A stretch of DNA of 64,000 nt from Deltaproteobacteria bacterium. GTDB taxonomy: Bacteria; Desulfobacterota; Desulfobaccia; Desulfobaccales; Desulfobaccaceae. The stretch is taken from positions 1 through 64,000 of the forward strand of contig JAFDGA010000001.1 in assembly GCA_019309545.1 (NCBI GenBank), read 5' to 3'. Of the stretch, positions 1 through 64,000 are shown one piece after another (positions within the stretch are counted from its first letter, which is position 1; each line of letters begins with the position of its first letter). Below the pieces are notes generated by a model. The model saw nothing but the letters and a program-made list of their open reading frames with translations, made no database searches and was not told the origin of the DNA. The position numbers were made by a program, and so were the translations under genes.

Positions 1-310
1 AGACTAATTATACCATATTCTTCAGAGCAAAGGGTATAATCGTTTTGCGTAATTTTGTTATTGGTAGTCATGCCTTGATTCCGCCTGAGGGATGTTCCCA
101 TATTTAAGTTTGACGGGGAGGGCAGGGGAACACCCGCCCACGGTGCCTTTGGTCATTGGCAATAATTAAATCCATGTCCCACATAGCAAAGGCATTTCAC
201 TAACCATGAACGGCCTTGCTTAAATGGCCGTGCCGGTATGGGGCGGCACCTGAAACCTATCCCAATCAAAGAGGAAAGATAGCCATCGGGTCAGGGCCAC
301 AAACCACAAT
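1..310. other. Intergenic, no gene seen
   Basis: I see no convincing coding sequence here on either strand. Two small inverted repeats lie side by side: CGGCC/GGCCG arms at 211-215 and 226-230, and GTGCCG/CGGCAC arms at 230-235 and 244-249. Neither is followed by a T-run on the plus strand, so they are not called terminators. The stretch may hold the end of an element or operon lying outside the window. Confidence 0.4.
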
Positions 311-487
311 CTACCCAAAAAGCTTCTTCCACCAGGATACCTTTTCTTTCTTTTCCTCCAAGGGTTTTTGAGGTTCTTCAGGTTGGATTCCTAAGTATCG
401 GTTCCGTCTCTCTTGGGTCTCTTCATAGAGAGTCTTCCCGGTAAAAGATATCACTACCGAAGGACGTTTCTTAGTGAAAGCTTCCAT
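311..487 (-). CDS. Small basic/acidic hypothetical protein (58 aa)
   Basis: This short reading frame starts at ATG (487) behind a GGGGG Shine-Dalgarno-like stretch and ends in TAG at 311-313. The 58-residue product begins MEAFTKKRPSVV, has a highly charged middle (KTLYEETQERRNRYLG), then a Glu/Lys/Pro-rich segment, and ends in an amphipathic WWKKLFG tail that could touch a membrane or a partner protein. There is no signal peptide or transmembrane segment. The composition is protein-like and the start has a plausible ribosome site, which is why I report it. The family is not recognised and no function is proposed. Confidence 0.5.
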   Translation of the reverse strand: MEAFTKKRPSVVISFTGKTLYEETQERRNRYLGIQPEEPQKPLEEKKEKVSWWKKLFG

Positions 488-678
488 TCATCACACCCCC
501 TGCCTTACCCCTTGGTTTTTGCTAGGTTTTTTATTGCAACTCTACAACAATTCTTTTACCATAATCAACTAAAAATATGAAATTATTTCATACTTGGCGC
601 TGATCGGGAGCCTGTTGGCCATCTGGAAAGCCGGCTAGTTCGGCAGAGTCCCTCACTCAAAAGAATTAACGACAAAAA

Positions 679-708
679 TTGATCATGCTTAAACTTTGGG
701 CTAATAAT
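679..708 (+). promoter_or_regulatory. Predicted sigma70-type promoter
   Basis: A TTGATC -35-like hexamer (679-684) and an AATAAT -10-like hexamer (703-708) are separated by 18 bp. The predicted transcription start near 715 would leave a leader of about 29 nt, including AGGAGG, before the TTG start codon at 744. That fits the TTG start better than an upstream GTG at 717. Confidence 0.4.
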
Positions 709-743
709 TAAAAAGTGTGAAAAATCAAGCAGGAGGAAACCAG

Positions 744-1187
744 TTGTCCAGAATTATTAAGCTTTTGTTAGCGTTAATGGTGATGGTTGGTTGCCTTGCT
801 TATGGCCCTAGGATCCAAAATTGCCTGGCCGGCCCTCCGGCGCACCCCCAAAAGGGACCGCAATGGCACCCGGTAAAGGGGGTGCATGGGGTGGAATATG
901 CTTCTGATTCGGCAGATTTGCCGGGCGATTTATTTCGCTATGGGAAAAAATACTATTATTATCATCAGGGTAACTGGTACCATGGGGAAACCTATCGGGG
1001 GCCCTGGAAAAGAGTGCAAAGGATTCCTCCCATTTTTCGCGAGATCGGCCCGGAATATTACAAGACCCCGCCAGGTTGGTCTAAGGGGAAGAAAACCGGC
1101 TGGGGCGGAGCCCCCATGCCTCCAGGCCAGATGAAAAAACAGCGGGTTACCCCGTGGCCATGGCGAATAGATAAGAAGCATAAATAA
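744..1187 (+). CDS. Small secreted aromatic-rich protein
   Basis: I place the start at TTG 744 because AGGAGGA (731-737) lies 6 nt upstream; a GTG at 717 in the same frame has no ribosome site. The 147-aa product opens with a signal peptide (MSRIIKLLLALMVMVGCLAY) and a likely cleavage region near NCLAG. The mature part is rich in Tyr, Trp, Pro, Gly and Lys. A Tyr/His cluster (YGKKYYYYHQGNWYHG) is followed by RGPW, PPIF and PPGW motifs and a basic tail. Small exported proteins of this look are common in Desulfobacterota, but I do not recognise the family. It is convergent, only 8 bp away, with another small secreted Tyr/Arg-rich protein. An envelope location is inferred from the signal peptide. 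Confidence 0.65.
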   Translation: MSRIIKLLLALMVMVGCLAYGPRIQNCLAGPPAHPQKGPQWHPVKGVHGVEYASDSADLPGDLFRYGKKYYYYHQGNWYHGETYRGPWKRVQRIPPIFREIGPEYYKTPPGWSKGKKTGWGGAPMPPGQMKKQRVTPWPWRIDKKHK

Positions 1188-1195
1188 GCGGCTGG

Positions 1196-1495
1196 TTATT
1201 TTATGATGATAACCAATCCGCCTCGAGGAGGATATCGATAGAGTCCGCCGCCCCTCCAATAGCGATTCCAATTAGGACCGTAGTATTGGGGGCCATAGTG
1301 GAAATACGGTCTTCGGAGGTGGATGTCGCGGTTAGAGATAACGCCTCGGGGCTGGTAGTAATCAGGGCGTGGCCGGAAATGTCTATGGGGACGGGAATAC
1401 CCTCTCCACCAGGCGCAAGCCGTCCCGGAGCTGGTCAGGATCAACAGTACGGCCAAAGCCCAAGCCCATTTTTTTGCCCTAATCAATACCCTCAT
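1196..1495 (-). CDS. Small secreted Tyr/Arg/Pro-rich protein
   Basis: The 99-aa product begins MRVLIRAKKWAWALAVLLIL, a clear signal peptide ending near GTACA. Its mature region is dense in Tyr, Arg, Pro, His and Gly (for example FHYGPQYYGPNWNRYWRG). Two adjacent ATG codons exist (1498 and 1495). The second has better spacing (5 nt) from AGGAG at 1501-1505, so I use it. The protein has no Cys after cleavage and no catalytic motif. It faces the neighbouring secreted protein tail to tail. Function is unknown; a role at the cell surface is inference. Confidence 0.6.
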   Translation of the reverse strand: MRVLIRAKKWAWALAVLLILTSSGTACAWWRGYSRPHRHFRPRPDYYQPRGVISNRDIHLRRPYFHYGPQYYGPNWNRYWRGGGLYRYPPRGGLVIIIK

Positions 1496-1699
1496 CATGA
1501 CTCCTGATTTTAAGTTTGATTAAAATATAGTCATGAATACCAGTAATGTCCATGGTACTTGAACGGCTCAGATAAGCAAGGGTTAAACCGCGCCAGACCT
1601 CGGTCACTACATGTATTTTACCAAAATTTGCTTGCCAAGGTAAAATAATCTGATAATTTGGAGTTAAGGGCAGGGATAAGTAACTCAGGAGAGCAAGCA

Positions 1700-2209
1700 A
1701 TGAATATCCGGGCCTTGGTAGGCATTTTGCTTTGCCTGAGCCTGGGAAGTTGCGGGCCGGTGATCTCCCAGTCGATACTCAGCCAGGCTGACCGCAGCTT
1801 GAGTTTTGAAGAACTGCAAAGCCATCCCGATACATGGCGGGGGCAGGTGGTAGTCTTGGGCGGCGAGGTAATGGCGGTGACCTATGCCGATAGCGGCAGT
1901 TGGCTATGGGTCAGCCAACAACAATTGGGTCCGAAGTTCAGACCGTTGGATAATTCTCCGTCAGGCGGCCAATTTGTGGTCCATAGCCCCCAATACCTGA
2001 ATACAAGCTATTACGTCAAGAACCGCAAGGTAACCGTGGCGGGCACGGTGAGCGGTCAGAAGGATAAAGCCCTGCTGCTCATTCCCAAGCAGATTTATCT
2101 TTGGGAGTATCCGTTTGAACTGTATACTGTGCCCCCAGAGTGGTTTCGGCCACCTTATAAGCACTGGTATGAGCCGCCATATTTTGATCCATATATTCAC
2201 AGTTTTTAA
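1700..2209 (+). CDS. Slp-family outer-membrane lipoprotein
   Basis: The start ATG at 1700 follows AGGAG at good spacing; a longer in-frame start at 1658 has no ribosome site. The 169-aa product has a lipoprotein signal ending in the lipobox LGSC, so Cys18 would be lipidated. Residues from about 32 on show the Slp pattern: SFEELQSHPDTWRGQVVVLGGEV near the start of the domain, then a beta-rich core and VAGTVSG. Slp proteins are starvation- or stationary-phase-linked outer-membrane lipoproteins of poorly known function. The C-terminus is Pro/Tyr-rich (PPEWFRPPYKHWYEPPYF), longer than I expect for the family. Two genes on the same strand follow closely. Confidence 0.75.
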   Translation: MNIRALVGILLCLSLGSCGPVISQSILSQADRSLSFEELQSHPDTWRGQVVVLGGEVMAVTYADSGSWLWVSQQQLGPKFRPLDNSPSGGQFVVHSPQYLNTSYYVKNRKVTVAGTVSGQKDKALLLIPKQIYLWEYPFELYTVPPEWFRPPYKHWYEPPYFDPYIHSF

Positions 2210-2234
2210 GCTATGGTCAGAGGAAGGGTAAACC

Positions 2235-2576
2235 ATGCAGATCGAAGCCTATGATTTTGGGCAGATCATCATTGACGGGCGGACCTACCGCCAGGATGTC
2301 CTGATCTTGCCGGACCGGGTCAGAGATGATTGGTGGCGTCAACACAGCCATCTGCTCCAGGTTCAGGATGTGCAGGAGGCCCTTAACGCCGGGATCGAGA
2401 TCCTGGTGGTAGGCACCGGGATGCCAGGACGGATGCAGGTAGACAAGGCCCTGGAAGACTATTTGCGTAAGCACAAGATTAAATTGGTGACCCTGCCGAC
2501 CCGGGAGGCTTGTGCCCGATTCAATCAATTGTCCGGCAGCCGCAAGGTGGCAGCCGCCTTTCATCTCACCTGTTGA
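2235..2576 (+). CDS. Mth938-domain protein (DUF498/NDUFAF3-like)
   Basis: This 113-aa protein is a single Mth938-like domain (PF04430). It starts MQIEAYDFGQIIIDGRTY and contains the characteristic central strand ILVVGTGMPG followed by KIKLVTLPTREACARFN. Archaeal and bacterial members are structural proteins of unknown reaction; the mitochondrial relative NDUFAF3 helps assemble complex I. ATG follows AGGAAGG. It ends in TGT TGA, 9 nt before the ATG of an amidohydrolase gene in the same frame, which suggests translational coupling. A role in cofactor or complex assembly is only family inference. Confidence 0.8.
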   Translation: MQIEAYDFGQIIIDGRTYRQDVLILPDRVRDDWWRQHSHLLQVQDVQEALNAGIEILVVGTGMPGRMQVDKALEDYLRKHKIKLVTLPTREACARFNQLSGSRKVAAAFHLTC

Positions 2577-2585
2577 GCGCTGGTC

Positions 2586-3350
2586 ATGGCCCGCTACCGA
2601 ATTATTGACAGTCACGTTCATTGTGGCGTGCAGAACGTCTCGTTGCCGTTTGAACAAATCCGCCCTTTGCTGATCAATGCAGGGTTTGCGGGAGTGGGCC
2701 TGATCCCGCCGGTGGAGGATATTTACGACCGCTTCGACTATTATTTTGAGGATAATCCGGCCTGGCAAGCCACACGGCGGCAAGCCAATCGTTACCTGCG
2801 GGACTTGCAGGATCCGGAACTGAAGTTATATCCTTATTTTTTTGTCTGGAACGACTTCGTCGAGGCCGAGCTGGGGCCAGAATTTTACGCCATCAAGTGG
2901 CATCGCCACGCCGATGAACCAGAATACCACTATGAGGATGTTCGCTGCGTCGCCTTTCTTGACCGGGTGCATGAGCTGGGATTGCCGATTTTGCTGGAAG
3001 AGACGGCCAGCAACACTATTTTTTTTATAGAGATCCTGGCTCCGGAGGCGACAGTGATTATCCCTCATCTAGGAGCCTTGAACGGCGGTTTCCGTCATTT
3101 AGAGCAGGCGGGCATCTGGTCTCATTCCCGCATCTATGCCGACACGGCTTTGGCAACTCTTGCTGACCTCAGGAGTTATCTCGACCGGCATGGCAGCGAA
3201 CGGTTATTTTTTGGCAGTGATTACCCCTTTGGCCATCCCGCGTACGAACGGGACAAGATTTTGAGTTTGGGCCTGCCGCGGGAAGAGACCCAGGCGATTT
3301 TTGCCGATAACTGGCTGCGCCTGATGGATAAACGGAAAATTCCTTCTTAA
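2586..3350 (+). CDS. Amidohydrolase family protein (Amidohydro_2 type)
   Basis: The 254-aa product has the TIM-barrel metal-hydrolase signature. IDSHVHCG at residues 7-14 supplies the first two His ligands, IIPHLGALNGG lies in the middle, and FFGSDYPFGHP near residue 210 carries the conserved Asp. This layout fits the Amidohydro_2 family (PF04909), which hydrolyses or decarboxylates small cyclic or carboxylated substrates; the substrate here is unknown. It has no strong ribosome site of its own and starts 9 nt after the Mth938 gene stops, so it is probably translated by re-initiation. The convergent gene on the other strand ends 12 bp away. Confidence 0.75.
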   Translation: MARYRIIDSHVHCGVQNVSLPFEQIRPLLINAGFAGVGLIPPVEDIYDRFDYYFEDNPAWQATRRQANRYLRDLQDPELKLYPYFFVWNDFVEAELGPEFYAIKWHRHADEPEYHYEDVRCVAFLDRVHELGLPILLEETASNTIFFIEILAPEATVIIPHLGALNGGFRHLEQAGIWSHSRIYADTALATLADLRSYLDRHGSERLFFGSDYPFGHPAYERDKILSLGLPREETQAIFADNWLRLMDKRKIPS

Positions 3351-3362
3351 CATCTCCCTAGG

Positions 3363-3941
3363 TTAGAGAGCGGCCATTTGGGACTTGTATTGTTCCAGTA
3401 AGGGCTCGAATTGGCCTATTAAATTAGCCTCAAATTTACGCCACTCCTCCCGAAACTGGGGGGTGTGCTCCACATCAATTTTGACCTTCATGTGCATTTG
3501 GGTTTCGAGAGCTCGCTGAATATTATTTAACCCGCTGGCAAAACTGGCCTTGAGCTGCTCAAAGCTTTTTTGTCGGACCTGTTCAAAATTCTTGCATAAC
3601 TGAGCCACTTCATTCAGCAGGCGTTGCATGGCTTTCTTATTCCGGGCGATTTGTAACATCCCGGCTTGGGCCCGTTGGGCGGTAAACTGAAGGACGTCCT
3701 CACGCGGCAGGGTAATATTGCGGAGCAACACCTCTTTTATGGTGGCCACCACCAGGGGGCGGGATTCAGGGGGGATCTTTTTGAGTTCCTCATCCAGTTC
3801 CAGTTTTTCCCGCAGAAAATCGGCGGCTAAATGACGGGCCCGCTCCCGGCACTCCGTCTCGTGCATTTCTTGTTCAGTGGCCCGGCCCAGACGCTCCGCC
3901 TTTTCCAGGGCCAGTTCCAGAGCGCTCTTGATTTCCGCCAC
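3363..3941 (-). CDS. Conserved helical hypothetical protein
   Basis: This 192-aa protein starts with GTG behind AAAAGGAAA. It is strongly charged and almost entirely predictable as helix: a Glu/Arg-rich N-terminus (ALEKAERLGRATEQEMHE), a central region (ESRPLVVATIKEVLLRNITL) and a long Gln/Lys/Glu C-terminal helix. It has no signal peptide, transmembrane segment or catalytic motif. The appearance is that of a coiled-coil or apolipoprotein-like protein. I do not recognise a named family with confidence and propose no function. Confidence 0.65.
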   Translation of the reverse strand: MAEIKSALELALEKAERLGRATEQEMHETECRERARHLAADFLREKLELDEELKKIPPESRPLVVATIKEVLLRNITLPREDVLQFTAQRAQAGMLQIARNKKAMQRLLNEVAQLCKNFEQVRQKSFEQLKASFASGLNNIQRALETQMHMKVKIDVEHTPQFREEWRKFEANLIGQFEPLLEQYKSQMAAL

Positions 3942-4126
3942 AATAATGGTTTCCTTTTCTTACAATGAACCTCCGGCCTGGGCCGGGAGCAAGGTCCCGA
4001 TTCAAACCGGGTTGATTATTTAAAATGGATATTTTTGTAAGACCTTAATTTATCAAGCCCTGCAGGGGCCCAATGAGTTGCGCCCCTACGGAAAAGGGAA
4101 AATAGTTTTTTGAAAGCAACTGGGCA

Positions 4127-4396
4127 TTAGTCAGATTTTGCCGCCGGCGGTTTCTCGGGGGAATCCGGCGGGCTTGGTTCCGTCGGGGTTTCGCTGCTCT
4201 TGGCGCTCCCCGGGTTTTTCTGGTGGTAATCAGTCACATACCAGCCGCTGCCCTTGAGATGAAAGGAACTATGAGAGATGAGCTTGGTCAAAGGCCCGCC
4301 ACAGCTTGGACAGGTGGTCAACGGTGGGTCAGAAAATTTTTGCCATTCCTCCACTACCTGACCACAAGCGCTGCACTGGTACTCATAGATGGGCAT
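4127..4396 (-). CDS. FmdB-type zinc-ribbon protein
   Basis: I start the protein at the ATG (4396) giving MPIYEYQCSACG because a GGAGGAGG site lies about 9 nt upstream; a longer start at 4420 overlaps that site. The 89-aa product has the FmdB pattern MPxYEYxCxxCG followed by CPSCGG, a four-cysteine zinc ribbon (residues about 8-40), and then a Ser/Pro/Glu-rich disordered tail. FmdB-like proteins were named from formamidase operons and are thought to be regulatory; their biochemical role is not settled. It lies 17 bp downstream of an HExxH protein gene, probably co-transcribed. Confidence 0.85.
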   Translation of the reverse strand: MPIYEYQCSACGQVVEEWQKFSDPPLTTCPSCGGPLTKLISHSSFHLKGSGWYVTDYHQKNPGSAKSSETPTEPSPPDSPEKPPAAKSD

Positions 4397-4413
4397 ATCA
4401 ACAAACCTCCTCC

Positions 4414-4965
4414 TCAACAACTTAAGAAATCACTGGGCTGATAGCGCGCCTTAGTGACTTCTTGATTTTTATAATAATTTAAAATTTCGGGCAGTTGTGG
4501 CATCTGCAAAGGAGCCAGGATTTGCTGGGTAAGGCGATGTACCCGGCTTTCCTCCTCAGTCTTCTCAGCCTCGGGAACTTCGAAGAGTTGGCAAAAATGT
4601 CCGAAGCGAACCACGTGGACCAATTCATGGGTAACCACATAAACCAACAGCGGCAACAGGCTGAAGTTTTCTCCTTCCGCTAATTTGCGGAGAATATTGT
4701 GATCCTGAAGGCAGATGCGGTATAAATCAAAGTAGGCTGATCTGAGCATCTGTCCGGGGCGACAACAATTATATTTTGCCACCAGGGCCAGGGCATGAGC
4801 GGATATTTCTGTCTGTCGTAAATTTTCCAAGGTAAGGATATCATAAGGAAATTGCCGCCACTGACTCCGAGACAGTTTATAGAAGTCGCTGGTCACTTCC
4901 TCAGCAATGACTACGGCCTCCCGGAGAATCTGTTTGTGCGCGGCATGAAAAGTGTGCCCGACCAA
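4414..4965 (-). CDS. HExxH-motif hypothetical protein
   Basis: This 183-aa protein starts at TTG (4965) behind GGGGAGGTGA. In the middle it has VVTHELVHVVRFGHF, which contains the zinc-peptidase motif HExxH and a third His four residues later. The rest has no signal peptide. There is a Cys pair in KYNCCRPGQ, an acidic stretch EKTEEESRVHR after the motif that could offer a Glu ligand, and a C-terminal segment matching no fold I recognise. It is paired with the FmdB zinc-ribbon gene. A cytoplasmic metalloprotease or metal-binding protein is plausible, but protease activity is inferred from the motif alone. Confidence 0.65.
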   Translation of the reverse strand: MVGHTFHAAHKQILREAVVIAEEVTSDFYKLSRSQWRQFPYDILTLENLRQTEISAHALALVAKYNCCRPGQMLRSAYFDLYRICLQDHNILRKLAEGENFSLLPLLVYVVTHELVHVVRFGHFCQLFEVPEAEKTEEESRVHRLTQQILAPLQMPQLPEILNYYKNQEVTKARYQPSDFLSC

Positions 4966-5077
4966 TGCCCCTCACCTCCCCAAAGATAAAAGTTAACATT
5001 AATCCCTGTTCTGTCAATAGTTTTCCCTTAAATCAACCGAATTCTTTATATAAACGTCGACTTATGGCATAATATAG

Positions 5078-5182
5078 TTATTACTGGGATCATGTGACAG
5101 GTTAATTTGAGGAAAGGGCCGGGGGACCGGCGGCCCCACCTCCCAACCCCCCTTAAGGGATTGGGGGAGAGCCGGTTTTTTT
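5078..5182 (+). repeat. Copy A of MITE-like dispersed repeat (right end missing)
   Basis: The left end TTATTACT (5078-5085) is followed by GGTTAATTTGAGG, then a GC-rich block with GCCGGGGGACCGG, and ends near a T-run after GAGCCGG. The same order of blocks recurs at 14653 and 24820 and, inverted, at 57700-57870. The right terminal GAGTAATAA is absent here. The element lies just upstream of pgeF. Confidence 0.6.
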
Positions 5183-5209
5183 CTGGCACAAACCGGAGCA
5201 TTTACTAAA

Positions 5210-6028
5210 TTGCCTCTACGGACTAGCCATTCTGGGACAACACCGGTGAATTTAAGGCAGATACAACATGGCGCACTGGTTTATTATCGTTTTGCTCACT
5301 ATAATGGCTTCCCGGAGCTGGTGCACGGAATTTTTACCCGCCAAGGGGGAGTAAGCCAACCTCCTTACCACAGCCTGAATCTGAGCTTCTCGGTCGGTGA
5401 TCACCCGCAGCGGGTGTCATACAACCGGCAACTTGTCCGAGAGGCGCTGGGTGTGGCGGAATTGTTGAGTGTGGGCCAGGTGCATGGCAAAAATGCCCTG
5501 GTTATTTCCACCCGCAAACGGCAAGTTTGGCAAAAAGAACCGCCGGGCATTGATATTCTCATTACCAATGTCCCCGGGCTGGGTCTGATGGTGAAACAGG
5601 CCGATTGTCAGGCAGTGTTATTCTATGATCCCGAGCAGCAGGTGATTGCTAATGTGCATTGCGGCTGGCGAGGCAACGTCCAGAACGTTCTGGGCCAAGC
5701 GGTGTATCTGCTTAAAGAAACCTTTGGCTCCCGGCCAGAAGCCCTGCGGGTAAGCATCAGTCCTTCCTTGGGCCCTTGCTGTGCCGAATTCGTCAATTAT
5801 CGGCGGGAATTGCCCAAAAATTTCTGGGCTTACCAAACCCGGCACCGCTATTTTGATCTCTGGCGTCTCAGCCAGGACCAGCTGCAAGCCGCCGGGGTGT
5901 GTCCAGACCACATCCAGTTGGCCGGTCTTTGTAGTCGCTGCCACGCCGCAGAGTTTTTCTCTTACCGGCGCAATCAGAACACCGGTCGAAATGCTACGGT
6001 CATCGCCTTAAGGCTGGACCGGAAGTAA
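5210..6028 (+). CDS. pgeF: Laccase-domain protein (PgeF/YfiH family)
   Basis: The 272-aa product carries the multicopper-laccase-domain signature of PgeF/YfiH/LACC1: VGQVHGKN, KQADCQAVL, NVHCGWRGNV and GPCCAEF. His in QVHG, Cys in ADC and His in VHCGWRG match the metal-binding triad of the family. Bacterial members act as purine nucleoside phosphorylase/deaminases, and E. coli YfiH also removes mis-incorporated L-Ser peptidoglycan precursors; which role applies here is unknown. The start is uncertain: TTG at 5210 has only a distant GGAG, and a GTG 13 codons later is possible. A strong terminator follows. It appears to be a single-gene unit. Confidence 0.85.
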   Translation: MPLRTSHSGTTPVNLRQIQHGALVYYRFAHYNGFPELVHGIFTRQGGVSQPPYHSLNLSFSVGDHPQRVSYNRQLVREALGVAELLSVGQVHGKNALVISTRKRQVWQKEPPGIDILITNVPGLGLMVKQADCQAVLFYDPEQQVIANVHCGWRGNVQNVLGQAVYLLKETFGSRPEALRVSISPSLGPCCAEFVNYRRELPKNFWAYQTRHRYFDLWRLSQDQLQAAGVCPDHIQLAGLCSRCHAAEFFSYRRNQNTGRNATVIALRLDRK

Positions 6029-6031
6029 AGG

Positions 6032-6059
6032 GACGGGGCAAAAAACGCCCCGTCGTTTT
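6032..6059 (+). terminator. Rho-independent terminator of pgeF
   Basis: Perfect 8-bp arms GACGGGGC (6032-6039) and GCCCCGTC (6047-6054) enclose an A-rich loop and are followed by GTTTT. They start 4 nt after the pgeF stop codon. Confidence 0.85.
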
Positions 6060-6108
6060 CAAGCCATATAAGATTTGGCAATTATCGACAAAAGACAAAC
6101 CAATGATA

Positions 6109-6258
6109 TTAGGGGCGAGGCGGTTCCCCTTTTTTAGAGAATTTTTCTTTGAGATCATTAAAAATCTTCTTGCCTGATCCAACTACATTTTGAACCTGTT
6201 GGGGATATTTATAACCAACAAAAACTCCCACCAAAAAAGCAATGATTGCCAGCCACAT
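6109..6258 (-). CDS. Small single-pass membrane protein (49 aa)
   Basis: The ATG at 6258 is preceded by AGGAAGGG at about 10 nt, and the frame ends in TAA at 6109-6111. The 49-aa product begins MWLAIIAFLVGVFVGYKYPQ, a hydrophobic helix with a GxxxG-like glycine pattern. A short polar segment (QQVQNVVGSGKKIFNDLKEKF) and a basic tail KKGEPPRP follow. This is the look of a small membrane-anchored protein with a cytoplasmic amphipathic tail. It is too short for standard gene cut-offs. Function is unknown. Confidence 0.65.
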   Translation of the reverse strand: MWLAIIAFLVGVFVGYKYPQQVQNVVGSGKKIFNDLKEKFSKKGEPPRP

Positions 6259-6326
6259 GTCTGATGAACCCTTCCTTTCCTGATTAATTTACCAGCGCCA
6301 GTTTTCAGCTGCTGTTTGAACTGTAC

Positions 6327-6971
6327 TCAAGATTCCAAGCGAGCCAGAGCTTCTCGGGCGATCTCCCCCACCGTGGTTTGCCGCAACTCCCCGTTTTCGT
6401 AGAGTTTCACTGGCTCGGCATCGCTGGCGAGCCGGGCCAGCGGTCCCACTCCCTCCCCGGCCCCATTTACTCCCAGGCACCAGGCGGCATGACCTCGCAC
6501 TTGCGGATCGGCATCATGGAGAAACTCCATGATCTGGGGAATGGCCTCCCGGACTATCTCGGGGTGGGTCTGCCCCATGCGTCCCAGACCCCAGAGCATC
6601 GGCGATCTCGAAAACTCCTCATCCAAATAGGAAAACAGCATTTCAACGGTGTCGGCAACCAGACTGTAATTTCTACGGCCGATCTCACCCAGAACGGCCG
6701 GCGCCCCCCAGCCGAAACTGCCGGAGTCCTCGTTTAAGAGCCACCAAAGCCGGCCCAAAATGGTTTTTACCCTTTCAGGGTGAGCCTCAGCCAAGTATCC
6801 CAATCCTTCCACCGCCCGCCAACTTAAAGGATCATCCAGAGCAAAAGTCAGTTGGAGCAGTATTGAGCTCACCACTGGTTCCCGTCCCGCAAGCTCGACC
6901 AAGGAAGCAAAATCACCATTCAGCAGATAGGCAGTTACTTTTTCCCGTTTGATTTTGTGTTTGGTGGTCAT
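6327..6971 (-). CDS. HEAT/armadillo-repeat protein (DVU0298-like)
   Basis: This 214-aa protein is built of helical repeats with the HEAT look: WRAVEGLGYLAEAHPERV, GAPAVLGEIGRRNYSLV, MLWGLGRMGQTHPEIV and VRGHAAWCLGVNGAGEGV, spaced about 38-40 residues apart. It resembles the Desulfovibrio DVU0298 armadillo-type proteins, which are structurally known but functionally undefined. HEAT proteins usually mediate protein-protein contacts. ATG follows AAAGGAAT. It lies 62 bp downstream of ssb on the same strand and could be co-transcribed. Confidence 0.75.
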   Translation of the reverse strand: MTTKHKIKREKVTAYLLNGDFASLVELAGREPVVSSILLQLTFALDDPLSWRAVEGLGYLAEAHPERVKTILGRLWWLLNEDSGSFGWGAPAVLGEIGRRNYSLVADTVEMLFSYLDEEFSRSPMLWGLGRMGQTHPEIVREAIPQIMEFLHDADPQVRGHAAWCLGVNGAGEGVGPLARLASDAEPVKLYENGELRQTTVGEIAREALARLES

Positions 6972-7033
6972 AAATTCCTTTACCGGACGGTTTATAGAGA
7001 TCTCTGGTCAGTGCTGCCAGAAACCCCTGTCTC

Positions 7034-7453
7034 TCAGAACGGGATGTCGTCTTCGTCCAGCGGCCCTCCCTGGGGAGGTGGGAAGGGCGCTTCCGCCTCC
7101 CGTGGTCCCGGGCGGTCCTGGGCGCTGCCCAGCATTTGCATATCCCGAGCCTCGATTTCTGTGGTATATCGCTTAACCCCATCCTGCTCCCAGGAACGTG
7201 TCCTTAGCCGGCCCTCGATATAAACCTGTTTGCCCTTCGACAGATACTGCCCGCAGATTTCCGCCAATTTCCGCCAAGCGACGATGCGGTGCCACTCAGT
7301 CCATTCCTGGCGGTTGCCATCTTTGTCTATGTAACCTTCGGTAGTGGCCAGGTTGAAGCGGGCTACCGCGGTGCCGTTAGCAGTATAGCGGAGCTCTGGA
7401 TCAGCTCCCAGGTGGCCGATCAGAATAACCTTATTAATTCCTCTAGCAGCCAT
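7034..7453 (-). CDS. ssb: Single-stranded DNA-binding protein
   Basis: The 139-aa product has the SSB OB-fold (residues 5-105): [65 protein letters not shown] Pro/Gly-rich linker and the acidic tip LDEDDIPF follow; this tip recruits repair and replication partners in all bacterial SSBs. It coats single-stranded DNA as a tetramer. A GGAGG site lies 4 nt before the ATG. Downstream on the same strand is the HEAT protein, and recJ, a partner of SSB in repair, lies upstream with a 155-bp gap. Confidence 0.95.
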
Positions 7454-7608
7454 CTGGCCTCCAATAATTGTTGGGCCATAAAGAGTAAGTTACATTTATC
7501 ACAAATACAATCATCTCTACCATAAATTTGTCAAACTGGCAAGAAACTTGTGGCTGAATGCCGATAACTAATTATAAAATTTATTGTAACCGAAAACCGA
7601 AAAGAGCA

Positions 7609-9327
7609 TTAAGCCGCAGTGGATATTTTCCCAAAATCCCGTATCCGCAGTTCTTTCAATGGTCTGCCTTGGAAATGGGCCAGACGGGGACTGAAGGCCA
7701 GGTCTACCGAACCGCGTAAGGGATGGTAACTGGCTTTATCAAAGGCGATGGTGTCGATTTTCTCCGGCCCGGCCAGTTGCAGTTTGAGATGGCGGTCGCC
7801 CACCACCCAGGAATTCAGCACCTCGACTTCCAGGCAGGCTAACACTGGTTCGGGGTTACCCTGGCCGAAGGGACGGAGACGCTCCAGGTGGTGGAAGAAT
7901 TCGTCATCCAATTCCTCTAAGCTAACCTGGGCATCGACCGGTAAGGTAGGACGTGGTAATTGCAGCCCCAGGGTCTTGATCACTGACTTCTCAAAGGCGG
8001 TCCGAAAGGCACCTAACTGGTCAGCCAGCAGGGTAAATCCGGCCGCGGCACTATGGCCGCCGAATTTAAGCAGATAGGGTTGACAGGCCTTGAGACCATG
8101 ATAAAGGTGGAAAGGAGCAATAGAGCGGGCCGAGCCCTTGCCGACACCGTCCTGGAGTCCGACTAGGGCTACGGGTCGGAAATAGGTTTCGGCCAACCGT
8201 GCCGCGACAATGCCAATCACTCCGGGATGCCAACCTTCGCCCGCCAGTATCAAGGCCGGGCTTTTCAGTAACCCCTGTCGCTGAATCTGGGTTTCGGCCT
8301 CTTGCAAGATGGCTTCTTCCAGGGCCTGGCGTTGTTGATTGAGGTCGTGCAGATGGCGGGCCAGCCGCCGGGCCTGATCCAGATCATCGGTGAGCAGCAG
8401 TTCCAGCGCCAGCCGCGCCTGACCCAGACGTCCGGCGGCATTGATCCGGGGGGCCAGCCGAAAGACCACGTCCCGTAAACCCAGAGGCCGGCCCTCCAGC
8501 CCGGCCACCTCTTTCAGAGCTATCAGGCCAGGCCGGGTGGTTTCTTCCAGCACCTTGAGACCCTGGCTGGTCAGAATCCGGTTCTGGCCGATGAGCGGCA
8601 CCACGTCAGCGGCGGTGCCCAGCGCCACCAGATCGAGATAGGCCCGGAGGTTGGGTTCGGGCCGGTTGGCAAACCAGCCCTGCTCTCTAAGCCGGGTACG
8701 GAGACCGATAGCCAGGTTAAGAGCTACTCCGACTCCGGCCAATTCTTTGAAGGGATACGGACAATCAGGACGTTTGGGATTGATCACCGCCGCGGCCGGA
8801 GGCAAACAGTCGGGCACTTCATGGTGGTCGGTAATGATTACCTCCAGCCCCAATCTTTGGGCTTGGGCGACCTCCGCGGCATTGCTGCTGCCACAATCCA
8901 CCGTAATCAGGATCTGGGCCTGGCGGGCCAGATCGGCCAGTACTGTGCCATGCAAACCATAACCCTCAGTCAGTCGATCGGGAATATACCCCGTAGCAGG
9001 CAATCCCAGGCCTCGGAAAAATTGCAGCAATAAGGCGGTGGCGGTCAAGCCATCGGCATCGTAGTCGCCATAGACCACTACTGGTTGGCTCTGAAACACT
9101 GCTCGGGTCAAACGCTCCAGGGCCGGATCCAGATCACGGAGCTCCAGCGGCGATACCATCCGGTTAAGGGTTGGATCTAAAAAGGCTTCAATATCGTCGG
9201 CCTCTTCCAGACCCCGGTTAAGCAGAATCCGGGCCACCAGCTCCGGCAGTTGGTGACGCTCACTCAAAGCCCGGATCTGTTTCGGACAGCAGCTAGAGAA
9301 TATCCAATCCTGTTGGCGGCGAATCAT
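7609..9327 (-). CDS. recJ: Single-stranded-DNA-specific exonuclease RecJ
   Basis: The 572-aa product has the DHH/DHHA1 architecture of RecJ: VVVYGDYDADGLTA (Asp cluster at residues 88-92), an ITVDCGSSN motif, ITDHHEVPD near residue 165 (the DHH signature), GIVAARLAE, and the glycine-rich FGGHSAAAGF near residue 430 of the DHHA1 domain. A C-terminal OB-like domain ends the protein. Length is normal for RecJ. It degrades single-stranded DNA 5' to 3' in recombination and mismatch repair. It lies 45 bp downstream of the UPF0173 gene. Confidence 0.95.
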   Translation of the reverse strand: MIRRQQDWIFSSCCPKQIRALSERHQLPELVARILLNRGLEEADDIEAFLDPTLNRMVSPLELRDLDPALERLTRAVFQSQPVVVYGDYDADGLTATALLLQFFRGLGLPATGYIPDRLTEGYGLHGTVLADLARQAQILITVDCGSSNAAEVAQAQRLGLEVIITDHHEVPDCLPPAAAVINPKRPDCPYPFKELAGVGVALNLAIGLRTRLREQGWFANRPEPNLRAYLDLVALGTAADVVPLIGQNRILTSQGLKVLEETTRPGLIALKEVAGLEGRPLGLRDVVFRLAPRINAAGRLGQARLALELLLTDDLDQARRLARHLHDLNQQRQALEEAILQEAETQIQRQGLLKSPALILAGEGWHPGVIGIVAARLAETYFRPVALVGLQDGVGKGSARSIAPFHLYHGLKACQPYLLKFGGHSAAAGFTLLADQLGAFRTAFEKSVIKTLGLQLPRPTLPVDAQVSLEELDDEFFHHLERLRPFGQGNPEPVLACLEVEVLNSWVVGDRHLKLQLAGPEKIDTIAFDKASYHPLRGSVDLAFSPRLAHFQGRPLKELRIRDFGKISTAA

Positions 9328-9372
9328 CTTCTCGTTTTTGAGGTTTGGTTTGCGGCTGCGAGGGGCGGAGCT

Positions 9373-10089
9373 TTATTCGACCGATTCCCCCGGTTTCAGG
9401 ACCACCAATTGAACATCAGGCTGATCTTTAAGTAAGCTTCCCAGTTCTTCCGGAGTGCCGGTCAGCACCGGGAAAGTCCCATAGTGCATGGGGATGACAA
9501 ACTTGGGCTGCAGCATCCGGCAGGCCACCGCGGCCTCTGCCGGACTCATAACGTAATGGCTGCCGATGGGCAGCATCGCCACCTCGGGCCGGTAAAGCTC
9601 TCGGATCAGTTCCATGTCTTTGAACACCGCGGTGTCCCCGGCATGATAAGCCCGGAAACCGTTGTTGAACTCTACCACAAAGCCCGCGGGATCTCCAGCG
9701 GGCAGGAGCTGGCCGCTCTCTTCCAGACTGGAGGAGTGCAGGGCCTGGGTCATGGTCACTTTCACCCCCGCCGCACTACAGGTTCCCCCTTTATTCATCC
9801 CGATGACCTGAGCAACCCCTTTCCCGGCCAGATAATACGCCAATTCGTGGATGGCCACTACCGTCGCTCCGGTCTGCTGGGCAATTTCGATGGTATTGCC
9901 CAGATGATCGGCATGAGCATGGGTCACCAGGATCAATTGCACCGCCCCCAACTTAGAAATCGGGGTCTGTAATAAGGGATTGTCTAGCCAGGGATCGATC
10001 AGGACCTTGCTTCCGGCTCCCGCCAGTTGAAAGGCGGACTGGCCGTAAAAAGTGATCTTCACCCCTTTGCCAATTACCGCGCTAGTCAT
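9373..10089 (-). CDS. UPF0173-type metal-dependent hydrolase
   Basis: This 238-aa protein has a metallo-beta-lactamase fold. ILVTHAHADHLGNTIE carries HxHxDH, the middle has AYHAGDTAVFKDM, and PMHYGTFP gives the last His ligand. Opening with ITFYGQSAFQL and lacking the extra domains of RNase Z or glyoxalase II, it matches the UPF0173/YtkL-like group of unknown substrate. ATG follows GGAGGAACCC. It probably belongs with the K+ channel gene upstream and recJ downstream, all on the minus strand. Confidence 0.85.
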   Translation of the reverse strand: MTSAVIGKGVKITFYGQSAFQLAGAGSKVLIDPWLDNPLLQTPISKLGAVQLILVTHAHADHLGNTIEIAQQTGATVVAIHELAYYLAGKGVAQVIGMNKGGTCSAAGVKVTMTQALHSSSLEESGQLLPAGDPAGFVVEFNNGFRAYHAGDTAVFKDMELIRELYRPEVAMLPIGSHYVMSPAEAAVACRMLQPKFVIPMHYGTFPVLTGTPEELGSLLKDQPDVQLVVLKPGESVE

Positions 10090-10151
10090 GGGTTCCTCCT
10101 GTTGCAGAAACTGGAATCATCGGAAAAGGCCGAGCGCTGCCGTTCCAAAAC

Positions 10152-11147
10152 TCAAGGCTTCAAAATCTCGGTCAGACGATCCAGGTTGTTCCGAGGGCCG
10201 ATGGCAATCAAGGTGTCTCCCAACAGAATGGGGGTATCAGGCCGGGGATTGAACAGCATCTGGCCGTCGGCCCGTTTGATGGCCACAATGATCAGGTCGA
10301 GCTTTTGGCGAATGCCAGAATCTCTGAGAGGGAGACCGATGATCTCCGAAGTCCCTCCTACCGGGATTTCCTCCAAAGTCAGGTTCACCCCACCTTTCAT
10401 GGCAATCTCAATGAAATCGACTACGGTGGGACGCAGAATCGTTTGGGCTAACCGATGGCCGCCGATCGCATGTGGGGCTACCACTTTATCGGCCCCGGCC
10501 CGAAACAGCTTCAGCTCCGAGCTTTCCTCTCGGGCCCGGGCGGCGATCAACAGTTGGGGGTTAAGGGTCCGGGCAGTGAGGACGATATAGACATTGTCAG
10601 CATCTGAATATACCGCCGCCACCAGCCCCCGGGCCCGATTCAATCCCGCGGTTTGTAAGACCTCCTCGTCCGTGGCATTGCCCGCGATATATAAATAGCC
10701 CGCCCGGTCTAATTTGGTGATGATCTCGGGGCGATTGTCTATCACCACCAGGGGAACCCCTGCTTTCCGAAGTTCCCCGACAATCACTTGCCCGAACCGG
10801 CCAAAACCGCAGATGATAAAGTGATTTTTTAATTTCTGAATCTCTTTTTCCAATCTTCGCCTTCCCAAGAATTCTCGGAGCTGTCCCTCCACGATCACCT
10901 GGGCCAGCGACCCGGTCACATAAACCAAAAAGCCCATACCTAAAAATATGAGCATGATGGTAAAAACCCGACCTGGTTTGGAAAGGGGGCTCACTTCCCC
11001 AAAACCCACAGTGGTCAGGGTGATGACCGTCATGTAAAGACCCTCAAAAAAGGCCCAGCCCTCGATTAAGACAAACCCCAGGGTACCCAGTAAGATGATG
11101 ATGAGCAGAAAGGCAAGGCCGATGAGCGTCCGTTTGAAACTGGTCAT
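10152..11147 (-). CDS. Two-helix potassium channel with RCK (TrkA) domains
   Basis: The 331-aa product has two transmembrane helices (about residues 8-30 and 62-86) flanking a pore loop with the selectivity filter TVGFGEV (46-52). A cytoplasmic RCK unit follows: HFIICGFGRFGQVIV with its Rossmann glycine motif near residue 110, VIDNRPE, and a TrkA-C domain in the last 90 residues. This is the MthK/GsuK type of ligand-gated K+ channel; the filter has Phe where TVGYG is usual, a known variant. It starts 35 bp after the FBP aldolase/phosphatase fusion gene, so co-transcription is likely. Confidence 0.9.
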   Translation of the reverse strand: MTSFKRTLIGLAFLLIIILLGTLGFVLIEGWAFFEGLYMTVITLTTVGFGEVSPLSKPGRVFTIMLIFLGMGFLVYVTGSLAQVIVEGQLREFLGRRRLEKEIQKLKNHFIICGFGRFGQVIVGELRKAGVPLVVIDNRPEIITKLDRAGYLYIAGNATDEEVLQTAGLNRARGLVAAVYSDADNVYIVLTARTLNPQLLIAARAREESSELKLFRAGADKVVAPHAIGGHRLAQTILRPTVVDFIEIAMKGGVNLTLEEIPVGGTSEIIGLPLRDSGIRQKLDLIIVAIKRADGQMLFNPRPDTPILLGDTLIAIGPRNNLDRLTEILKP

Positions 11148-11182
11148 CTTCGATTATTTTTTAATGCCCTTCTGCTTTCGAG

Positions 11183-13096
11183 TTATTCTTTTAACAATGC
11201 CTCGGCAACATAGGCGTCGGTAATCAGGACATTTAGGTACTTGCCTTTCAGCACGGCGCGGATAGCCTCTATCTTTTCCTGGCCCCCGGCCACCCCTACC
11301 ACATACCGATCCGGACGGGCGGCGCGCTCCCGCAATTCCATCGGACTGACCCCGATCATTCGTTGGCTTAGGGTTTGTAAGGCTGGATCCTCAAAGGTGG
11401 TCAGGGGTTCGCCATCGGCCCCGATCGGATTATGGTTAATCTCCGCCACTATCCCCAGATCGGCCAACTGCGCCGCGCTCAAACCCAACTCCTGACTGGC
11501 CAGGGCAATGAAACCGGGGCTACGGACCTGGACCGAGCCGATGCCCACAAACATGATCTCGGCTTCCCAGATATCTTTATAGATATCAAATGTTTCTGGA
11601 GTGGACAGGAGCTGCTGTTCATATTCCTGCCGGGAGGCCACCGGATGAGAAGGTAAGTTATAAGCAGTGGCTTCTGGATATTTGGTCCCCATCATGCTTA
11701 CCAGGGCATTGGCGGTCAGCCCCGGCATGGTGAAGATGGGGGTCATGGACAGCGGATATAGTTTGATCCCGGAAAATTTTCCAGGTTCCAGGAAGGTGAT
11801 CATCGAATACAGCGTGCGGCCGCCGGAAATGGCCACCCGGATACCGGATGCAACAATCTTTTCGAGGTAATGGGCCGCTTCCCGGGCAATGCTTTTTTCG
11901 ATGGCATCATAGTCGCGCAGACCCGGATCAACCACCCGGACTTCCCGAAGTTCCGGGTATTTTTGCTGGATCTGGGCTTCCAGTTCGGCGCGGCGGGGAA
12001 GAACTGATTTGGTAAAGATAAAAGCCATCACCTGAGGCAAAGTTGTATATTCCATATCCTGGAGATGGAGGCGATGGGGTTGGAAGGGGCCATGACGCCG
12101 CATATAATCGGCCACCAGATTGGCTTGGCGGCGGGCCTCATCAAAACTGGGGTCATCGAAGAGGTCCCGCGGCCCGATCAGTTTCCCGTGGCAGAGCTGG
12201 TAACCCGCCGCGATCACCCGGGGCGGTCCGTCAAACCGGGAGGGATTGGCATCTTTAAAGGCCACTGGCATGATCGGCCCATGATGGGAGCCGCGCATCC
12301 AACCCTCCACCAGATGAGGGAAGGCAAAGGTTTCCAAAATTTCCCCCAGGGCCGGAAAACCGGACTGTGATCGGACAATCAATACCGGGTCATCCTTACC
12401 AATGTAGCGGCCGGCGAGCAGTCCCAATTTCTGGGTAGAGGCAACGGCCCCGATCTCGCCGTCTTTTTTACGATAGATTGCCTCGATCAGATAACGGCCA
12501 GGGGCGCCGATCAGAACCAGCAGATCGTACATATCTTCAGGGCAGGAGAGTAGCCAGGTTTTGTGTTCAATAACATCCAACACCTGGAATCGGAAGCCAC
12601 GATGCATAGAGGGATCAATAACCAGGCCGATGGTATTAAACGGGTCCGCAAAGATTTTAAACAGCGGCAGGTTCCAGGCTCCAGGAGAAGTCTTGTCAGC
12701 CATGAAGATGACCACCGGTTCACTGGGACGCTCCACAAAGCTCAGCTCAGCCACCCCCGGGCCCATGCCCTTGATGTTCCCGGAAAAGGTATCGGCTAAC
12801 AGGTCCTGGCCGGCGCCGTAAAGTTTCATCTCTCTGGCCAGCTCGGTGAGCTGCTCAAAGGTGTTCCAGGCAAAGCGGTGAATTTCCGTGTCCTCGACCC
12901 CCCGGCGGTGGGTCATGATCAGCTGGACATCGTCACCGCAATGCAGCGCCTGACCATCGATCAGAAGTCCCCGCGCCACGGCATCTTGTAAAGCGTCCTG
13001 GGCGGCCTCCAGGACTCGCGGATGACAACTACTATGTCCAACATAGCCACCGATGTCAGCCTTGATTACCGAGAGAGTAAGTTTATCGCCTTCCAT
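11183..13096 (-). CDS. FBP aldolase/phosphatase fused to a CggR/SorC-type sugar-phosphate-binding domain
   Basis: Residues 1 to about 355 are a complete archaeal-type fructose-1,6-bisphosphate aldolase/phosphatase. IKADIGGYVGHSS and HCGDDV hold the metal ligands, then FMADKTSPGAWN, GRYIGKDDPV with Tyr231 and Lys234, RFDGPPRV, and EYTTLP with Tyr350. These fall 2 residues after the archaeal catalytic Tyr229/Lys232/Tyr348 as I recall that numbering, so both activities should be intact. Residues about 375-637 are a SorC/CggR sugar-bind domain (PF04198): VAISGGRTLYSM, IMFVGIGSV, RMIGVSPMELR, VVGVAGGQEKIEAI, VLITD. No helix-turn-helix is present. CggR uses this domain to sense FBP, so allosteric control of gluconeogenesis is inferred. 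The enzyme family alone is about 385-400 aa. Confidence 0.92.
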   Translation of the reverse strand: MEGDKLTLSVIKADIGGYVGHSSCHPRVLEAAQDALQDAVARGLLIDGQALHCGDDVQLIMTHRRGVEDTEIHRFAWNTFEQLTELAREMKLYGAGQDLLADTFSGNIKGMGPGVAELSFVERPSEPVVIFMADKTSPGAWNLPLFKIFADPFNTIGLVIDPSMHRGFRFQVLDVIEHKTWLLSCPEDMYDLLVLIGAPGRYLIEAIYRKKDGEIGAVASTQKLGLLAGRYIGKDDPVLIVRSQSGFPALGEILETFAFPHLVEGWMRGSHHGPIMPVAFKDANPSRFDGPPRVIAAGYQLCHGKLIGPRDLFDDPSFDEARRQANLVADYMRRHGPFQPHRLHLQDMEYTTLPQVMAFIFTKSVLPRRAELEAQIQQKYPELREVRVVDPGLRDYDAIEKSIAREAAHYLEKIVASGIRVAISGGRTLYSMITFLEPGKFSGIKLYPLSMTPIFTMPGLTANALVSMMGTKYPEATAYNLPSHPVASRQEYEQQLLSTPETFDIYKDIWEAEIMFVGIGSVQVRSPGFIALASQELGLSAAQLADLGIVAEINHNPIGADGEPLTTFEDPALQTLSQRMIGVSPMELRERAARPDRYVVGVAGGQEKIEAIRAVLKGKYLNVLITDAYVAEALLKE

Positions 13097-13160
13097 CGCT
13101 ACCCCCTTCCGATCAGGAACCTAACCCTGTCTCGGCTGAATTGTTATATGTGTTTCCTCT

Positions 13161-13189
13161 TTTATATAACTTTTTAACAGGCATGGCAA
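13161..13189 (-). promoter_or_regulatory. Predicted sigma70-type promoter for the FBPase fusion gene
   Basis: On the minus strand TTGCCA (13189-13184) and TATAAA (13166-13161) are separated by exactly 17 bp. The predicted start lies about 60 nt upstream of the ATG at 13096. Each hexamer has 5 of 6 consensus bases. Confidence 0.6.
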
Positions 13190-13278
13190 ATTCTTAAATC
13201 TCATCGATTGGGTTACAAAACTATTGTTGTTCCTGTATTATTCAGGGAATTCCTTGTCAAACTCTGGAATTTTATGAT

Positions 13279-13914
13279 ATGGAAAAGGACATGCAGCGAG
13301 CAATAATGGTGGTTATGATGTGTTCGGTGGCCTGTTGGGGATGCAGCCGGACCTGGCATCCTCAGATGCTTCAGGGGCTGCCGCTAGCCCCGGGCCGCTA
13401 TCTGACCTTTTACTATCAGTCGCCCGATTTTAAGGCGGCCCAGGAGAGTTATCGCCTGGAGGATTTTGCGCTGGAAAAAGTGTCCGGGGTGGACAAGTCC
13501 CTGGCCGCCCGGATATTTCAGGAGGAATTGGTCTCCGCCCTGGAAAATAATGGCCTTACCCTTAAAGCTGAAGGTGCCGACTGTACGCTCTCCGGTCAGG
13601 TAGCACAACTCTACCTGCGGGGGCCGGTGCTCCGTTTGGTGAGTGGCAAGAGCTCCGCGGCTCTGAGCGTCGCCGGCGAGATTCGCCGAGGTCCGGAAGT
13701 CGTCTTCGCCTTTGCAGATCAGGTCCAGATCTCCCTGCCGATCAATCCCCGCTACCCAACCTCCATGGAGCCGGAGTTGATGGTGCGCCAAGTGCTACGT
13801 CGCTTTGCCGGCAATCTACTCAATGAGATGCTGCTGCCGCCGCCTGCCCCCCGGACAGACTCCATCCAGTCCGATCTGCCGGTGGATCAGGGAGTCTTGG
13901 CCGAAGACGGATAA
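13279..13914 (+). CDS. Probable lipoprotein of unknown function
   Basis: The 211-aa product starts with a short hydrophobic signal (MQRAIMVVMMCSVACWGC if begun at the second Met). The clustered Cys residues suggest lipidation, although the lipobox is not canonical. The mature part resembles DUF4410-type envelope lipoproteins: an early LAPGRYLTFYYQSPDF, an amphipathic core (AARIFQEELVSALENNGL), a beta-rich region (DCTLSGQVAQLYLRG) and a Pro-rich tail. Two Met codons four residues apart are both possible starts. Its 3' end overlaps the convergent DUF1573 gene by 28 bp. Function is unknown. Confidence 0.65.
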   Translation: MEKDMQRAIMVVMMCSVACWGCSRTWHPQMLQGLPLAPGRYLTFYYQSPDFKAAQESYRLEDFALEKVSGVDKSLAARIFQEELVSALENNGLTLKAEGADCTLSGQVAQLYLRGPVLRLVSGKSSAALSVAGEIRRGPEVVFAFADQVQISLPINPRYPTSMEPELMVRQVLRRFAGNLLNEMLLPPPAPRTDSIQSDLPVDQGVLAEDG

Positions 13915-14624
13915 AGATCCGCAAATACCCGCAGGATCAGGCGTGGCCGCTTGTCACTGCTGGTGGTGATGATAATTTTCCCCTTATACCTGCCGATCTG
14001 GCGATATTTGTTGCTCACCTGGATCACAAAGCTCTTGCCAGGATTCTCGGCTTCGATGGCAACGTTTATTTTATCGGGGATGTCAGTCTGGTAGCCGATG
14101 AGTTCCAACGGCGTCAGCAGGTTGGAAATGAGGCGGATTCGGGCCGTCTGGGGTTCCTCGACGTTCCCCCGGAAGCGGATGATGTGGCCGGGCTGGATCT
14201 CGATGAATGGTTTGGCATGGCCACAGAGCTCGATTACGACCACCGGCCGCTGGGGATCGTTGCTGAAGACCTCGGCCTTTTTGCAGAACTGATGGATTAC
14301 TGAGTATGGCTCAATGGTCAGGGTAATTTTCCCGACTTCTCCCGGAGGCAGACGTTTATCATAATCAGTCGTGGTGCAAGCACAGTCCGGTTCGATGTGT
14401 TTGATCACCAAAGTCTCATCACCGGCGTTTTTGAACTCATAGGTATGGCTCAGAGGTTGATCTTCGTATACCTCGCCGATATTAAACCTGGTTTCCGACA
14501 GGACTATCTGGGGCCCCGGGTTGGCTGCAGCCGGACTGGCAGTTATTATCCATCCTGCCCAACAGATTCCGCTGATTACCCTTAGAAATGTCGACCTGGG
14601 GCTGAAAATCCTGAGCAATGGCAT
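13887..14624 (-). CDS. DUF1573 exported protein
   Basis: The 245-aa product has an N-terminal signal (hydrophobic around residues 12-34, cleavage near PAAANPGP). A DUF1573 domain follows: FNIGEVYEDQPLSHTYEFKNAGDETLVIKHIEPDCACTT, with the typical CxC and FKNxG patterns, then a second immunoglobulin-like half with VFSNDPQRPVVVIELCGHA. These are periplasmic Ig-like/MSP-fold proteins of unknown role, common in Bacteroidota and Desulfobacterota. The start ATG has GGAG 10 nt upstream. It is convergent with, and overlaps, the preceding lipoprotein gene. Confidence 0.8.
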   Translation of the reverse strand: MPLLRIFSPRSTFLRVISGICWAGWIITASPAAANPGPQIVLSETRFNIGEVYEDQPLSHTYEFKNAGDETLVIKHIEPDCACTTTDYDKRLPPGEVGKITLTIEPYSVIHQFCKKAEVFSNDPQRPVVVIELCGHAKPFIEIQPGHIIRFRGNVEEPQTARIRLISNLLTPLELIGYQTDIPDKINVAIEAENPGKSFVIQVSNKYRQIGRYKGKIIITTSSDKRPRLILRVFADLYPSSAKTP

Positions 14625-14652
14625 TCCTGATTAACTCCTGCTTTGGTATTTA

Positions 14653-14715
14653 GAATTATTACTCCGAGCCTTCAAAAGGTTAATTTGATGGGAAAGCCGG
14701 GGGACCGTCCCAGGC
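14653..14715 (+). repeat. Copy B of MITE-like dispersed repeat (left part)
   Basis: It begins AATTATTACTCCGAGC, continues TTCAAAAGGTTAATTTGA and then the GCCGGGGGACCG block, the same order as in copies A and C. The right half and terminal repeat are missing. It occupies the gap between DUF1573 and hisB. Confidence 0.6.
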
Positions 14716-14815
14716 CAGAGCTGACAAAATATTAGAAATCTGAGTTAAATTTTTATATTATAAAAAGGCTGGGAAGATTACAACTAACTTTCCAAAGGGG
14801 AAGGAGACTGGCACC

Positions 14816-15400
14816 ATGTCGCCGAAAGCCCGTGTTTACCGCCAGACCCGAGAGACCGAAATCGATCTGGAGCTGGAACTGGATGGTGAGGGGAAAGCGG
14901 AACTTGATTCCGGCATCCCCTTTTTGGATCATATGTTACATCTGTTTGCGGCCCATGGTTTTTTCGACCTGAACCTCAAAGCCCGAGGCGACTTGGAGGT
15001 CGATGATCATCACACGGTGGAGGATATTGGCATCTGTTTGGGCCAGGCCCTGCGGCAGGCGACCCAGGAACGTCCTGGCGTCCGCCGTTATGGTCGGGCC
15101 GTAGTGCCGATGGATGAAACTCTGGCCCAGGTAACGGTGGATCTGAGCAATCGCCCTTTGCTGGTCTACCAGGTAAACTTTTTGCCCGGCGGCGGCCGTT
15201 TTGACCCGCAGCTGGTCAAAGAATTCTGGCGGGCCGTGGCCCAGCATGCCGGCCTGACTCTGCACATCCAGGTGCCTTACGGAGAAAATACGCATCATAT
15301 AATTGAGGCGATTTTCAAGGCCGCAGGCCGGGCGCTGGATCAGGCAACCTCCCCGGAGCCCAGGCTTGCGGGGGTGCCTTCCACTAAGGGCATGTTATAA
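14816..15400 (+). CDS. hisB: Imidazoleglycerol-phosphate dehydratase
   Basis: The 194-aa protein carries the two His-rich metal motifs of HisB: FLDHMLHLFAAHG and VDDHHTVEDIGICLG in the first half, and QHAGLTLHIQVPYGENTHHIIEAIFKA in the second. It catalyses the sixth step of histidine synthesis, imidazole-glycerol phosphate to imidazole-acetol phosphate, with Mn. Length is normal for a monofunctional enzyme. The start ATG has GGAG 9 nt upstream. hisA follows on the same strand, separated by a phosphoesterase gene and a promoter, so the his genes are only loosely clustered. Confidence 0.96.
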   Translation: MSPKARVYRQTRETEIDLELELDGEGKAELDSGIPFLDHMLHLFAAHGFFDLNLKARGDLEVDDHHTVEDIGICLGQALRQATQERPGVRRYGRAVVPMDETLAQVTVDLSNRPLLVYQVNFLPGGGRFDPQLVKEFWRAVAQHAGLTLHIQVPYGENTHHIIEAIFKAAGRALDQATSPEPRLAGVPSTKGML

Positions 15401-15435
15401 CTCTGGTTTCAAGCGGTTATAAAGGGGTAAGACCC

Positions 15436-16326
15436 ATGCAGCGTCGGGAGTTCCTCAAAAAATTGGGCCAGGGCCTGGTAGCCGGGTGGCTGGCAAGCCG
15501 ATTGCCTTATCTTTCCTGGGGGACGCCCCCGGCCTGGGCCAAATCGCCTCTGCGGCTAGCCTATCTATCTGATGCACACCTGGTCGACGGCCAGGCCCAG
15601 CGGCCCCAGGCCCGGGCCCTAATTCGGGCCGTTACTGAGATCAACGCCCTGCGGCCGCTGCCGGACCTGGTATTGTTCGGAGGAGACCTGGCCCATACCG
15701 GCCACCCTGAAGCCCTGGAATTAGGCCGGAAAATCCTTAGCGACCTCAAGGCCCCGCGGTGGCTGCTGATGGGCGAGCATGACGGCTCTTTTGGGCCTGA
15801 CCAGCCCTGGGCGGTCCGCTTTGGCAGCCCGCGATTTTCCTTTAATTGCCAGGGCTTTCATTTCTTGGGAATCCATACGGCTTGGGAGGATGGCCCGGAC
15901 GGAGGCGGGGGATTTCGAGTGGGCCGCGCCCAACAGCAATGGCTGGCGGCCGAACTGGCCCGGATTTCGCCCTCGACGCCGCTGGTAGTGTGCTCCCACG
16001 CCCCGCTCTATCTGCTTTATAAACCCTGGCACTACTGGACCGAGGACGGGCAGGAGGTCCAGGACCGGCTTTCCGTCTTTACCCAGGTGACGTTCCTGCA
16101 TGGCCATGTCCACCATGAGCTGCAGAACCGGCAAAAGAACTGGACCTTCCAGGGAATGCCGGCCCTGGGCTGGCCGGGGCCTGATGTACGGCAAGGAACC
16201 CCGGCCCAATGTCCCGAGCCCCAGTTAGAGGTCTCTGATTGGGGTCATGCCGGCTGTGGTTGGGGGTTGCTGACCCTGTTCCCCGAGGGCAGGATAGCCG
16301 CCGTCAACCATCTGTGGCGGGTCTGA
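15436..16326 (+). CDS. Tat-exported calcineurin-like metallophosphoesterase
   Basis: The 296-aa protein opens with a twin-arginine signal (RREFLKKLGQGLVAGWLAS, cleavage near PAWA), so it is exported folded. The metallophosphoesterase blocks follow in order: YLSDAHL, LFGGDLAHTG, LLMGEHDGS, VVCSHAPL, LHGHVHH. The usual GNHD is GEHD here, a variant I associate with Tat-exported members rather than with loss of activity. Substrate is unknown. It sits 35 bp after hisB, but hisA downstream has its own promoter. Nothing links it to histidine synthesis. Confidence 0.85.
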   Translation: MQRREFLKKLGQGLVAGWLASRLPYLSWGTPPAWAKSPLRLAYLSDAHLVDGQAQRPQARALIRAVTEINALRPLPDLVLFGGDLAHTGHPEALELGRKILSDLKAPRWLLMGEHDGSFGPDQPWAVRFGSPRFSFNCQGFHFLGIHTAWEDGPDGGGGFRVGRAQQQWLAAELARISPSTPLVVCSHAPLYLLYKPWHYWTEDGQEVQDRLSVFTQVTFLHGHVHHELQNRQKNWTFQGMPALGWPGPDVRQGTPAQCPEPQLEVSDWGHAGCGWGLLTLFPEGRIAAVNHLWRV

Positions 16327-16402
16327 CCAGCAACCTGGTTGATTTTCCCGGAAGCCTGGATAATCCCTTTGGTCCCGACCTAGTGTTATAAAAATGTTTG
16401 CC

Positions 16403-16431
16403 TTGCTAATAAAAGCATAAATAGATATAAT
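16403..16431 (+). promoter_or_regulatory. Predicted sigma70-type promoter for hisA
   Basis: TTGCTA (16403-16408) and a perfect TATAAT (16426-16431) are 17 bp apart. The predicted start near 16438 leaves a 40-nt leader with AAGGA before the GTG start of hisA. Confidence 0.65.
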
Positions 16432-16477
16432 CTTAATTTTAATAAAATTTGCGGCTTAACGGTAAAGGATCCAGAGA

Positions 16478-17203
16478 GTGTTGATTATTCCAGCCGTAGA
16501 TCTTAAAGGCGGTAAGTGTGTCCGCCTGCGCCAGGGTGTCAGGGATCAAGAGACTGTTTATAGTGATGATCCGGTGGCCATGGGACGGCGCTGGGAGGAC
16601 GAAGGCGCGGGCTGGCTGCACGTTGTGGACCTGGATGGCGCTTTTAGCCAGCGGCCGGTCAATCAAGCGGTTATCCGGCGGCTGCGGCAGAGCTTGCACA
16701 TTCCTATCCAGTTGGGCGGCGGGCTGCGCACCATGGAAAGCCTGGCGGTCTACCTGGATCTGGGGATCGACCGGGTCATTTTGGGCACTGCGGTTTTAAA
16801 AGACCCGGAACTGGTAGCCCAAGCCTGCGCCCGCTATCCGGGGCAGATCGCCATTGCCCTGGATGCCCGTGAGGGTCGGCTGGCAGTGGAGGGCTGGACC
16901 GAAGATAGTGCTCGGGATGCGGTGCAGGTTGCCGTGGAACTGGCGCCTCTTAAACCGGCAGTACTGATTTATACGGATATTCAACGCGATGGCATGCAGA
17001 CCGGCCCCAATATCGCTGCCACCCAACGTTTGGCCCAAGCCGTGCCCTTGCCGGTAATTGCCTCCGGTGGGGTGTCCACCTTGGAAGATATTAAGAATCT
17101 CCTCCCTCTGGAGGCCGATGGGGTCATCGGCGTCATTACCGGGCGGGCGCTGTATGCCGGCACCCTGGATTTCCGGGCCGCCCTGAAGCTGGCCGTCGGT
17201 TAA
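16478..17203 (+). CDS. hisA: Phosphoribosylformimino-5-aminoimidazole carboxamide ribotide isomerase
   Basis: The 241-aa beta/alpha barrel starts at GTG 16478, giving MLIIPAVDLKGGKCVRL with the catalytic Asp8. The second catalytic Asp lies in LIYTDIQRDGM near residue 169. Two phosphate-binding loops are visible (QLGGGLRT and PVIASGGVST). HisA isomerises ProFAR to PRFAR in histidine synthesis. GTG is preceded by AAGGA at good spacing and by a strong promoter. The radical SAM gene starts 24 bp downstream and may be in the same transcript. Confidence 0.95.
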   Translation: MLIIPAVDLKGGKCVRLRQGVRDQETVYSDDPVAMGRRWEDEGAGWLHVVDLDGAFSQRPVNQAVIRRLRQSLHIPIQLGGGLRTMESLAVYLDLGIDRVILGTAVLKDPELVAQACARYPGQIAIALDAREGRLAVEGWTEDSARDAVQVAVELAPLKPAVLIYTDIQRDGMQTGPNIAATQRLAQAVPLPVIASGGVSTLEDIKNLLPLEADGVIGVITGRALYAGTLDFRAALKLAVG

Positions 17204-17227
17204 TTAATTCCACACGCCAAACCTTTT

Positions 17228-19771
17228 ATGGCATATAATATTCTAAAATTAATTCAAAACTTAGAAATCGAGACTCGAACCTCGAAACTCGACCAGCTGC
17301 TCGCCTTGGTACAGCGACCGACCCGCTATCTAGGCAGTGAAATTAATGCCGTCCACAAAGACCCCCGGGCCGTCAGCCTACGGGTCGCCTTGCTTTTCCC
17401 TGATCTGTATGAGATCGGCATGTCGCACCTGGGGCTGGGACTGCTCTATCAGATTCTCAACCGTGAGCCAGACATCTGGGCGGAGCGGGCTTATGCTCCT
17501 GCCCCGGATCTGGAACAGCAACTCCGCGGTCGGCGTCTGTTGCTGGGCAGCCTGGAATCCGGCACCCCTCTGCGGCAGTTCGATCTGGTCGGGGTCAGCC
17601 TGATGTATGAGCTGGGATATACCAACCTTTTGACCTTGCTGGAACTGGGAGGTATCCCCTGGCTGGCCCAGGAACGCCGGGGAAGTGATCCGGTGGTCAT
17701 CGCCGGCGGACCGGGCTGTTTCAATCCGGAACCGGTGGCCCCGTTTTTCGACGCCATGGTCATTGGCGAGGGCGAAGAAGTCATTCTGGAACTGGCGGCG
17801 TTGGTGCGGGCCTGGAAAGAGGCCAGGGCCGGGCGGGCAGAATTATGGGCCGCCCTGGAGGAACTGGAAGGGGTCTATGTCCCAGCCTTTTTCGATATGG
17901 ATTATGATGCTCAGGGTTACCTGAGGCAGATCGTGCCCCGCGGTCGTCGGGACCGGATCAGCAAGCGTCTGATTACTGATCTCAATCAGTTGCCGCTCTT
18001 GACCCGTCCGATAGTCCCTTATAACCAGATTGTCCATGACCGTTTGAGTGTCGAGATTGCCCGAGGCTGTACCCGAGGCTGTCGCTTCTGCCAGGCCGGG
18101 ATGATTTATCGGCCGGTGCGGGAGCGCACCCCGGAAGCGGTTCTGGAATGGATCGAACAGGCCCTGGCCGCTACCGGTTATGAAGAAGTGTCGTTATTAT
18201 CTCTTAGCACCGGTGATTATGGCTGTATCAATCCATTGCTGACCACCCTGATGGACCGGCTGGAAAAACGGCGGGTGGCGGTCTCCTTGCCCTCGCTCAG
18301 GGCCGATACCTTAACCGCCGAGCTCATGAGCCAGATCAACCGGGTCCGCAAGACTGGCTTCACCATTGCCCCAGAGGCTGGCAGTCAGCGGTTGCGGCAG
18401 CAGCTTAACAAAAACCTGACCGACGCCGAGATTATCGATACGGCCCGCCAGGCCTTTGATCTGGGCTGGAATCTGATCAAGCTCTATTTTATGATCGGCT
18501 TTCCGATGGAGACCCAAGAGGACCTGGAGGGCATCGCCGCTTTGAGTCGCCAGGTGCTGGCCACCGGCAAGAACAGTAATAAATCCTGTCACCTGCACGT
18601 CAGCCTGAACACCATGATCCCCAAACCCCACACCCCGTTGCAATGGGAACGCCAGCTTTCTCTGGCAGAAAGTCGGGACCGTCTCAATCTGACCAAGAAC
18701 TTGGTGCAAGGCAGGAGCATCGCAGTCAAGTGGAATCCGGCCACCCAGAGCTGGCTGGAGGGGATCATGGCGCGGGGGGACCGTCGCCTGGCCCGGGTGT
18801 TGATGCTGGCTCATGGTTTAGGCTGTCGATTAGATGCCTGGACCGAACATTTTCACCTGCCCCGCTGGCAGCAGGCCTTTCAAGCAGCCGGGGTTGACCC
18901 GGATTTCTATCTTCGGGAACGCCAGATGAATGAGCTGCTGCCCTGGGATCATATCGACAGCGACCTGCGGCGGGAATTTTTGGTAACAGAGCGCCAGCGC
19001 GCCTGGCAGGGCCAGCCAACCCCGGACTGTCGGGGAGACAACTGTCAGGATTGCGGCGTTTGCGACCTGGACCGGATCCGGCCGCGGATTTTTGCCGACG
19101 TCGAGGAATGGCCCAAACCAGCATCGGTGCCGAGGTTGGTGGCCAGCCAGCCGGTGCGTTACCGCCTGACCTATGCCAAGCTCCATGAAGCTCGCTGGTT
19201 CAGCCATCTGGAGTTGGTAAATATCTTTCATCGCAGCCTGCGGCGCTCTGGTCTGCCAATTAATTTTTCCCAGGGCTTTCACCCGTTGCCCCGGGTCTCT
19301 TTCTACAGTGCTTTACCGGTGGGAGTAGAAAGTCTGGAAGAAACTTTAGATCTGGAATTAACACATAACATCCCGGAGGCCACCCTGCTAACCAGGCTTA
19401 ATGAGGTACTGCCGCCGAATCTGAATATTCTGACCGCGACCCGGTTGCTCCACAAGGCCCCCCGGCCGGACCGAGAGTTGAGTGTTTATAAGGTTACCAG
19501 CCCGGAGGCGATGTTTACTTGTCAGAAACTGGAACACTTCCTGGAGCAGCCCCAATGGTTGGTAACCCAGCACAAACCCAAAAAGACCCGCCAGATCGAT
19601 GTTCGTCCTCTGGTGGCGGGCGTCCGCCTTCAGGATGACAGGCATCTGGAACTGGTGCTCCGGCATCGCGACCAGGGAAATCTTAAGGCTTCCGAGATCA
19701 TCACGGCTATTTTTGCCCTGCCTGAGGAGACGACACGGCAATTAAGAATAGTTAAACTAAAAAGTTCCTGA
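17228..19771 (+). CDS. TIGR03960-type B12-binding radical SAM protein fused to DUF2344
   Basis: The 847-aa protein has a cobalamin-binding-like N-terminus (about residues 40-210) and a radical SAM core with the cluster motif CTRGCRFC near residue 280. A Cys-rich bridge (DCRGDNCQDCGVC near 610) and a C-terminal DUF2344 domain (from about 635, YRLTYAKLHEARWFSHLELV) follow. Many bacteria encode these as one fused protein just upstream of RNase E/G, as here; the reaction is not known. No strong ribosome site is seen for the ATG at 17228. It is probably an operon with rng and selB downstream. Confidence 0.88.
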   Translation: MAYNILKLIQNLEIETRTSKLDQLLALVQRPTRYLGSEINAVHKDPRAVSLRVALLFPDLYEIGMSHLGLGLLYQILNREPDIWAERAYAPAPDLEQQLRGRRLLLGSLESGTPLRQFDLVGVSLMYELGYTNLLTLLELGGIPWLAQERRGSDPVVIAGGPGCFNPEPVAPFFDAMVIGEGEEVILELAALVRAWKEARAGRAELWAALEELEGVYVPAFFDMDYDAQGYLRQIVPRGRRDRISKRLITDLNQLPLLTRPIVPYNQIVHDRLSVEIARGCTRGCRFCQAGMIYRPVRERTPEAVLEWIEQALAATGYEEVSLLSLSTGDYGCINPLLTTLMDRLEKRRVAVSLPSLRADTLTAELMSQINRVRKTGFTIAPEAGSQRLRQQLNKNLTDAEIIDTARQAFDLGWNLIKLYFMIGFPMETQEDLEGIAALSRQVLATGKNSNKSCHLHVSLNTMIPKPHTPLQWERQLSLAESRDRLNLTKNLVQGRSIAVKWNPATQSWLEGIMARGDRRLARVLMLAHGLGCRLDAWTEHFHLPRWQQAFQAAGVDPDFYLRERQMNELLPWDHIDSDLRREFLVTERQRAWQGQPTPDCRGDNCQDCGVCDLDRIRPRIFADVEEWPKPASVPRLVASQPVRYRLTYAKLHEARWFSHLELVNIFHRSLRRSGLPINFSQGFHPLPRVSFYSALPVGVESLEETLDLELTHNIPEATLLTRLNEVLPPNLNILTATRLLHKAPRPDRELSVYKVTSPEAMFTCQKLEHFLEQPQWLVTQHKPKKTRQIDVRPLVAGVRLQDDRHLELVLRHRDQGNLKASEIITAIFALPEETTRQLRIVKLKSS

Positions 19772-19838
19772 GGATGGTCAAACCCTCCTATCTGGCCGCT
19801 ATCCCAGAAGCTTACTACAATCTTTCAAGATGATAACA

Positions 19839-21359
19839 ATGGCCAACGAACTGGTCATCAACATATCCCCCTTTGAGGGCCGGGCGGCGCTGATCGAAAA
19901 CGGCAATGTGGTGGAAATCTACATCGAGCGAGATCATGGCGGTCATCTGATCGGCAATGTTTATAAAGGCCGGGTACTGAAGGTATTGCCTGGCATGGGA
20001 GCCGCCTTTGTGGATATCGGGCTGGAACGCTCCGCCTTTTTATATGTGGCGGATGTGGTAGAAGAGCGCTACGATGAGCTTTTCCCGGAATGGACCCAAG
20101 AGGCCGAAAACGATATCCGGATGTCAATTAATAGTCAGGTAACCTCATCCCCGGCCCATATCGAAGATCTGCTCCAGGAAGGCCAGGATGTTCTGGTCCA
20201 GGTGGCCCGACCGCCTCTGAGCGGCAAGGGTGCCCGCCTCACCTCCCACATCACTCTGCCCGGACATTATCTGGTTCTGATGCCCACTGTTAACCATATC
20301 GGGGTTTCTCGTCGCATCGGTGACGACGTTGAACGGGCCAGGCTCAAAGAGGTGCTGTTGGCCATTAAGCCTCCGGAATGTGGACTCATCGCCCGGACCG
20401 CCAGTGAAGGGGCCAGCCTGGAAAAATTGGCCGGCGAACTGGAGTTCCTCTGGCAATTGTGGAATAATCTCTTGAAGAAAAAGGAGACCGCCCCCACCCC
20501 GGCCTTATTACACCGGGAACTGGACATCAGCCTGCGGGTGGTGCGGGATCTATTTACCAAGGAAGTCGACCGCCTGATCGTCGATGATCTGGCGGTCTAT
20601 GATAAGATTTGCTCTTTTTTGGAGACCTTTAATCCCCGCTTGAAATATTTTGTGGAATTGTATCAGGGAGAAGAGCCGCTATTTGAGGTTTACGGCATTG
20701 AGCACGAATTACAGCGGGCCCTTGGAAAAAAAGTCTGGCTCAAATCAGGAGGCTATATCATTATTGAGCCTACCGAGGCCTTGGTGGTCATCGATGTCAA
20801 CACCGGGCGTTATGTGGGCAAACATAATCTGGAAGAGACTATACTGAAGACAAATCTGGAAGCCGTCAAGGAGATCGCTTATCAATTGCGGCTCCGCAAT
20901 ATCGGTGGCCTTATCGTCATCGACTTCATCGACATGGAGAAGGAAGCTAACCGGGAGAAGGTTTACAATGCCCTGCGGGACGCCCTGAAAAAGGACCGGG
21001 CCAAAACCAGCGTGCTGCGCATGTCGGAACTGGGATTGATCGAAATGACCCGGCAACGCACCCGGGAAAGCCTCCACCATCTATTGACTGAACCCTGCCC
21101 TTATTGCGATGAACAGGGCTTCATACGTTCTCGGATTACTGTCGCGTATGATATTTTAAGGGAATTAATGTCGGAAGCCGGGAGTCTGCTCGGAGGACAT
21201 ATTATGGTGGAGGTTCACCCTGAGGTGGCCAAGGTATTATTAGACGAGGGTGGCCAGACCCTGGAAAGTCTGGAACAACAATTTAACAAAACCATTACCG
21301 TGCGCAGCAATCCGGAATTACATCTGGAACAGTACGGACTTAGTGTACAAGATTCCTGA
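19839..21359 (+). CDS. rng: Ribonuclease E/G family endoribonuclease
   Basis: Starting at the second ATG gives MANELVINISPFEGR, the usual family N-terminus; an ATG three codons upstream is also possible. The 506-aa product has an S1-type RNA-binding insert (GNVYKGRVLKVLPGMGAAF), the 5'-sensor region, the catalytic core with VVIDVNTGRYVG and LIVIDFIDME (two Mg-binding Asp), and the zinc-link motif CPYCDEQG. Length fits RNase G rather than the longer RNase E. It processes rRNA and mRNA. It lies between the TIGR03960 gene and selB on the same strand. Confidence 0.92.
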   Translation: MANELVINISPFEGRAALIENGNVVEIYIERDHGGHLIGNVYKGRVLKVLPGMGAAFVDIGLERSAFLYVADVVEERYDELFPEWTQEAENDIRMSINSQVTSSPAHIEDLLQEGQDVLVQVARPPLSGKGARLTSHITLPGHYLVLMPTVNHIGVSRRIGDDVERARLKEVLLAIKPPECGLIARTASEGASLEKLAGELEFLWQLWNNLLKKKETAPTPALLHRELDISLRVVRDLFTKEVDRLIVDDLAVYDKICSFLETFNPRLKYFVELYQGEEPLFEVYGIEHELQRALGKKVWLKSGGYIIIEPTEALVVIDVNTGRYVGKHNLEETILKTNLEAVKEIAYQLRLRNIGGLIVIDFIDMEKEANREKVYNALRDALKKDRAKTSVLRMSELGLIEMTRQRTRESLHHLLTEPCPYCDEQGFIRSRITVAYDILRELMSEAGSLLGGHIMVEVHPEVAKVLLDEGGQTLESLEQQFNKTITVRSNPELHLEQYGLSVQDS

Positions 21360-21367
21360 CCAAGTCA

Positions 21368-23311
21368 ATGCCTAACCCTACAGCTACAGATTCGGTCCTT
21401 CCCCCCATTATTTTGGGCACCGCCGGACATATTGATCATGGCAAAACCGCGCTGATCAAGGCCCTTACCGGAGTGGATACCGACCGCCTCAAAGAAGAGA
21501 AGCTACGCGGCATAACCATTGAGTTGGGATTTGCCTCCTTGACGCTGCCCAATGGTCAACTCCTGGGTATTGTTGATGTGCCCGGGCACGAGCGCTTTGT
21601 CCGGCACATGGTGGCCGGGGCCTCCGGCATGGACCTGGTGGCCCTGATTATCGCCGCGGACGAGGGGGTTATGCCCCAGACCCGGGAACACCTGGAGATC
21701 TGCCAGCTCCTCAAGGTCAGGCAGGGGCTGGTGGTGGTGACCAAAACCGATTTGGTGGACCAGGACTGGCTGGATCTGGTGGAGGAGGATATCCTTAAAT
21801 TCCTGCGCGGGACTTTCCTGGAACATGCTCCATTAGTTCGGTTTTCAGCGGTCACCGGCCAGGGGCGGGATGATTTGTTGGCTACCCTGAGCCGCTTGAG
21901 TCAAACCGTGGGGTCCAAACCAGCTACCGGGATCTTTCGGTTGCCCATTGATCGAGTGTTCACTATAAAAGGTTTCGGCACCGTGGTGACCGGCACTGCG
22001 ATTTCCGGAGTGCTTCGGGTCGGAGAAACAGTCATGATTTACCCTCCGGGGCTGAAGGCGCGGGTGCGCAATCTGCAGGTACATGGGGCCAATGTGGAAG
22101 AGGCGCGAGCTGGGGCACGTACCGCTATCAATCTCCAGGGGTTAGAAAAATCAATCCTGGAGCGGGGTATGGTGGTGGCTACCCCTGATTCTTTGCAGCC
22201 CAGCCGGCGTTTGGATGCTCGTCTAAAAGTTCTCTCCAGTGCTCCCCAGCCTGTGAAAAACCGCCAACGGATCCGGCTGCATACCGGCACCGACGAGCAG
22301 ACGGCGCAGATAATCATCCTTTCCCAGGAGGAATTGAAACCTGGGGAAGGTGGCTTTGTGCAATTCCGCCTGACCCGGCCACTGGCTCTTAAGCCCGGCG
22401 ATCGTTTGGTAATTCGCCGCTTATCTCCGGCGCTTACTTTAGGAGGGGGCCAAATTCTGCATGTTCGTCCTCCCCACCATCGGCGGTTTCAGCCCGCGGT
22501 GCTGGAGGGCCTGACACTTCTGGAAACCGGCTCGGAGGCCGATCAGCTGCGCTTTTACCTGCAGGAGGCCGGGATCAGCGGCCGTTCTGGCCAGGAACTG
22601 GCCCAAGTGATCAATTTTGATCTCCAGGCTCTGAACCGGATGCTTGCTCAACTGGGTCAACAGGGACAGATTATCCCTTATGATGCGGAAAGCCGGCGAT
22701 ATGTTCTGGCCACCTGGGTCCAACAATTAAAGGATCAGATCCAGCAGCAATTGCATGAGTTTCACCAGCGGCAGCCTTTAAAAATGGGTCTGCCCAAGGA
22801 AGAGTTGCGCCGCAAACTACCGCCTGCCATGGACGTCCGACTTTTTAATTATATTTTGCAGGAGTTAGAACGCCAGCAACTGGTGGTGGTCGATCGGGAG
22901 CTGGTCCGTCAGGCCAGTCATCGCATCGTTTTGGCCGAAGAGCAGGAAAACCTGCTCCAGCTTTTGGAAAACCTCTATCAACAAGGCGGCCTGACTCCGC
23001 CCACCCTGAAAGATACCCTGGCTGTTCTCCATACCGACCAGTCTCGGGCCCAGGAGTTAATCAATCTTCTCGTTGCCCAGGCCCGGCTAGTCAAGGTCAA
23101 AGAAGGGCTGTTTTTCCATCAACAGACCATGGCTGCCCTCAAACATACCCTGGTGTGCTACCTTAAAGACCGGGGGGAGATCAGCGTGCCCCAGTTCAAG
23201 GAACTGACCAGCACCAGCCGCAAGTATACCATTCCCTTGCTGGAATATTTCGACGCAACCAGGATCACGGTTCGGGTCGGGGACTTGCGGCGGCTGCGTG
23301 AGGGCGGCTGA
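21368..23311 (+). CDS. selB: Selenocysteine-specific elongation factor SelB
   Basis: The 647-aa product is a translational GTPase: [21 protein letters not shown] (G1) preceded by 15 extra residues, DVPGHERFV (G3), VVTKTDLV (G4). Domain II/III beta barrels follow ([13 protein letters not shown]), then a C-terminal winged-helix region (about residues 380-647) that binds the SECIS element. SelB delivers Sec-tRNA to UGA codons. It starts 9 nt after the rng stop. selA, selC and any selenoprotein gene are not in the window, so Sec usage elsewhere in the genome is implied. Confidence 0.95.
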
Positions 23312-23322
23312 ATTCTGCCAAA

Positions 23323-24240
23323 TTAGCGCAGACGATAGCTGCGATGCCGGGACCAGGGCACCGAAAACGGGACCAGCGGACTGGTCCGCCGGCGGAGTTG
23401 TAAAGATTTTCGGGGCTGTGAGGGCTGAGGGAATGAGTCTTCCTGGGGATGATAATAACGCCGGGCTATCGCAATTGTCCGTTTGATCTGCCGGATGCGA
23501 TCGGCGTCTGTGGGGTGGGTGGACAGAAATTGCGGCGGCTGGGGTTTTCCTTTCTTAGATTTCAGCATCCGTTGCCAAAACTCCAGGGCCTGGGCCGGGT
23601 CATAGCCGGCTTTGGCCATCAGAATTAATCCTACCCGATCCGCTTCGTATTCCTGGGTCCGGCTGTAGGGCAAAAGAACCCCTACGGTGGCCCCCAGGCC
23701 ATAAGCCTGTAATATGGCGTCAGCTAAATAAGGACTCTGTCCCTGTAGAGCCACGTTCAAGCCTATGCCGCCCAATTGCATCAACAATGATTGGCTTAAA
23801 CGTTCCCCAGCATGGCGCAGGATGGCATGGGCGGCTTCATGGGCCAGAACCGTGGCCATGCCCCCCTCATCCTTAGTATATTTCAGGATTCCGGTAAACA
23901 CTCCAACCTTGCCTCCGGGCAGGCAAAAGGCATTGGCCATCTTATCATCCTGATAGACTTTAAAATCCCAGCGAAAATCCGGCCGCGCGGCCGCCCGGGC
24001 GATGCGGTGTCCGACCTTTTGGACCAGGGCATTGATCTCCGGGTCTCGGCAAGAGGGATATTTGCGGCTGATATCCTGAAAGGCCCGGTAGCCTAAAGCA
24101 TTTTCCTGTGATTCGGAGGTCAGCAGCAGTTGCCGTCGTCCGGTAAAGGGAGCTCGGGCGCAGGCTGATAGCAGGAAGAACAACGCTGCCAGTCCGGCAG
24201 CCAAGAATATCTTAATATTTACGCGTCTTCGTTCAACCAT
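23323..24240 (-). CDS. M48-family metalloprotease lipoprotein
   Basis: The 305-aa protein has a lipoprotein signal ending LLSAC and the M48 peptidase motifs VLAHEAAHAILRH (HExxH zinc site, near residue 137) and EYEADRVGL (Glu ligand). The order is that of LoiP/BepA-type periplasmic proteases that clear misfolded outer-membrane proteins. It lacks the C-terminal TPR of BepA, ending instead in a basic Pro/Arg tail. No good ribosome site precedes the ATG. It is convergent with selB, 12 bp apart. Confidence 0.88.
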   Translation of the reverse strand: MVERRRVNIKIFLAAGLAALFFLLSACARAPFTGRRQLLLTSESQENALGYRAFQDISRKYPSCRDPEINALVQKVGHRIARAAARPDFRWDFKVYQDDKMANAFCLPGGKVGVFTGILKYTKDEGGMATVLAHEAAHAILRHAGERLSQSLLMQLGGIGLNVALQGQSPYLADAILQAYGLGATVGVLLPYSRTQEYEADRVGLILMAKAGYDPAQALEFWQRMLKSKKGKPQPPQFLSTHPTDADRIRQIKRTIAIARRYYHPQEDSFPQPSQPRKSLQLRRRTSPLVPFSVPWSRHRSYRLR

Positions 24241-24340
24241 AAGTTAATTTAAAAATTAAAGCCTTAACCAGGAATTGTCAAGAAAGGGAGCAAAAGACAA
24301 AATCCTTGACGGCAAGAGCAGATTATGGTTTGTTTGATTC

Positions 24341-24811
24341 ATGTCGGACTTGGGTTCTAAAATTTATATAGCAGTTATTGGCGGTGGTGAGGTGACATCC
24401 GACCTGGCGGGTTTGGCACGCGAGGTGGGCCAGGAGATCGCCCGCCAAGGAGCCATTCTGCTGTGTGGCGGTCTGGGCGGGGTCATGGCTGCCGCGGCCC
24501 GCGGGGTCCAGGAAGCCGGGGGAGTCAGCATCGGCATCCTGCCCGGGGCGGATCGACAGGCGGCCAATCCCTACCTGACCTATTCAATCGTCACCAATCT
24601 AGGTCACGCCCGCAATGTTTTACTGGCCCATAGCGCCGATGCCTTGATTGCGGTGGACGGCAGTTATGGCACCGTCTCAGAAGCGGCTATCTCCCTTAAA
24701 TTGCGCAAACCGGTGATCACTCTAAAGGTTAACTGGGAATTACCCGGGTTAATTCCGGCCCGCAACCCCAAGGAAGCGGTATCTCTGGCCTTGCGCTCTA
24801 TTAAAGTCTGA
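24341..24811 (+). CDS. TIGR00725 family protein (LOG/MoCo-carrier-like)
   Basis: The 156-aa Rossmann-fold protein shows IAVIGGGEVTSDLAGLA, LLCGGLGGVMAAAARG, a GILPGADRQAANPY loop, and GSYGTVSEAAISLKLRKPV. The GGxGGxM motif and the GTxxE motif are shared by the lysine-decarboxylase-like/LOG superfamily. TIGR00725 is a separate branch that includes molybdenum-cofactor carrier-like proteins; nucleotide or cofactor binding is expected, and the reaction is unknown. There is no clear ribosome site. A MITE-like repeat begins 8 bp after the stop. Confidence 0.8.
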   Translation: MSDLGSKIYIAVIGGGEVTSDLAGLAREVGQEIARQGAILLCGGLGGVMAAAARGVQEAGGVSIGILPGADRQAANPYLTYSIVTNLGHARNVLLAHSADALIAVDGSYGTVSEAAISLKLRKPVITLKVNWELPGLIPARNPKEAVSLALRSIKV

Positions 24812-24819
24812 TTGGGCGA

Positions 24820-24937
24820 TTATTACTCCGAGCATTCAAGAGTTTAATTTGAGGGGAGGACTGGGGGACCGCCGGCCCCCTCTCCCAAGAACCGTTTTTT
24901 AAATCCCAATTCATTTATTTTATGACCTGAGTAATAA
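24820..24937 (+). repeat. Copy C of MITE-like repeat, full length (118 bp)
   Basis: This is the most complete copy. The left end TTATTACTC (24820-24828) and right end GAGTAATAA (24929-24937) are perfect inverted repeats. Between them are TTTAATTTGAGG, GGGGGACCG, a pyrimidine block, a T-run and TTCATTTATTT. It encodes nothing. The terminal inverted repeats and small size are those of a MITE; I cannot see a clear target-site duplication. Confidence 0.65.
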
Positions 24938-25269
24938 CTCAGTCAAAGGCAAATCAATGGAAAGATCATGCCTTGGCGTACTTGGCGTGAAATAGCAAAA
25001 CCAGGTTATGGGAGAAAGGGCCAAATCCACTGCCCGAGTTTTTGGGGTTAGCCGCCGGAAAGGGCACGATGCTGCCGAATTTTACCACTGTCGCCTTTAT
25101 TATGATCACCATTGGAGCAGTCCCTCGGTTTGGCGGGAAAACCCCATTCCGCCGAGGTCCTTGAACCGCCGGTTCTGCAAACGGTCTCTGGCGCCGCCCG
25201 AGGCTCGCCTTAAAAACGCCCAGCCCCGATTGCCATTTTATACTGAATCATTTTTGAATTGATTTTAAC
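24938..25269. other. Intergenic, no supported gene
   Basis: This stretch of about 330 bp separates the MITE-like copy C from the terminator of the CODH/ACS operon. A plus-strand frame at 25008-25262 exists but lacks a ribosome site and protein-like composition. I see no promoter or RNA gene that I can defend. Confidence 0.4.
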
Positions 25270-25294
25270 AAAAAAGGGAGGGTTGGACCCTCCC
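25270..25294 (-). terminator. Rho-independent terminator of the CODH/ACS operon
   Basis: Read on the minus strand, GGGAGGGT (25294-25287), loop CCA and ACCCTCCC (25283-25276) form a perfect 8-bp stem followed by TTTTTTG. It lies about 27 nt after the acsE stop codon and is the only hairpin in the operon with a strong U-tail. Confidence 0.9.
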
Positions 25295-25320
25295 TGGTGG
25301 TTCCAGATGGCTGAAGATAT

Positions 25321-26214
25321 TTAAATTTCCAACCAGGAATCGGAAAACAACGACGTGCCCATAATACAACGCACGGTTTTGATGTAATGTTGGATGTCCT
25401 GAGGGTAGTCCGCCAATTTTAAAGGCTCTCCATCCATGGCTTTATAAATGGCCTCTACTGCCTCCGGCCGTTGTCCGGAGGTAAGGGCCGCCAACTCATC
25501 ATCCTCAAAGTCGACAATCGCCGAATACATGCCATAACGCTGCAACATGACGATATAGGTTCGGTTGATGATGGGCCGCAGATGGTCGGGAACGCCATTG
25601 CTGGCATTCGACAGACCACAGGTGGATAAGGAGCCGGGGGCTATATCCGGCAGCATTTTCATAAATTCTAGGTTAGCCACCAATTGCTGTTGCTGAATGT
25701 TCAAAGGCGCTACAATCGGATCAAACCAAATATCTTCATTTTGGATATCGTATTCGGCGGCTTTGGCCAGGATATCAGCGGTCAACATCCCCCGTTCGTG
25801 TTCATCCCGAGGCATGCCCTCCGGGCCCCAGAGCAGGCCGATCATATAGGCGTCATATTTTCTGACCAGCGGCATCATGCCGTCCATGCGCTCCGGGCGA
25901 GCCATGATGGAGTTGATCAGAGCTTTCCCCTTGTGAACTTTAAGGCCGGCTTCCATCGCGGCGATGTTAGAAGTATCGAGAGCCAAAGGAATATCGGGAA
26001 CTACCTCTTGGACCGTCTGGACGATCCAGGTCATTAACTCCTCCCCACCCTTGCGGGCCGGACCGATATTAACATCAATATAATCCACTCCTTTGGCGGC
26101 CTCGGCCTCGACCAACTCCTGGATGGGTTTTTTATCCCGATTCTTCATCGCCTCGCCGTATCGTTTGGTCACCACATTAAGGTTCTCACCGATGCGGATC
26201 AGACGCTGAGTCAT
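25321..26214 (-). CDS. acsE: Methyltetrahydrofolate:corrinoid/iron-sulfur protein methyltransferase
   Basis: The 297-aa protein is a pterin-binding TIM barrel. IGENLNVVTKRYG opens it, DYIDVNIGPARKGGEE gives the Asp/Asn of the folate site, IPLALDTSNIAAMEAGLK and ALINSIMARPERMDGMMPL follow, and STCGLSNASNGVP closes the barrel. AcsE moves the methyl group between CH3-H4folate and the cobalamin of the CdhD/AcsC corrinoid protein, the step that links the methyl and carbonyl branches. It is some 30 residues longer at the C-terminus than the Moorella enzyme. A GGAGAG site precedes the ATG. It is the last gene of the operon. Confidence 0.95.
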   Translation of the reverse strand: MTQRLIRIGENLNVVTKRYGEAMKNRDKKPIQELVEAEAAKGVDYIDVNIGPARKGGEELMTWIVQTVQEVVPDIPLALDTSNIAAMEAGLKVHKGKALINSIMARPERMDGMMPLVRKYDAYMIGLLWGPEGMPRDEHERGMLTADILAKAAEYDIQNEDIWFDPIVAPLNIQQQQLVANLEFMKMLPDIAPGSLSTCGLSNASNGVPDHLRPIINRTYIVMLQRYGMYSAIVDFEDDELAALTSGQRPEAVEAIYKAMDGEPLKLADYPQDIQHYIKTVRCIMGTSLFSDSWLEI

Positions 26215-26248
26215 ATTTCTCTCCTTTCTTTGGAGAAGGATTGATTGA

Positions 26249-26268
26249 AGGAGGCCGGAAAGCCTCCT
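26249..26268 (-). promoter_or_regulatory. Intercistronic hairpin acsC-acsE
   Basis: Perfect 7-bp arms AGGAGGC/GCCTCCT enclose a 6-nt loop, about 35 nt after the acsC stop. No U-run follows on the minus strand, so read-through into acsE is expected. I infer a 3'-end stabiliser or processing site. Confidence 0.65.
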
Positions 26269-26302
26269 AATTTTAGGGTCTTCTCAAGTTATATTTGGCG
26301 GA

Positions 26303-27643
26303 TTACAAATTCTTTAAGAAGGCAGGAATATGGGCCGCTTCCCGCGGTCCGATAAGAATCTTCCAATCCGGCAGTTCCTCTTCCAAATCTCCGCTAATGG
26401 CCGCAGCATAACCAGGGATGATCAGGGTGCGGGTCTTGGCCTTTTCGGTGATCCCAGATTTTTTGACAAACATACCGACCGCATCACCGACGAATTTACC
26501 CGCGGCCCAAGCGGTCATCACCGACAATCCTTCGGTGTCCATGATCAATAACCAGGTGGGCACCTTGCTGCCTTCGATCTCACCGGAGACAATAAAGTAA
26601 GTCAGCGCAAAATTGGTGGTAATGGCAATGGGCGAATTCTCATCCGGATTATTCAGTGGGTAGATTCCCTGAGTGACAATCATCGGCCGCTGCGGATCGG
26701 TATAGATGTTGAGCCGCTCCAGCAACAGGGGGAATACCGTATGAGGCGCAAAGTCTTTTAAGACCACAATCCCACCATATTTGGCAATAAACACCGCCGC
26801 ATAAAGGGTTTCCTTCATAGGATCGTCGGTCATCTCACAGGGCAAGGTCACGGTCGGGAACCCAAAGGGCTTGAATTTGGCGGTCAGGGGAGCCCGTCGG
26901 ATGACGATTTGGTCTTGTAAGGCCTGTTTCAAGGTCCGACTGCCAGAATCCAGGATCAGATCTTTGAGGCCCATCTCAGTTAGTTTGGAAGTTAAAGCGG
27001 CCAGATCATCATAGTTATCAGCCTTGGCAACTAAGGGTAAATCTAGTTCTTTGGCCAAGTTACCAAAGTCTTCGGCATTTTGGGGAGTGGCCGCGTAAAG
27101 AACGGGACGGCGTTCCTTTGCTACTTCAGCTCCCGCCTTTAACACCTCGGGCTTGTCGCTCATAAGCATCAGGGCGGCGTCGCTTTTCTCCATTACCTGC
27201 TTGACCAGTTCGGCAAACTTACCGGCATCGCCGCTCACATCTTTGACGGCAAACATCTCCGGACGCAGATTGAGGCCGACCCGCTCAAATTGGAGTTTGC
27301 TGAATTTGTCAATTTTAGCATCAACATCGCTGCTGCTCATATCGGTGGTAAGCAGTTCGGCCAGAAGAGTCGGGTTATAAAAGGTCTTATCGTGGCGAAA
27401 CATCACCAGTTCGCCGCCGATGGTTTTTTCTGCGTCCTTCATGCCAATCTTTACCGGCCGGATGGGAGGCGCAGACGCCTCGGCCAGCTTTTCTTTGGCC
27501 TCTTCTGATACATAAGGACAGGCCGCCAGCTCCGCCTTACCCGAAGCCAGAGACATGGCAAAGGCTAGGCAGGTGGGGAAGCCACATTCCTTACAATTGG
27601 TTTTGGGAAGCATTTTGAAGATTTCAATTCCAGTTAACGCCAT
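26303..27643 (-). CDS. acsC: Corrinoid/iron-sulfur protein large subunit (CdhE/AcsC)
   Basis: The 446-aa product starts with the 4Fe-4S domain: CKECGFPTCLAFAMSLASGK with a further Cys in AACPYVS (residues about 17-42). This cluster reduces inactive Co(II) to Co(I). A TIM barrel (about 90-310) and a C-terminal Rossmann-type corrinoid-binding domain (about 320-446) follow. With CdhD it forms the methyl carrier between AcsE and acetyl-CoA synthase. Length and motif order are standard. ATG follows AAGGAGAG. It lies between acsB and acsE in a one-direction operon. Confidence 0.95.
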   Translation of the reverse strand: MALTGIEIFKMLPKTNCKECGFPTCLAFAMSLASGKAELAACPYVSEEAKEKLAEASAPPIRPVKIGMKDAEKTIGGELVMFRHDKTFYNPTLLAELLTTDMSSSDVDAKIDKFSKLQFERVGLNLRPEMFAVKDVSGDAGKFAELVKQVMEKSDAALMLMSDKPEVLKAGAEVAKERRPVLYAATPQNAEDFGNLAKELDLPLVAKADNYDDLAALTSKLTEMGLKDLILDSGSRTLKQALQDQIVIRRAPLTAKFKPFGFPTVTLPCEMTDDPMKETLYAAVFIAKYGGIVVLKDFAPHTVFPLLLERLNIYTDPQRPMIVTQGIYPLNNPDENSPIAITTNFALTYFIVSGEIEGSKVPTWLLIMDTEGLSVMTAWAAGKFVGDAVGMFVKKSGITEKAKTRTLIIPGYAAAISGDLEEELPDWKILIGPREAAHIPAFLKNL

Positions 27644-27736
27644 ATCTTGTTCTCTCCTTATCCATGGCTAACAATTACGTTAAGGTTATTTGAAAAAAAA
27701 GTTTTTACCTCGTTCAGAATTGCCATTCTTAAGATA

Positions 27737-27765
27737 ACCGCCCGGCTGGCGCAGTGCCGGGCGGT
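27737..27765 (-). promoter_or_regulatory. Intercistronic hairpin acsB-acsC
   Basis: Perfect 10-bp arms ACCGCCCGGC (27737-27746) and GCCGGGCGGT (27756-27765) enclose a 9-nt loop, 21 nt after the acsB stop. The following minus-strand sequence is not U-rich, so it is not a classic terminator. Confidence 0.7.
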
Positions 27766-27785
27766 CATAAATTACAGGTCTAGAT

Positions 27786-30008
27786 TTAGGCCAGGATGGA
27801 TTCCATCTTCAAGGCCGGGTGGCCCTTTTCTTCCAGGTACGGATAGATTTCGTCTTCGGTGACGCCTACGGTTTCGTCGGCGATCATGTCGATTAGATTG
27901 GGGTACCCCAGCTCTTCGCCCCGCTTCCGCAAGCGTTCCCCGATTTCCTCTTTCAGGCTGGTAGGCATCCATACCATCCTTAACAGACCACCGTCACCCA
28001 GGATAAACTTGCGCTGGCAGATATTGTACTTGCTGTGGCCCACAAAGCCCGGGGTCACCTGTCCACCGCCAATCACGCCGGCCAGGGTGGTGAACTTCAT
28101 GCCACAGGGGGTTTCACCGGTATAATCCCGGTTCACCGTCATGATGCCGTTACACATGGGCAGTACCGCGGCGATGCACTCGCAGCAGCCGCAAGTGGTC
28201 ATGGGCTCATGGACGATGCTATAGAAGTTATAGCGCTCCACCGCCTGCCGGGAGGCCTTGTAAACGAAATCATTGACTCCCTTCCATTGCCCATATTTTT
28301 CGTCCAGGGTCTCGCCTTTCTCAATGGGCTGGTTGGGGCCGGTAGGATTGATCTCGTAAGAGGCCTTGCAGTCCATCCAGTTATAAGCGCCACACAGGCC
28401 GGTCCGTTCCGGGCTGATGACGCAGACGTGACTGGGCGCAAACGACTGGCACAGGGTGCAGGAGTAATAGATTTCGGTGGTCTCGTCGGTCATACCCTCG
28501 ATCCGGGCATCACGTTCGGCATAGATTTTCCGGGCCTGTTCGGTGATCTCTTTGACTTTGTCTTCCTCAGTATAGATCTTCACCTGGCATTTATCAAAGA
28601 TAGCCCCGAAGTCCTGATGGTACTTGGCATGCAGCAGGGCGCCGATATGTTTCAGCTCAAAGCCTTTTTCGATCGCTGCCTTGCCAAAGCGATACCAGGC
28701 AATATCCCGCTGGCCGATATGCATGACGCCTTGGGCATAGTTGACCAGGTGGTGAATCTGGCGTTCCAGGATGGGCTCAAAGTCGGGCTGCATGGCACGC
28801 CCGGCGACTTCTACCACCACTGCCATAGGCAGACGGGAACCTTCCTTGATATCCTTAACATCCGGGCCGATGACCTCGATTTTGCCGTCCTCGACCTCGT
28901 CCATGCGTTTGGAGGTGACCAATTCCACGGCCTGCGTCTTGCCGCCACCGCACTCCAGGTAGAGATCGCCCTTGCGCACCCGCTCACCCTCGAAGGCCGG
29001 GCCATAGGACACCGGCACTGGCACCTCGGTAATAGTAACCTTCAGACCGCGCACTTCGATGGACTTGGACGCCAGCTCCTTCATGGGGACGTTGCTGACC
29101 ACGTGCTCATAGGTACATATTCCGGTAGGTAAAATCTCCGGAATGTCCTGGTTGGTAATGGTGGGGAAACCCCAGTTGATGGCCCCGGCCGCATTGGCGT
29201 ACCATTCGTCCGGAATTTCCGACACCGCATTGATAAAGGCGAAAATCCGGTCTTTGTTGTATAACAGGTTGCGGAGGGCCTGGCCTTTCTTCAAGCCACC
29301 AAAGGACAACGCCGCCCGGCAGGCAAATCCCAGAGCAAAGACCGCGGCGGAGATTTCCGGTCCGAAGGGCACGATCCGGGTGGGCCAGCCGATCTGCACG
29401 CCGCCTTCCAGCAGCTGTTCGGCTACCGAGGTCTTGCCCTCGATATCCCGGGCCGCTAAGAAGATGTAGAGGTTTTTGGTCTGGTATTCATGGACCAGGT
29501 CAACTGCCTCTTGTACCGAGGGCGCGGCCCCGACAATGGCGGCAAATCCCGGAGCAGAACCATCCACGAATTCGATACCGCGTTTCCGCATGATGACGTC
29601 ATCCGCAGGGCCGGCCCAGATTTTTTCAGCGCCTTTTTCGATCAGATCTTCACCGAAGTAGTAAAAATCGGGCTGTTCCAGGATGCGAATGGCTTCATAG
29701 ATTTCCTCGGCAAACAGGGTCGCCAGACCAGCGTCCAGCCCCGGCCCCAGATAGGGCATGTAAAATTTCTCCGCCGGTACGGGGGGCAACAGCTCTTTGC
29801 ACCGCTTCATGACCGGAAGGGCATCTTTGAGGGTTTTGATTTCGATTCCCATCAAGGAATAAATGATGGGAAGATAATACGCCGTGTTAGGATAAGAGAT
29901 CTCTTGATTTTCACCATATTTTTGGACCGCTTCGTCTAACTTGGCAGCGCACTTGTCAACGATCTTGTGAGCACCTCGGATAGCTGCAGATAGAATGAAC
30001 TTCGACAC
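27786..30008 (-). CDS. acsB: Acetyl-CoA synthase (CO-methylating), full-length bacterial type
   Basis: The 740-aa enzyme condenses CO, the corrinoid methyl group and CoA into acetyl-CoA, or runs in reverse. The A-cluster ligands are visible: CTLCQSFAPSHVC and GLC supply the 4Fe-4S cysteines (about residues 510-535), and TTCGCCECI (about 600) carries the Cys-Gly-Cys that binds the Ni sites. The N-terminal domain of about 310 residues, which contacts CODH and is missing from archaeal CdhC, is present. The start is GTG behind GGAGG. Downstream is acsC; upstream is cooS. Confidence 0.97.
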   Translation of the reverse strand: MSKFILSAAIRGAHKIVDKCAAKLDEAVQKYGENQEISYPNTAYYLPIIYSLMGIEIKTLKDALPVMKRCKELLPPVPAEKFYMPYLGPGLDAGLATLFAEEIYEAIRILEQPDFYYFGEDLIEKGAEKIWAGPADDVIMRKRGIEFVDGSAPGFAAIVGAAPSVQEAVDLVHEYQTKNLYIFLAARDIEGKTSVAEQLLEGGVQIGWPTRIVPFGPEISAAVFALGFACRAALSFGGLKKGQALRNLLYNKDRIFAFINAVSEIPDEWYANAAGAINWGFPTITNQDIPEILPTGICTYEHVVSNVPMKELASKSIEVRGLKVTITEVPVPVSYGPAFEGERVRKGDLYLECGGGKTQAVELVTSKRMDEVEDGKIEVIGPDVKDIKEGSRLPMAVVVEVAGRAMQPDFEPILERQIHHLVNYAQGVMHIGQRDIAWYRFGKAAIEKGFELKHIGALLHAKYHQDFGAIFDKCQVKIYTEEDKVKEITEQARKIYAERDARIEGMTDETTEIYYSCTLCQSFAPSHVCVISPERTGLCGAYNWMDCKASYEINPTGPNQPIEKGETLDEKYGQWKGVNDFVYKASRQAVERYNFYSIVHEPMTTCGCCECIAAVLPMCNGIMTVNRDYTGETPCGMKFTTLAGVIGGGQVTPGFVGHSKYNICQRKFILGDGGLLRMVWMPTSLKEEIGERLRKRGEELGYPNLIDMIADETVGVTEDEIYPYLEEKGHPALKMESILA

Positions 30009-30089
30009 AGCCTAATCCTCCTTTCCTCTTCATAAGGAAGTTTTGATTATCAGACTCCCTGGCCAACAATAGCCAGGAAAGGCCTCTTG

Positions 30090-30111
30090 GGGCGACCCGA
30101 TGAGGTCGCCC
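30090..30111 (-). promoter_or_regulatory. Intercistronic hairpin cooS-acsB
   Basis: Perfect 8-bp arms GGGCGACC (30090-30097) and GGTCGCCC (30104-30111) enclose a 6-nt loop, 22 nt after the cooS stop, with no U-run after it on the minus strand. Confidence 0.7.
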
Positions 30112-30132
30112 TTACACTTAATATTAAACGGT

Positions 30133-32169
30133 TTATTCTTCGCCCGCGGCTGCGGCTTTCTCTTCCATTTCGCGGCGCATGGCCATATCGTAGAGCACCC
30201 GCTCCCGAGCCTTGTCGATGCCCAGGGCCTTACGTTTCTTGTCGATGTGGGCGATCATCTTCTGGGCCGCGGCAATCGGATCGGGATCGAAGTCCCACAT
30301 GCCGCCCAGTTCTTCCTCCAGGCCCTTGAACAAGTAGTCGCACATAAGTTCCGACCCGGTAGTAGGGAAGGTGACCCCAAAGATGGTATAAACCCCAGAG
30401 GACACAAAGTAATGGCCGATGGAGATGGCCTTTTCACTCATCCACTCGGGGGCCGCGCCTGCCACGGGCAGATCACTGATGTCGGTTCCCAAACCACCGG
30501 CCTTGACACAGGCGGTGGCCGCCATCAGAATGCGGGCGTTGTCCACGCAGGAACCCATGTGCAACACCGGCGGGATACCCACTGTTTCACAGACTTCCGC
30601 TAACCCGACGCCGCAATATTTAACCGCCGCTTCCGGAGTTAACAGTCCCTCTTTGGCGCAGGCAATGGCATTGCAGCCGGTTGTCAAGACAATAACATCA
30701 TTTTTGATCAGTTCCTTGACCATGGTCAGATGGGCATTGTCATGCATCTGGCGCACGTTGTTGCAGCCTACCACCCCGGCTACACCCCGGATGCGGCCGC
30801 CAATGACATTATCATTGAGGGTGTAATAGGTGCCCCGGATCGACCCGCCCAGCAGGTAGCGGATGGTTTCGTAACTGAAGCCCACCACACACGGATATTT
30901 AATGTCGGGTATAATCACCGGGGCCCGCCGGTTGGGGAAGTTGTCAATCGCCTCCCGCACCACTTGGCGGGCAATCTCCGGGGCGTGGTGATCGTCAAAG
31001 GGGATGTACATGGTTTCCTCTTCGATGCGGCCCCGTTCATCGGTAGTGATCAGCTTGGTATGGAAGCATTTGACTAGTGGGCCCAGGGATTGGAACTGGC
31101 ACTGCACATCCACCACCATGGCGTCCACCGCGCCGGTGATAATCGCTAATTCTTGCCCCAAGAAGTTAGCCGCCACCGGGATGCCGTGGCGCATCAGGAT
31201 CTCATTGGCCGAACAGCAAATGCCGGCCAACTGGATGCCCTTAGCGCCCTTACTTTTGGCATATTCCAGCAACTCGGGATCCTGACTGGCGACGTTGATC
31301 ATCTCCGGCAGCAGCGGCTCATGGCCGTGGATAATAATGTTGACATGATCCTCTTTCAGCACTCCCAGGTTGCTGTCCCCCAATACCGGCACCGGGCAAC
31401 CGAACAGGATGTCCTGAAGGTCGGTGGCCAGCATGGATCCGCCCCAACCATCGGAAATGGCGCAACGGGTGCACTGGTGGATGATGTTTTTGTAATCCTG
31501 GTCCACCCCCATGTGGGTACGGTGCATGATTTCAACAATTTCCCGGTCTAGGCCGCGGGGCATGACCCCTAGTTCGCGCCATCGTTCAATCCGCTTTTTG
31601 GGAGGGCGTTTGCTGGGGAAGACCAGTTCCCCACTTTGCTGGCCAAATTCCGCCAGCACTTTGTCGGCCAGTTCCTGGGCGATTTCCTCTTTGGGGCGTG
31701 GTTTCTTCTCGTCGCCTTCACCGACGGTAAGTGGCACATCATAATCACGGGCTACCTGCCTTAATTTGGCGACGTCCTTAAGCTCATAGCCCGGGGCCCG
31801 GCCGTGGGCGACTTCTTTGAACAGATGCGCCACCCCCCGAGCATGATCCGTGTGGGCCGCGGATCCGGCGCACACCATGCGGGCGAAATTACGGGCGATG
31901 ATAGTCTCGGCGGTGGCCCCGCATAAGCCCATGCGGGCTTTCTTCTCCGCGGGTTCTTCTTCACCCTTTTTCTTTTTGGGCATCGGCACCCGGCAGGGAC
32001 CCTGCGAGCAGATGCGGCAACAGGAGCCCTCAGCGCCGATCGGACAGGGCTTCATTTTGTCGGCCCGATCCCAGATGGTCTCGATCCCCTCGGCCTGGGC
32101 TTTTTTCAACATTTCTTGTTCGGCCGGATCTACGGTCCGAGATTCAACTTTTACAACCTCTTCAGCCAT
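30133..32169 (-). CDS. cooS: Anaerobic Ni-Fe carbon monoxide dehydrogenase, catalytic subunit
   Basis: The 678-aa protein has all CODH cluster motifs. CPIGAEGSCCRICSQGPCR and GLCGATAETI supply the D/B-cluster cysteines. The C-cluster ligands are spread over IIHGHEPLLPE (His), GICCSANE, VDVQCQ, VVGCNN, TTGCNAIACAK and MGSCVDNAR. It oxidises CO or reduces CO2 and passes CO to AcsB through a tunnel, so this is the AcsA partner form in context. A charged N-terminal extension and an Ala/Glu-rich C-terminus flank the core. No cooC maturation ATPase is next to it. Confidence 0.97.
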   Translation of the reverse strand: MAEEVVKVESRTVDPAEQEMLKKAQAEGIETIWDRADKMKPCPIGAEGSCCRICSQGPCRVPMPKKKKGEEEPAEKKARMGLCGATAETIIARNFARMVCAGSAAHTDHARGVAHLFKEVAHGRAPGYELKDVAKLRQVARDYDVPLTVGEGDEKKPRPKEEIAQELADKVLAEFGQQSGELVFPSKRPPKKRIERWRELGVMPRGLDREIVEIMHRTHMGVDQDYKNIIHQCTRCAISDGWGGSMLATDLQDILFGCPVPVLGDSNLGVLKEDHVNIIIHGHEPLLPEMINVASQDPELLEYAKSKGAKGIQLAGICCSANEILMRHGIPVAANFLGQELAIITGAVDAMVVDVQCQFQSLGPLVKCFHTKLITTDERGRIEEETMYIPFDDHHAPEIARQVVREAIDNFPNRRAPVIIPDIKYPCVVGFSYETIRYLLGGSIRGTYYTLNDNVIGGRIRGVAGVVGCNNVRQMHDNAHLTMVKELIKNDVIVLTTGCNAIACAKEGLLTPEAAVKYCGVGLAEVCETVGIPPVLHMGSCVDNARILMAATACVKAGGLGTDISDLPVAGAAPEWMSEKAISIGHYFVSSGVYTIFGVTFPTTGSELMCDYLFKGLEEELGGMWDFDPDPIAAAQKMIAHIDKKRKALGIDKARERVLYDMAMRREMEEKAAAAGEE

Positions 32170-32327
32170 GGAATTCCTCCTTAATAACTCACCGGGTTAC
32201 CTTCATGGCCCCGTTGTTGGTAGGTAGCCGGTTTAAGGTCTCCATGTCTACTCACCATCATAGACACTGCCTTCCGGCTCTATGATTTGTTGGTTACCAG
32301 ATCTGTAATATTTATATAGATTATAAA

Positions 32328-32349
32328 AGGCCGATTTTGTCATCGGCCT
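32328..32349 (-). terminator. Intercistronic hairpin with weak U-tail, cdhD-cooS
   Basis: Perfect 8-bp arms AGGCCGAT (32328-32335) and ATCGGCCT (32342-32349) lie 10 nt after the cdhD stop. On the minus strand they are followed by TTTATAATC, a short U-tract, so partial termination is possible. The 190-bp gap to cooS has no promoter that I can defend. Confidence 0.5.
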
Positions 32350-32358
32350 GGACGGTGT

Positions 32359-33306
32359 TTACCCCGTTAGTTCTTCAATTATCCCCTTGGCAAGTTTAGC
32401 TGCTTCGGGATGGCGCATAATCAGCAGGTCTGATCCGGCCAGCAACAACGATACCGCGGTCACCGCCTCCATCAGGATGCCCCGGGTGATCTGATCACCT
32501 AACTCTGGCGCCTCTTCATTGCCCAGCTTGCACTCTTTGACCTTCCAGACTTCCTGGCCGATATAATTCACAATAGGAAGTTGCAGTTTCTCGTCTTCCT
32601 GAGTAAGGGCTGCCATCCGGTCACGCTCCATCACCGAATAACTATACTCCATGCCATAACCCAGGCCGCCGGTAGTGGGATCGACCAGAATTCTACTATC
32701 CGGCACCCCCAGATTACCTAAAAGGATGTTCAACTGTTTGGCTAAATTGACGTCGATCGGGGTGTTGGCGACTACAGTGTGCTGGTAGCCTAGAGCTGCA
32801 GCACCGATCTTCTTGTAATTCTTATCTTGCACCGGCCCCAAAATAACATTATGACCTTGGCAAGCCTCGGCTACCGCGGCCAGGACCTCGGCGTCCTTTT
32901 CCATTGCCGAAGTGCCATAGACGATCAGAGGGACATCAATGGCCTCCGCCACCTTTTTGGCGGTCTGGGCCGCCGACTCCGGGGAAGCATCATCACCGTT
33001 CGGATCAGTGCTGGCCAAGATCAATGCAATGGCTTCGGCGCCAAAATCATTAACGCATTTTTGGGCCCAGGCGACTGGATCATTTAAAACATCCTTATAA
33101 ACCTCCAAGACCGGCGCGGCCCAATCTTCCCCGGGGTTCTTATCCCAAACTTCGAGAGCGATCCGGGGCTTATTGGGCATTACGCCTTCAAATAAATAAA
33201 ACGGGTACGACGTTTCCCCTCCCAGGGTTATGGCTTTGTCACCTTTGCCAATAGTTACCGGTTTAATCGCACCGGAATATGGTTGTTTTGGAATTTCAAA
33301 GGCCAA
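32359..33306 (-). CDS. acsD: Corrinoid/iron-sulfur protein small subunit (CdhD/AcsD)
   Basis: The start is chosen at the second of two TTG codons (33306), giving MAFEIPKQPYSG, because GGAGG then lies 8 nt upstream; the first TTG (33312) is only 2 nt from it. The 315-aa TIM-barrel protein shows GGETSYPFYLFEG, IALILASTDPNG, VDPTTGGLGYGMEYSYSVMER and a C-terminal LLLAGSDLLIMRHPEA. It pairs with AcsC to hold the corrinoid between AcsE and AcsB. It is the first gene after the predicted promoter. Confidence 0.94.
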   Translation of the reverse strand: MAFEIPKQPYSGAIKPVTIGKGDKAITLGGETSYPFYLFEGVMPNKPRIALEVWDKNPGEDWAAPVLEVYKDVLNDPVAWAQKCVNDFGAEAIALILASTDPNGDDASPESAAQTAKKVAEAIDVPLIVYGTSAMEKDAEVLAAVAEACQGHNVILGPVQDKNYKKIGAAALGYQHTVVANTPIDVNLAKQLNILLGNLGVPDSRILVDPTTGGLGYGMEYSYSVMERDRMAALTQEDEKLQLPIVNYIGQEVWKVKECKLGNEEAPELGDQITRGILMEAVTAVSLLLAGSDLLIMRHPEAAKLAKGIIEELTG

Positions 33307-33402
33307 TGTCAAATCCTCCTTTATGTCGATGGGTTAACATACCCTTCTCTTGCTCGGCCTAATGAGTTAGGGTTTTTGTGAAAATAATTATTATCTGGGG
33401 TT

Positions 33403-33432
33403 AAAATATCGCTATTTACTTAAAGCTGTCAA
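33403..33432 (-). promoter_or_regulatory. Predicted sigma70-type promoter of the CODH/ACS operon
   Basis: On the minus strand a perfect TTGACA (33432-33427) and TATTTT (33408-33403) are separated by 18 bp of AT-rich DNA. The leader to the cdhD start is about 90 nt. The remainder of the 380-bp divergent gap holds no gene. Confidence 0.6.
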
Positions 33433-33688
33433 GAAAAAAATTATTATCCTGGCTAGTGGTTAGACTAATAATTTGTGAGGAGCTCAGGACATTACCAGAA
33501 TTGGCTTTTTATCCCCATTTTGAGAGATTTAGGCGGGACGGGAATAGGGGGATGGGTTCCGGCGCTTGACAAATCCACGTTCCGGTATGTTAACCTATAA
33601 TCTTACTTGCCAGTATTTCCCAGAGGGGTTATGATTATTTTGGGTATTACATGGCCCATAAACCTAATTCACCCTGATTCGATCTAGC

Positions 33689-35002
33689 ATGAAAGTCTTG
33701 CTCATACAACCTTCCCGGTTTCGGAATCATGGCAGGTTAGACAGGCGCAAAAAACGCTGGCTGCTGGGCATGACCCTGCCCTATCTGGCCGGCTTGATCC
33801 CGCCCGATATTAAGGTTCAAATCAAAGACGATCTTTTAGAGGAGATTACCTTTAAAGAAGACTGTGATCTGGTGGCGATCTCCTTTATGTCCCACCAGGC
33901 ACCGCGGGCCTATCAACTGGCGACCGGTTTCCGCCAACGTGGAAAAAAGGTGGTGATGGGCGGCTTTCATGTAACTCTGGCCCCGGAGGAGAGCCAACAA
34001 TATGCCGATGCTCTGGTTTTAGGTGAGGCGGAGGAGACCTGGCCCCAACTTCTGCGAGATTTCCAGGCTGGCCGGATGCAACCCCGCTACCAAGCCGAGC
34101 AACTCTCTGATTTGCAAAATCTTCCGGTGCCGCGCTATGAACTTTTGGATTTGAAGAGATATAAACTGCTGAATATCCCGGCCCAAACCACCCGGGGTTG
34201 CCCTTATGCCTGCAATTACTGCGAAGTCACTCAGGTCTATGGCGGCAAATTCCGGCACCGTCCGGTGGATCAGGTTCTGCATGAAATCAAGGAAATCCAG
34301 CGCCTGACCGGAAGTAAATTTATCTATTTCGTCGATGACAATTTCGTTGCCAATCGCGGCCATGCCATGGAAATCATGGAAAAGATCATCCCCCTGGGGT
34401 TGACCTACGGTTGTCTGGCCACCATCAATATCGGCAATGACCTGGAGTTACTGGCTCTGATGCGACGCAGCGGCTGCCTTCACGTCAATATCGGCATGGA
34501 GACCATCAGTCCGGAAAGCATTCAGGCCATAAATAAAAAACAGAATAAAATAAAAGATTACGAACGCCAGTTCAAGGCTCTCCAGCAGCATGGCATCGGC
34601 TATTCGGTCAATGTCATGTTTGGTTTGGATGGGGATCATCCTTCGATTTTTGACAGCACCGTGGATTTCCTCATTCGCGTCCAGGCCCCGGTGTCCTTTA
34701 TGTTTATTCTGGCCCCCCGGGTGGGGACCAAAATCCGCGAGCAGCTGCAACAGCAAGGGCGGATCATGGATAATGATTGGACCCATTATTGCGGTTTCAA
34801 GGTGGTTTATCATCCCAAATATATGACCGCGCAGCAGCTGCAAGAGGAATATTGGCGGGCCAACCGGCGGTTTTATTCCTTCGGTTCGATTCTGAAGCGG
34901 CTGGTCTGGCCGCCGCGGTTATATAATCTACATATGCTGCCCTTTAATCTGATCTTCGCCTGGTGTGTGCGGCACCGGGTTCAGCCGTTGGACTATTTTT
35001 AA
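33689..35002 (+). CDS. B12-binding-domain radical SAM protein
   Basis: The 437-aa protein has an N-terminal cobalamin-binding Rossmann domain (about residues 1-130; VVMGGFHVTLAPEE, ADALVLGEAEETW) and a radical SAM core with GCPYACNYC near residue 170, FVDDNFVANRG and GMETISPESIQAINKKQN. A C-terminal tail ends in hydrophobic or aromatic residues that may be membrane-associated. It belongs to the BchE/HpnP-like class, whose members do methylations, cyclisations or hydroxylations; the substrate is not predictable. It is divergent from the CODH/ACS operon and 13 bp upstream of dnaE. Confidence 0.85.
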   Translation: MKVLLIQPSRFRNHGRLDRRKKRWLLGMTLPYLAGLIPPDIKVQIKDDLLEEITFKEDCDLVAISFMSHQAPRAYQLATGFRQRGKKVVMGGFHVTLAPEESQQYADALVLGEAEETWPQLLRDFQAGRMQPRYQAEQLSDLQNLPVPRYELLDLKRYKLLNIPAQTTRGCPYACNYCEVTQVYGGKFRHRPVDQVLHEIKEIQRLTGSKFIYFVDDNFVANRGHAMEIMEKIIPLGLTYGCLATINIGNDLELLALMRRSGCLHVNIGMETISPESIQAINKKQNKIKDYERQFKALQQHGIGYSVNVMFGLDGDHPSIFDSTVDFLIRVQAPVSFMFILAPRVGTKIREQLQQQGRIMDNDWTHYCGFKVVYHPKYMTAQQLQEEYWRANRRFYSFGSILKRLVWPPRLYNLHMLPFNLIFAWCVRHRVQPLDYF

Positions 35003-35015
35003 GCGGTTAAGATAA

Positions 35016-38000
35016 ATGCCAGTCTCGCAATTTGTCCATTTGCATGTGCACACGGCCTATAGCCTGTTGGATGGGGCAATTCGTTTGGATGACCTTTTTC
35101 GGCGGGTCCAGGAATTCGAGATGCCGGCCGTGGCCATCACCGATCACGGCAACCTGTTCGGCGCCCTGGAATTTTACCAAAAGGCCAGAAAGGCTGGCAT
35201 CAAACCGATCATTGGCTGCGAACTCTACGTGGCGCCTCGCAGTCGGCTGGAGAAAAGCGGCAAAGGCAAGGCGGAAAATTATCACCTGGTCGTGCTGGCC
35301 GAAAACGAAACCGGTTATCATAACCTGCTCAAGCTGGTGACCCAGTCGCATCTGGAGGGCTTTTACTACAAGCCCCGGGTAGATAAGGAATTATTGGGCG
35401 ACCTTCAGGAAGGACTCATTGCCCTGAGTGCCTGTTTACATGGCGAGGTGGCCAGCCACCTGCTGGCCGATGACGTTGAGAATGCCCGCCGCGCCGCGCA
35501 GGAATATGCCGACATCTTTCCCGGACGGTTTTATTTAGAGGTCCAGGCCAATGATCTTCCCGAGCAGTCCAAGGTCAACGCCGCGCTGCTGGAACTGGCC
35601 CCAAAGTGGGGGCTGCCGGTAGTGGCCACCAACGATTGTCATTATTTAAGACCGGAGGATAGCCGGGCCCATGATGTGTTGTTGTGCATTCAAACCGGCA
35701 AGACAGTAAATTCCCCGCAACGGATGCGCTTCCGCACCGAGCAGTTATATTTTAAAAGTCCGCGGGAGATGACCCAGGCCTTTCCCCATCGGCCTGATAT
35801 ACTGGCGGCCAGCGGCGAAATTGCCGCCCGCTGCTCCCTGGAGCTATTCCTGGGGGAACTCCACTTCCCGATCTTTCCTCTGGATAACGGGCAGACTATG
35901 GAAGAACGCCTGCACTCCGAGGCCTGGAAGGGACTTGAGGCCCGGTTTAAGGTCATGGCGGCCAAACATGAGCTGTCTGACCAAAAGGCCGCTGAATACC
36001 GGGCCCGCTTGCAGACTGAGCTGGACTTGCTCTGCCAGATGGGGCTGGCCGGTTACTTTCTGGTGGTGGCCGATTTTATTCAATACGCCCGGAAGCGTCA
36101 GATTCCGGTAGGGCCTGGTCGGGGTTCAGCGGCTGGCAGCCTGGTGGCCTATGTCCTGGGCATAACCGACCTGGACCCGATCACTTATGGCCTGCTGTTC
36201 GAGCGTTTCCTCAACCCGGAACGGAAAAGCATGCCGGATATTGACGTGGATTTCTGTTATGAACGGCGGGGGGAAATCATCGAGTATGTGACCCGGAAAT
36301 ATGGCAAAGATCTTGTGGCCCAGATTACCACCTTTGGGAGCATGAAAACCCGGCAGGTCATCAGGGATGTGGGCCGGGCCTTGGAAGTACCTTATGCCGA
36401 GGTCGATAAGATCGCCAAGCTGGTGCCGGAGCAGCTTAAAATCACTCTGGCGACCGCATTGCAAAAAGAGGCACGGCTCAAAGAGTTATACGATAATAAC
36501 GACACCGTTCGGGAGATTTTGACTATTGCCGCGGCGCTCGAAGGTCTGCCCCGCCACGCCTCCACCCATGCCGCCGGAGTGGTCATCGCCGACCGGCCCC
36601 TATGGGACTATCTGCCGTTATATAAGGGCAGCCGGGGTGAACTGGTAACCCAGTTCGACATGAAAGGGGTGGAAAAGGTCGGGCTGATCAAATTTGACTT
36701 TCTGGGACTGCGCACTCTGACCGTGCTGGAGACCGCGGCCCGGCTGATTCGTCAGAATTATCAGCCCCGGTTCGATCTCCGGGAATTGCCTCTGGATGAC
36801 CACCTAACTTTTAGCCTGTTGCAGTCGGGGAACACCGCCGGGGTCTTTCAACTGGAAAGTCCAGGGATGCGGGACGTGCTGATCCGCCTCAAACCTAACT
36901 GTCTGGAGGACCTAATTGCCCTGGTTGCCCTGTATCGTCCGGGACCGCTGGAAAGCGGCATGGTGGACGATTTTATCCGCCGTAAACACGGGGAACGGCC
37001 GGTGCTTTATCTCTTGCCGGAACTGGAGCCGATCCTTAAGGAGACCTATGGCATCATCCTTTACCAGGAGCAGGTCATGCAAATCGCCGCCCTGATCTCC
37101 GGTTATTCCCTGGGGGAAGCGGATATCTTGCGGCGGGCCATGGGCAAAAAAGAACCGGCGGTGATGGCCGCCCAACGCCAGCGCTTCTGCGACGGCGCGG
37201 TTCAGCAGGGTTTTCCGGCCGACAAGGCGGAAACCTTGTTTAATCTTATCGAAAAATTCGCCGGTTATGGCTTTAATAAATCCCATAGCGCGGCTTATGC
37301 CCTAATCTCTTATCAGACCGCCTATGTCAAGGCGCACTATCCCCTCGAATTTTTGGCCGCCCTGTTTACCAGCGAAATCAATAATACCACCACCCTGACC
37401 AAACACATTCAGGAGGCCCGGGACCAGGGAGTGATTCTTTTGCCTCCCGACCTCAATCGCAGCGAGCGTGATTTTGTGGTCGAAAACGGTCAGATCCGCT
37501 TTGGCCTGGCCGGAGTCAAAAACGTTGGCGAAAATGCCATCCGGGCCATTTTAGAGGCTCGGAAAAAAGGGCCGTTTACCTCTTTTCAGAATTTTTTGGC
37601 CCGGGTCAGTCAAAAGCGGGTCAACAAAAAAGTCCTGGAGGCCCTGATTCAGAGCGGCGCAGTGGATTCCCTACAACCCAACCGGGCCCGCCTGTTTCAA
37701 GGGCTGGAATCGATTCTGGAGCGGGTGCAGGCCTATCAAAAGATCAGGGCCACCAAACAGATGGACATGTTTGGCGGCCTGACTGATGATGCGGCGGAAT
37801 CCGAGGATTGGCTGCCAATGGTGCCGGACTGGGACGAAGCCGAGAAGCTGAGCCGGGAAAAAGCCGCTCTGGGAGTCTATCTGTCCGGACATCCGCTGGC
37901 CAAATATCGCCGGGAACTCCAGGCCCTGGCCGATCTGAGCATCAATGGCCTGGAGGAATGGGCCGGGAACGGTTCCGTGGCCCTCGGAGGCCTGGTCACG

Positions 38001-38468
38001 GCCCTCAAGGAGACCGTCACTAAAAAGGGCGACCGCATGGCCTTTGTGACCCTGGAAGATCTGGAAGGCTCCGTCGAAGTAGTGGTCTTCAGCGATCTTT
38101 ATGCCAGGGTCGAGTCTTTACTAAAAGAACCGGCCCTGCCGCTCCTAGTCAGAGGCTCGGTCAGCCAGGAAGAGAAAGGTCCCAAACTGATCGCCCAGGA
38201 AATTTCCTCCCTGGCCGCGGCAGGAGCCCATCTGCCGCCGCGCCTTGATTTCCGCCTGCACGCCGCCAGCCTGGAGCGCGAGGATTTGCTGCGCCTGCGC
38301 GACCTCTTAACCCGTTATCCGGGCCCGATCCCGGCCTTTCTGCATCTGGTGATCAACAACAGCCCAGAAGAGATCCTGGCGCTGCCTGAGGCCTTCCATC
38401 TCAAACCCTGCCGCTCTCTGGCCGACGAAGTCAACCGCCTGTTCGGGTACACGGTCTTGGACTTTTGA
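35016..38468 (+). CDS. dnaE: DNA polymerase III alpha subunit
   Basis: The 1150-aa protein is the replicative polymerase. An N-terminal PHP domain (FVHLHVHTAYSLLDGA, AVAITDHGNLFG, about residues 7-280) is followed by the C-family polymerase core with GPGRGSAAGSLVAY and the catalytic aspartates in MPDIDVDFCYERRGE, then KSHSAAYALISYQTAYVK. A helix-hairpin-helix and OB fold (VALGGLVTALKETVTKKGDRMAF) are near the C-terminus. Length is typical of DnaE1. It begins 13 bp after a radical SAM gene, which may be co-transcribed. A transposase remnant follows. Confidence 0.96.
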   Translation: MPVSQFVHLHVHTAYSLLDGAIRLDDLFRRVQEFEMPAVAITDHGNLFGALEFYQKARKAGIKPIIGCELYVAPRSRLEKSGKGKAENYHLVVLAENETGYHNLLKLVTQSHLEGFYYKPRVDKELLGDLQEGLIALSACLHGEVASHLLADDVENARRAAQEYADIFPGRFYLEVQANDLPEQSKVNAALLELAPKWGLPVVATNDCHYLRPEDSRAHDVLLCIQTGKTVNSPQRMRFRTEQLYFKSPREMTQAFPHRPDILAASGEIAARCSLELFLGELHFPIFPLDNGQTMEERLHSEAWKGLEARFKVMAAKHELSDQKAAEYRARLQTELDLLCQMGLAGYFLVVADFIQYARKRQIPVGPGRGSAAGSLVAYVLGITDLDPITYGLLFERFLNPERKSMPDIDVDFCYERRGEIIEYVTRKYGKDLVAQITTFGSMKTRQVIRDVGRALEVPYAEVDKIAKLVPEQLKITLATALQKEARLKELYDNNDTVREILTIAAALEGLPRHASTHAAGVVIADRPLWDYLPLYKGSRGELVTQFDMKGVEKVGLIKFDFLGLRTLTVLETAARLIRQNYQPRFDLRELPLDDHLTFSLLQSGNTAGVFQLESPGMRDVLIRLKPNCLEDLIALVALYRPGPLESGMVDDFIRRKHGERPVLYLLPELEPILKETYGIILYQEQVMQIAALISGYSLGEADILRRAMGKKEPAVMAAQRQRFCDGAVQQGFPADKAETLFNLIEKFAGYGFNKSHSAAYALISYQTAYVKAHYPLEFLAALFTSEINNTTTLTKHIQEARDQGVILLPPDLNRSERDFVVENGQIRFGLAGVKNVGENAIRAILEARKKGPFTSFQNFLARVSQKRVNKKVLEALIQSGAVDSLQPNRARLFQGLESILERVQAYQKIRATKQMDMFGGLTDDAAESEDWLPMVPDWDEAEKLSREKAALGVYLSGHPLAKYRRELQALADLSINGLEEWAGNGSVALGGLVTALKETVTKKGDRMAFVTLEDLEGSVEVVVFSDLYARVESLLKEPALPLLVRGSVSQEEKGPKLIAQEISSLAAAGAHLPPRLDFRLHAASLEREDLLRLRDLLTRYPGPIPAFLHLVINNSPEEILALPEAFHLKPCRSLADEVNRLFGYTVLDF

Positions 38469-38631
38469 ACAGTTACTTTGAAAATTGATTCGCCTTAAGA
38501 AATGCTTTAACATGGTTGAAAGCACCAAACTCATCTTCGACAGCAAGAAAAAAACCGTATTGCGATAACAAAAACTTAAATAGTACGAAAATGTTTTCGG
38601 CACTACAAGGTTTCCGGGTTGAGGGGTTTAA

Positions 38632-39346
38632 CCTGTCAAGCGCAGGAACCAAGGGCTGTCCAGTTCGATAAGGACAGATTGCACCAGGATCAGGTCCCGC
38701 ACCAGGTCCGCCAGGAAACCTTAATTTCGCGCTCTTCCAGGCGTTGTTGCAGGTCCACCTCCAGGCGCAAGGCCAGGAAGCTGGCCACAATGTGACCGAT
38801 GCAGGTATCATCCCGCTGATGATAGATAGGGCGGACTTCCAGGGTGGATTTCTGCTCCCGGAAAGTGCGCTCCACTCGCCACAGGCTCTTATAAGTCTTA
38901 GCCACCTCCTCGGCGGGCAGGTTAGTGTTGGTAGTCAGGACGAACTTGCCGTCCAGGCGGGCAGGCCGCTTCATGGCCTCGTCGTCAATGGCCACACTCC
39001 CCTTGGCCACCTTGAGAAAGCGGGCATAGCCCCGGTTGCCGATAACCGCTTTGGCACCCTATTTTTCCCACGGGCGACCAAAGACCAAGGTCGGTCCCCC
39101 CGGTTTCGCCGTCCGGGCGGCAAGCCCCGCGTTGCGCACCGCTTCCACCACCCGCAGGTTCTCGCTGAATTTAGCCAGACCGTGCAGCAGGCCGTCCAGC
39201 GCCCCCGAGGCGATCAGCCGGTCGCGGCGGCCCAGGCTGGCAAGCACCTGTTGGCGAACCCGGCCCCCTTCCCGGTAAGAGCGGGCAACCGGCAGATATT
39301 CATAGGCAGTGCCATTCCGGACACTACGCTTGCTCCGCACGAACAT
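38632..39346 (-). pseudogene. Decayed IS1634-type transposase
   Basis: An N-terminal fragment (39346 to about 39060; MFVRSKRSVRNGTAYEYLP through VFGRPWEK) ends in an in-frame TAG. It is followed directly, in another frame, by C-terminal transposase sequence (GAKAVIGNRGYARFLKV, KFVLTTNTNLPAEEVA, WRVERTFREQKSTLEVRPIYHQRD, about 39055-38705). A second frame change leads to RDLILVQSVLIELD and a stop near 38632. Full-length IS1634-family transposases are around 500-550 aa, so roughly 250 central residues, including catalytic Asp residues, are lost. It lies just after dnaE and can only be a relic. Confidence 0.8.
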
Positions 39347-39488
39347 GGCAATAATATGCCAATCATTAATGCAAAATGCAAATTGTCAATATTTTTCCTG
39401 GCTGGGCAGGTACTTTTTAGGCATTACAAATTTAATTTCTGAAAAAATTGTATGAATAGAGACTTTACCTATTTTCCTTAAACGCTGT

Positions 39489-40247
39489 TCAGGAATCGCC
39501 GTGGGTGAGGCGGAAGGCAATGGGGACAATAATGGTGAGCCGGGTTTTATGGAGTGTCGGCGGAAAGGGCGGGAACGGCGCGGCGGCCAGGACGCATTCC
39601 CGGGCCTGGCGGTCCAGCAGGTGGTGGCCGGATGAGCTTACTATCCGTACACCACCCATCAGGGTGCCACTGGGGGCCAGGGTGAAGGAGACCCGGACTA
39701 CACCTTCGTGACCCCGCTGGCGGGACAGCGCGGGGTATTTTTTATATTGTTGGAGCCGGGCCCGAATCCGACCCAGGTAGCGGCGTTCAGCATTGATCAC
39801 CCCCCGAGAAGGTCCCTGGCCGGGCAGACCTGGGGGACCATGCGACCCCCGTCCTCGACCGCCGGGAATTCCGCGGCCGGCAGTTGGAGCCAGGCCTGAC
39901 CCTGGGGCTGAGCCAGACTGCGACAGGATAGGGGACTTAGATTTAGGAAGCGGACGGACCCGGGGTTTAGGTGGAGCAGGTGAGAGGATTTTTCTGATTT
40001 TACGGGGTTGGGGGTGAAGCGCCTTCTTGACTTGGGGCCGGGTTTGGGGTGGGGGGGTTGCGTCTGGAGCAGGGGCGGCTCCTCCCAACTTATTAATAGA
40101 ACTCCGAGAGGCAGTCAGCTTCAGCCGGTGGACCCTGACCGGAGGGACCGGTTTTTTCAGAGAACATACCCCGGTCTCTAGCAAAGCGATATGGAGGCCC
40201 AAGGAAAGAGCCAGAAACCAATAGATCGGATTATGGTAACGACTCAC
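39489..40247 (-). CDS. tonB: TonB-family energy transducer
   Basis: The 252-aa protein has one N-terminal membrane helix (IYWFLALSLGLHIALLETG), a long Pro/Lys/Arg-rich periplasm-spanning region (about residues 35-150), and a C-terminal TonB domain (about 165-250) with YPALSRQRGHEGVVRVSFTL, a GVRIVSSSG strand and APFPPFPP. TonB passes proton-motive energy from ExbB/ExbD to outer-membrane receptors. Its ATG overlaps the exbD stop by 4 bp (ATGA). It is the last gene of the cobalamin-riboswitch operon, so B12 uptake is the likely use. No receptor gene is in the window. Confidence 0.9.
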   Translation of the reverse strand: MSRYHNPIYWFLALSLGLHIALLETGVCSLKKPVPPVRVHRLKLTASRSSINKLGGAAPAPDATPPPQTRPQVKKALHPQPRKIRKILSPAPPKPRVRPLPKSKSPILSQSGSAPGSGLAPTAGRGIPGGRGRGSHGPPGLPGQGPSRGVINAERRYLGRIRARLQQYKKYPALSRQRGHEGVVRVSFTLAPSGTLMGGVRIVSSSGHHLLDRQARECVLAAAPFPPFPPTLHKTRLTIIVPIAFRLTHGDS

Positions 40248-40648
40248 GGGACTTTCTCCCGGTCGTGGACCAGGCTAATGTCCTCAACGCCCAGTTCCTG
40301 GGCCAGGTCCAACACTTTAACAAAGTTGTGGTATTCGCTTCTGGCATCACCCCGGAAGGTGAGGCGTTTTTCTTTAAGTGCGGCCAGCCGGGTTTGGAGA
40401 CGGTCCCTTAAATGGTCCTCTGGCACCGGCTCCTGATTGACATAAAAATTGCCCTGGCGATCGACCGACACCACCAGTTCCTGGGGCGGTGGATATTGTT
40501 GATTACGGGCCTGAGGCAGGGTTAGCTTCAGGGCCGGCATGACAAAGGTGGAACACAGCAGAAAGAAAATCAGCAACAAAAACACCACGTCCACCAGTGG
40601 GGCGATGTCAAGGCTGGGTAGACTGCGGCGGCGACGCAAAAAGGTCAT
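40244..40648 (-). CDS. exbD: Biopolymer transport protein ExbD
   Basis: The 134-aa protein has the ExbD layout: a short cytoplasmic N-terminus, a single membrane helix with the essential Asp (LDIAPLVDVVFLLLIFFLLC), and a periplasmic domain with LTLPQA, VVSVDRQGNFYVN and VPEDHLRDRL. It works with ExbB in the proton-driven motor that energises TonB. It overlaps exbB at its start and tonB at its end, both by ATGA, so the three are translationally coupled. Confidence 0.93.
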   Translation of the reverse strand: MTFLRRRRSLPSLDIAPLVDVVFLLLIFFLLCSTFVMPALKLTLPQARNQQYPPPQELVVSVDRQGNFYVNQEPVPEDHLRDRLQTRLAALKEKRLTFRGDARSEYHNFVKVLDLAQELGVEDISLVHDREKVP

Positions 40649-41316
40649 GGCGATTTTTTCGGCGACAGGGGGAGGTACCCGGCCTTCCCGGAGTTTGGTT
40701 GGAGGCGTTCTCCTGACATCATCAAGGCTTCTTTGAGCCTTACCACCACGAATTCCATGTGATTCGCCATGCGTCCGGCCAGACTGTCAAAGTAATGGTA
40801 GGCCGCCAGGGTAGGCAGCGCCACCAGCAGGCCGAAGGCGGTGGTCAACAGGGCCTCCCAGATGCCGCCGGCCAGGGCGGTGACGTCGGCCTGGGTACCC
40901 AGTGCCTGCAATTGCCGGAAGGCCTGGATCATGCCGGTGACGGTGCCGAAGAGCCCCAACAGCGGGGTCAAATAACCAATGGTAGCCAGCCCCCGCAGGA
41001 AGCGCTCCACCCGTTCCATCTCTTCAGAGCCGCGTAATTTCACGATCTCCGATTGTAGTTCTGGTGGTTGCTGATAGGTCTCCAAGTAAGTCTGGGCCAT
41101 GACCGCCAGAGGATCATGCCGTTGGCGGCAGAAATTCAGGGCCGAAGCCGGATTCTGGTCCTGCAACTGGGCCAGCAATTGGGCCATAAAACTCTTATAG
41201 TTATTCGAATAGCGCAAGAAGAAATAGGCCCGTTCTAGAATGATGGCCAAGGCCAGGATGGAACAGGCCAGAATCGGCCACATGATCGGACCGCCCTTGT
41301 CAAATAACGAGATCAA
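40645..41316 (-). CDS. exbB: Biopolymer transport protein ExbB/TolQ family
   Basis: The 223-aa protein starts at TTG 41316 with GAGG 8 nt upstream. Three membrane helices are visible: IMWPILACSILALAIILERA at the N-terminus, then LATIGYLTPLLGLFGTVTGM and ALLTTAFGLLVALPTLAAY flanking a short loop. The pore-lining Thr/Pro pattern of the MotA/TolQ/ExbB family is present. It forms the stator channel with ExbD. It is the first gene downstream of a cobalamin riboswitch and terminator. Confidence 0.93.
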   Translation of the reverse strand: MISLFDKGGPIMWPILACSILALAIILERAYFFLRYSNNYKSFMAQLLAQLQDQNPASALNFCRQRHDPLAVMAQTYLETYQQPPELQSEIVKLRGSEEMERVERFLRGLATIGYLTPLLGLFGTVTGMIQAFRQLQALGTQADVTALAGGIWEALLTTAFGLLVALPTLAAYHYFDSLAGRMANHMEFVVVRLKEALMMSGERLQPNSGKAGYLPLSPKKSP

Positions 41317-41364
41317 TCTTTCTGCCTCGCCTCCCCAAGTCGTGGGAGATAATTCTCTATATTA

Positions 41365-41396
41365 AAAAAAATCCTTGAGTCTGCGACTCAAGGATT
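41365..41396 (-). terminator. Riboswitch-controlled attenuator terminator before exbB
   Basis: Perfect 11-bp arms AATCCTTGAGT (41370-41380) and ACTCAAGGATT (41386-41396) with a 5-nt loop are followed on the minus strand by a run of Ts. The hairpin sits between the cobalamin aptamer and exbB, the place expected for the expression platform of a transcription-terminating riboswitch. Confidence 0.88.
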
Positions 41397-41486
41397 GCAC
41401 CCAGCTTGCTTGATCCTTGGAGCTCCTAAGTTTACCATCCTCGGAGCCTGGTTTGCGCCTCATCCAACGTGAGGGCTGAAACCGAA

Positions 41487-41653
41487 TTTACAGGCAGGTC
41501 TTCTGACTCCCGGATCACCCTAATCCCTGCGCCTTCCCCTGGCCCTATCCAGACAAGAGTGGCGGTTGAGCAGGTTTCGTTCCCGGTTACAGCGGCGGGA
41601 CCATGCCGGACTCGCACCGGCTTCCCTATTAAGCCCTTAATGGCACCTGTAAA
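41487..41653 (-). ncRNA. Cobalamin (B12) riboswitch aptamer
   Basis: Read on the minus strand, the closing helix TTTACAGG/CCTGTAAA pairs 41653-41646 with 41494-41487. Inside are the family landmarks: GGTGCC near the 5' end, TAATAGGGAAGCCGGTGCGA, a GCCGCTGTAACCGGG segment, and the B12 box GAGTCAGAAGACCTGCC near the 3' end. A TTGACA promoter lies just upstream and an intrinsic terminator downstream, before exbB. Ligand binding should favour termination and so lower ExbB-ExbD-TonB synthesis when B12 is plentiful. Confidence 0.93.
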
Positions 41654-41664
41654 ACTATATTTTA

Positions 41665-41694
41665 AATATCGACAAGATCCGGGCTGCTTGTCAA
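41665..41694 (-). promoter_or_regulatory. Predicted promoter of the riboswitch-exbB-exbD-tonB operon
   Basis: On the minus strand a perfect TTGACA (41694-41689) and GATATT (41670-41665) are 18 bp apart. The predicted start, near 41658, is just 5 nt before the first helix of the riboswitch. Confidence 0.65.
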
Positions 41695-41737
41695 GCAAAA
41701 AAACTCTGAGATAGTTATCCGGCCGGCTTCCGAATTC

Positions 41738-42763
41738 CTAATACCGGCCCCTCAGGGTGCTGATTAGGCCTGGGGCCCCTAATTGACCATCGATGTTGAA
41801 TTTCGGTCCCAGAAATTGCTCAATGACGAAGATGTTGGTCAGCAGGTGGGAGGTGATTTCTTCAGTACGAATAACTGAGGGGTCTTTAGCCAGGCCCAGA
41901 TAAAGCACTATCTGGTCAGCCAGGTGGCAATCGACCGCGGCCCGTCGGGACTGGAATTTGAAGAAAGCATCGGCCACCTCATCGGCTACGGTCTCCGCCC
42001 GTTTACCCCGCGCTCCCAGGGCCGAAAATCCGGCTTGAGGACCCCAGAGAAAAACCAGACTGCCCGGGCCTGGGCTGGGGGCCTGAACCGGTTCGATCGG
42101 CACCGGCCAGCCCAGTCTGGCTGTTAATCGGTCCCGTTGGCGGTTAATCACGTGCTCTGGCAGGTTGGCAGCGGCAGATAGGCCCCGGAAAGCGGCGGTC
42201 TCCGGGGGCGTGGTCCAGTAGGCCGATTGGAAAGCTTTGGCGGGCTGGATATGCACCCGGATTTCACCCCCACCACGGGGATACCAACCCCACTTAAGCA
42301 ATTCTAACCGGACCGACAGGCCCAGTTCCTGCAAGGCCGGAAAAAAAACCAGGGACAGATAATGCGCCGGAGGGCTCCAGGGCACATGGGTGCCGCCTTT
42401 CAGAGTCAATACTGCTGGGCTTGCAGCCAAGGCTAGGGGGGCCAACAAGGCTTGGGCGACCAGGGTGACTGAACCGGCACTCCTGGTGCGTTCGGCGACA
42501 TCGAAGCTATAGTTGCCCGGAATGACGCCCCGGGGCTTAAAAGTGAGATCGGTAGAGCCGATTTCCGCGCCCCTGATTTCGGCCTGGGTAATGCGGGCCA
42601 AGGCCTGCACCGCGGTCAGATGCTGCGGCCGTAGTCCCGGTTTCGGACGGCGAGCGCGAATATTTTCAATCCTCACTGACTGGCCCCGCAGGGCCGCCAA
42701 AGAAAGGGCGGTCCTCAAGATCTGACCGCCCCCTTCGCCATAAGAGCCGTCTACAACTAACAT
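41738..42763 (-). CDS. rtcA: RNA 3'-terminal phosphate cyclase
   Basis: The 341-aa protein opens MLVVDGSYGEGGGQILRTAL and has RPKPGLRPQHLTAVQAL, the RGGGEIRVHI strand near residue 165, and HLADQIVLYLGLA with the C-terminal catalytic-His region (EITSHLLTNIFVIEQFL). These are the RtcA signatures. It converts RNA 3'-phosphates to 2',3'-cyclic phosphates with ATP. The usual partners rtcB and rtcR are not nearby. It lies 13 bp downstream of the dodecin gene. Confidence 0.93.
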   Translation of the reverse strand: MLVVDGSYGEGGGQILRTALSLAALRGQSVRIENIRARRPKPGLRPQHLTAVQALARITQAEIRGAEIGSTDLTFKPRGVIPGNYSFDVAERTRSAGSVTLVAQALLAPLALAASPAVLTLKGGTHVPWSPPAHYLSLVFFPALQELGLSVRLELLKWGWYPRGGGEIRVHIQPAKAFQSAYWTTPPETAAFRGLSAAANLPEHVINRQRDRLTARLGWPVPIEPVQAPSPGPGSLVFLWGPQAGFSALGARGKRAETVADEVADAFFKFQSRRAAVDCHLADQIVLYLGLAKDPSVIRTEEITSHLLTNIFVIEQFLGPKFNIDGQLGAPGLISTLRGRY

Positions 42764-42776
42764 AAATCAGGGAGAA

Positions 42777-42992
42777 TTAATCTTCCAAAATAAAAATCAC
42801 TTCCATCCGCACCCGGAAGGCATCTATTTTACCTTCCTTGACACTCACCCGTTGTTCCGCAATCCGCAGACCAGTAATGCCCCGCAAAGTTTTATTTGCC
42901 CTTTCAAACCCGACCCTGACAGCATCTTCAAAGCTGGTAGGGGATTCGGCGATGATGTGAGTCACCCGGGCCACATTATTCTGATTTGCCAT
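42777..42992 (-). CDS. Dodecin family protein
   Basis: I place the start at ATG 42992 because GGAGG lies 7 nt upstream; a longer frame reaching 43106 adds unrelated residues. The 71-aa product (MANQNNVARVTHIIAESPTS, then FEDAVRVGFERANKTLRGI, ending in a beta strand VRMEVIFILED) matches dodecins in length and pattern. Dodecins form 12-mers that store flavin or CoA-type ligands. The flavin-stacking Trp of archaeal dodecin is absent; Gly/Leu occupy that region (GITGLRIAEQ). Probably co-transcribed with rtcA. Confidence 0.85.
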   Translation of the reverse strand: MANQNNVARVTHIIAESPTSFEDAVRVGFERANKTLRGITGLRIAEQRVSVKEGKIDAFRVRMEVIFILED

Positions 42993-43191
42993 CTGGTTGC
43001 CTCCTTTGGGTGGTTGCCTTGCCAACAGCAAGGTTGGCCTGGAGATCTTCCTGAATTTTGCCTCACTAACTACAGACAACATAAGAATCATGAAATAAGA
43101 TGGCAAGAGGCAAAATCCAATAAGGACCGCATTAGAAAATGTCCAGGCAAAAACGGCAGGCTGAAATCAGAATTTTACCACCAAGAAATTA

Positions 43192-43881
43192 TTACTGTTT
43201 GCGGTGATCCTCCAGAGATGGAGACGAGGATTCCGGTGGGGAATCGAGATGGGGCTGGTTCGGATCATCGGCTGTCGGAGTCAAGTGTTCCGCAGCATTG
43301 TCCAAGACCCGGGCCTGACGTTCTGCCATGTGGAGCAGATACTGATATTCCATGGCTTTCTTTTGCAACCGGTAACGCAGAATCAGGTTGAGGGGGAAGT
43401 ACAGCAACCCCAGGGCGAGAACGCCGATGACCAAATAAGTGGCCCAGAGACCCAAAAAGGTAAAGATTTGCCTTAATATCGGCAGCACCCGATCCAGCCG
43501 TACTAAGGCGTAAATAACCGATATTAAGAATACCAATCCCAGCAGGTAAGAAACTCTGGACCATTTGCAGGCCAGCCAGTGGTAGCGCCTGGCCTGCTGA
43601 TCTTTAGGGAGGGTTTCCGAAGAGGAATTGAAGGTATCGAAGCCTTTGACGATTAACCCAAAAAGAAACATCATCACAATGGGGGCAGTGAAGGCCGCCA
43701 CCAGGTATTCCTTCCAGGGAAAAGGGACTACCGTCACCTGTTCCGAAAACACCCCGGCGTCGATCTGCCAGATCAGGGTTACCAGGAAGATGAGTAACTC
43801 GACGATGATCACCAGGATGATGAAACTATTAAAGATATATTTCTTCTCAACCGGGTCATGCAGGTCAAAAAACCTGCCCAT
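43192..43881 (-). CDS. Four-helix membrane protein of unknown function
   Basis: The 229-aa protein has four clear hydrophobic segments: FIILVIIVELLIFLVTLIW (about 20-38), YLVAAFTAPIVMMFLFGLIV (about 58-78), VSYLLGLVFLISVIYALV (about 110-127) and LWATYLVIGVLALGLLYF (about 145-163). A basic, then Ser/Pro/Asp-rich cytoplasmic tail ends the protein. ATG follows GGAAAATT. No known transporter motif is seen and I do not recognise the family. Confidence 0.6.
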   Translation of the reverse strand: MGRFFDLHDPVEKKYIFNSFIILVIIVELLIFLVTLIWQIDAGVFSEQVTVVPFPWKEYLVAAFTAPIVMMFLFGLIVKGFDTFNSSSETLPKDQQARRYHWLACKWSRVSYLLGLVFLISVIYALVRLDRVLPILRQIFTFLGLWATYLVIGVLALGLLYFPLNLILRYRLQKKAMEYQYLLHMAERQARVLDNAAEHLTPTADDPNQPHLDSPPESSSPSLEDHRKQ

Positions 43882-43931
43882 AATTTTCCTTCCGATAAAT
43901 GTTCTTAAAATATTTTTGACTGAGAACCGAA

Positions 43932-43987
43932 ACCAAGAACTGTTTTTTTCTAACCCCGATTCATTTATTTAATACATGAGTAATAAT
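43932..43987 (+). repeat. Copy E of MITE-like repeat (right half)
   Basis: CAAGAACTG, a T-run, CCCGATTCATTTATTT and the terminal GAGTAATAA reproduce the right half of copy C (24890-24937) with few changes. The left half is missing. It lies in the 200-bp gap between two minus-strand genes. Confidence 0.6.
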
Positions 43988-44084
43988 TTATCAATTTGTA
44001 TCATGCGGGGGGCGGAACTTCAAGGGCAATCCCTGGATCGGAGTTCGCTGACAGGTTTGATTGGCCCAAGCAGCCCAAGAAGAA

Positions 44085-44537
44085 TTATCGGGCAGGCAAT
44101 ATTTTATTTATTTCCATCAGGTAGAGCCAGGCGGCCAGGGCCAACAGCAGTCCGTCTTCCAACATGGCCAGGAACCCGACCTGCCTCTCGGAAAACAATC
44201 CGCAGCCACAATCGATATTCAGACCCCGCAGCATGGTGACGGCCAGGACGATCATGAAAATTACCAGTACCGTCTGAATCAACAGCAGGCAACTGCGCGG
44301 TTTGATACCCAGGAGCAGCAGGGCACCGCTGACCATTTCCACCCAGGGTACGATGGCGACGGTCAGGCCGACCAAGGGGTGAGGCAGGAGTTGGTAGGCC
44401 ATTACGGTTTCGGTAAACTGGTAAGGGTAAGAATATTTTTGCAATCCGGCATAGACAAAAACGCTCCCCAGGGCCAGTCGCAGCAAGAAGGTTAGGAAGC
44501 GTTTAGTACCCGATGTCAACCGGGTACCCGGCCTCAT
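44085..44537 (-). CDS. MauE/DoxX-type membrane protein
   Basis: Starting at ATG 44537 (MRPGTRLTSGTKRFLTF) gives 150 residues with four membrane helices: LTFLLRLALGSVFVYAGLQK, VGLTVAIVPWVEMVSGALLLL, LLLIQTVLVIFMIVLAVTML and FLAMLEDGLLLALAAWLY. The AGLQKYSYP motif after helix 1 and the NIDCGCGLF Cys pair before helix 4 are typical of the MauE branch of DoxX-like proteins, which handle disulfide or redox chemistry at the membrane. A TTG at 44519 is an alternative start. It overlaps the end of the rhodanese gene, so the two are coupled. Confidence 0.78.
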   Translation of the reverse strand: MRPGTRLTSGTKRFLTFLLRLALGSVFVYAGLQKYSYPYQFTETVMAYQLLPHPLVGLTVAIVPWVEMVSGALLLLGIKPRSCLLLIQTVLVIFMIVLAVTMLRGLNIDCGCGLFSERQVGFLAMLEDGLLLALAAWLYLMEINKILPAR

Positions 44538-45009
44538 CCCAGGCACGAAATCCCTCCAAGAATGCCATAACGTTAATAAAGCCTCGGGCCTGGAGAACCT
44601 CCGCCACTTCCAGACTGGCATCGCAGTTTTTCTGCCCACAATATACCACGATCTGACGCTGCCGGTCGATACCTGCTAAGGTATCGACACCCTGGTGGTT
44701 CAGACGGTCGGCGGTCAGGTTGACGGCTCCGGCGATGTGCAGTTCATTAAATTCGGGCTCTGGGCGAGCATCGATGAACACCGTGTCCCCTTGGCGGTAC
44801 AGGGCGTAGGCCTGCTCCAGGTTGACGGTTTTAATCTCTGGGAATTCTGACTGCCGATACTGCTCCCGCCAGTGCTCCAACCGAGCCGCCAGATCGCCCT
44901 GGAATCCATGACGCACCAGTGACCAGTGGGCCATGAGGCCCAACGCCGCGGCTACCAAGAATATAAATATTCCCCAGGTCAAATCCTGGGCCAGCAATCG
45001 ACGCCACAA
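44503..45009 (-). CDS. Membrane-anchored rhodanese-like protein
   Basis: The 168-aa protein begins with a membrane helix (LTWGIFIFLVAAALGLMAHW). A rhodanese domain (about residues 58-165) follows: VFIDARPEPEFNELHIAGAVNL, the active-site loop VVYCGQKNCDAS with catalytic Cys, and GFRAWDEAGYP. The domain would carry persulfide sulfur; it probably faces the periplasm. The TTG start is 2 nt after the stop of the preceding gene, and its 3' end overlaps the MauE/DoxX gene. The three-gene unit suggests membrane thiol or sulfane-sulfur chemistry (inference). Confidence 0.82.
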   Translation of the reverse strand: MWRRLLAQDLTWGIFIFLVAAALGLMAHWSLVRHGFQGDLAARLEHWREQYRQSEFPEIKTVNLEQAYALYRQGDTVFIDARPEPEFNELHIAGAVNLTADRLNHQGVDTLAGIDRQRQIVVYCGQKNCDASLEVAEVLQARGFINVMAFLEGFRAWDEAGYPVDIGY

Positions 45010-45011
45010 AG

Positions 45012-45455
45012 TCAGTTACTACCCAAACCAGATTCTGGGTTAGAATCCCTTGGGTTGCCAATCTGATCAGGGCTGGCCTCGCTGGCGGCATAGAATTTTT
45101 TGCCCTGAAAATAGAAGCGCAGGGGGATAAAACCCTCGGCTTCCCGAGGCCAACCGCCTTCCTTGCTATGCCGGAAGTAACGCCATACCCGGCCGTCTTT
45201 GAGATCGGCCAAGAAGGTCTGGTTGTTCCCCGAGATCAGCAGGAAACGATGACTCTGAGCCATGGAGGGAGCACCTTGAATCTCGGCTCCGCTGCCTTTC
45301 AGCGCCTGAATACTAAATTCTTTGTTTTTTAAGGCTGCTTCTATCTGATTGGCCACCTTTTGATCAAGAAAAGGGCTATACAGCCAAAAAACCGTGGTGC
45401 CTACAATGCCCAACAGTATGGCCAAAAAAAATGTCCATCCTGTGCTTTTTGCCAC
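45012..45455 (-). CDS. Membrane-anchored hypothetical protein
   Basis: The 147-aa product starts at GTG behind AAGGGGG. It has an N-terminal helix (WTFFLAILLGIVGTTVFWLY) followed by a soluble domain with a beta pattern (HRFLLISGNNQTFLADLKDGRVWRY) reminiscent of small propeller or sensor strands, then FIPLRFYFQGKKFY and a polar tail. No Cys is present and I do not recognise the family. It is the first gene of the rhodanese-MauE unit and probably lies on the outer face of the membrane. Confidence 0.6.
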   Translation of the reverse strand: MAKSTGWTFFLAILLGIVGTTVFWLYSPFLDQKVANQIEAALKNKEFSIQALKGSGAEIQGAPSMAQSHRFLLISGNNQTFLADLKDGRVWRYFRHSKEGGWPREAEGFIPLRFYFQGKKFYAASEASPDQIGNPRDSNPESGLGSN

Positions 45456-45606
45456 GATACCCCCTTTTCCAGTTCAGGGGCCTGAACTGGATGACATTAA
45501 ATATTTCACTTTACAATTTTACTTTCTGAGGATAATCAATCCAAGGAACTTAATGAAAAAGTAGATGATCAGCAGTCAATTTATAATAAAAATCAAAGAG
45601 GCCCTT

Positions 45607-46227
45607 ATGCATCCTGAGCGCAACCGGCCCGTTTCGGCCCTGGCCTTTGATTTAGGTAATGTCTTGGTTCGGGTCGACCAGATGAAACTGGCCGGCTGGT
45701 TAGCCCCACACACCCAAGCCGCCCCAGAGGAGATATTAGCCCTGACTTTTGCCAGTTCCCTCAAAGCCGATTATGATTGCGGTCGTTTATCCTCCCAGGT
45801 ATTCTATCAGCAGCTAATGGACCGCTTAAATTGTTTACTGCCCTATGAGCAATTCTGCCAGTATTGGACCGGCATTTTTTCCCCCTGGGAGGGCATGCAG
45901 ACGGTAGTGGCCCGGCTACAAGAACGGTATCCTTTATTTATCGTTTCTAATACTGATCCTCTCCACTTTGAGTATGTCTTAGCCAATTTTCCGGTGCTAC
46001 GCCATTTCAGCCGCTTTATTCTTTCTTATCAACTGGGTAGCCAGAAGCCGGAGCCAGGTATTTACCAGGCCCTGATTGCAGCTTTGGAAACCTCCCCGGA
46101 GCAGTGCCTGTTCATCGACGACCAGCTCCCCAATGTCGAGGCGGCCCGACAGCATGGCCTCCAGGCCTGGCAGTTTTTTTCCGCTGCCGATCTGATTGAT
46201 CGTCTTTCCAATCATGGACTGTGGTAG
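45607..46227 (+). CDS. HAD-superfamily hydrolase (YihX-like)
   Basis: ATG 45607 is preferred because GAGG lies 5 nt upstream; a longer frame from 45565 has no ribosome site. The 206-aa protein has the HAD motifs ALAFDLGNVLVRVD (nucleophile Asp), FIVSNTDPLHFEY (motif II), GSQKPEPGIYQ (Lys of motif III) and CLFIDDQLPNVEAARQHGL (motif IV). The DLGNVLV form is that of the YihX group of sugar-phosphate phosphatases. The substrate is not predictable. It stands alone, convergent with the TolC-family gene. Confidence 0.85.
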   Translation: MHPERNRPVSALAFDLGNVLVRVDQMKLAGWLAPHTQAAPEEILALTFASSLKADYDCGRLSSQVFYQQLMDRLNCLLPYEQFCQYWTGIFSPWEGMQTVVARLQERYPLFIVSNTDPLHFEYVLANFPVLRHFSRFILSYQLGSQKPEPGIYQALIAALETSPEQCLFIDDQLPNVEAARQHGLQAWQFFSAADLIDRLSNHGLW

Positions 46228-46273
46228 GCTGCTGCTCTATTTTACCAATTACACCAGGGATACCAGTCATTAT

Positions 46274-47617
46274 CTAGTAGGGGGTACCAGTTGCCTTTTC
46301 TAACTGGGCCATTGCCACCTTATGGTCATAAAGGCTGCGGATGTGTTTCAATTCAGAATCATAAAATTGGACCTGGGCATCAGTCACTTCAATAATAGAA
46401 CCAACCCCGGCCTGGTAACGTCCCCGGGCCAGCCTCAGGTTTTCTCTGGCGGCCTCCAGGGCCTTGGCCGTGGCCCGGATTTTTTCTGCTGCAGCTATTA
46501 GGTCCAGGTAACTCTGCTCGACTTCCTTGGTGATATCCTGCCGGATCACCTGTTCCTTGGCTTCCACCGACTGCAGTGTTGACCTGGCCCGACGAACATC
46601 GTTTACAGTTGACAAGCCCTCGAATAAGGGGAAGGTAACCCCCACCCCGATGGTCCAGCCCTCTCGCAATGGGTAATCGCTGCCTCGCCAGCTATGGGTT
46701 CCGGCAGCGCTGAGGGTAGGAAAATATCCGGACCGGGCGATCTGGACCGCAGCTTTGGATGATTCTTGCTGGGAAAGATTTTTCAGGAGTTCCGGACGCC
46801 TTTGGAAGGCTAACTTTTTGGCCTCCTTCAGGCTAATGGGAATAGGTTGAACATCCAGGATATCTTTTAGATCGCTGTAGGGCCAGGTCTCGAGTCCTAA
46901 AGCGTTCATCAATTCCACTTTGGAGAGCTTGAAGGTGTTTTTGGCCTGGATCAGGGCCGACTCGGCATCGTAAAGGTTGGCTTCGGCTTTGGCCACGTCG
47001 ATTTTGGCCCTGATGCCCACTTTATAAAAGCCCTGGGCCTGCCGTACCAGTTCCTGATTAAGCACAACGTTTTTTTGGCTCACCTCGGCGGCCCGTTTGG
47101 CGGCTAAGTAGCCAAAATAAGCGGTCTTGGCCTTGAGCACTACCTGTTGCCGGGTATTGGCGTAGTCCTGATTGGAGGCCTGATAATTGGCCTGGGATTC
47201 GGCCACCTGACCGGATGTTTTACCAAAATCGTAAAGCAACTGGTTCAGGGTAAAGCGATGCGAAAAATAATCTCCCGGGCCTCCCCCTCTGGAGGGCAGA
47301 TAAAAAGAGCCGGCACCGGAAGGGCTGCTCAGAAAGGTGGTGTCGAAATCAGTAGTTCTACCCCCATACAACGTCCCATAGTCGTATCCCGAAGTATATT
47401 TGAGCTGAGGAAAATAATTGGCCCGCGCAATGCCGATCTGGGCCTTGGCGGCCTGGGCCTTTTCCCGGAATTCGATGATCGACGGGTGGTTTTTTAACGC
47501 TACCTCAATGGCCTGTTTTAAAGTCAGCATTTCGTCCGATTGCCGGGGCTGGGGCCAACCTGGAGTACAACTCCCCAACCATAGCCAGACAGTGAATCCA
47601 ATAATTAACAGCCTCAC
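46274..47617 (-). CDS. TolC-family outer-membrane efflux protein
   Basis: The 447-aa protein has a signal or lipoprotein-like leader (LLIIGFTVWLWLGSC) and two outer-membrane-efflux repeats of about 200 residues, each a long coiled-coil helical hairpin: LTLKQAIEVALKNHPSI near the start, TRQQVVLKAKTAYFGYL, AEANLYDAESALIQAKNTF, SIIEVTDAQVQFYDSE near the end. It forms the outer-membrane channel of a tripartite exporter. Upstream on the same strand are only wrecked remnants of an HlyD adaptor and ABC subunits, so its original inner-membrane partner is gone. The start is GTG with a weak site. Confidence 0.87.
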   Translation of the reverse strand: MRLLIIGFTVWLWLGSCTPGWPQPRQSDEMLTLKQAIEVALKNHPSIIEFREKAQAAKAQIGIARANYFPQLKYTSGYDYGTLYGGRTTDFDTTFLSSPSGAGSFYLPSRGGGPGDYFSHRFTLNQLLYDFGKTSGQVAESQANYQASNQDYANTRQQVVLKAKTAYFGYLAAKRAAEVSQKNVVLNQELVRQAQGFYKVGIRAKIDVAKAEANLYDAESALIQAKNTFKLSKVELMNALGLETWPYSDLKDILDVQPIPISLKEAKKLAFQRRPELLKNLSQQESSKAAVQIARSGYFPTLSAAGTHSWRGSDYPLREGWTIGVGVTFPLFEGLSTVNDVRRARSTLQSVEAKEQVIRQDITKEVEQSYLDLIAAAEKIRATAKALEAARENLRLARGRYQAGVGSIIEVTDAQVQFYDSELKHIRSLYDHKVAMAQLEKATGTPY

Positions 47618-47767
47618 GCTTCCCTCGCCGACAAGCTGAAAATTTTAGGAAAACACTTGATTAAGATACTTGGTTAGAAAGGATAGTCAAGCTTTTTCTG
47701 AGGATTAGCGGGTATTCCGGTTTCTCTCTAAGCCTGCCTGGTTATGCCCCTGGAATGCAATGAACGG

Positions 47768-48782
47768 TTAATCCAGGGTCTGACGGTAAAGCTTCAGCCC
47801 CACTGCCAGGGTGCCGATCAAAAACAGGGCAATGGGCCAGATGTGGGGCCAAGCCTCACTCAGCCCATTGCCTTTGAGCAGAATGCCCCGCACCAACCGG
47901 AGGTAATGAGTCAGAGGTAAGATTTCACCAAGCCATTGCGCCCACCTAGGCATGCCCCGGAAAGGGAACATGAAACCAGAAATCAGAACAGATCCCCAAA
48001 GGCAATATAGGCCAGCCGGTGACATCTTTGGGCTTCATCCATGTAATGGGTGCTGATCAGAGCGGTGATGCCTTGGGAGGACAAGTTGTGTGTCTCATCC
48101 CAAAAATCCCGGCGGGCCCCGGGATCTATCGCGGCAGTAGGTTCGTCTAGCAACAACAGCTTAGGTTCATGCAAGATGCAACTTGCCAATGCCAAACGTT
48201 GTTTCCAGCCGCCGGCGGCCCGCATCAGGAAGCAGCAACCCGCAGAGCATGCGAACGTCGATCACCAGTTCCGTTTCAGTCAGGCAATGCTCTGGTTTAA
48301 CCAGCGATACATCCACCGGTTGCCCGGGGTGAAAGCGAGTGGCAACCTCGGGTTCGGGTCGGGCCTCGATCAGAAAGACCAGTTTAGCCCGGCTCTGGCT
48401 GGAATAAATCACCGGCGGGGCCCCACTCACCCTGATAATATAATGGTCAAAAACCAGTCCGGCCTGGGGAGCCGTCTGGATTTTTTAATCCAGGTTCCAC
48501 TGCAGTTGGGCCAATCTGGCCCGGGCTGCCTTGACCTCAGCCTGTGTTGCTTTGACAGCGTCGCTCCGGCCACCAAGATGGCCGGTTTTTAGGTCGGCCT
48601 CTACTTCCTTAACCTGAGCACGGTCTCTTTCTTATTGGCTGCACGCCTTGTCCAGGCTTTCCTTAGCAATGGTGCGTCTCTGATAAAGCTTTTGCCGCCC
48701 TCAGGGCCAAGTTAAACCAAGCCGCCAGCCCAATTAATACCATCACTAGCAAAAATATCCAGGAAAGACAATATCTTGCCAT
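47768..48782 (-). pseudogene. Remnants of an HlyD-ABC ATPase-ABC2 permease exporter
   Basis: Three gene pieces follow each other on the minus strand. From 48782 to about 48260 lies an HlyD/YbhG-like adaptor: a membrane helix after MARYCLSWIFLL, then AQVKEVEADLKTGHLGG, ATQAEVKAARARLAQLQWNLD with internal stops, and FHPGQPVDVSLVKPEHC. About 48255-47985 is an ABC ATPase with [12 protein letters not shown] joined over a gap to [10 protein letters not shown] and [13 protein letters not shown]; Walker A is missing. About 47990-47768 is the last 80 residues of an ABC-2 permease (FMFPFRGMPRWAQWL, LTHYLRLVRGILLKG). Multiple deletions and stops make this non-functional. Confidence 0.8.
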
Positions 48783-48802
48783 TTGCTCAGGGTGGGCCGC
48801 CC

Positions 48803-50200
48803 TCAATCCCGGATCGACTCCAGGGCAACCGCCAATCGCTGTAGCACCTCCTCCTTGCCCAGAATATCCATGATCTCAAAGAGTCCGGGGCTGGCGGTTT
48901 TGCCGGTTAAGGCCACCCGCACCGCCTGGGCTAGAGCCACCATCTTGAGGCCGGAGCGCTTTTGCACCTCAGTAAAGATCCGATTGAGGTCTTCTTCCCG
49001 CAATTCAGGCAGGGTCGCCAGTCGGGTCCGGATCTCGGCCAGAACCGGCCGGATTGTCGGGGTGAGGAATTTCTGGGCCGCTTTTTCCTCATAGGGCCGG
49101 GGATCCCGAAAATAGAACCGTGCCATTTCGGCCATTTCCACCAGGGTGTGGGCCCGGGGCTTCAAGGTCGCCACCACCCGGGTCAGATAATTTACATCAT
49201 TAGTTAGTATACCCTGCTGAGCCAGGAAATTTCTCAATGACCGGGCCAGTTTGTCATCCGCGGTTTCCCGGATATAATGGCCGTTGAGCCACAGAAGTTT
49301 GTCGGCGTTGAAGATTCCGGCGGATTTGCTGACCTGATCCAGGGAAAAGTAGTTGATCAACTCCTCTCGGGAAAAGATTTCCTGATCGCCATGCGACCAG
49401 CCCAAACGGGCCAGATAATTGACCAGGGCCTGGGGCAAAAAACCCATGTCCCGGTAAGCCAGCACCGACAAGGCGCCATGGCGCTTGGAGAGTTTGGCCT
49501 TGTCCGGCCCCAAAATCATCGGGATGTGGGCAAATTGGGGGCAAGCCGCGCCCAGGGCCTGATAGAGGAGTATCTGCCGGGGAGTGTTGGGAATGTGGTC
49601 ATCCCCCCGGATAACATGGGTTATCTCCATGGTGAGATCATCGACCACCACCGCAAAATTGTAAGTCGGAATGCCATCGGCCCGAAGCAGAACCAGATCA
49701 TCAAGCTCCTGATTATCAAAGGCGATGGGGCCTTTAGTCAGATCGTGCCAATGGGTGCTGCCTGTCTGGGGAGAGCGGAAGCGGACCGCAGTATTGGCGC
49801 TCGGCCCCAGGTTCCGATTACGACAGTGGCCATCATAGCGGGGATTCTCGCCCCGGGCCAAGGCGGCCCGACGTTTTTCCTCCAACCGCTCGGGTGGACA
49901 GTCACAGTAATATGCAGCCCCCGCAGCTAATAAGCGTTTGACGAAATCGTGATAGAGCTCGAGACGGGAGGATTGGTAATAGGGGCCTTCATCCCAGTCC
50001 AGACCCAGCCATAGCAGGCTTTCCAGGATGTCTTCTTCATAACGCGCTTCGGAGCGGGCCACATCGGTATCTTCGATACGCAGCACGAAGACTCCCTGGT
50101 GGTGCCGGGCAAAGAGCCAGTTAAACAGGGCGGTGCGCGCCCCGCCCAAATGAAAGTAGCCGGTGGGACTGGGAGAAAAACGGGTTCGAATGAGGGCCAT
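48803..50200 (-). CDS. gltX: Glutamyl-tRNA synthetase
   Basis: The 465-aa class I synthetase has RFSPSPTGYFHLGGARTALF (HIGH-type motif, residues 7-26), a YYCDCPPERL loop, GRDDHIPNT-like RGDDHIPNTPRQ, and KLSKRHGALSV (KMSKS-type motif near residue 245). The C-terminal anticodon-binding helical domain is complete. It charges tRNA-Glu for translation and tetrapyrrole synthesis. It is followed 20 bp later by the decayed exporter genes. Confidence 0.96.
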   Translation of the reverse strand: MALIRTRFSPSPTGYFHLGGARTALFNWLFARHHQGVFVLRIEDTDVARSEARYEEDILESLLWLGLDWDEGPYYQSSRLELYHDFVKRLLAAGAAYYCDCPPERLEEKRRAALARGENPRYDGHCRNRNLGPSANTAVRFRSPQTGSTHWHDLTKGPIAFDNQELDDLVLLRADGIPTYNFAVVVDDLTMEITHVIRGDDHIPNTPRQILLYQALGAACPQFAHIPMILGPDKAKLSKRHGALSVLAYRDMGFLPQALVNYLARLGWSHGDQEIFSREELINYFSLDQVSKSAGIFNADKLLWLNGHYIRETADDKLARSLRNFLAQQGILTNDVNYLTRVVATLKPRAHTLVEMAEMARFYFRDPRPYEEKAAQKFLTPTIRPVLAEIRTRLATLPELREEDLNRIFTEVQKRSGLKMVALAQAVRVALTGKTASPGLFEIMDILGKEEVLQRLAVALESIRD

Positions 50201-50387
50201 ATTGCTGAACTCCCTGAACAGGCAAAAATTGCATGGCCTATTTATATCATAACGCGTCGAGGGTAAACAAATAATACGATGATCTCTTAAACTCTGCCCT
50301 GAGAGAGGTTTAGGTAGGGGACCCGCAGATCAGCCTGAGCTGTTTGCCTTCCATTGCTCTTATTAATTCCAAATGATGGAAAGTGAT

Positions 50388-50402
50388 ATTTCAAATTGAA
50401 AT
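50388..50402. promoter_or_regulatory. Palindrome upstream of the activator promoter
   Basis: ATTTCAA-A-TTGAAAT is a perfect 15-bp palindrome with a single central base, ending 6 bp before the -35 hexamer of the activator gene promoter. Its place suits an operator, possibly for autoregulation; this is inference. Confidence 0.35.
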
Positions 50403-50408
50403 AAACCA

Positions 50409-50437
50409 TTGACCTTAACTTTTGGTTCAAATAAAAT
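50409..50437 (+). promoter_or_regulatory. Predicted sigma70-type promoter of the PAS-sigma54 activator gene
   Basis: TTGACC (50409-50414) and TAAAAT (50432-50437), each 5 of 6 consensus, are separated by exactly 17 bp. The leader to the ATG at 50498 is about 55 nt and contains GAGGAGA. Confidence 0.65.
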
Positions 50438-50497
50438 AGATGACAGAAACAGTCTCCAGTTTATCGAAAACTATCAGGATTTTTAGAGGAGAAGACT

Positions 50498-51868
50498 ATG
50501 GCGGCTCGCCGTTCCCCATCCCCCCAGATCACTGAATTGATTTTGGACAGCCTAGCGGAAGGGGTATTTACGGTGGACAAGGATTTTACCATTTTGAGTT
50601 TCAATGCCGCGGCTGAGGAGATCACCGGCATCTCCCGGCAGGACGCCCTGGGCCAGAAATGCTATGAGGTGTTGCGGGCCAATATCTGTCAGCAGCGCTG
50701 TCCTTTGGAAGAGAGCATCGCCAGTGGCCGGGCCCGGTTAGAAGTAGATGTGGACATCCTGGACAGCCAGGGCCGCCGGGTACCCCTGAAAATCTGCACC
50801 ACGGTGTTAAAAAATCAAAACGGTCAGGTAATCGGTGGGGTGGAGACCTTCCGCGATCTGTCGGCCCTAGAGTCGCTGCGCAAAGAACTCACCAAGCAAT
50901 ATACCATTCAGGATATTCTGGCCAAAAGCCCGGCCATGCAAGATATTCTGGCCATTTTGCCCGATCTGGCCCCGAGCGACGCCACCGTGCTCTTGGAAGG
51001 GGAATCCGGCACCGGCAAAAATTTGGTCTCCCGGGCTTTGCATGAGTTGAGCCACCGCCAGACTGGGCCGTATGTGGTGGTCAACTGTAGCGCCCTGCCC
51101 GATCCCTTGCTGGAATCCGAGCTTTTCGGTTATGTCAAGGGGGCCTTCACCGATGCCAAACAGGACAAACCGGGACGCTTTGCCGCGGCCCAGGGCGGCA
51201 CCCTGTTGCTGGACGAAGTCGGAGAATTGTCGCCCGCCATGCAGGTCAAGCTGCTGCGGGTGCTGGACGACAAGGAATATGTCCCCTTGGGGAGCAATAC
51301 CCCTATCCGGGCCGATGTCCGGGTGATCGCCGCCACCAACAAGGTCTTGAAGGACGAGGTGCGCCAGGGGCGCTTTCGCCCCGACCTATATTATCGTCTC
51401 AATGTGGTGCGGCTGCGCCTACCTCCGCTCCGGCAACGGCGGGAGGATATCCCGCTGTTGGTTGACTTCTTCATTCGTAAACATCGCGCCTTGAAAGGCA
51501 AACGGCTGACCGGGGTGACTCCGGAGGTTTTGGAACGGTTGTTGCGCTATGAGTTTCCCGGTAATGTTCGCGAACTGGAAAACATCATTGAACATGGGGT
51601 GGTGCTGTGCCGGGGGGAACGCCTGGAACTGCGCGACCTCCCGGAGGAATTGAGGGAGCTTTCCAACCCCGCCACCGGGTTAGGGTCCACGGCTTCGACC
51701 CTGGCGGCCTCAGAGGCCCGACTCATTGCCGACACCCTGGCCCAATACCAGGGCCAGCGGGGGCGGACTGCCCAGGCGCTGGGCATTGCTCCTTCCACCC
51801 TGTGGAGAAAAATGCAAAAATACGGGTTGCTGGCCCCGGCTTCCAGTTCCCGTCACCGCAGTAAATAA
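50498..51868 (+). CDS. PAS-domain sigma54-dependent transcriptional activator
   Basis: The 456-aa regulator has an N-terminal PAS domain (about residues 10-125) with the motif NICQQRCPL. An AAA+ core (about 145-370) follows with Walker A GESGTGKN, the sigma54 loop GAFTDA (consensus GAFTGA), GGTLLLDEVGEL and RQRREDIP, then a C-terminal Fis-type helix-turn-helix (TAQALGIAPSTLWRKMQKYG). It has no receiver domain, so the PAS domain itself should sense the signal. ATG follows GAGGAGA. The neighbouring histidine kinase has the same PAS motif, and a sigma54 promoter lies about 100 bp downstream; both point to a local circuit. Confidence 0.92.
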   Translation: MAARRSPSPQITELILDSLAEGVFTVDKDFTILSFNAAAEEITGISRQDALGQKCYEVLRANICQQRCPLEESIASGRARLEVDVDILDSQGRRVPLKICTTVLKNQNGQVIGGVETFRDLSALESLRKELTKQYTIQDILAKSPAMQDILAILPDLAPSDATVLLEGESGTGKNLVSRALHELSHRQTGPYVVVNCSALPDPLLESELFGYVKGAFTDAKQDKPGRFAAAQGGTLLLDEVGELSPAMQVKLLRVLDDKEYVPLGSNTPIRADVRVIAATNKVLKDEVRQGRFRPDLYYRLNVVRLRLPPLRQRREDIPLLVDFFIRKHRALKGKRLTGVTPEVLERLLRYEFPGNVRELENIIEHGVVLCRGERLELRDLPEELRELSNPATGLGSTASTLAASEARLIADTLAQYQGQRGRTAQALGIAPSTLWRKMQKYGLLAPASSSRHRSK

Positions 51869-51899
51869 TTCATAATGAATTAAATTAATTCATTATGAA
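51869..51899. promoter_or_regulatory. AT-rich 31-bp palindrome, candidate activator-binding site
   Basis: Arms TTCATAATGAATT (51869-51881) and AATTCATTATGAA (51887-51899) are a perfect 13-bp inverted repeat with a 5-bp centre. It begins directly after the activator stop codon and lies around 115 bp upstream of the predicted sigma54 start. That is a usual distance for an enhancer. No U-run follows, so a terminator is less likely. Confidence 0.5.
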
Positions 51900-51971
51900 A
51901 TAATAATTTCTCGCCAGTAATTTTGAGACGATTATTATTAAATAATATGGCCTAGTTACAAACAGGTTTCT

Positions 51972-51988
51972 TTGGTCTTAAATTTGCA
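51972..51988 (+). promoter_or_regulatory. Predicted sigma54 (-24/-12) promoter
   Basis: TTGG at 51972-51975 and TTTGCA at 51983-51988 place GG and GC exactly 10 bp apart, as sigma54 needs. The predicted start near 51999 fits translation from GTG 52021 with GAGG in the leader, rather than from GTG 52003. Confidence 0.55.
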
Positions 51989-52020
51989 TTTCCTTAATAA
52001 ATGTGAGGCGTTTTTTAAAA

Positions 52021-52572
52021 GTGGCGATTCCGGTATTTCGCGGCCGGGTGGCACCAAGATTTGACCATGCCCGGGAGGGTTGGGTTTTTACCTTGTCACC
52101 GCGGGGCTATCATGATTTGCAGGTGCTTTATTGGGGAGCCGAAAGTGAGGCGGAACGGGTCCGACAACTGCGCCAGACAGGGGTTCGGGTATTAATCTGC
52201 GGAGCTATCGAAGACTGGCTCCTGGGCTATGTGCGGCACTGGGGTATGGTGGGCATACCTTGGGTGCAAGGCGAGGTCTATACCGTGTTACAAAAATTTT
52301 TGCAGGGCTGCTGGTGGGGGCAAGACCCCCGACTGGAGGCCTGGACAAGGAGGTTTACGATGCCCGATGGTAGAGGGAGGGGTCAGGGACCGGGTCCTAA
52401 AGGTGGTGGCGGTCCGGGGCGTGGTGGGGGCCGTGCCGGCGGCTTTGGTGCCGGCCCGGGAGGCTTTTGTATCTGCCCCGCCTGCGGCCAGAAGGTGCCG
52501 CATCAATTGGGAGTTCCTTGCTTTGAAGTCAAGTGCCCCCAGTGTGGCACTGCGATGACCCGGGAACGCTAG
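52021..52572 (+). CDS. NifX-like (dinitrogenase FeMo-cofactor family) protein with Gly-rich linker and zinc ribbon
   Basis: I use GTG 52021 (MAIPVFRGRVAPRFDHA) because homologues begin there and the sigma54 start leaves a proper leader; GTG 52003 would be nearly leaderless. The 183-aa product has a NifX/NafY-type domain (residues 1 to about 105; GRVAPRFDHAREGWVF, VRVLICGAIEDWLLGY). A low-complexity Gly/Arg/Pro linker of about 40 residues and a C-terminal zinc ribbon (CICPACGQ...CPQCGTAM) follow. The family binds Fe-S/metal clusters; no nitrogenase genes are near. It is the first gene after the sigma54 promoter. Confidence 0.82.
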   Translation: MAIPVFRGRVAPRFDHAREGWVFTLSPRGYHDLQVLYWGAESEAERVRQLRQTGVRVLICGAIEDWLLGYVRHWGMVGIPWVQGEVYTVLQKFLQGCWWGQDPRLEAWTRRFTMPDGRGRGQGPGPKGGGGPGRGGGRAGGFGAGPGGFCICPACGQKVPHQLGVPCFEVKCPQCGTAMTRER

Positions 52573-52657
52573 ATTGGTGGAAAGAGATTACTGGCAGATT
52601 TCAAAAATGGCTTTCGACCGTGAAGGTCTTAACATAAAAAAAACATGGAGGTAGGTT

Positions 52658-53059
52658 ATGCCATTCTTTGATGGAACCGGTCCTTGGGGCCGGGGTCCGG
52701 GCACCGGCTGGGGCCGCGGCCCCTGTGGCATGGGCCTGGGCCGCGTGTATGGCTGGGGCGGCGGGGGCCGTCTCTGGAGCAGAGGCTGGGGCTGGCGAGG
52801 CCGCGGTTGGGGTTATGGCCCTCCGGGCTGGGGATATGCTGGAAGACCCTACCGGGGTTACCGCTTCGGCGGTTGGGGCCCGCCCTGGGGTTTTGATCCC
52901 TGGGGGCCCGGCTATACGGGGGGGGGCGCGGCCCCCTACTATTCCACTCCCCAAGAGGAGATGGCTGATCTCAAGGAAGAACAATCGTTCTTACAGAGTC
53001 AGTTAGAAGCCATTCAGAAACGCCTGGCCGAACTAGAAGAAACCCAGGCTCAGGAATAA
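52658..53059 (+). CDS. DUF5320-type Gly/Trp-rich protein
   Basis: The 133-aa protein starts MPFFDGTGPWGRGPGTGWGR, the hallmark of DUF5320. It continues as a low-complexity Gly/Trp/Arg/Tyr/Pro region to about residue 90, then a coiled coil (EEMADLKEEQSFLQSQLEAI) and a short Glu-rich end. DUF5320 proteins accompany NifX-like proteins in many anaerobes; their role is unknown, and metal or cluster binding is only suggested by that company. GGAGG precedes the ATG. The GC-rich coding sequence differs from its neighbours because of the repeats. Confidence 0.82.
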   Translation: MPFFDGTGPWGRGPGTGWGRGPCGMGLGRVYGWGGGGRLWSRGWGWRGRGWGYGPPGWGYAGRPYRGYRFGGWGPPWGFDPWGPGYTGGGAAPYYSTPQEEMADLKEEQSFLQSQLEAIQKRLAELEETQAQE

Positions 53060-53069
53060 TGCGAATTGA

Positions 53070-53106
53070 GAGGCCCGCACCGACGACCAGCTCGGCAGCG
53101 GGCCTC
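53070..53106 (+). promoter_or_regulatory. Strong intercistronic hairpin DUF5320-kinase
   Basis: Arms GAGGCCCGC (53070-53078) and GCGGGCCTC (53098-53106) pair perfectly, with an inner CCGA/TCGG stem in the loop. No U-run follows, so it may be a processing or stabilising element rather than a terminator. The kinase gene starts 30 bp later. Confidence 0.6.
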
Positions 53107-53136
53107 AGTCTAAACTAAGGAAGAGAAAACCGCCGG

Positions 53137-54210
53137 ATGCCGGAGAATCAGGCCGAACCGATAATAGAGACCTATGACTGGGCCCACTTTATTATCCAGA
53201 GTATTCCAGTAGGAATCTTTACGGTGGACAGTCAGATGCGGATTACCGATTTTAATCCCCGGGCGGAAGAACTCACCGGTTATCCGCGTTCTGAGGCTTT
53301 GGGTAAATTTTGTGCAGATATTCTGCGCAGCAATCTGTGTCATACCGATTGTCCACTCCGGCAGGCCATGGCTCAGAAAACCGCTTTGGAGCGAGAAGCC
53401 GTCATTGAAAACCGTGATGGCAAGAAGATTCCGGTTACCCTTTGTACTGCCGCCCTGCGCAATGATCAGGGAGAGTTGCTGGGGGGAGTGGAGACCTTTC
53501 GAGACATCACCTTATTAAAGAAGCAGGAGGAAGAACGCCGCAATCTGGTGTCCATGTTTGCCCATGACCTCAAAACTCCGGTAGTGGCTATTGGAGGACT
53601 TACCAACCGTCTCCGACGAGGGAAACTTGGACCCCTATCCGACAGCCAAGCTTCCTATCTGGAGACCATCGACCAGGAAATGCAACGCCTGGAAGACCTG
53701 ATCAACAACTTTTTAGAGTTTGCCCGGCTCCAGTTGCACGAAATCAAACCACTACCGAGCAGCATCCAGGTGGAAAAGGAATGCCAGGAAGTGCTGGCCT
53801 TGTTGGAGCCTATAGCGGAGTCCCGGGGAGTTACCCTGATCGCCGAATATCCGGAGGAAATCCTGGTAATTGAAGCCGATCCCCAGCTTTTCCGCAGGGT
53901 GTTGGAAAACCTGCTAGAGAATGCCATTAAGTATTCGCGGCCCCAGACCGTGGTTACGCTGACGGTCCAAAGTCTAGACCAGGAGATTGTTTTCCGGGTT
54001 CAAGATCAGGGCACCGGGATCCCCCCTGAGGATTTATCGCATCTCTTCGAGATCTTTTTTCGGGGAACGGACCCCAAACGGCCCAGGGGTTTTGGCCTGG
54101 GGCTGGCGACGGTTAAGACCATCATCGAGGCCCATGGCGGGAAGATCTGGGTAGAAAGCGAGCCAGGCCGCGGCTCGATATTTTCCTTTTCTTTACCTCG
54201 TCTGATGTAG
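53137..54210 (+). CDS. PAS-domain histidine kinase
   Basis: The 357-aa protein has no membrane segment. A PAS domain (about residues 15-125) carries NLCHTDCPL, nearly the same Cys motif as in the nearby sigma54 activator. A HisKA region follows with the phospho-His in MFAHDLKTPVVAIGG, then the HATPase core with ENLLENAIKYSRP (N box), VQDQGTGIPPEDL (G1) and GFGLGLATVKTIIEAHGG (G2). No response regulator is adjacent. The enzyme is cytoplasmic and likely senses a redox or metal signal (inference). The start codon is ATG with a weak site (CGCCGG). Confidence 0.92.
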   Translation: MPENQAEPIIETYDWAHFIIQSIPVGIFTVDSQMRITDFNPRAEELTGYPRSEALGKFCADILRSNLCHTDCPLRQAMAQKTALEREAVIENRDGKKIPVTLCTAALRNDQGELLGGVETFRDITLLKKQEEERRNLVSMFAHDLKTPVVAIGGLTNRLRRGKLGPLSDSQASYLETIDQEMQRLEDLINNFLEFARLQLHEIKPLPSSIQVEKECQEVLALLEPIAESRGVTLIAEYPEEILVIEADPQLFRRVLENLLENAIKYSRPQTVVTLTVQSLDQEIVFRVQDQGTGIPPEDLSHLFEIFFRGTDPKRPRGFGLGLATVKTIIEAHGGKIWVESEPGRGSIFSFSLPRLM

Positions 54211-54546
54211 GATTTGCTAGCGGATCGGAGTTATTTGTCGCTATCTCTGGAAGGCATTACGGCTAAAGAGATAACCTGGCAAAATCTCAAAAGTTAATTT
54301 CGGCAATGGAATATTTAAAAATCATCAGAAAACCAATCATTCACAAACGATCATAGGTTCATTTTATACTATTGACCTGAAAGAGTATGTGAGGTATAGT
54401 AATAACCTTGCTAGATAACAGCAGGGATTCTGGGCCAAGCAAATTGGCAGGGCTCGGCAAGGCAGCTGTAGGGGTTTGATTTGTTGTTTACGGTTATTTT
54501 CTATATTTATCATCATTAGGTGATTAAACAAAAAGGAGGAACTACC
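54211..54546. other. Intergenic, no gene seen
   Basis: This AT-rich stretch of about 335 bp between the kinase gene and the CGGC gene holds no frame I can support and no clear terminator. The last bases carry the AGGAGG site of the next gene. A promoter probably lies here, but I cannot place one with confidence. Confidence 0.4.
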
Positions 54547-54903
54547 ATGTCGCGGATTGCCATTATGTCTTGCCAAAATGTCAAAGACAAAATGTGTATC
54601 GGGTGTATCACCTGTTTCAAGGCCATGAAACGCAAGGACGGCGAGTTCGCCCGTTATAAAGATGACATCGAGGTTGTGGCGATGTGTGATTGCGGCGGCT
54701 GCCCCGGCTTGGCCATGCCAAAATTAAACCTGGTCAGGCATATCTGTAACCAAAACGGGGTGGACTTTGACACCTTGCATATCGGCACCTGTCTGGTTAA
54801 GGCTACCAAAACCTCGGGCTGTCCCATCGACCTCGATAAGCTCAAGAAAATGATTGAGGAGACGACGGGTAAAGAGGTGGTTATCGGTACACACAATTAT
54901 TAA
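54547..54903 (+). CDS. CGGC-domain protein
   Basis: The start at ATG 54547 follows AAGGAGG; a longer frame from 54520 includes that site. The 118-aa product has MSCQNVKDKMCIGCITCFKAM at the N-terminus, MCDCGGCPGLAMPKL in the middle, and HIGTCLVKATKTSGCPIDL near the end, at least ten Cys in all. The order matches the CGGC domain (PF08821), thought to bind a metal or Fe-S cluster. Function is unknown. It lies between the kinase and the second NifX-like gene. Confidence 0.85.
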   Translation: MSRIAIMSCQNVKDKMCIGCITCFKAMKRKDGEFARYKDDIEVVAMCDCGGCPGLAMPKLNLVRHICNQNGVDFDTLHIGTCLVKATKTSGCPIDLDKLKKMIEETTGKEVVIGTHNY

Positions 54904-54929
54904 TCTAAGGAGGTTTTTTTATAAATATT

Positions 54930-55547
54930 ATGCGAGTTTGCATAAGTAGCGAAGGTAATACGCTGGATTCCCGGGTTGATCCCCGATTCGGCCGCTGTAA
55001 CTATTTTATCCTGGCCGACCCTGACACCATGGAATATCAAGCCTATCCCAACCCGGCGCGCGACGCTATCGGGGGGGCTGGAATTCAAGGGGGGCAATGG
55101 GTGGCCAATCAGGGAGTCCAGGTGGTCCTCACCGGACGGGTCGGTCCCAATGCCCAGCAGGTTTTCGCAGCCAGCGGCATTAAGGTGGCCCTGGATGTCG
55201 AAGGCACAGTGGGCGAGGTTCTGGAAGCCTTAAAGGCCGGACGTATCGTTCCCCAAGAGATTAACCCCGCCGCAGTGGGACCGGGTATGGGACCAGGGCG
55301 AGGTATGGGGGGCGGTCGCGGTATGGGCGGCGGCCGCGGCATGGGCCGCTGCTGGCGGCCCGGTGAACCAGCCTATGGCCCGGGACCTGGTTTTGGGCCT
55401 GGACCACCTCCAGCCGGGGGGACCTGGGCACCGTCTACCAGCCAAAACGAGATTTCCCAGCTTCGAGAGGCGGCTCGCAGCATTGAAAAGCAGTTACGAC
55501 AGATTCAGGCTCGACTTCAAGAATTGGAAAAAAAGAAAACTACTTAG
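54930..55547 (+). CDS. NifX-like protein with Gly/Met repeats and coiled-coil tail
   Basis: The 205-aa protein has a NifX/NafY-type domain (residues 1 to about 115; DSRVDPRFGRCNYFILAD, VVLTGRVGPNAQQVF). A low-complexity region of repeated GMGGGR units and a Pro/Gly segment, together about 60 residues, is followed by a C-terminal coiled coil (EISQLREAARSIEKQLRQI). The tail resembles the end of the DUF5320 protein nearby, as if the two had been joined. Metal or Fe-S binding is the family expectation. AAGGAGG lies about 20 nt before the ATG. Next is the persulfide reductase gene. Confidence 0.82.
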   Translation: MRVCISSEGNTLDSRVDPRFGRCNYFILADPDTMEYQAYPNPARDAIGGAGIQGGQWVANQGVQVVLTGRVGPNAQQVFAASGIKVALDVEGTVGEVLEALKAGRIVPQEINPAAVGPGMGPGRGMGGGRGMGGGRGMGRCWRPGEPAYGPGPGFGPGPPPAGGTWAPSTSQNEISQLREAARSIEKQLRQIQARLQELEKKKTT

Positions 55548-55572
55548 GGTAAATAATTCAATCATAAAGGCC

Positions 55573-55592
55573 AGGAGGAGGCTATGAGGTAA
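55573..55592 (+). other. Strong ribosome site followed by a two-codon frame
   Basis: AGGAGGAGG is followed by ATG AGG TAA, so a ribosome would make only Met-Arg. It may be the remnant of a lost gene or a true minigene. Confidence 0.35.
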
Positions 55593-55681
55593 CGGTTGGA
55601 GCTTGATTAGCCCTTGATCTGTTAGGTAGCCTTCTCCCTTCCCAATAATTGTTGTTCTACGTCGACAGGGGAGGGCATCTG

Positions 55682-57379
55682 ATGGCGAGTTCCATGAAAA
55701 TTGTGGTTGTAGGCGGGGTAGCTGCAGGTCCCAAGGCCGCGGCTCGGGCCCGGCGTTGTGATCCTCAGGCGCAAATCACCCTATTTGAGCAGGGAGAATT
55801 TGTGTCATACGCCGGCTGCGGTCTGCCTTTCTTCATTTCCGGGGCTATTCCCGATATCAAAGAACTCCTGGCCACCCCGGTAGGAGTGGTTCGGGATGCG
55901 GGATTTTTCAAAAATGTCAAAGGCTTTGACCTCAAGACGGGCAAACGGGTGACGGCAATTGACCGGGGCCAAAAAACCGTGGAGGTGAAAGATGTCAAAA
56001 CCGGCGAAACGGAAACCGTCCCGTATGACCGGTTAGTGTTAGCGACCGGTGCACAGCCGGTACGGCCGCCGATTGCAGGTATTGACCTGGAAAACATCTT
56101 TCCTCTGCAAAGTCCCAAGCATGCCTTGGCCATTCGGGAAGCGATTGAACGCGACCAGCCTAAAAAGGCGGTATTGATCGGGGCTGGCTGGATCGGCCTG
56201 GAAGTGACCGAAGCCTTGGCCCATCAGGGAATCGAGGTCACCCTGATCGAAGCCCTGGATTTTGTAGCTCCGAATCTGTTAGATTTTGAAATCGCCGCCT
56301 TGTTAACCCGTCATTTAAACGAGAAAGGCGTGGCGGTTCGCACTCAAGAACGGGCGGCCCGTTTTGTTGGCACGGCAGAGGGCAAAGTCAAGAAGGTGGT
56401 CACCGATAAAGGTGAATATGACGCCGACTTAGTCCTGATTGCCATTGGCGTGCGTCCCAATGTGGAGCTGGCCCGCCAGGCCGGGCTGGAGCTGGGCCAA
56501 ACCGGGGCCATCAAGGTGGATGATTACCTGCGGACTTCTGATCCCGATATCTATGCTGGCGGCGACTGCGTGGAAAGCAAACATCTGCTGACCGGCAAGC
56601 CAGCCTTTGTCTCTTCCGGCCAGTTGGCTAATATTCACGGCCGGATTATCGGTACCAACGTCACTGGTGGACAGGAGACCTTCAAGGGTTTCGTCGGTAC
56701 TTCGGTAGCCAAGGTCTTTGATTTTAACGTGGGAGCTACCGGACTTAAAGAGTCGGTAGCTCGCGAGTTGGGCTTTGAGGTGGTCACGGCCCTGGTTCCA
56801 GGCCCGGATCATGCTCATTATTATCCCCAAAGCGGCGTGGTGGGCCTCAAAATGGTGGCCGACAGCAAAACTCGCCGCCTCCTGGGGGTGCAGGTGGTAG
56901 GTCCCGGCGATGGTTCTAAACGGCTGGATGTGGCGGCTACGGCAATGACCTTGGGGGCTACCCTGGATACCGTGTCGCAGCTCAATCTGGCCTATTCTCC
57001 GCCCTTCTCGTCGGCCCTTGATAACCTCCTGGTGGCCGCCAATGTCATGCTCAACAAACTGGAGGGCCGGGCTCCTTCCATCACCCCCATGGCGGTCCAG
57101 GAAATGACCGAGCAGGGCAAAGATTTCATGCTCTTGGATGTCCGCACGCCGCAGGAATTCCAAGAGGTCCGTCTCAAAAATCCGCACACTTTTCTCATGC
57201 CCTTAGGCCGCTTACGGGAAAAGGCGCCAGAATTCCCAAAAGACAAAACCATTATTCCCTTCTGCAAACTGAGTCTGCGGGGTTATGAGGCCGTGAAAAT
57301 TCTGGAAGGACTGGGATTTAAAGATATCATGTTCATGGATGGCGGGGTCGTGCAATGGCCCTATGAATTGGAAAAGTAA
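55682..57379 (+). CDS. CoA-disulfide/persulfide reductase with rhodanese domain
   Basis: Starting at ATG 55682 (GGGGAGGG upstream) gives 565 residues. FAD-binding IVVVGGVAAGPKAAARARR opens it, the active Cys lies in YAGCGLPFF near residue 43, NAD-binding AVLIGAGWIGLEVTEAL is near residue 160, and IYAGGDCVES is near 295. The dimerisation domain follows, then a C-terminal rhodanese domain (about 470-565) with FCKLSLRGYEA carrying its Cys. This is the CoADR-rhodanese (Npsr) type that reduces CoA-persulfide or polysulfide with NAD(P)H. It belongs to the cluster of NifX-like, CGGC and kinase genes. Confidence 0.93.
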   Translation: MASSMKIVVVGGVAAGPKAAARARRCDPQAQITLFEQGEFVSYAGCGLPFFISGAIPDIKELLATPVGVVRDAGFFKNVKGFDLKTGKRVTAIDRGQKTVEVKDVKTGETETVPYDRLVLATGAQPVRPPIAGIDLENIFPLQSPKHALAIREAIERDQPKKAVLIGAGWIGLEVTEALAHQGIEVTLIEALDFVAPNLLDFEIAALLTRHLNEKGVAVRTQERAARFVGTAEGKVKKVVTDKGEYDADLVLIAIGVRPNVELARQAGLELGQTGAIKVDDYLRTSDPDIYAGGDCVESKHLLTGKPAFVSSGQLANIHGRIIGTNVTGGQETFKGFVGTSVAKVFDFNVGATGLKESVARELGFEVVTALVPGPDHAHYYPQSGVVGLKMVADSKTRRLLGVQVVGPGDGSKRLDVAATAMTLGATLDTVSQLNLAYSPPFSSALDNLLVAANVMLNKLEGRAPSITPMAVQEMTEQGKDFMLLDVRTPQEFQEVRLKNPHTFLMPLGRLREKAPEFPKDKTIIPFCKLSLRGYEAVKILEGLGFKDIMFMDGGVVQWPYELEK

Positions 57380-57457
57380 CATTAATCTAATACCTTACTA
57401 AAAATTAGCCCCAAGCTCCGGGTCTGGGTGGCTTTCTTCAATTTGTAAGGCAGCCGG

Positions 57458-57502
57458 GGAGCAGCGCCGTTATTGCTTATCCACTGAGTGCGGCGCTGCT
57501 CC
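57458..57502 (+). other. Strong hairpin, candidate RNA structure or terminator
   Basis: Arms GGAGCAGCGCCG (57458-57469) and CGGCGCTGCTCC (57491-57502) pair perfectly over 12 bp with a 21-nt loop. There is no U-tail. It lies about 80 nt after the reductase stop. Confidence 0.5.
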
Positions 57503-57699
57503 AGCCTAGTTTAAGCAGTCAGGCCCGCGGACGTAAATGGTGGCTTATCGGAGGGAAAAAATTAATATTTTCCCGCTGGCCCTTCAGCTGCCCATCACCT
57601 ATCATGTTGGAATAAAAAGCTTTTATACTTTCCCTGTGCCGTACCGTCTTGACAGGCGAATTTTCGGGTAAATTTAACCACTGTTCATGGGAGAGGGGG

Positions 57700-57877
57700 C
57701 TAATGGTCGCAGACCCCTACCCCTCCCTCAAATTAACCTTTTATACCCATTAGCTTTCAAATGAGTAATTTTATCCTTTATCCCCTCTCCCCTGCTGGGG
57801 GGAGAGGGCGAGGGTGAGGGGGCATTTCCGCTCTTTGATCGCAACTTGGTATTAAATGCTCGGAGTAATAATTCTTG
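57700..57877 (-). repeat. Copy D of MITE-like repeat, inverted and interrupted
   Basis: Read on the minus strand, ATTATTACTCCGAGCATT (57874-57857) is the left end, and GGTTAATTTGAGGG lies near 57742-57728. In copies B and C these two blocks are within 20 bp of each other. Here about 110 bp, including a GC-rich palindrome, separate them. Confidence 0.55.
57784..57803. repeat. GC-rich palindrome (REP-like)
   Basis: CCTCTCCCC and GGGGAGAGG arms, around a short loop, are followed by GCGAGGGTGAGGGGG. This is the CCCTCTCCC type of palindromic repeat seen between genes in many proteobacterial genomes. It lies inside copy D of the MITE-like repeat. Confidence 0.5.
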
Positions 57878-57948
57878 TAAAAGACGTAATGGTCGCCGAT
57901 CTTGCCATCCATGGATAACAACTTTTAAGCCTAATGGGAGAAAATCAT

Positions 57949-58629
57949 ATGCAAACAGAAGGTATTGATTTAAAAAAGGCTCAAACAGAATCCCTCCAGC
58001 GTCCGCGCTACCAATACTCCCGGTTAGCACGCATCTTTTTTGGGATGATGGATCTGGTGACGGGAAAGGAAACAACCCTTGCCAAAGCCAAGCTTATTGA
58101 GACCTTGGCCAGCATTCCATACCGCGCCTGGGAAAACCGCCAATATGCCCGTATGACCCGCCACTATCGCAATCCAGAAATAGTCCGACAGGCGCGGGAA
58201 ATGCTGGCCTGGTGCCGGGACGCCCAGGATAATGAATACTGGCACTTGCTCCTCATCCACGAAAAAATGAAAGAGGATGGCATCAAGGATCCCTGGTATC
58301 TCTACTGGCCCATTCCGTCTTTAATGGTCGGTTCCTATGGGCTGTTAACCAAGGTCATGGCCTTCGTCAGTCCACACCGGGCCTACCTGTTCAACGCCGA
58401 GTTCGAAGACCACGCCGAGCATGTTTATGCTCAATTCGTGGCCGACCACCCGGAATGGGAGGGACAACCGGTCAAGAGTGCGCTAGTCAAGGAGTATGGC
58501 AATTTTGACAATTGGGCGGATGTGTTCCGGCGCATCGGACTTGATGAGCGGGACCACATGAACCGAAGCTTTGGGTTATCCCGGCGGCCTGACTACGTGG
58601 TAAAATATAACGGTATGCCGGAGGCTTGA
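57949..58629 (+). CDS. Alternative-oxidase-like diiron protein
   Basis: ATG 57949 is preferred since GGGAG lies 8 nt upstream. The 226-aa product shows all diiron-ligand motifs of the alternative oxidase family in order: LIETLASIPYRAWE (compare LET), DNEYWHLLLIHEKM (compare NERMHL), EFEDHAEHVY (compare LEEEA) and LDERDHMNR (compare DEAHH). A hydrophobic stretch (VGSYGLLTKVMAFVSPH) may be the membrane-binding patch. AOX enzymes reduce O2 with quinol. In an anaerobe this would be an O2-removal enzyme (inference). The neighbouring redox genes support this. Confidence 0.78.
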   Translation: MQTEGIDLKKAQTESLQRPRYQYSRLARIFFGMMDLVTGKETTLAKAKLIETLASIPYRAWENRQYARMTRHYRNPEIVRQAREMLAWCRDAQDNEYWHLLLIHEKMKEDGIKDPWYLYWPIPSLMVGSYGLLTKVMAFVSPHRAYLFNAEFEDHAEHVYAQFVADHPEWEGQPVKSALVKEYGNFDNWADVFRRIGLDERDHMNRSFGLSRRPDYVVKYNGMPEA

Positions 58630-58645
58630 CCGTCATTGCTTCCGG

Positions 58646-60418
58646 CTACACCGAACAGAGACGGCACTCCTCAGAGAACTCGCTGGACAGCGTTAAGGGT
58701 TCGGGGGGCAGGCTGAGTACCTGGCCCGGACGCGCGCCATAACGGTAAATGGTTACTCCTTTGAGCCCCAGACGGTAGGCCAGTTGGAAGGAGTGAGCTG
58801 CCTCTGCTGCCGTAGCGCTGGGCGGCAGGTTGATGGTCTTGGAGACGGCGTTGTCCACGTGCCGTTGAAAGGCCGCCTGCATCTGGAGCTGAATTTCGGG
58901 TGTGACCTCAAAGGTAGTGGGAAACAGCCGACGCAGGGAGGCTGGCAAGTCGGTAAACGGGCGGACCCGCCCCACCGGACTGATCTTAGGCAGCCATTTA
59001 TCCGGGTCCAGGCCAGCCTCTCGTAATTTCTGAATAAATAAAGGATGTACCTGTAAGAACTCTTCTCCTTCCAAGGCCCGGCGCATATAGGCAATGGCAA
59101 ATAATGGTTCGATGCCGCTGCTGGTTCCGGCGATCAGGCTGATGGTGCCGGTGGGAGCGATGGTGGTCAGGGTGGCGTGGCGTCGCCCGGGTTTGCCCTC
59201 ATGATGCCAGCGGCTGCGGCTGAAGTTAGGGAATGGCCCCCGCTCCTGGGCCAGTTGCTCGGACTGGGCTACTGCCGTGGCCTGGATGCGGGCCATCAGT
59301 TGCCCGGCCAGTTTCAGGGCTCCAGGATCATCATAGGGAAGGCCCAGGCGGATGAACAGATCCGCCAGTCCCATCACTCCCAGGCCGATCTTGCGATTGG
59401 CCCGGGTCAGGGCATCAATCTGGGGCAAGGGGTAATGGCTCTGGTCGATGACATCGTCTAGAAAAGTGACTCCCAGACGGACCAGCCGGTCCAATTCGGG
59501 CCAATCTACATCACCGCCCTGCTCCAGCCGGGCCAGGTTGATGGAGCCCAGGTTGCAGGCTTCATAAGGCAACAAAGGTTGCTCGCCGCAAGGGTTGGTG
59601 GCCTCCAGTTGGCCTAAATCCGGAAGGGGATTGGCGCGATTGATGGCATCCAGAAAAATCAATCCCGGATCTCCGGTCTCCAGGGCCTGTTGACAAATGG
59701 TCTCAAACACTTCCCGCGCCGGTAGCGTTTTGACCGTTCGGCCCGTCCGGGGATTGATCAAAGGATAGGTGTCATCGGTCTCCACCTTTTCCATAAATTC
59801 ATCGCTGACCGCCACGGATAGATTAAAGTGGGTGAAGGCTCCGGGGGTGGCCTTGGCCATGATAAAATCCAGGATATCGGGATGGTCATATCGGAGGATG
59901 CCCATGTTGGCCCCGCGGCGTCGTCCTCCTTGTTTGATCACCTCGGTAGTGGTATTAAAGATTTGCATAAATGACACCGGCCCCGAAGCCACCCCGCCGG
60001 TAGTCCGCACCGGGTCCAGGCGGGGCCGCAGATGGGAAAAATTAAACCCGGTGCCGCCGCCGCTTTGATGGATCAGGGCCATATCGCGCACCGTCCCCAA
60101 GATGCTCTCCATGTTATCCTCGATCGGCAAGACAAAGCAGGCCGCCAATTGCTGTCGGGAGGTCCCGGCATTCATCAGGGTCGGGCTGTTGGGAAGAAAT
60201 TTCAGCTCTGCCATGGCCTCGTAGAAGGCTTCCTCCATCCGGGCCGCAGCCGGCGGGCTGCTATAGCGGTGTTCGGCCGCGGCCACGGTCCGGGCTACCC
60301 GGCGGAAAAGACCTTCGGGGGTTTCCAAGATTCTGCCGTCTTCGGCGCGGCGCAGATATCGCTGCTCCAGCACCCGCCGGGCAATTGGACTGAAATCGCT
60401 CCGCCGTTCTTTTTCCAT
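58646..60418 (-). CDS. nrdJ: Adenosylcobalamin-dependent ribonucleotide reductase, class II
   Basis: Start at ATG 60418; a GTG four codons upstream is also possible. The 590-aa enzyme has FLPNSPTLMNAG, QQLAACFVLPI, SGGGTGFNFSHLRP, NPCGEQPLLPYEACNLGSIN with the radical-site Cys and catalytic Glu, and APTGTISLIAGTSSGIEP. A C-terminal redox pair (CRLCSV) ends it. These are NrdJ signatures; the enzyme makes deoxynucleotides with coenzyme B12 and works with or without O2. It is convergent with the alternative oxidase gene. It adds to the window's many B12-dependent functions. Confidence 0.95.
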   Translation of the reverse strand: MEKERRSDFSPIARRVLEQRYLRRAEDGRILETPEGLFRRVARTVAAAEHRYSSPPAAARMEEAFYEAMAELKFLPNSPTLMNAGTSRQQLAACFVLPIEDNMESILGTVRDMALIHQSGGGTGFNFSHLRPRLDPVRTTGGVASGPVSFMQIFNTTTEVIKQGGRRRGANMGILRYDHPDILDFIMAKATPGAFTHFNLSVAVSDEFMEKVETDDTYPLINPRTGRTVKTLPAREVFETICQQALETGDPGLIFLDAINRANPLPDLGQLEATNPCGEQPLLPYEACNLGSINLARLEQGGDVDWPELDRLVRLGVTFLDDVIDQSHYPLPQIDALTRANRKIGLGVMGLADLFIRLGLPYDDPGALKLAGQLMARIQATAVAQSEQLAQERGPFPNFSRSRWHHEGKPGRRHATLTTIAPTGTISLIAGTSSGIEPLFAIAYMRRALEGEEFLQVHPLFIQKLREAGLDPDKWLPKISPVGRVRPFTDLPASLRRLFPTTFEVTPEIQLQMQAAFQRHVDNAVSKTINLPPSATAAEAAHSFQLAYRLGLKGVTIYRYGARPGQVLSLPPEPLTLSSEFSEECRLCSV

Positions 60419-60458
60419 AACCAGTTCCACAATAAAATTAAAAAGTCTGGGATTTATG

Positions 60459-61247
60459 TCATTCTCCGGCCATTCCCAATTTTTTGGCCAGTTCCTGATA
60501 GGGCTTGGGAAATTCCGGCTGGAAATTCTGATAGAAAGTGATCGGGTAGCGAGCCCCGATCTTTCGGCCAGCCTCCTTGAGGCCGACCAGCAGCCCTTCC
60601 AGCAACTGGATGGGGAAGGCCATGACCATTTCGTCGTCCTGGGTCATGGAGAAGATCCGGTCTCCCATCCCCGGGATGGCCACCCGCATCTGCTGGCTCT
60701 GGTAGGGACCGATCAGATATTCGGCGCATTCGACTTTGCCGCCGAAGCTGCCGTTGACCCGTTCCCGAAAACTAAAGGTGGCAGCGCCGATGAGGCGGAT
60801 CAATTGCGCCGGGTTGCCATAAATCACCACGATCTCCGGGTCCATCTTAAGCCGGTCCAGAGGACTCATATAAAGGGCCCCCAGTTCCCCGGGAGCAAGA
60901 CGGGGCAGGGCCTGGGCTTCCCGGATGCCGGGGCCAGCCTCCGGATGGAACCCCACTTCACAGAAGAGCTGGCCTAATTCGGTAGCCGGTTCAGCCGCCG
61001 GAGTCAATCCAAAGGCCAGCATGGCCGGGATACAGATGAGGTCGTCCTTAGTCAGGCCGACGCTCCAGCCATAGACCCGGGCCATGGTTAGACCCTGACA
61101 GATGGTAACCTTTTTCTTAAAAACCTTGGAAGGACGTCGGGTCTTGTCCGGAAGCTCAGCGGGACTTTTTAAAAAGTTGACTCCCAGGGGTTCGGTCCGC
61201 AAGCGCAGGTCTTCCTTAAGTTGGAGAGTGGCGGCATTGTAATCCAT
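60459..61247 (-). CDS. DUF169 family protein
   Basis: The 262-aa protein matches DUF169 (PF02596): an opening LKEDLRLRTEPLGVNFLKS, ICQGLTMARVYGWSVGLTKDDLICIPA with a Cys, IVVIYGNPAQLIRL, and ECAEYLIGPYQSQQMRVAIPGMGDRIF. Members are found in anaerobes and archaea and have no settled function; two conserved Cys may bind a metal. AGGGA precedes the ATG. It lies 15 bp downstream of the TPR lipoprotein gene and 40 bp before nrdJ on the same strand. Confidence 0.85.
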   Translation of the reverse strand: MDYNAATLQLKEDLRLRTEPLGVNFLKSPAELPDKTRRPSKVFKKKVTICQGLTMARVYGWSVGLTKDDLICIPAMLAFGLTPAAEPATELGQLFCEVGFHPEAGPGIREAQALPRLAPGELGALYMSPLDRLKMDPEIVVIYGNPAQLIRLIGAATFSFRERVNGSFGGKVECAEYLIGPYQSQQMRVAIPGMGDRIFSMTQDDEMVMAFPIQLLEGLLVGLKEAGRKIGARYPITFYQNFQPEFPKPYQELAKKLGMAGE

Positions 61248-61262
61248 GGCTTCCCTCCTTAG

Positions 61263-62201
61263 CTAAAAGGTTTTTTGTGATGAAAGTTGACTTGCTTGCC
61301 CAGGTGTCGACTCAGGGCGGGGTTCGAATCTTTTCAGGGACCGGCCCAGACGGCCGGCCTCATTAACCTGACGGAGGCGTTTAAGGCATTCCTCTATCCT
61401 GGACTTTTTCCCCAGGATGGCATAGACATCGAAGGCCCGGCCATAATAGTAAAAGGCCTGGCCCAGCTCACCTCGGGCCTGGTAAGTTTCGGCCAAACCG
61501 AAAAGATCAGCGGCCATGGCCGAGCGGTCGAGAATCTCCCGGTCTGCGGCTAGTGCCTGGTTAAAATGCGTCAAAGCTGCGTCAGTGTCTCCTTGCGCCA
61601 GGCGCAAACAGCCCCAGTGATGATTCCAGGTGCCCTGCAAGGCCGGGGTGGTAGCCAGGGGGCGGGCTTGGGTTAGCATGGCGGTCGCGGCTTCGAGCTC
61701 CTGTTGATCTAAATACCAGCTGGCCAGTTGACAAAGGATCCGGCCCCGAGCCTCGGTAGAAGCGGAACGCGCCGCAGCCTTCTGGGCGGCCTGCAGATAT
61801 TCCCCAGCCCGGTCTAGATGGCCAGATTTGTGGGCGACAGTGGCCAGGTTGGCTAGGTTGGTGCTGACGGCGGCCCAATCCGGGATTTCCTGGTTTAAGC
61901 TCAAGGCCTGATTAAACAGATCTCGGGCAGTTTCCAGGTTTCCTTGCTCCAGCGCTACGGCACCCAGATTATTTAGCTGCTGCGCCACCCCTGAGGGATA
62001 ATCGATGGACCGGCTGATCTCCAAAGCCCGGCCAAAATCCCGCGCCGCCCGCTGCAGGTCTCCCTGGGAAAACCATTGTTGACCCTGAATAGTTAGAGTA
62101 GTGGCCCTGGTGACCTGTTGGCCGTAGGGATCTGGGCCGGCCCGGCAGCCCCAGATCACCAGGGATGCCAAAACAATCCGACCCAGGAACTTAAGGGACA
62201 T
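61263..62201 (-). CDS. TPR-repeat lipoprotein
   Basis: The 312-aa protein has a lipoprotein signal ending VIWGC and a series of about six TPR motifs (GQQWFSQGDLQRAARDFGRA, LNNLGAVALEQGNLETARDL, ATVAHKSGHLDRAGEYLQAA, CQLASWYLDQQELEAATAM, CLRLAQGDTDAALTHFNQAL, AETYQARGELGQAFYYYGRA), then a basic tail. TPR lipoproteins act as scaffolds at the inner face of the outer membrane. Its start overlaps the end of the MlaD-type gene by 11 bp, so the two are coupled and may work together in lipid transport (inference). Confidence 0.85.
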   Translation of the reverse strand: MSLKFLGRIVLASLVIWGCRAGPDPYGQQVTRATTLTIQGQQWFSQGDLQRAARDFGRALEISRSIDYPSGVAQQLNNLGAVALEQGNLETARDLFNQALSLNQEIPDWAAVSTNLANLATVAHKSGHLDRAGEYLQAAQKAAARSASTEARGRILCQLASWYLDQQELEAATAMLTQARPLATTPALQGTWNHHWGCLRLAQGDTDAALTHFNQALAADREILDRSAMAADLFGLAETYQARGELGQAFYYYGRAFDVYAILGKKSRIEECLKRLRQVNEAGRLGRSLKRFEPRPESTPGQASQLSSQKTF

Positions 62202-63144
62202 TCCGAGGCTCCAGGTGAATAGTCTCGCTATCCGGCTGCTTGGGCAGGGTCAGACGGATAAGGGGGTTGGCTTTGAGAGCGTCCACCACCGCGGTGCCGC
62301 CCCGCGCCGCTTCCGAAGCCGACCCCATTAATTCAGGAAATTCCTGACTGCCCTGTTTGATGTCCGCCAGTATGCTTTTAACCGTCTGCACCTCTTCCCT
62401 CACTGATTTGGCCAGGGCGGGCATCTGGCTGGTAGTGTCCTTAAGATTGCTGGTAATGCTTTGGGCATCTTTGACCACATTTTCGATTTTGGTCAGCGAT
62501 TCTCCCAGCCGGCCATAGAAGTCGGTTTGCATCATTAGTTTCCCCAGCGATCCCTTGGCCTCGAGAATGCTCGCCATCACTTCGTTAAATTTGTTTACAG
62601 AGGTGAGCAATTTCCGTTCATGGGTTTTAAGTTGTTCGGTCAGATAAGCCAGATTAATCAGAATCTGCTTAGCCCGGCGCAAACTTTCCTCGGGCTTAAA
62701 CTCTTCTAAATAATCAGCAAAAGTCTTACGTTCCTGGGAAGGGATGGTGCCATATTCGGCAACCGGGGGATACCCGGAAGAGCCGGGACTGATTTCCAGA
62801 TATTCGCTCCCAAACAGCCCTGGACTTTGCACTTCGGCCACTGAATCCTGGCGGATCAGATCGGCGTACTCAGCTAATACCTTAATGGTGATCACCACCT
62901 GGGTCTGGTCCATTATCCGGCTGATGTGCAGGTCGGTCACCTTGCCGATTTCGGTGTTAAACATCTTGACCGCCGAGCCCGGCGTGAGATTATAGCCCTG
63001 TTTGAATTTGACCAGGTAGGTCTGCTGTGACTTGAACCAGGCCTTGCCCTGGCCAATGGCGAGCAGCGCCGCTACCGTGACTAGCAGCATCAGGAAGAGA
63101 AACAGCCCGGCCAGCTTTTCAGACCTAGTAAAGCCTTCGTCCAT
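62191..63144 (-). CDS. MCE/MlaD-family protein
   Basis: The 317-aa protein has one N-terminal membrane helix (LAGLFLFLMLLVTVAALLAI) followed by an MCE domain (about residues 40-120; YLVKFKQGYNLTPGSAVKMF, IGKVTDLHI, LFGSEYLEISPG). A long helical region (about 125-290) rich in Leu/Lys/Glu/Ser follows. MCE proteins form hexameric rings that carry lipids between the membranes with an MlaE/MlaF ABC pair; none is in the window. Start is ATG with GGAGAG upstream. It is the first gene of the MCE-TPR unit. Confidence 0.87.
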   Translation of the reverse strand: MDEGFTRSEKLAGLFLFLMLLVTVAALLAIGQGKAWFKSQQTYLVKFKQGYNLTPGSAVKMFNTEIGKVTDLHISRIMDQTQVVITIKVLAEYADLIRQDSVAEVQSPGLFGSEYLEISPGSSGYPPVAEYGTIPSQERKTFADYLEEFKPEESLRRAKQILINLAYLTEQLKTHERKLLTSVNKFNEVMASILEAKGSLGKLMMQTDFYGRLGESLTKIENVVKDAQSITSNLKDTTSQMPALAKSVREEVQTVKSILADIKQGSQEFPELMGSASEAARGGTAVVDALKANPLIRLTLPKQPDSETIHLEPRNVP

Positions 63145-63392
63145 ATCAAGCTCTCCAGGGTGGTGGACCAGGTAAAAAGTTATGTTCGATCATACCATTT
63201 CCGCCGCTGATTTGACAACGCAATTCCCTTTGAGAGGCAAAGCTTATAATATTCATTAAAATGCCTTGGTGCCAGTTTTTATTGGTCCCTGTTAAAAGAA
63301 ATGTTAAATAAAAAAAATTGATCGCTTGGCCCGATTTTTTGATAAGAACTTCAATTTCAAGCTAACTTTTCTTAAACAGGTTTTGTCATTCT

Positions 63393-64000
63393 ATGAACTC
63401 AGAAAAAGACCTTTTGCCTTCTTTTCATACCATGCCTCTGGAAGAGGTATTTGCCGCCTTGGACACCGGGCCGAAGGGACTGCAGGCGGCCCAGGTCGAG
63501 GAACGGCAGAGGCTTTACGGCCCCAATGAGCTGGTTGCCGGACACCGGGTTTCAGTGGTCGACCTTTTCCTGGGCCAGTTTAAAAATATTTTGATCATCA
63601 TTTTGCTGATTGCTACCGCGATTTCCCTAATGCTGGGCGAGACCCTGGATGCCCTGGTCATCTTTGCCATTGTCATGGCCAGCACCATTTTGGGGTTTAT
63701 CCAGGAGTATCGGGCTGAACGGGCAGTACAGGCCCTGAAGCAAATGGCCGCGCCGACAGCTACGGTTATCCGGGGTGGCGAGGAGTTTATCATCCCGGCC
63801 CGGGAGGTGGTGCCGGGCGATCTGCTGGTATTGCATACTGGCGACCGGGTGGCGGCTGATGGGCGGGTGGTGGTCCAAATGAACCTGATGGCCGACGAAG
63901 CCCCCCTGACCGGCGAATCTACCCCGGTTAGGAAGGATATCAAGGCGGTAGACGCGGAAGACACGCCGCTGGGCGACCGCACCTGCATGGTCTATGGGGC
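63393..64000 (+). CDS. P-type cation-transporting ATPase, N-terminal part (runs off window)
   Basis: The frame from ATG 63393 stays open to the window end, giving about 202 residues of a larger protein. A cation-ATPase N-terminal domain (LEEVFAALDTGPKGL, ERQRLYGPNEL) is followed by two membrane helices (about 65-105, NILIIILLIATAISLML) and the actuator domain with GDLLVLHTGDRVAADGRVV and the TGES loop (APLTGESTPVRK). This is the type II (Ca/Na/H-ATPase-like) class. The phosphorylation site DKTGT lies beyond the window. A second ATG at 63432 is possible as start. Confidence 0.88.
   Translation, partial: MNSEKDLLPSFHTMPLEEVFAALDTGPKGLQAAQVEERQRLYGPNELVAGHRVSVVDLFLGQFKNILIIILLIATAISLMLGETLDALVIFAIVMASTILGFIQEYRAERAVQALKQMAAPTATVIRGGEEFIIPAREVVPGDLLVLHTGDRVAADGRVVVQMNLMADEAPLTGESTPVRKDIKAVDAEDTPLGDRTCMVYG

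Follow-up and report, generated by a model that had tools for sequence, protein, structure and literature searches.

A bacterial fructose-1,6-bisphosphate aldolase/phosphatase carrying a SorC-family effector-binding domain at its C-terminus

Introduction

Fructose-1,6-bisphosphate (FBP) aldolase/phosphatase (FBPAP) is regarded as an ancestral gluconeogenic enzyme, and we know of no report that a domain of its own controls it allosterically. A search of the accessible, largely non-subscription literature likewise returned no description of an FBPAP fused to a SorC-type domain, in agreement with an earlier sequence-only reading of the locus analyzed here, which knew of none either.

The effector-binding domains of the SorC family bind phosphosugars, change their conformation and alter subunit contacts (PMC11229326). 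The effectors of the central glycolytic genes regulator, CggR, are FBP and dihydroxyacetone phosphate (DHAP), and DeoR binds its effector covalently (PMC11229326). Thr151, Thr152, Arg175, Arg250 and Glu269 are the positions that were mutated in CggR to weaken FBP binding, and Arg250 holds the 6-phosphate of FBP through two hydrogen bonds (PMC6920703).

The locus lies in the window, i.e. the whole stretch of 64,000 nucleotides that was analyzed, from a deltaproteobacterial genome of the order Desulfobaccales (2.43 Mb, 99% complete, 96 contigs), which carries the fusion in one copy.

The fused gene and its catalytic half

The gene and its parts, with the evidence for each, are:

11183..13096, minus strand: fused gene encoding 637 aa, an FBP aldolase/phosphatase followed by a SorC-type effector-binding domain (open reading frame and both Pfam domains)
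12020..13084, minus strand: FBP aldolase/phosphatase domain, residues 5-359, PF01950 / NF041126 (Pfam, NCBIfam, alignment to 3r1m, 1umg and 3t2b)
11990..12019, minus strand: junction, residues 360-369 (comparison of C-terminal tails)
11189..11989, minus strand: SorC-family effector-binding domain (Sugar-bind, PF04198), residues 370-636 (Pfam, AlphaFold2 model, DeoR/SorC/LsrR fold)

The frame runs uninterrupted from an ATG start over 637 codons. Pfam assigns residues 5-359 to FBPase_3 (profile 1-355 of 361, E-value 3.6e-177, 589 bits) and residues 370-636 to Sugar-bind (profile 7-257 of 257, E-value 2.8e-36, 125.5 bits against a cut-off of 27), and finds no third domain in the 637-residue protein. 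Both domains are present in all 20 aligned fusions. This is the architecture that had been proposed from the bare sequence, a complete FBPAP joined to the ligand-binding domain of a SorC-type regulator, and the domain search suggested at that time recovers both halves, on the minus strand. The absence of a DNA-binding part, also noted then, holds as well: Pfam matches no helix-turn-helix family, typical of SorC regulators, in the fused protein, whose residues 5-359 are taken up by FBPase_3.

Standalone FBPAPs end around residue 365 (median length 366 aa), mostly no more than about 15 residues past the MEYTTLP motif (as in ...MEYTTLPQVMERLKGRFKED). The fused protein has 270 further residues. 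Since the tail starts right where the standalone enzyme ends, the junction is clean and the tail was added at the natural C-terminus. A model of the full-length protein (pTM 0.50) has pLDDT values below 50 in the junction stretch 328-364 and is too poor for interdomain conclusions.

In the catalytic half, two sites were read from their positions and their invariance:

12395..12406, minus strand: Tyr231 to Lys234 (YIGK), holding the predicted Schiff-base lysine together with its tyrosine
12047..12049, minus strand: Tyr350, predicted phosphatase/aldolase tyrosine

This half scores above the cut-off of the NCBIfam equivalog NF041126 (583 bits against 520, profile 1-354 of 356). It aligns without gaps over 354 residues with ST0318 of Sulfolobus tokodaii (3r1m, 1umg), and was also aligned with the Thermoproteus enzyme (3t2b). 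In the alignment, positions 229, 232 and 348 of ST0318, which we take to be the catalytic set, lie opposite Tyr231, Lys234 and Tyr350; the roles of the latter three, with Lys234 as the Schiff-base lysine, are presumably those established for the FBPAP family. That all three look intact had been remarked before, and indeed, across 21 fused and 69 unfused enzymes, the whole set of catalytic and putative metal-site residues, these three included, does not vary (D14, H21, D55, D56, Q97, D134, Y231, K234, D235, D236, Y350). The FBPAP half is thus complete, its active-site residues are intact, and bifunctional aldolase/phosphatase activity is predicted.

Family and fold of the tail

A profile of 20 tails matched 2r5f best (81 bits), followed by DeoR (68), 2gnp (67), Lmo0547 (49), the SorC-like 3efb (46), LsrR (43) and CggR (42). 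As to the fold, for an AlphaFold2 model of the tail alone (pLDDT 92.6, pTM 0.92), the best Foldseek match was the effector-binding domain of DeoR (E-value 2.6e-19, TM 0.77), with CggR at about rank 28 (E-value about 1e-14). By sequence and predicted fold the tail is thus nearer to DeoR-type domains than to CggR. Of its earlier designation as a SorC/CggR-type domain, the assignment to the SorC-family ligand-binding domains stands, whereas the CggR label is too specific, since 2r5f and DeoR are closest by sequence and DeoR by fold.

The putative ligand site

Alignment with CggR and DeoR places three elements of a phosphosugar site in the tail:

11813..11824, minus strand: phosphate-loop motif GGxT, residues 425-428, with Thr428 equivalent to CggR Thr152
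11441..11443, minus strand: Glu552, equivalent to CggR Glu269, invariant
11273..11275, minus strand: Lys608, equivalent to CggR Lys310, invariant

For the comparison we aligned 20 tails with DeoR and with CggR, whose sequence was checked against 8r3g. Equivalents of CggR Thr152, Glu269 and Lys310 are kept in 19, 20 and 20 of the 20 tails, respectively. Conservation is not confined to surface helices but extends to Gly426, Thr428, Glu552 and Lys608 of the pocket. This bears on the possibility that the tail is an oligomerization or stabilizing module only, which would bridge or cap the FBPAP octamer and sense nothing. Such a role would fit the dimerization of SorC domains and the dimer-dimer contacts that SorC effector-binding domains make in repressors (PMC11229326), as well as a phosphosugar site that is just half conserved, but with pocket residues conserved and not surface helices alone, we consider it unlikely.

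The remaining FBP-site positions differ. Six were compared in total, and against the three that are kept stand Thr151, replaced by Lys, Arg or His, Arg175, replaced by Ser or Thr in all 20 tails, and Arg250, replaced by Leu or Ile in all 20, with the loop around Arg250 being the least certain part of the alignment. No conserved basic residue is found around this loop across the aligned tails. Further, CggR Gln185 is replaced by Thr or Ser, and the position of DeoR Lys141, which we take to be the residue forming the Schiff base with deoxyribose-5-phosphate, holds Ser or Thr in 20 of 20 tails.

The sequence-only reading had pointed to FBP as the ligand of the tail, which would make it a CggR-like sensor specific for the enzyme's own intermediate, and this part of it is not supported by the comparison. 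It could draw on the binding of FBP and DHAP by CggR (PMC11229326) and on the retained equivalents of Thr152, Glu269 and Lys310. However, Arg175 and the holder of the 6-phosphate, Arg250 (PMC6920703), are both replaced throughout, the latter in a loop whose alignment is somewhat uncertain, and the tail is nearer to DeoR-type domains than to CggR, so that a sensor specific for FBP seems quite improbable to us.

In the alignment, one end of the phosphosugar site is kept, and the FBP-specific end is no longer recognizable. The tail would most likely sense a monophosphorylated sugar or a triose, such as fructose-6-phosphate (F6P) or DHAP, with a new specificity. As the putative site, lacking equivalents of CggR Arg175 and Arg250 and of DeoR Lys141, is unlike that of every characterized SorC member compared, any single ligand would be no more than a candidate. 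The tail may also have lost ligand binding.

A weak fold match to NagB (5hj5, E-value 8e-4) raises the question of whether the tail could be a second enzyme with a NagB/RpiA-like fold, such as an isomerase for the further conversion of F6P. We regard this as very unlikely: matches to SorC-family folds are far better (E-values of 1e-12 to 1e-19), inspection of the alignment finds no Asp-Gly-His motif like that of NagB at the GIG loop, where the fusion reads GIGSVQVRSPGF, and the genome encodes a PGI-family protein, so that the isomerase step is not missing.

Distribution, origin and selection

The same architecture, for which a search in other genomes had been proposed, occurs at full length and without internal stop in 18 other genomes of the order (68-88% identity), while in a nineteenth (G002) the C-terminal part of the fusion lies at a contig end. 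It is also seen in independent named assemblies. Outside the order, we found it in two further families of the phylum, represented by Deltaproteobacteria bacterium AUK038 (L046, 62%) and G162 (L148/L155, 62%), and in one Nitrospirota metagenome-assembled genome, Thermodesulfovibrio sp. SKYB3 (L047, 59% identity). The latter is the sole fused case among 61 relatives and reflects either lateral transfer or a binning error or contamination. A search of the tail profile against 395 sampled genomes of the phylum gave strong matches in 15 only, always in a frame of at least 640 aa, and three further weak matches in frames of 316-424 aa.

A maximum-likelihood tree computed from 97 FBPAP domains unites the 21 fused enzymes in one clade (SH-aLRT 93) with a single change of state, which points to one fusion event; after this single origin the fusion was inherited and probably also transferred. 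Each of the 20 order genomes with a Sugar-bind domain has it in the fused copy alone, as do G059 and G060; no separate SorC regulator accompanies the fusion in any of these genomes. The tail is therefore not derived from a regulator still present there, and we rejected a donor within the same genome, as none exists.

The order also contains a second, unfused lineage of FBPAPs, which groups with Chloroflexota enzymes (L152, L153, L154, L159, L160, L161). Three genomes (G010, G014, G017) have both the fused and the unfused type, and in three others (G003-G005) the unfused type stands alone. The unfused gene of G014 adjoins a phosphofructokinase gene. L060 is an ordinary unfused FBPAP. These related unfused enzymes, some of them within the same genomes, are ready controls for the fused ones.

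The tail is under purifying selection. In seven pairs, dN/dS was 0.06-0.17 for the C-terminal domain and 0.04-0.11 for the enzyme domain, with dS near saturation in the most distant pair. The C-terminal domain evolves faster, with 19% invariant columns against 51% in the enzyme.

The fusion of a SorC-type domain to FBPAP is real and not an assembly error. That two genes were joined by a frameshift, by misassembly or by gene calling, for which the only argument would be that the genome is a draft in 96 contigs, we reject as having practically no likelihood, because the frame is open in all full-length homologs of independent assemblies, down to 59% identity, and purifying selection runs on through the tail. 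The sequence-only reading had itself considered a frameshift hiding a stop, which the 18 full-length homologs without internal stop and the independent assemblies exclude, and absence from every close relative, where the fusion is in fact conserved.

Metabolic setting and gene neighborhood

Neither class I FBPase (PF00316) nor GlpX FBPase (PF03320) was found in the source genome, which leaves the fused enzyme as the only candidate for the conversion of FBP to F6P among the FBPase families tested. Class II FBP aldolase (PF01116) was not found in the genome either. Scores above the respective NCBIfam cut-offs identify an ATP-dependent phosphofructokinase and a class I FBP aldolase, and the genome further encodes a second phosphofructokinase-family protein and the PGI-family protein mentioned above. 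The presence of the ATP-dependent phosphofructokinase and the class I aldolase makes control of a futile cycle plausible, and a sole candidate for the step from FBP to F6P beside opposing enzymes is a setting in which direct control would pay.

The gene order around the fusion is syntenic within the order and this synteny is absent in L046 and L047. We rejected a metabolic operon, as the neighbors (DUF1573, lipoprotein, K+ channel, UPF0173 hydrolase, RecJ and SSB) are unrelated to gluconeogenesis. In most loci of the order, two of the neighbors hold the same position beside the fusion:

10152-11147, minus strand: K+ channel with TrkA-N and TrkA-C domains, beginning 36 bp past the stop codon of the fusion
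13279-13914, plus strand: divergent small lipoprotein-like open reading frame, no Pfam match

Co-transcription of the K+ channel with the fusion is possible.

Proposed function

We think it fairly probable that the protein is an FBPAP with a DeoR-like SorC phosphosugar domain, gained once, in which binding of a monophosphate alters activity or assembly and so couples the gluconeogenic step to the level of a metabolite. The catalytic half would condense DHAP and glyceraldehyde-3-phosphate to FBP and then remove one phosphate to yield F6P. The ligand of the tail would be a phosphorylated sugar or triose, most probably a monophosphate such as F6P, G6P, DHAP or a pentose phosphate, and not FBP; binding would shift the tail's conformation and the oligomer contacts, as in SorC repressors. 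The signal would then pass from the tail to the catalytic domain or its oligomer, changing activity or assembly. In a cell equipped with ATP-phosphofructokinase and class I aldolase as well, a one-way gluconeogenic step could in this manner be tied to the level of a metabolite.

Ligand binding by the tail, the kind of ligand and an effect of binding on catalysis are inferences; allosteric control by the tail is a sound hypothesis. Counting against the proposal are the faster evolution of the C-terminal domain and the genomes G003-G005, which manage on an unfused enzyme alone. In its broadest form, namely that FBPAP once captured the sensor of a transcription factor and became a directly switched enzyme with a ligand specificity not seen before, so that these bacteria control gluconeogenesis post-translationally at the FBP node, we would give the proposal an even chance. 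That the phosphosugar-binding half of a regulator is a permanent tail of the enzyme in this group of sulfate-reducer-related bacteria suggests metabolite sensing by the enzyme and its direct switching by that metabolite. Such a conserved fusion would be a case of a SorC effector-binding domain with a role other than in transcription, and would allow a direct test of what restrains unidirectional gluconeogenesis in bacteria that also have phosphofructokinase.

Comparison with known systems

The fused protein resembles the archaeal-type FBPAPs (PF01950, NF041126; 1umg, 3r1m, 3t2b) in its full-length match, its active- and metal-site residues and a score above the equivalog cut-off, and differs from them by a second domain past the standalone end. 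With CggR (2okg, 3bxf, 8r3g), its tail shares the domain family and the equivalents of Thr152, Glu269 and Lys310. Yet it lacks those of Arg175, Gln185 and Arg250, and its similarity to CggR in sequence and fold is below that to DeoR. The DeoR-like branch, with DeoR of B. subtilis (4oqq/8r7y) and 2r5f of P. syringae, is alike in fold, in the GGxT loop and in the AGGxxK and TD motifs. In contrast to this branch, the fused tail is attached to an enzyme instead of a helix-turn-helix domain, has no equivalent of the Schiff-base Lys141, and carries extra residues around 568-576 and 592-596.

Follow-up and report, generated by a model that had tools for sequence, protein, structure and literature searches.

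A conserved cobalamin riboswitch in front of exbB-exbD-tonB as a probable OFF-switch of a TonB energy transducer in the Desulfobaccaceae

In delta-proteobacteria related to the organism treated here, loci for the synthesis and transport of cobalamin are under the control of B12-elements (PMC545781). In the excerpted text of that survey no exbB-exbD-tonB target is found, and the exbB, exbD and tonB cluster of Desulfovibrio is given as FUR-regulated (PMC545781). In Caldithrix abyssi, which lacks de novo B12 synthesis according to the excerpts of its description, a cobalamin riboswitch is located upstream of btuB-btuF and TonB-ExbB-ExbD is named as part of the system; unlike in the locus described below, the riboswitch precedes btuB-btuF and not the motor genes (PMC5317091). 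A particular TonB is also needed for full cobalamin uptake in Anabaena (BtuB2/TonB3), where btuB is riboswitch-controlled, but a riboswitch on the TonB gene itself is not described in the excerpted article (PMC10878165). With respect to the leader, the metE riboswitch of P. megaterium is a comparable case: as far as the excerpts of PMC10653944 go, it comprises an aptamer, a P13-like hairpin and an antiterminator and terminator sharing one strand, with predicted repression by corrinoid.

The window analysed here is a stretch of 64,000 nucleotides at the start of contig JAFDGA010000001.1 from a bacterium of the family Desulfobaccaceae. It contains a B12 riboswitch directly before exbB-exbD-tonB, an arrangement which is not described in the excerpts of the literature that was searched; a prior mention in older surveys is possible. 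The system is real and conserved; as a control of B12 uptake it is largely of the ordinary sort, and what sets it apart is mainly its target, the motor.

The leader and its expression platform

All elements of the leader are located on the minus strand. The cobalamin aptamer (41476–41665), already proposed in the preliminary description, was confirmed at full length by a covariance-model search with RF00174: the match at 41665–41476 reaches 117.2 bits (E 9.7e-29; gathering cut-off 31.5 bits) and covers the model positions 1–189 completely. The sigma-70-type promoter candidate (41665–41694), likewise proposed before, was recovered in a hexamer scan and consists of TTGACA at 41694, an 18-nt spacer and GATATT ending at 41665, which together agree with the consensus at 10 of 12 positions. 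The two hexamers recur upstream of the exbB switch in both genus mates, at an unchanged distance. The intrinsic terminator (41364–41396; terminator scan) is composed of a stem with 12 perfect pairs and a 3-nt GCA loop (41396–41370), followed by a T-run; the perfect stem and the T-run are as first described, the length being 12 and not 11 bp. In generic scans both promoter-like sites (two found, 0.8 expected) and terminator-like sites (one found, 1.5 expected in shuffles) occur at chance level, and the case for the two elements therefore rests on their conservation. A separate promoter between terminator and exbB, named beforehand as evidence against the switch, was searched for by scanning this interval on the same strand, and no promoter-like site was found. 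An 88-aa open reading frame over the aptamer (41432–41698) was not taken for a coding gene, its DNA being that of the riboswitch.

Downstream of the aptamer, folding yields a P13-like hairpin (CCTCA-CGTTGGA-TGAGG, 41458–41474), which is a candidate partner of the aptamer loop L5. It is followed by an antiterminator, whose 5' arm CAAGGAT (41413–41419; folding and pair counts) and 3' arm ATCCTTG (41389–41395; folding) enclose the loop CAAGCAAGCTGGGTGCA (41396–41412), conserved in the platform alignment; the 3' arm lies inside the 5' arm of the terminator. For the CTGGGT of this loop a partner in P13 or in the aptamer was sought by eye, and no conserved one was found. In P. megaterium metE the 5' arm of the antiterminator is the 3' side of P13 (PMC10653944, excerpted text), whereas the window has a separate conserved arm with a CnGGGU loop, placed after P13 and, in this type of platform, often after a second hairpin.

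The seven genomes of the family contain 45 matches to RF00174, and the same expression platform is located behind 31 of them, consisting of RAGGA as a short arm, a conserved loop that includes CnGGGT, and TCCTY, which doubles as the terminator's 5' arm. All 31 platforms have an antiterminator helix of 7–11 bp (7 bp in the window). Shuffling of the upstream arm in each sequence gave at least 7 bp in 10 % and at least 8 bp in 2.7 % of the cases compared with 31/31 and 25/31 observed. At four variable helix positions 121 of 124 pairs are standard, whereas 5000 row permutations average 107 and never exceed 117; in some rows of the MAFFT alignment the antiterminator arm is displaced by one column, and pairs were therefore counted at a fixed register. 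Both statistics are to be read with the caveat that the regular expression used to select the platforms predetermines some of the helix core, and that the rows are related. The changes are compensatory, with UU..AA alternating with CC..GG and A-U with G-C. The leader is thus a terminator/antiterminator switch with mutually exclusive hairpins.

A search model built from the platform alone, with the terminator as its only structure (R1), served as an independent check and has matches in 41 of 148 Desulfobacterota genomes. Among the 30 loci listed for it, the own one left aside, an RF00174 match is present directly upstream at 27 of 29; the two loci without aptamer (L210 and L213) are contig ends with less than 100 bases of upstream DNA. 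A weak R1 match without aptamer (34 bits) exists also on contig C8 of the own genome (L241). The CnGGGT antiterminator loop is conserved in cobalamin riboswitch platforms across the Desulfobacterota (41412–41396 in the window and 30 others).

The exbB-exbD-tonB genes and their riboswitches in other lineages

Three adjacent genes follow on the minus strand: an exbB-like gene (40645–41316, TTG start, 223 aa; PF01618), an exbD-like gene (40244–40648, 134 aa; PF02472) and a tonB-like gene (39489–40247, GTG start, 252 aa; PF03544). Their MotA_ExbB, ExbD and TonB_C domains assign them at the superfamily level to an ExbB/TolQ-ExbD/TolR-TonB energy transducer. The third protein is above the cut-off of the TonB C-terminal model TIGR01352 (63.2 against 27.1 bits). 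The first two miss the equivalog cut-offs of TIGR02797 (exbB, 58.3 vs 206.2) and TIGR02803 (ExbD_1, 51.2 vs 152.95) and are therefore not filed as these equivalogs. Of the ATGA overlaps claimed for all three genes only that of exbB/exbD could be maintained, the exbD/tonB overlap being GTGA. The latter is common to the window and both relatives; the former is absent from the two relatives, where exbB and exbD are 75 and about 230 nt apart. Transposase remnants are located directly downstream of tonB (38690–39346, minus strand; DDE_Tnp_1 match in 38690–39010).

The riboswitch precedes exbB-exbD-tonB in all three genomes of the Desulfobacca-like genus (that of the window, G005 and G006). Among named organisms the nearest relatives are Desulfobacca MAGs, whose ExbB orthologs, 83–86 % identical, are encoded behind the same switch; among nine loci of distant ExbB relatives in named genomes the riboswitch was present only at the two from Desulfobacca. 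A wider ExbB search covered 297 Desulfobacterota genomes and listed more than 150 matches, and the upstream DNA of 88 ExbB genes was examined (30 loci including the own one and 58 stretches of about 1 kb) with an nhmmer aptamer profile and, for 38 of the 88, with Rfam. Within the reach of about 1 kb, a cobalamin riboswitch directly upstream of the ExbB gene was found twice in these 88 regions, in the own genome and in G283. In the latter, which belongs to another family, the order is riboswitch, exbB, exbD, tonB, btuF-like and btuC-like gene. Riboswitches further upstream escaped this survey, and two such cases were found by the platform search only: in G139 the riboswitch is followed by the gene of a 666-aa DUF6802 protein, exbB, an exbD-like gene and tonB, and in G021 by genes for DUF3450, two ExbB-domain proteins, ExbD and TonB. 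The riboswitch lies downstream of exbB-exbD-tonB in G213 and G077. In the other genus of the family (G001) a switch precedes an ExbB-like gene that belongs to another set and is accompanied by a CobN-like gene, as judged from the translations. A B12-controlled TonB motor is therefore recurrent but rare, and several lineages have acquired or retained one.

At L145 (4587–9006) and L146 (5715–1059) a cobalamin riboswitch stands after exbB-exbD-tonB and before the genes of two large secreted-looking proteins, one of which is by resemblance perhaps BtuG-like. Another cobalamin riboswitch of a genus mate (L083, about 725–858, plus strand) is located amid genes resembling a CODH/acetyl-CoA synthase cluster.

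Corrinoid economy of the genome and an orphan riboswitch

A BtuB-like receptor with the same switch was sought elsewhere, as suggested in the preliminary description, and was found in the same genome behind the same aptamer and platform; its best NCBIfam model is TonB-B12 with 233 bits, below the cut-off of 600 bits. The initial view that the switch controls the motor rather than a receptor is thus correct for the motor, but the receptor carries its own copy, and motor and receptor would consequently be co-regulated. Elsewhere the same platform is found on btuB, cbiK and cbiM (cbi names read from translations). A BtuFCD-like ABC set on contig C7 has no switch, so that not every uptake gene is covered.

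CbiC, present in six of the seven family genomes, is absent from the own one. The latter has only four TP_methylases, two of them exported-looking, and lacks a counterpart to the GATase_3 of the relatives' cbi cluster; two other strong GATase_3 genes (CobQ/CbiA-type) are present, which indicates that corrinoid metabolism is not fully lost. The several B12-dependent enzymes postulated for this cell are borne out by 11 matches to B12-binding domains, ten of which are over the cut-off. From the missing corrin-ring genes together with the B12-binding proteins it follows that the cell probably depends on imported corrinoids. The genome is rated 99 % complete, but a complete cbi cluster could still be located on a single missing contig.

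A conserved 86-aa protein without Pfam or NCBIfam match is encoded between riboswitch and btuB (L005, 8932–9192, minus strand), and in relatives next to CbiK-like genes. On contig C25 (L108, 5213–9468, plus strand) a TonB-dependent receptor with a frame broken by one TGA is flanked by two exported-looking TP_methylases, which are related to uroporphyrinogen/precorrin methyltransferases. The own genome also has a weak, shortened cobalamin riboswitch (39.6 bits; L007, 964–840, minus strand) before the gene of a 161-aa secreted-looking protein.

An orphan cobalamin riboswitch with terminator is located on contig C4 (L006, 9293–9745, plus strand) and occurs in all seven genomes of the family (also G001–G006). 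Downstream of it lie a C/U-rich stretch, CTCCTTAT-like and potentially complementary to ribosome-binding sites, and a second hairpin, whose T-run is clear in four of the seven genomes, all of the family's other genus. No long open frame common to all seven genomes was found in the read-through product. An HU-like gene is situated further downstream in several genomes. B12-switched regulatory RNAs are known from Listeria and Enterococcus. The orphan riboswitch may yield a B12-controlled small RNA. It is conceivable, though rather doubtful, that corrinoid scarcity in this family drives the btuB receptor, its own TonB motor and a trans-acting small RNA by means of one re-used switch, the small RNA then silencing messages for which the cell has no use when B12 is lacking. 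Such a regulatory RNA alongside a B12-dosed TonB motor in Desulfobacterota is not described in the excerpts of the literature searched.

Task of the motor and direction of control

The leader is probably an OFF-switch acting on transcription, and the TonB-ExbB-ExbD energy transducer under its control would serve the import of corrinoids. At low corrinoid levels CAAGGAU (41419–41413) would pair with AUCCUUG (41395–41389) to form the antiterminator, which would occupy the 5' arm of the terminator and allow RNA polymerase to continue into exbB-exbD-tonB. With enough corrinoid, presumably the ligand, the aptamer would close and hold the P13 hairpin, the terminator would form and transcription would end at about 41364. 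Termination would accordingly depend on B12, with P13 as the putative coupling between aptamer and antiterminator. As btuB has a copy of the switch, receptor and motor would rise together in corrinoid shortage, and BtuB would be the preferred partner of this motor.

The strongest competing explanation accepts a real, repressing switch and regards this TonB as a general supply for several receptors, so that B12 shortage would raise total TonB. One TonB protein often serves many receptors, and the own genome has five TonB-dependent receptors, three ExbB-family proteins and only two TonB_C proteins, so that the four other receptors could use this TonB as well. The second ExbB-ExbD-TonB set, on contig C19, however, adjoins another receptor and has no cobalamin riboswitch; the lineage of G283 has the motor together with btuF-btuC under the switch; and a general motor shut down by plentiful B12 would leave other imports without energy, except where the second set stands in. 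A general supply is for these reasons possible but distinctly less probable than a motor for corrinoid import. The motor shares its control with the B12 receptor while a second TonB set without switch exists, and the earlier idea of a TonB system dedicated to corrinoid uptake is largely supported by the switch on btuB, the switch-free C19 set, the lack of corrin-ring genes beside about ten B12-binding proteins, and btuF-btuC in G283; the motor may serve corrinoids exclusively.

The direction of control, repression by corrinoid, is deduced from the layout and from the comparison with the tested switches of P. megaterium and A. halodurans (PMC10653944, excerpted text). The excerpts of the same source include one activating corrinoid riboswitch, that of A. 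halodurans cobT, and by analogy corrinoid binding could favour read-through here; in cobT, however, the role of antiterminator falls to P13, part of whose sequence also belongs to the terminator (PMC10653944). In the window P13 lies clear of the terminator arms and the antiterminator is formed by a helix of its own, and the occurrence of the platform on the uptake and synthesis genes btuB, cbiK and cbiM fits repression, which makes activation very improbable. Equally improbable is a Tol-type envelope set (TolQ-TolR-TolA-like) instead of a nutrient-uptake motor: among NCBIfam models the first protein scores best against tolQ (101.9 bits) and the second against tolR (67.6 bits), neither score reaching the cut-off, but the TonB C-terminal model and PF03544 both recognise the third protein, a separate Tol-like cluster exists on contig C14, where, as judged from the translations, genes for TolA-, TolB- and Pal-like proteins come after one of the ExbB/TolQ family, and B12 control would make no sense for Tol-Pal.

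The platform is conserved enough across the phylum to act as a search model for B12-controlled genes, and such a search could reach targets without an obvious link to B12. For the bacterium itself, the OFF-switch before exbB-exbD-tonB means that regulatory sequence alone names a likely substrate for one of its two TonB motors, and the locus lends itself to a simple test of whether individual substrates have TonB motors assigned to them.
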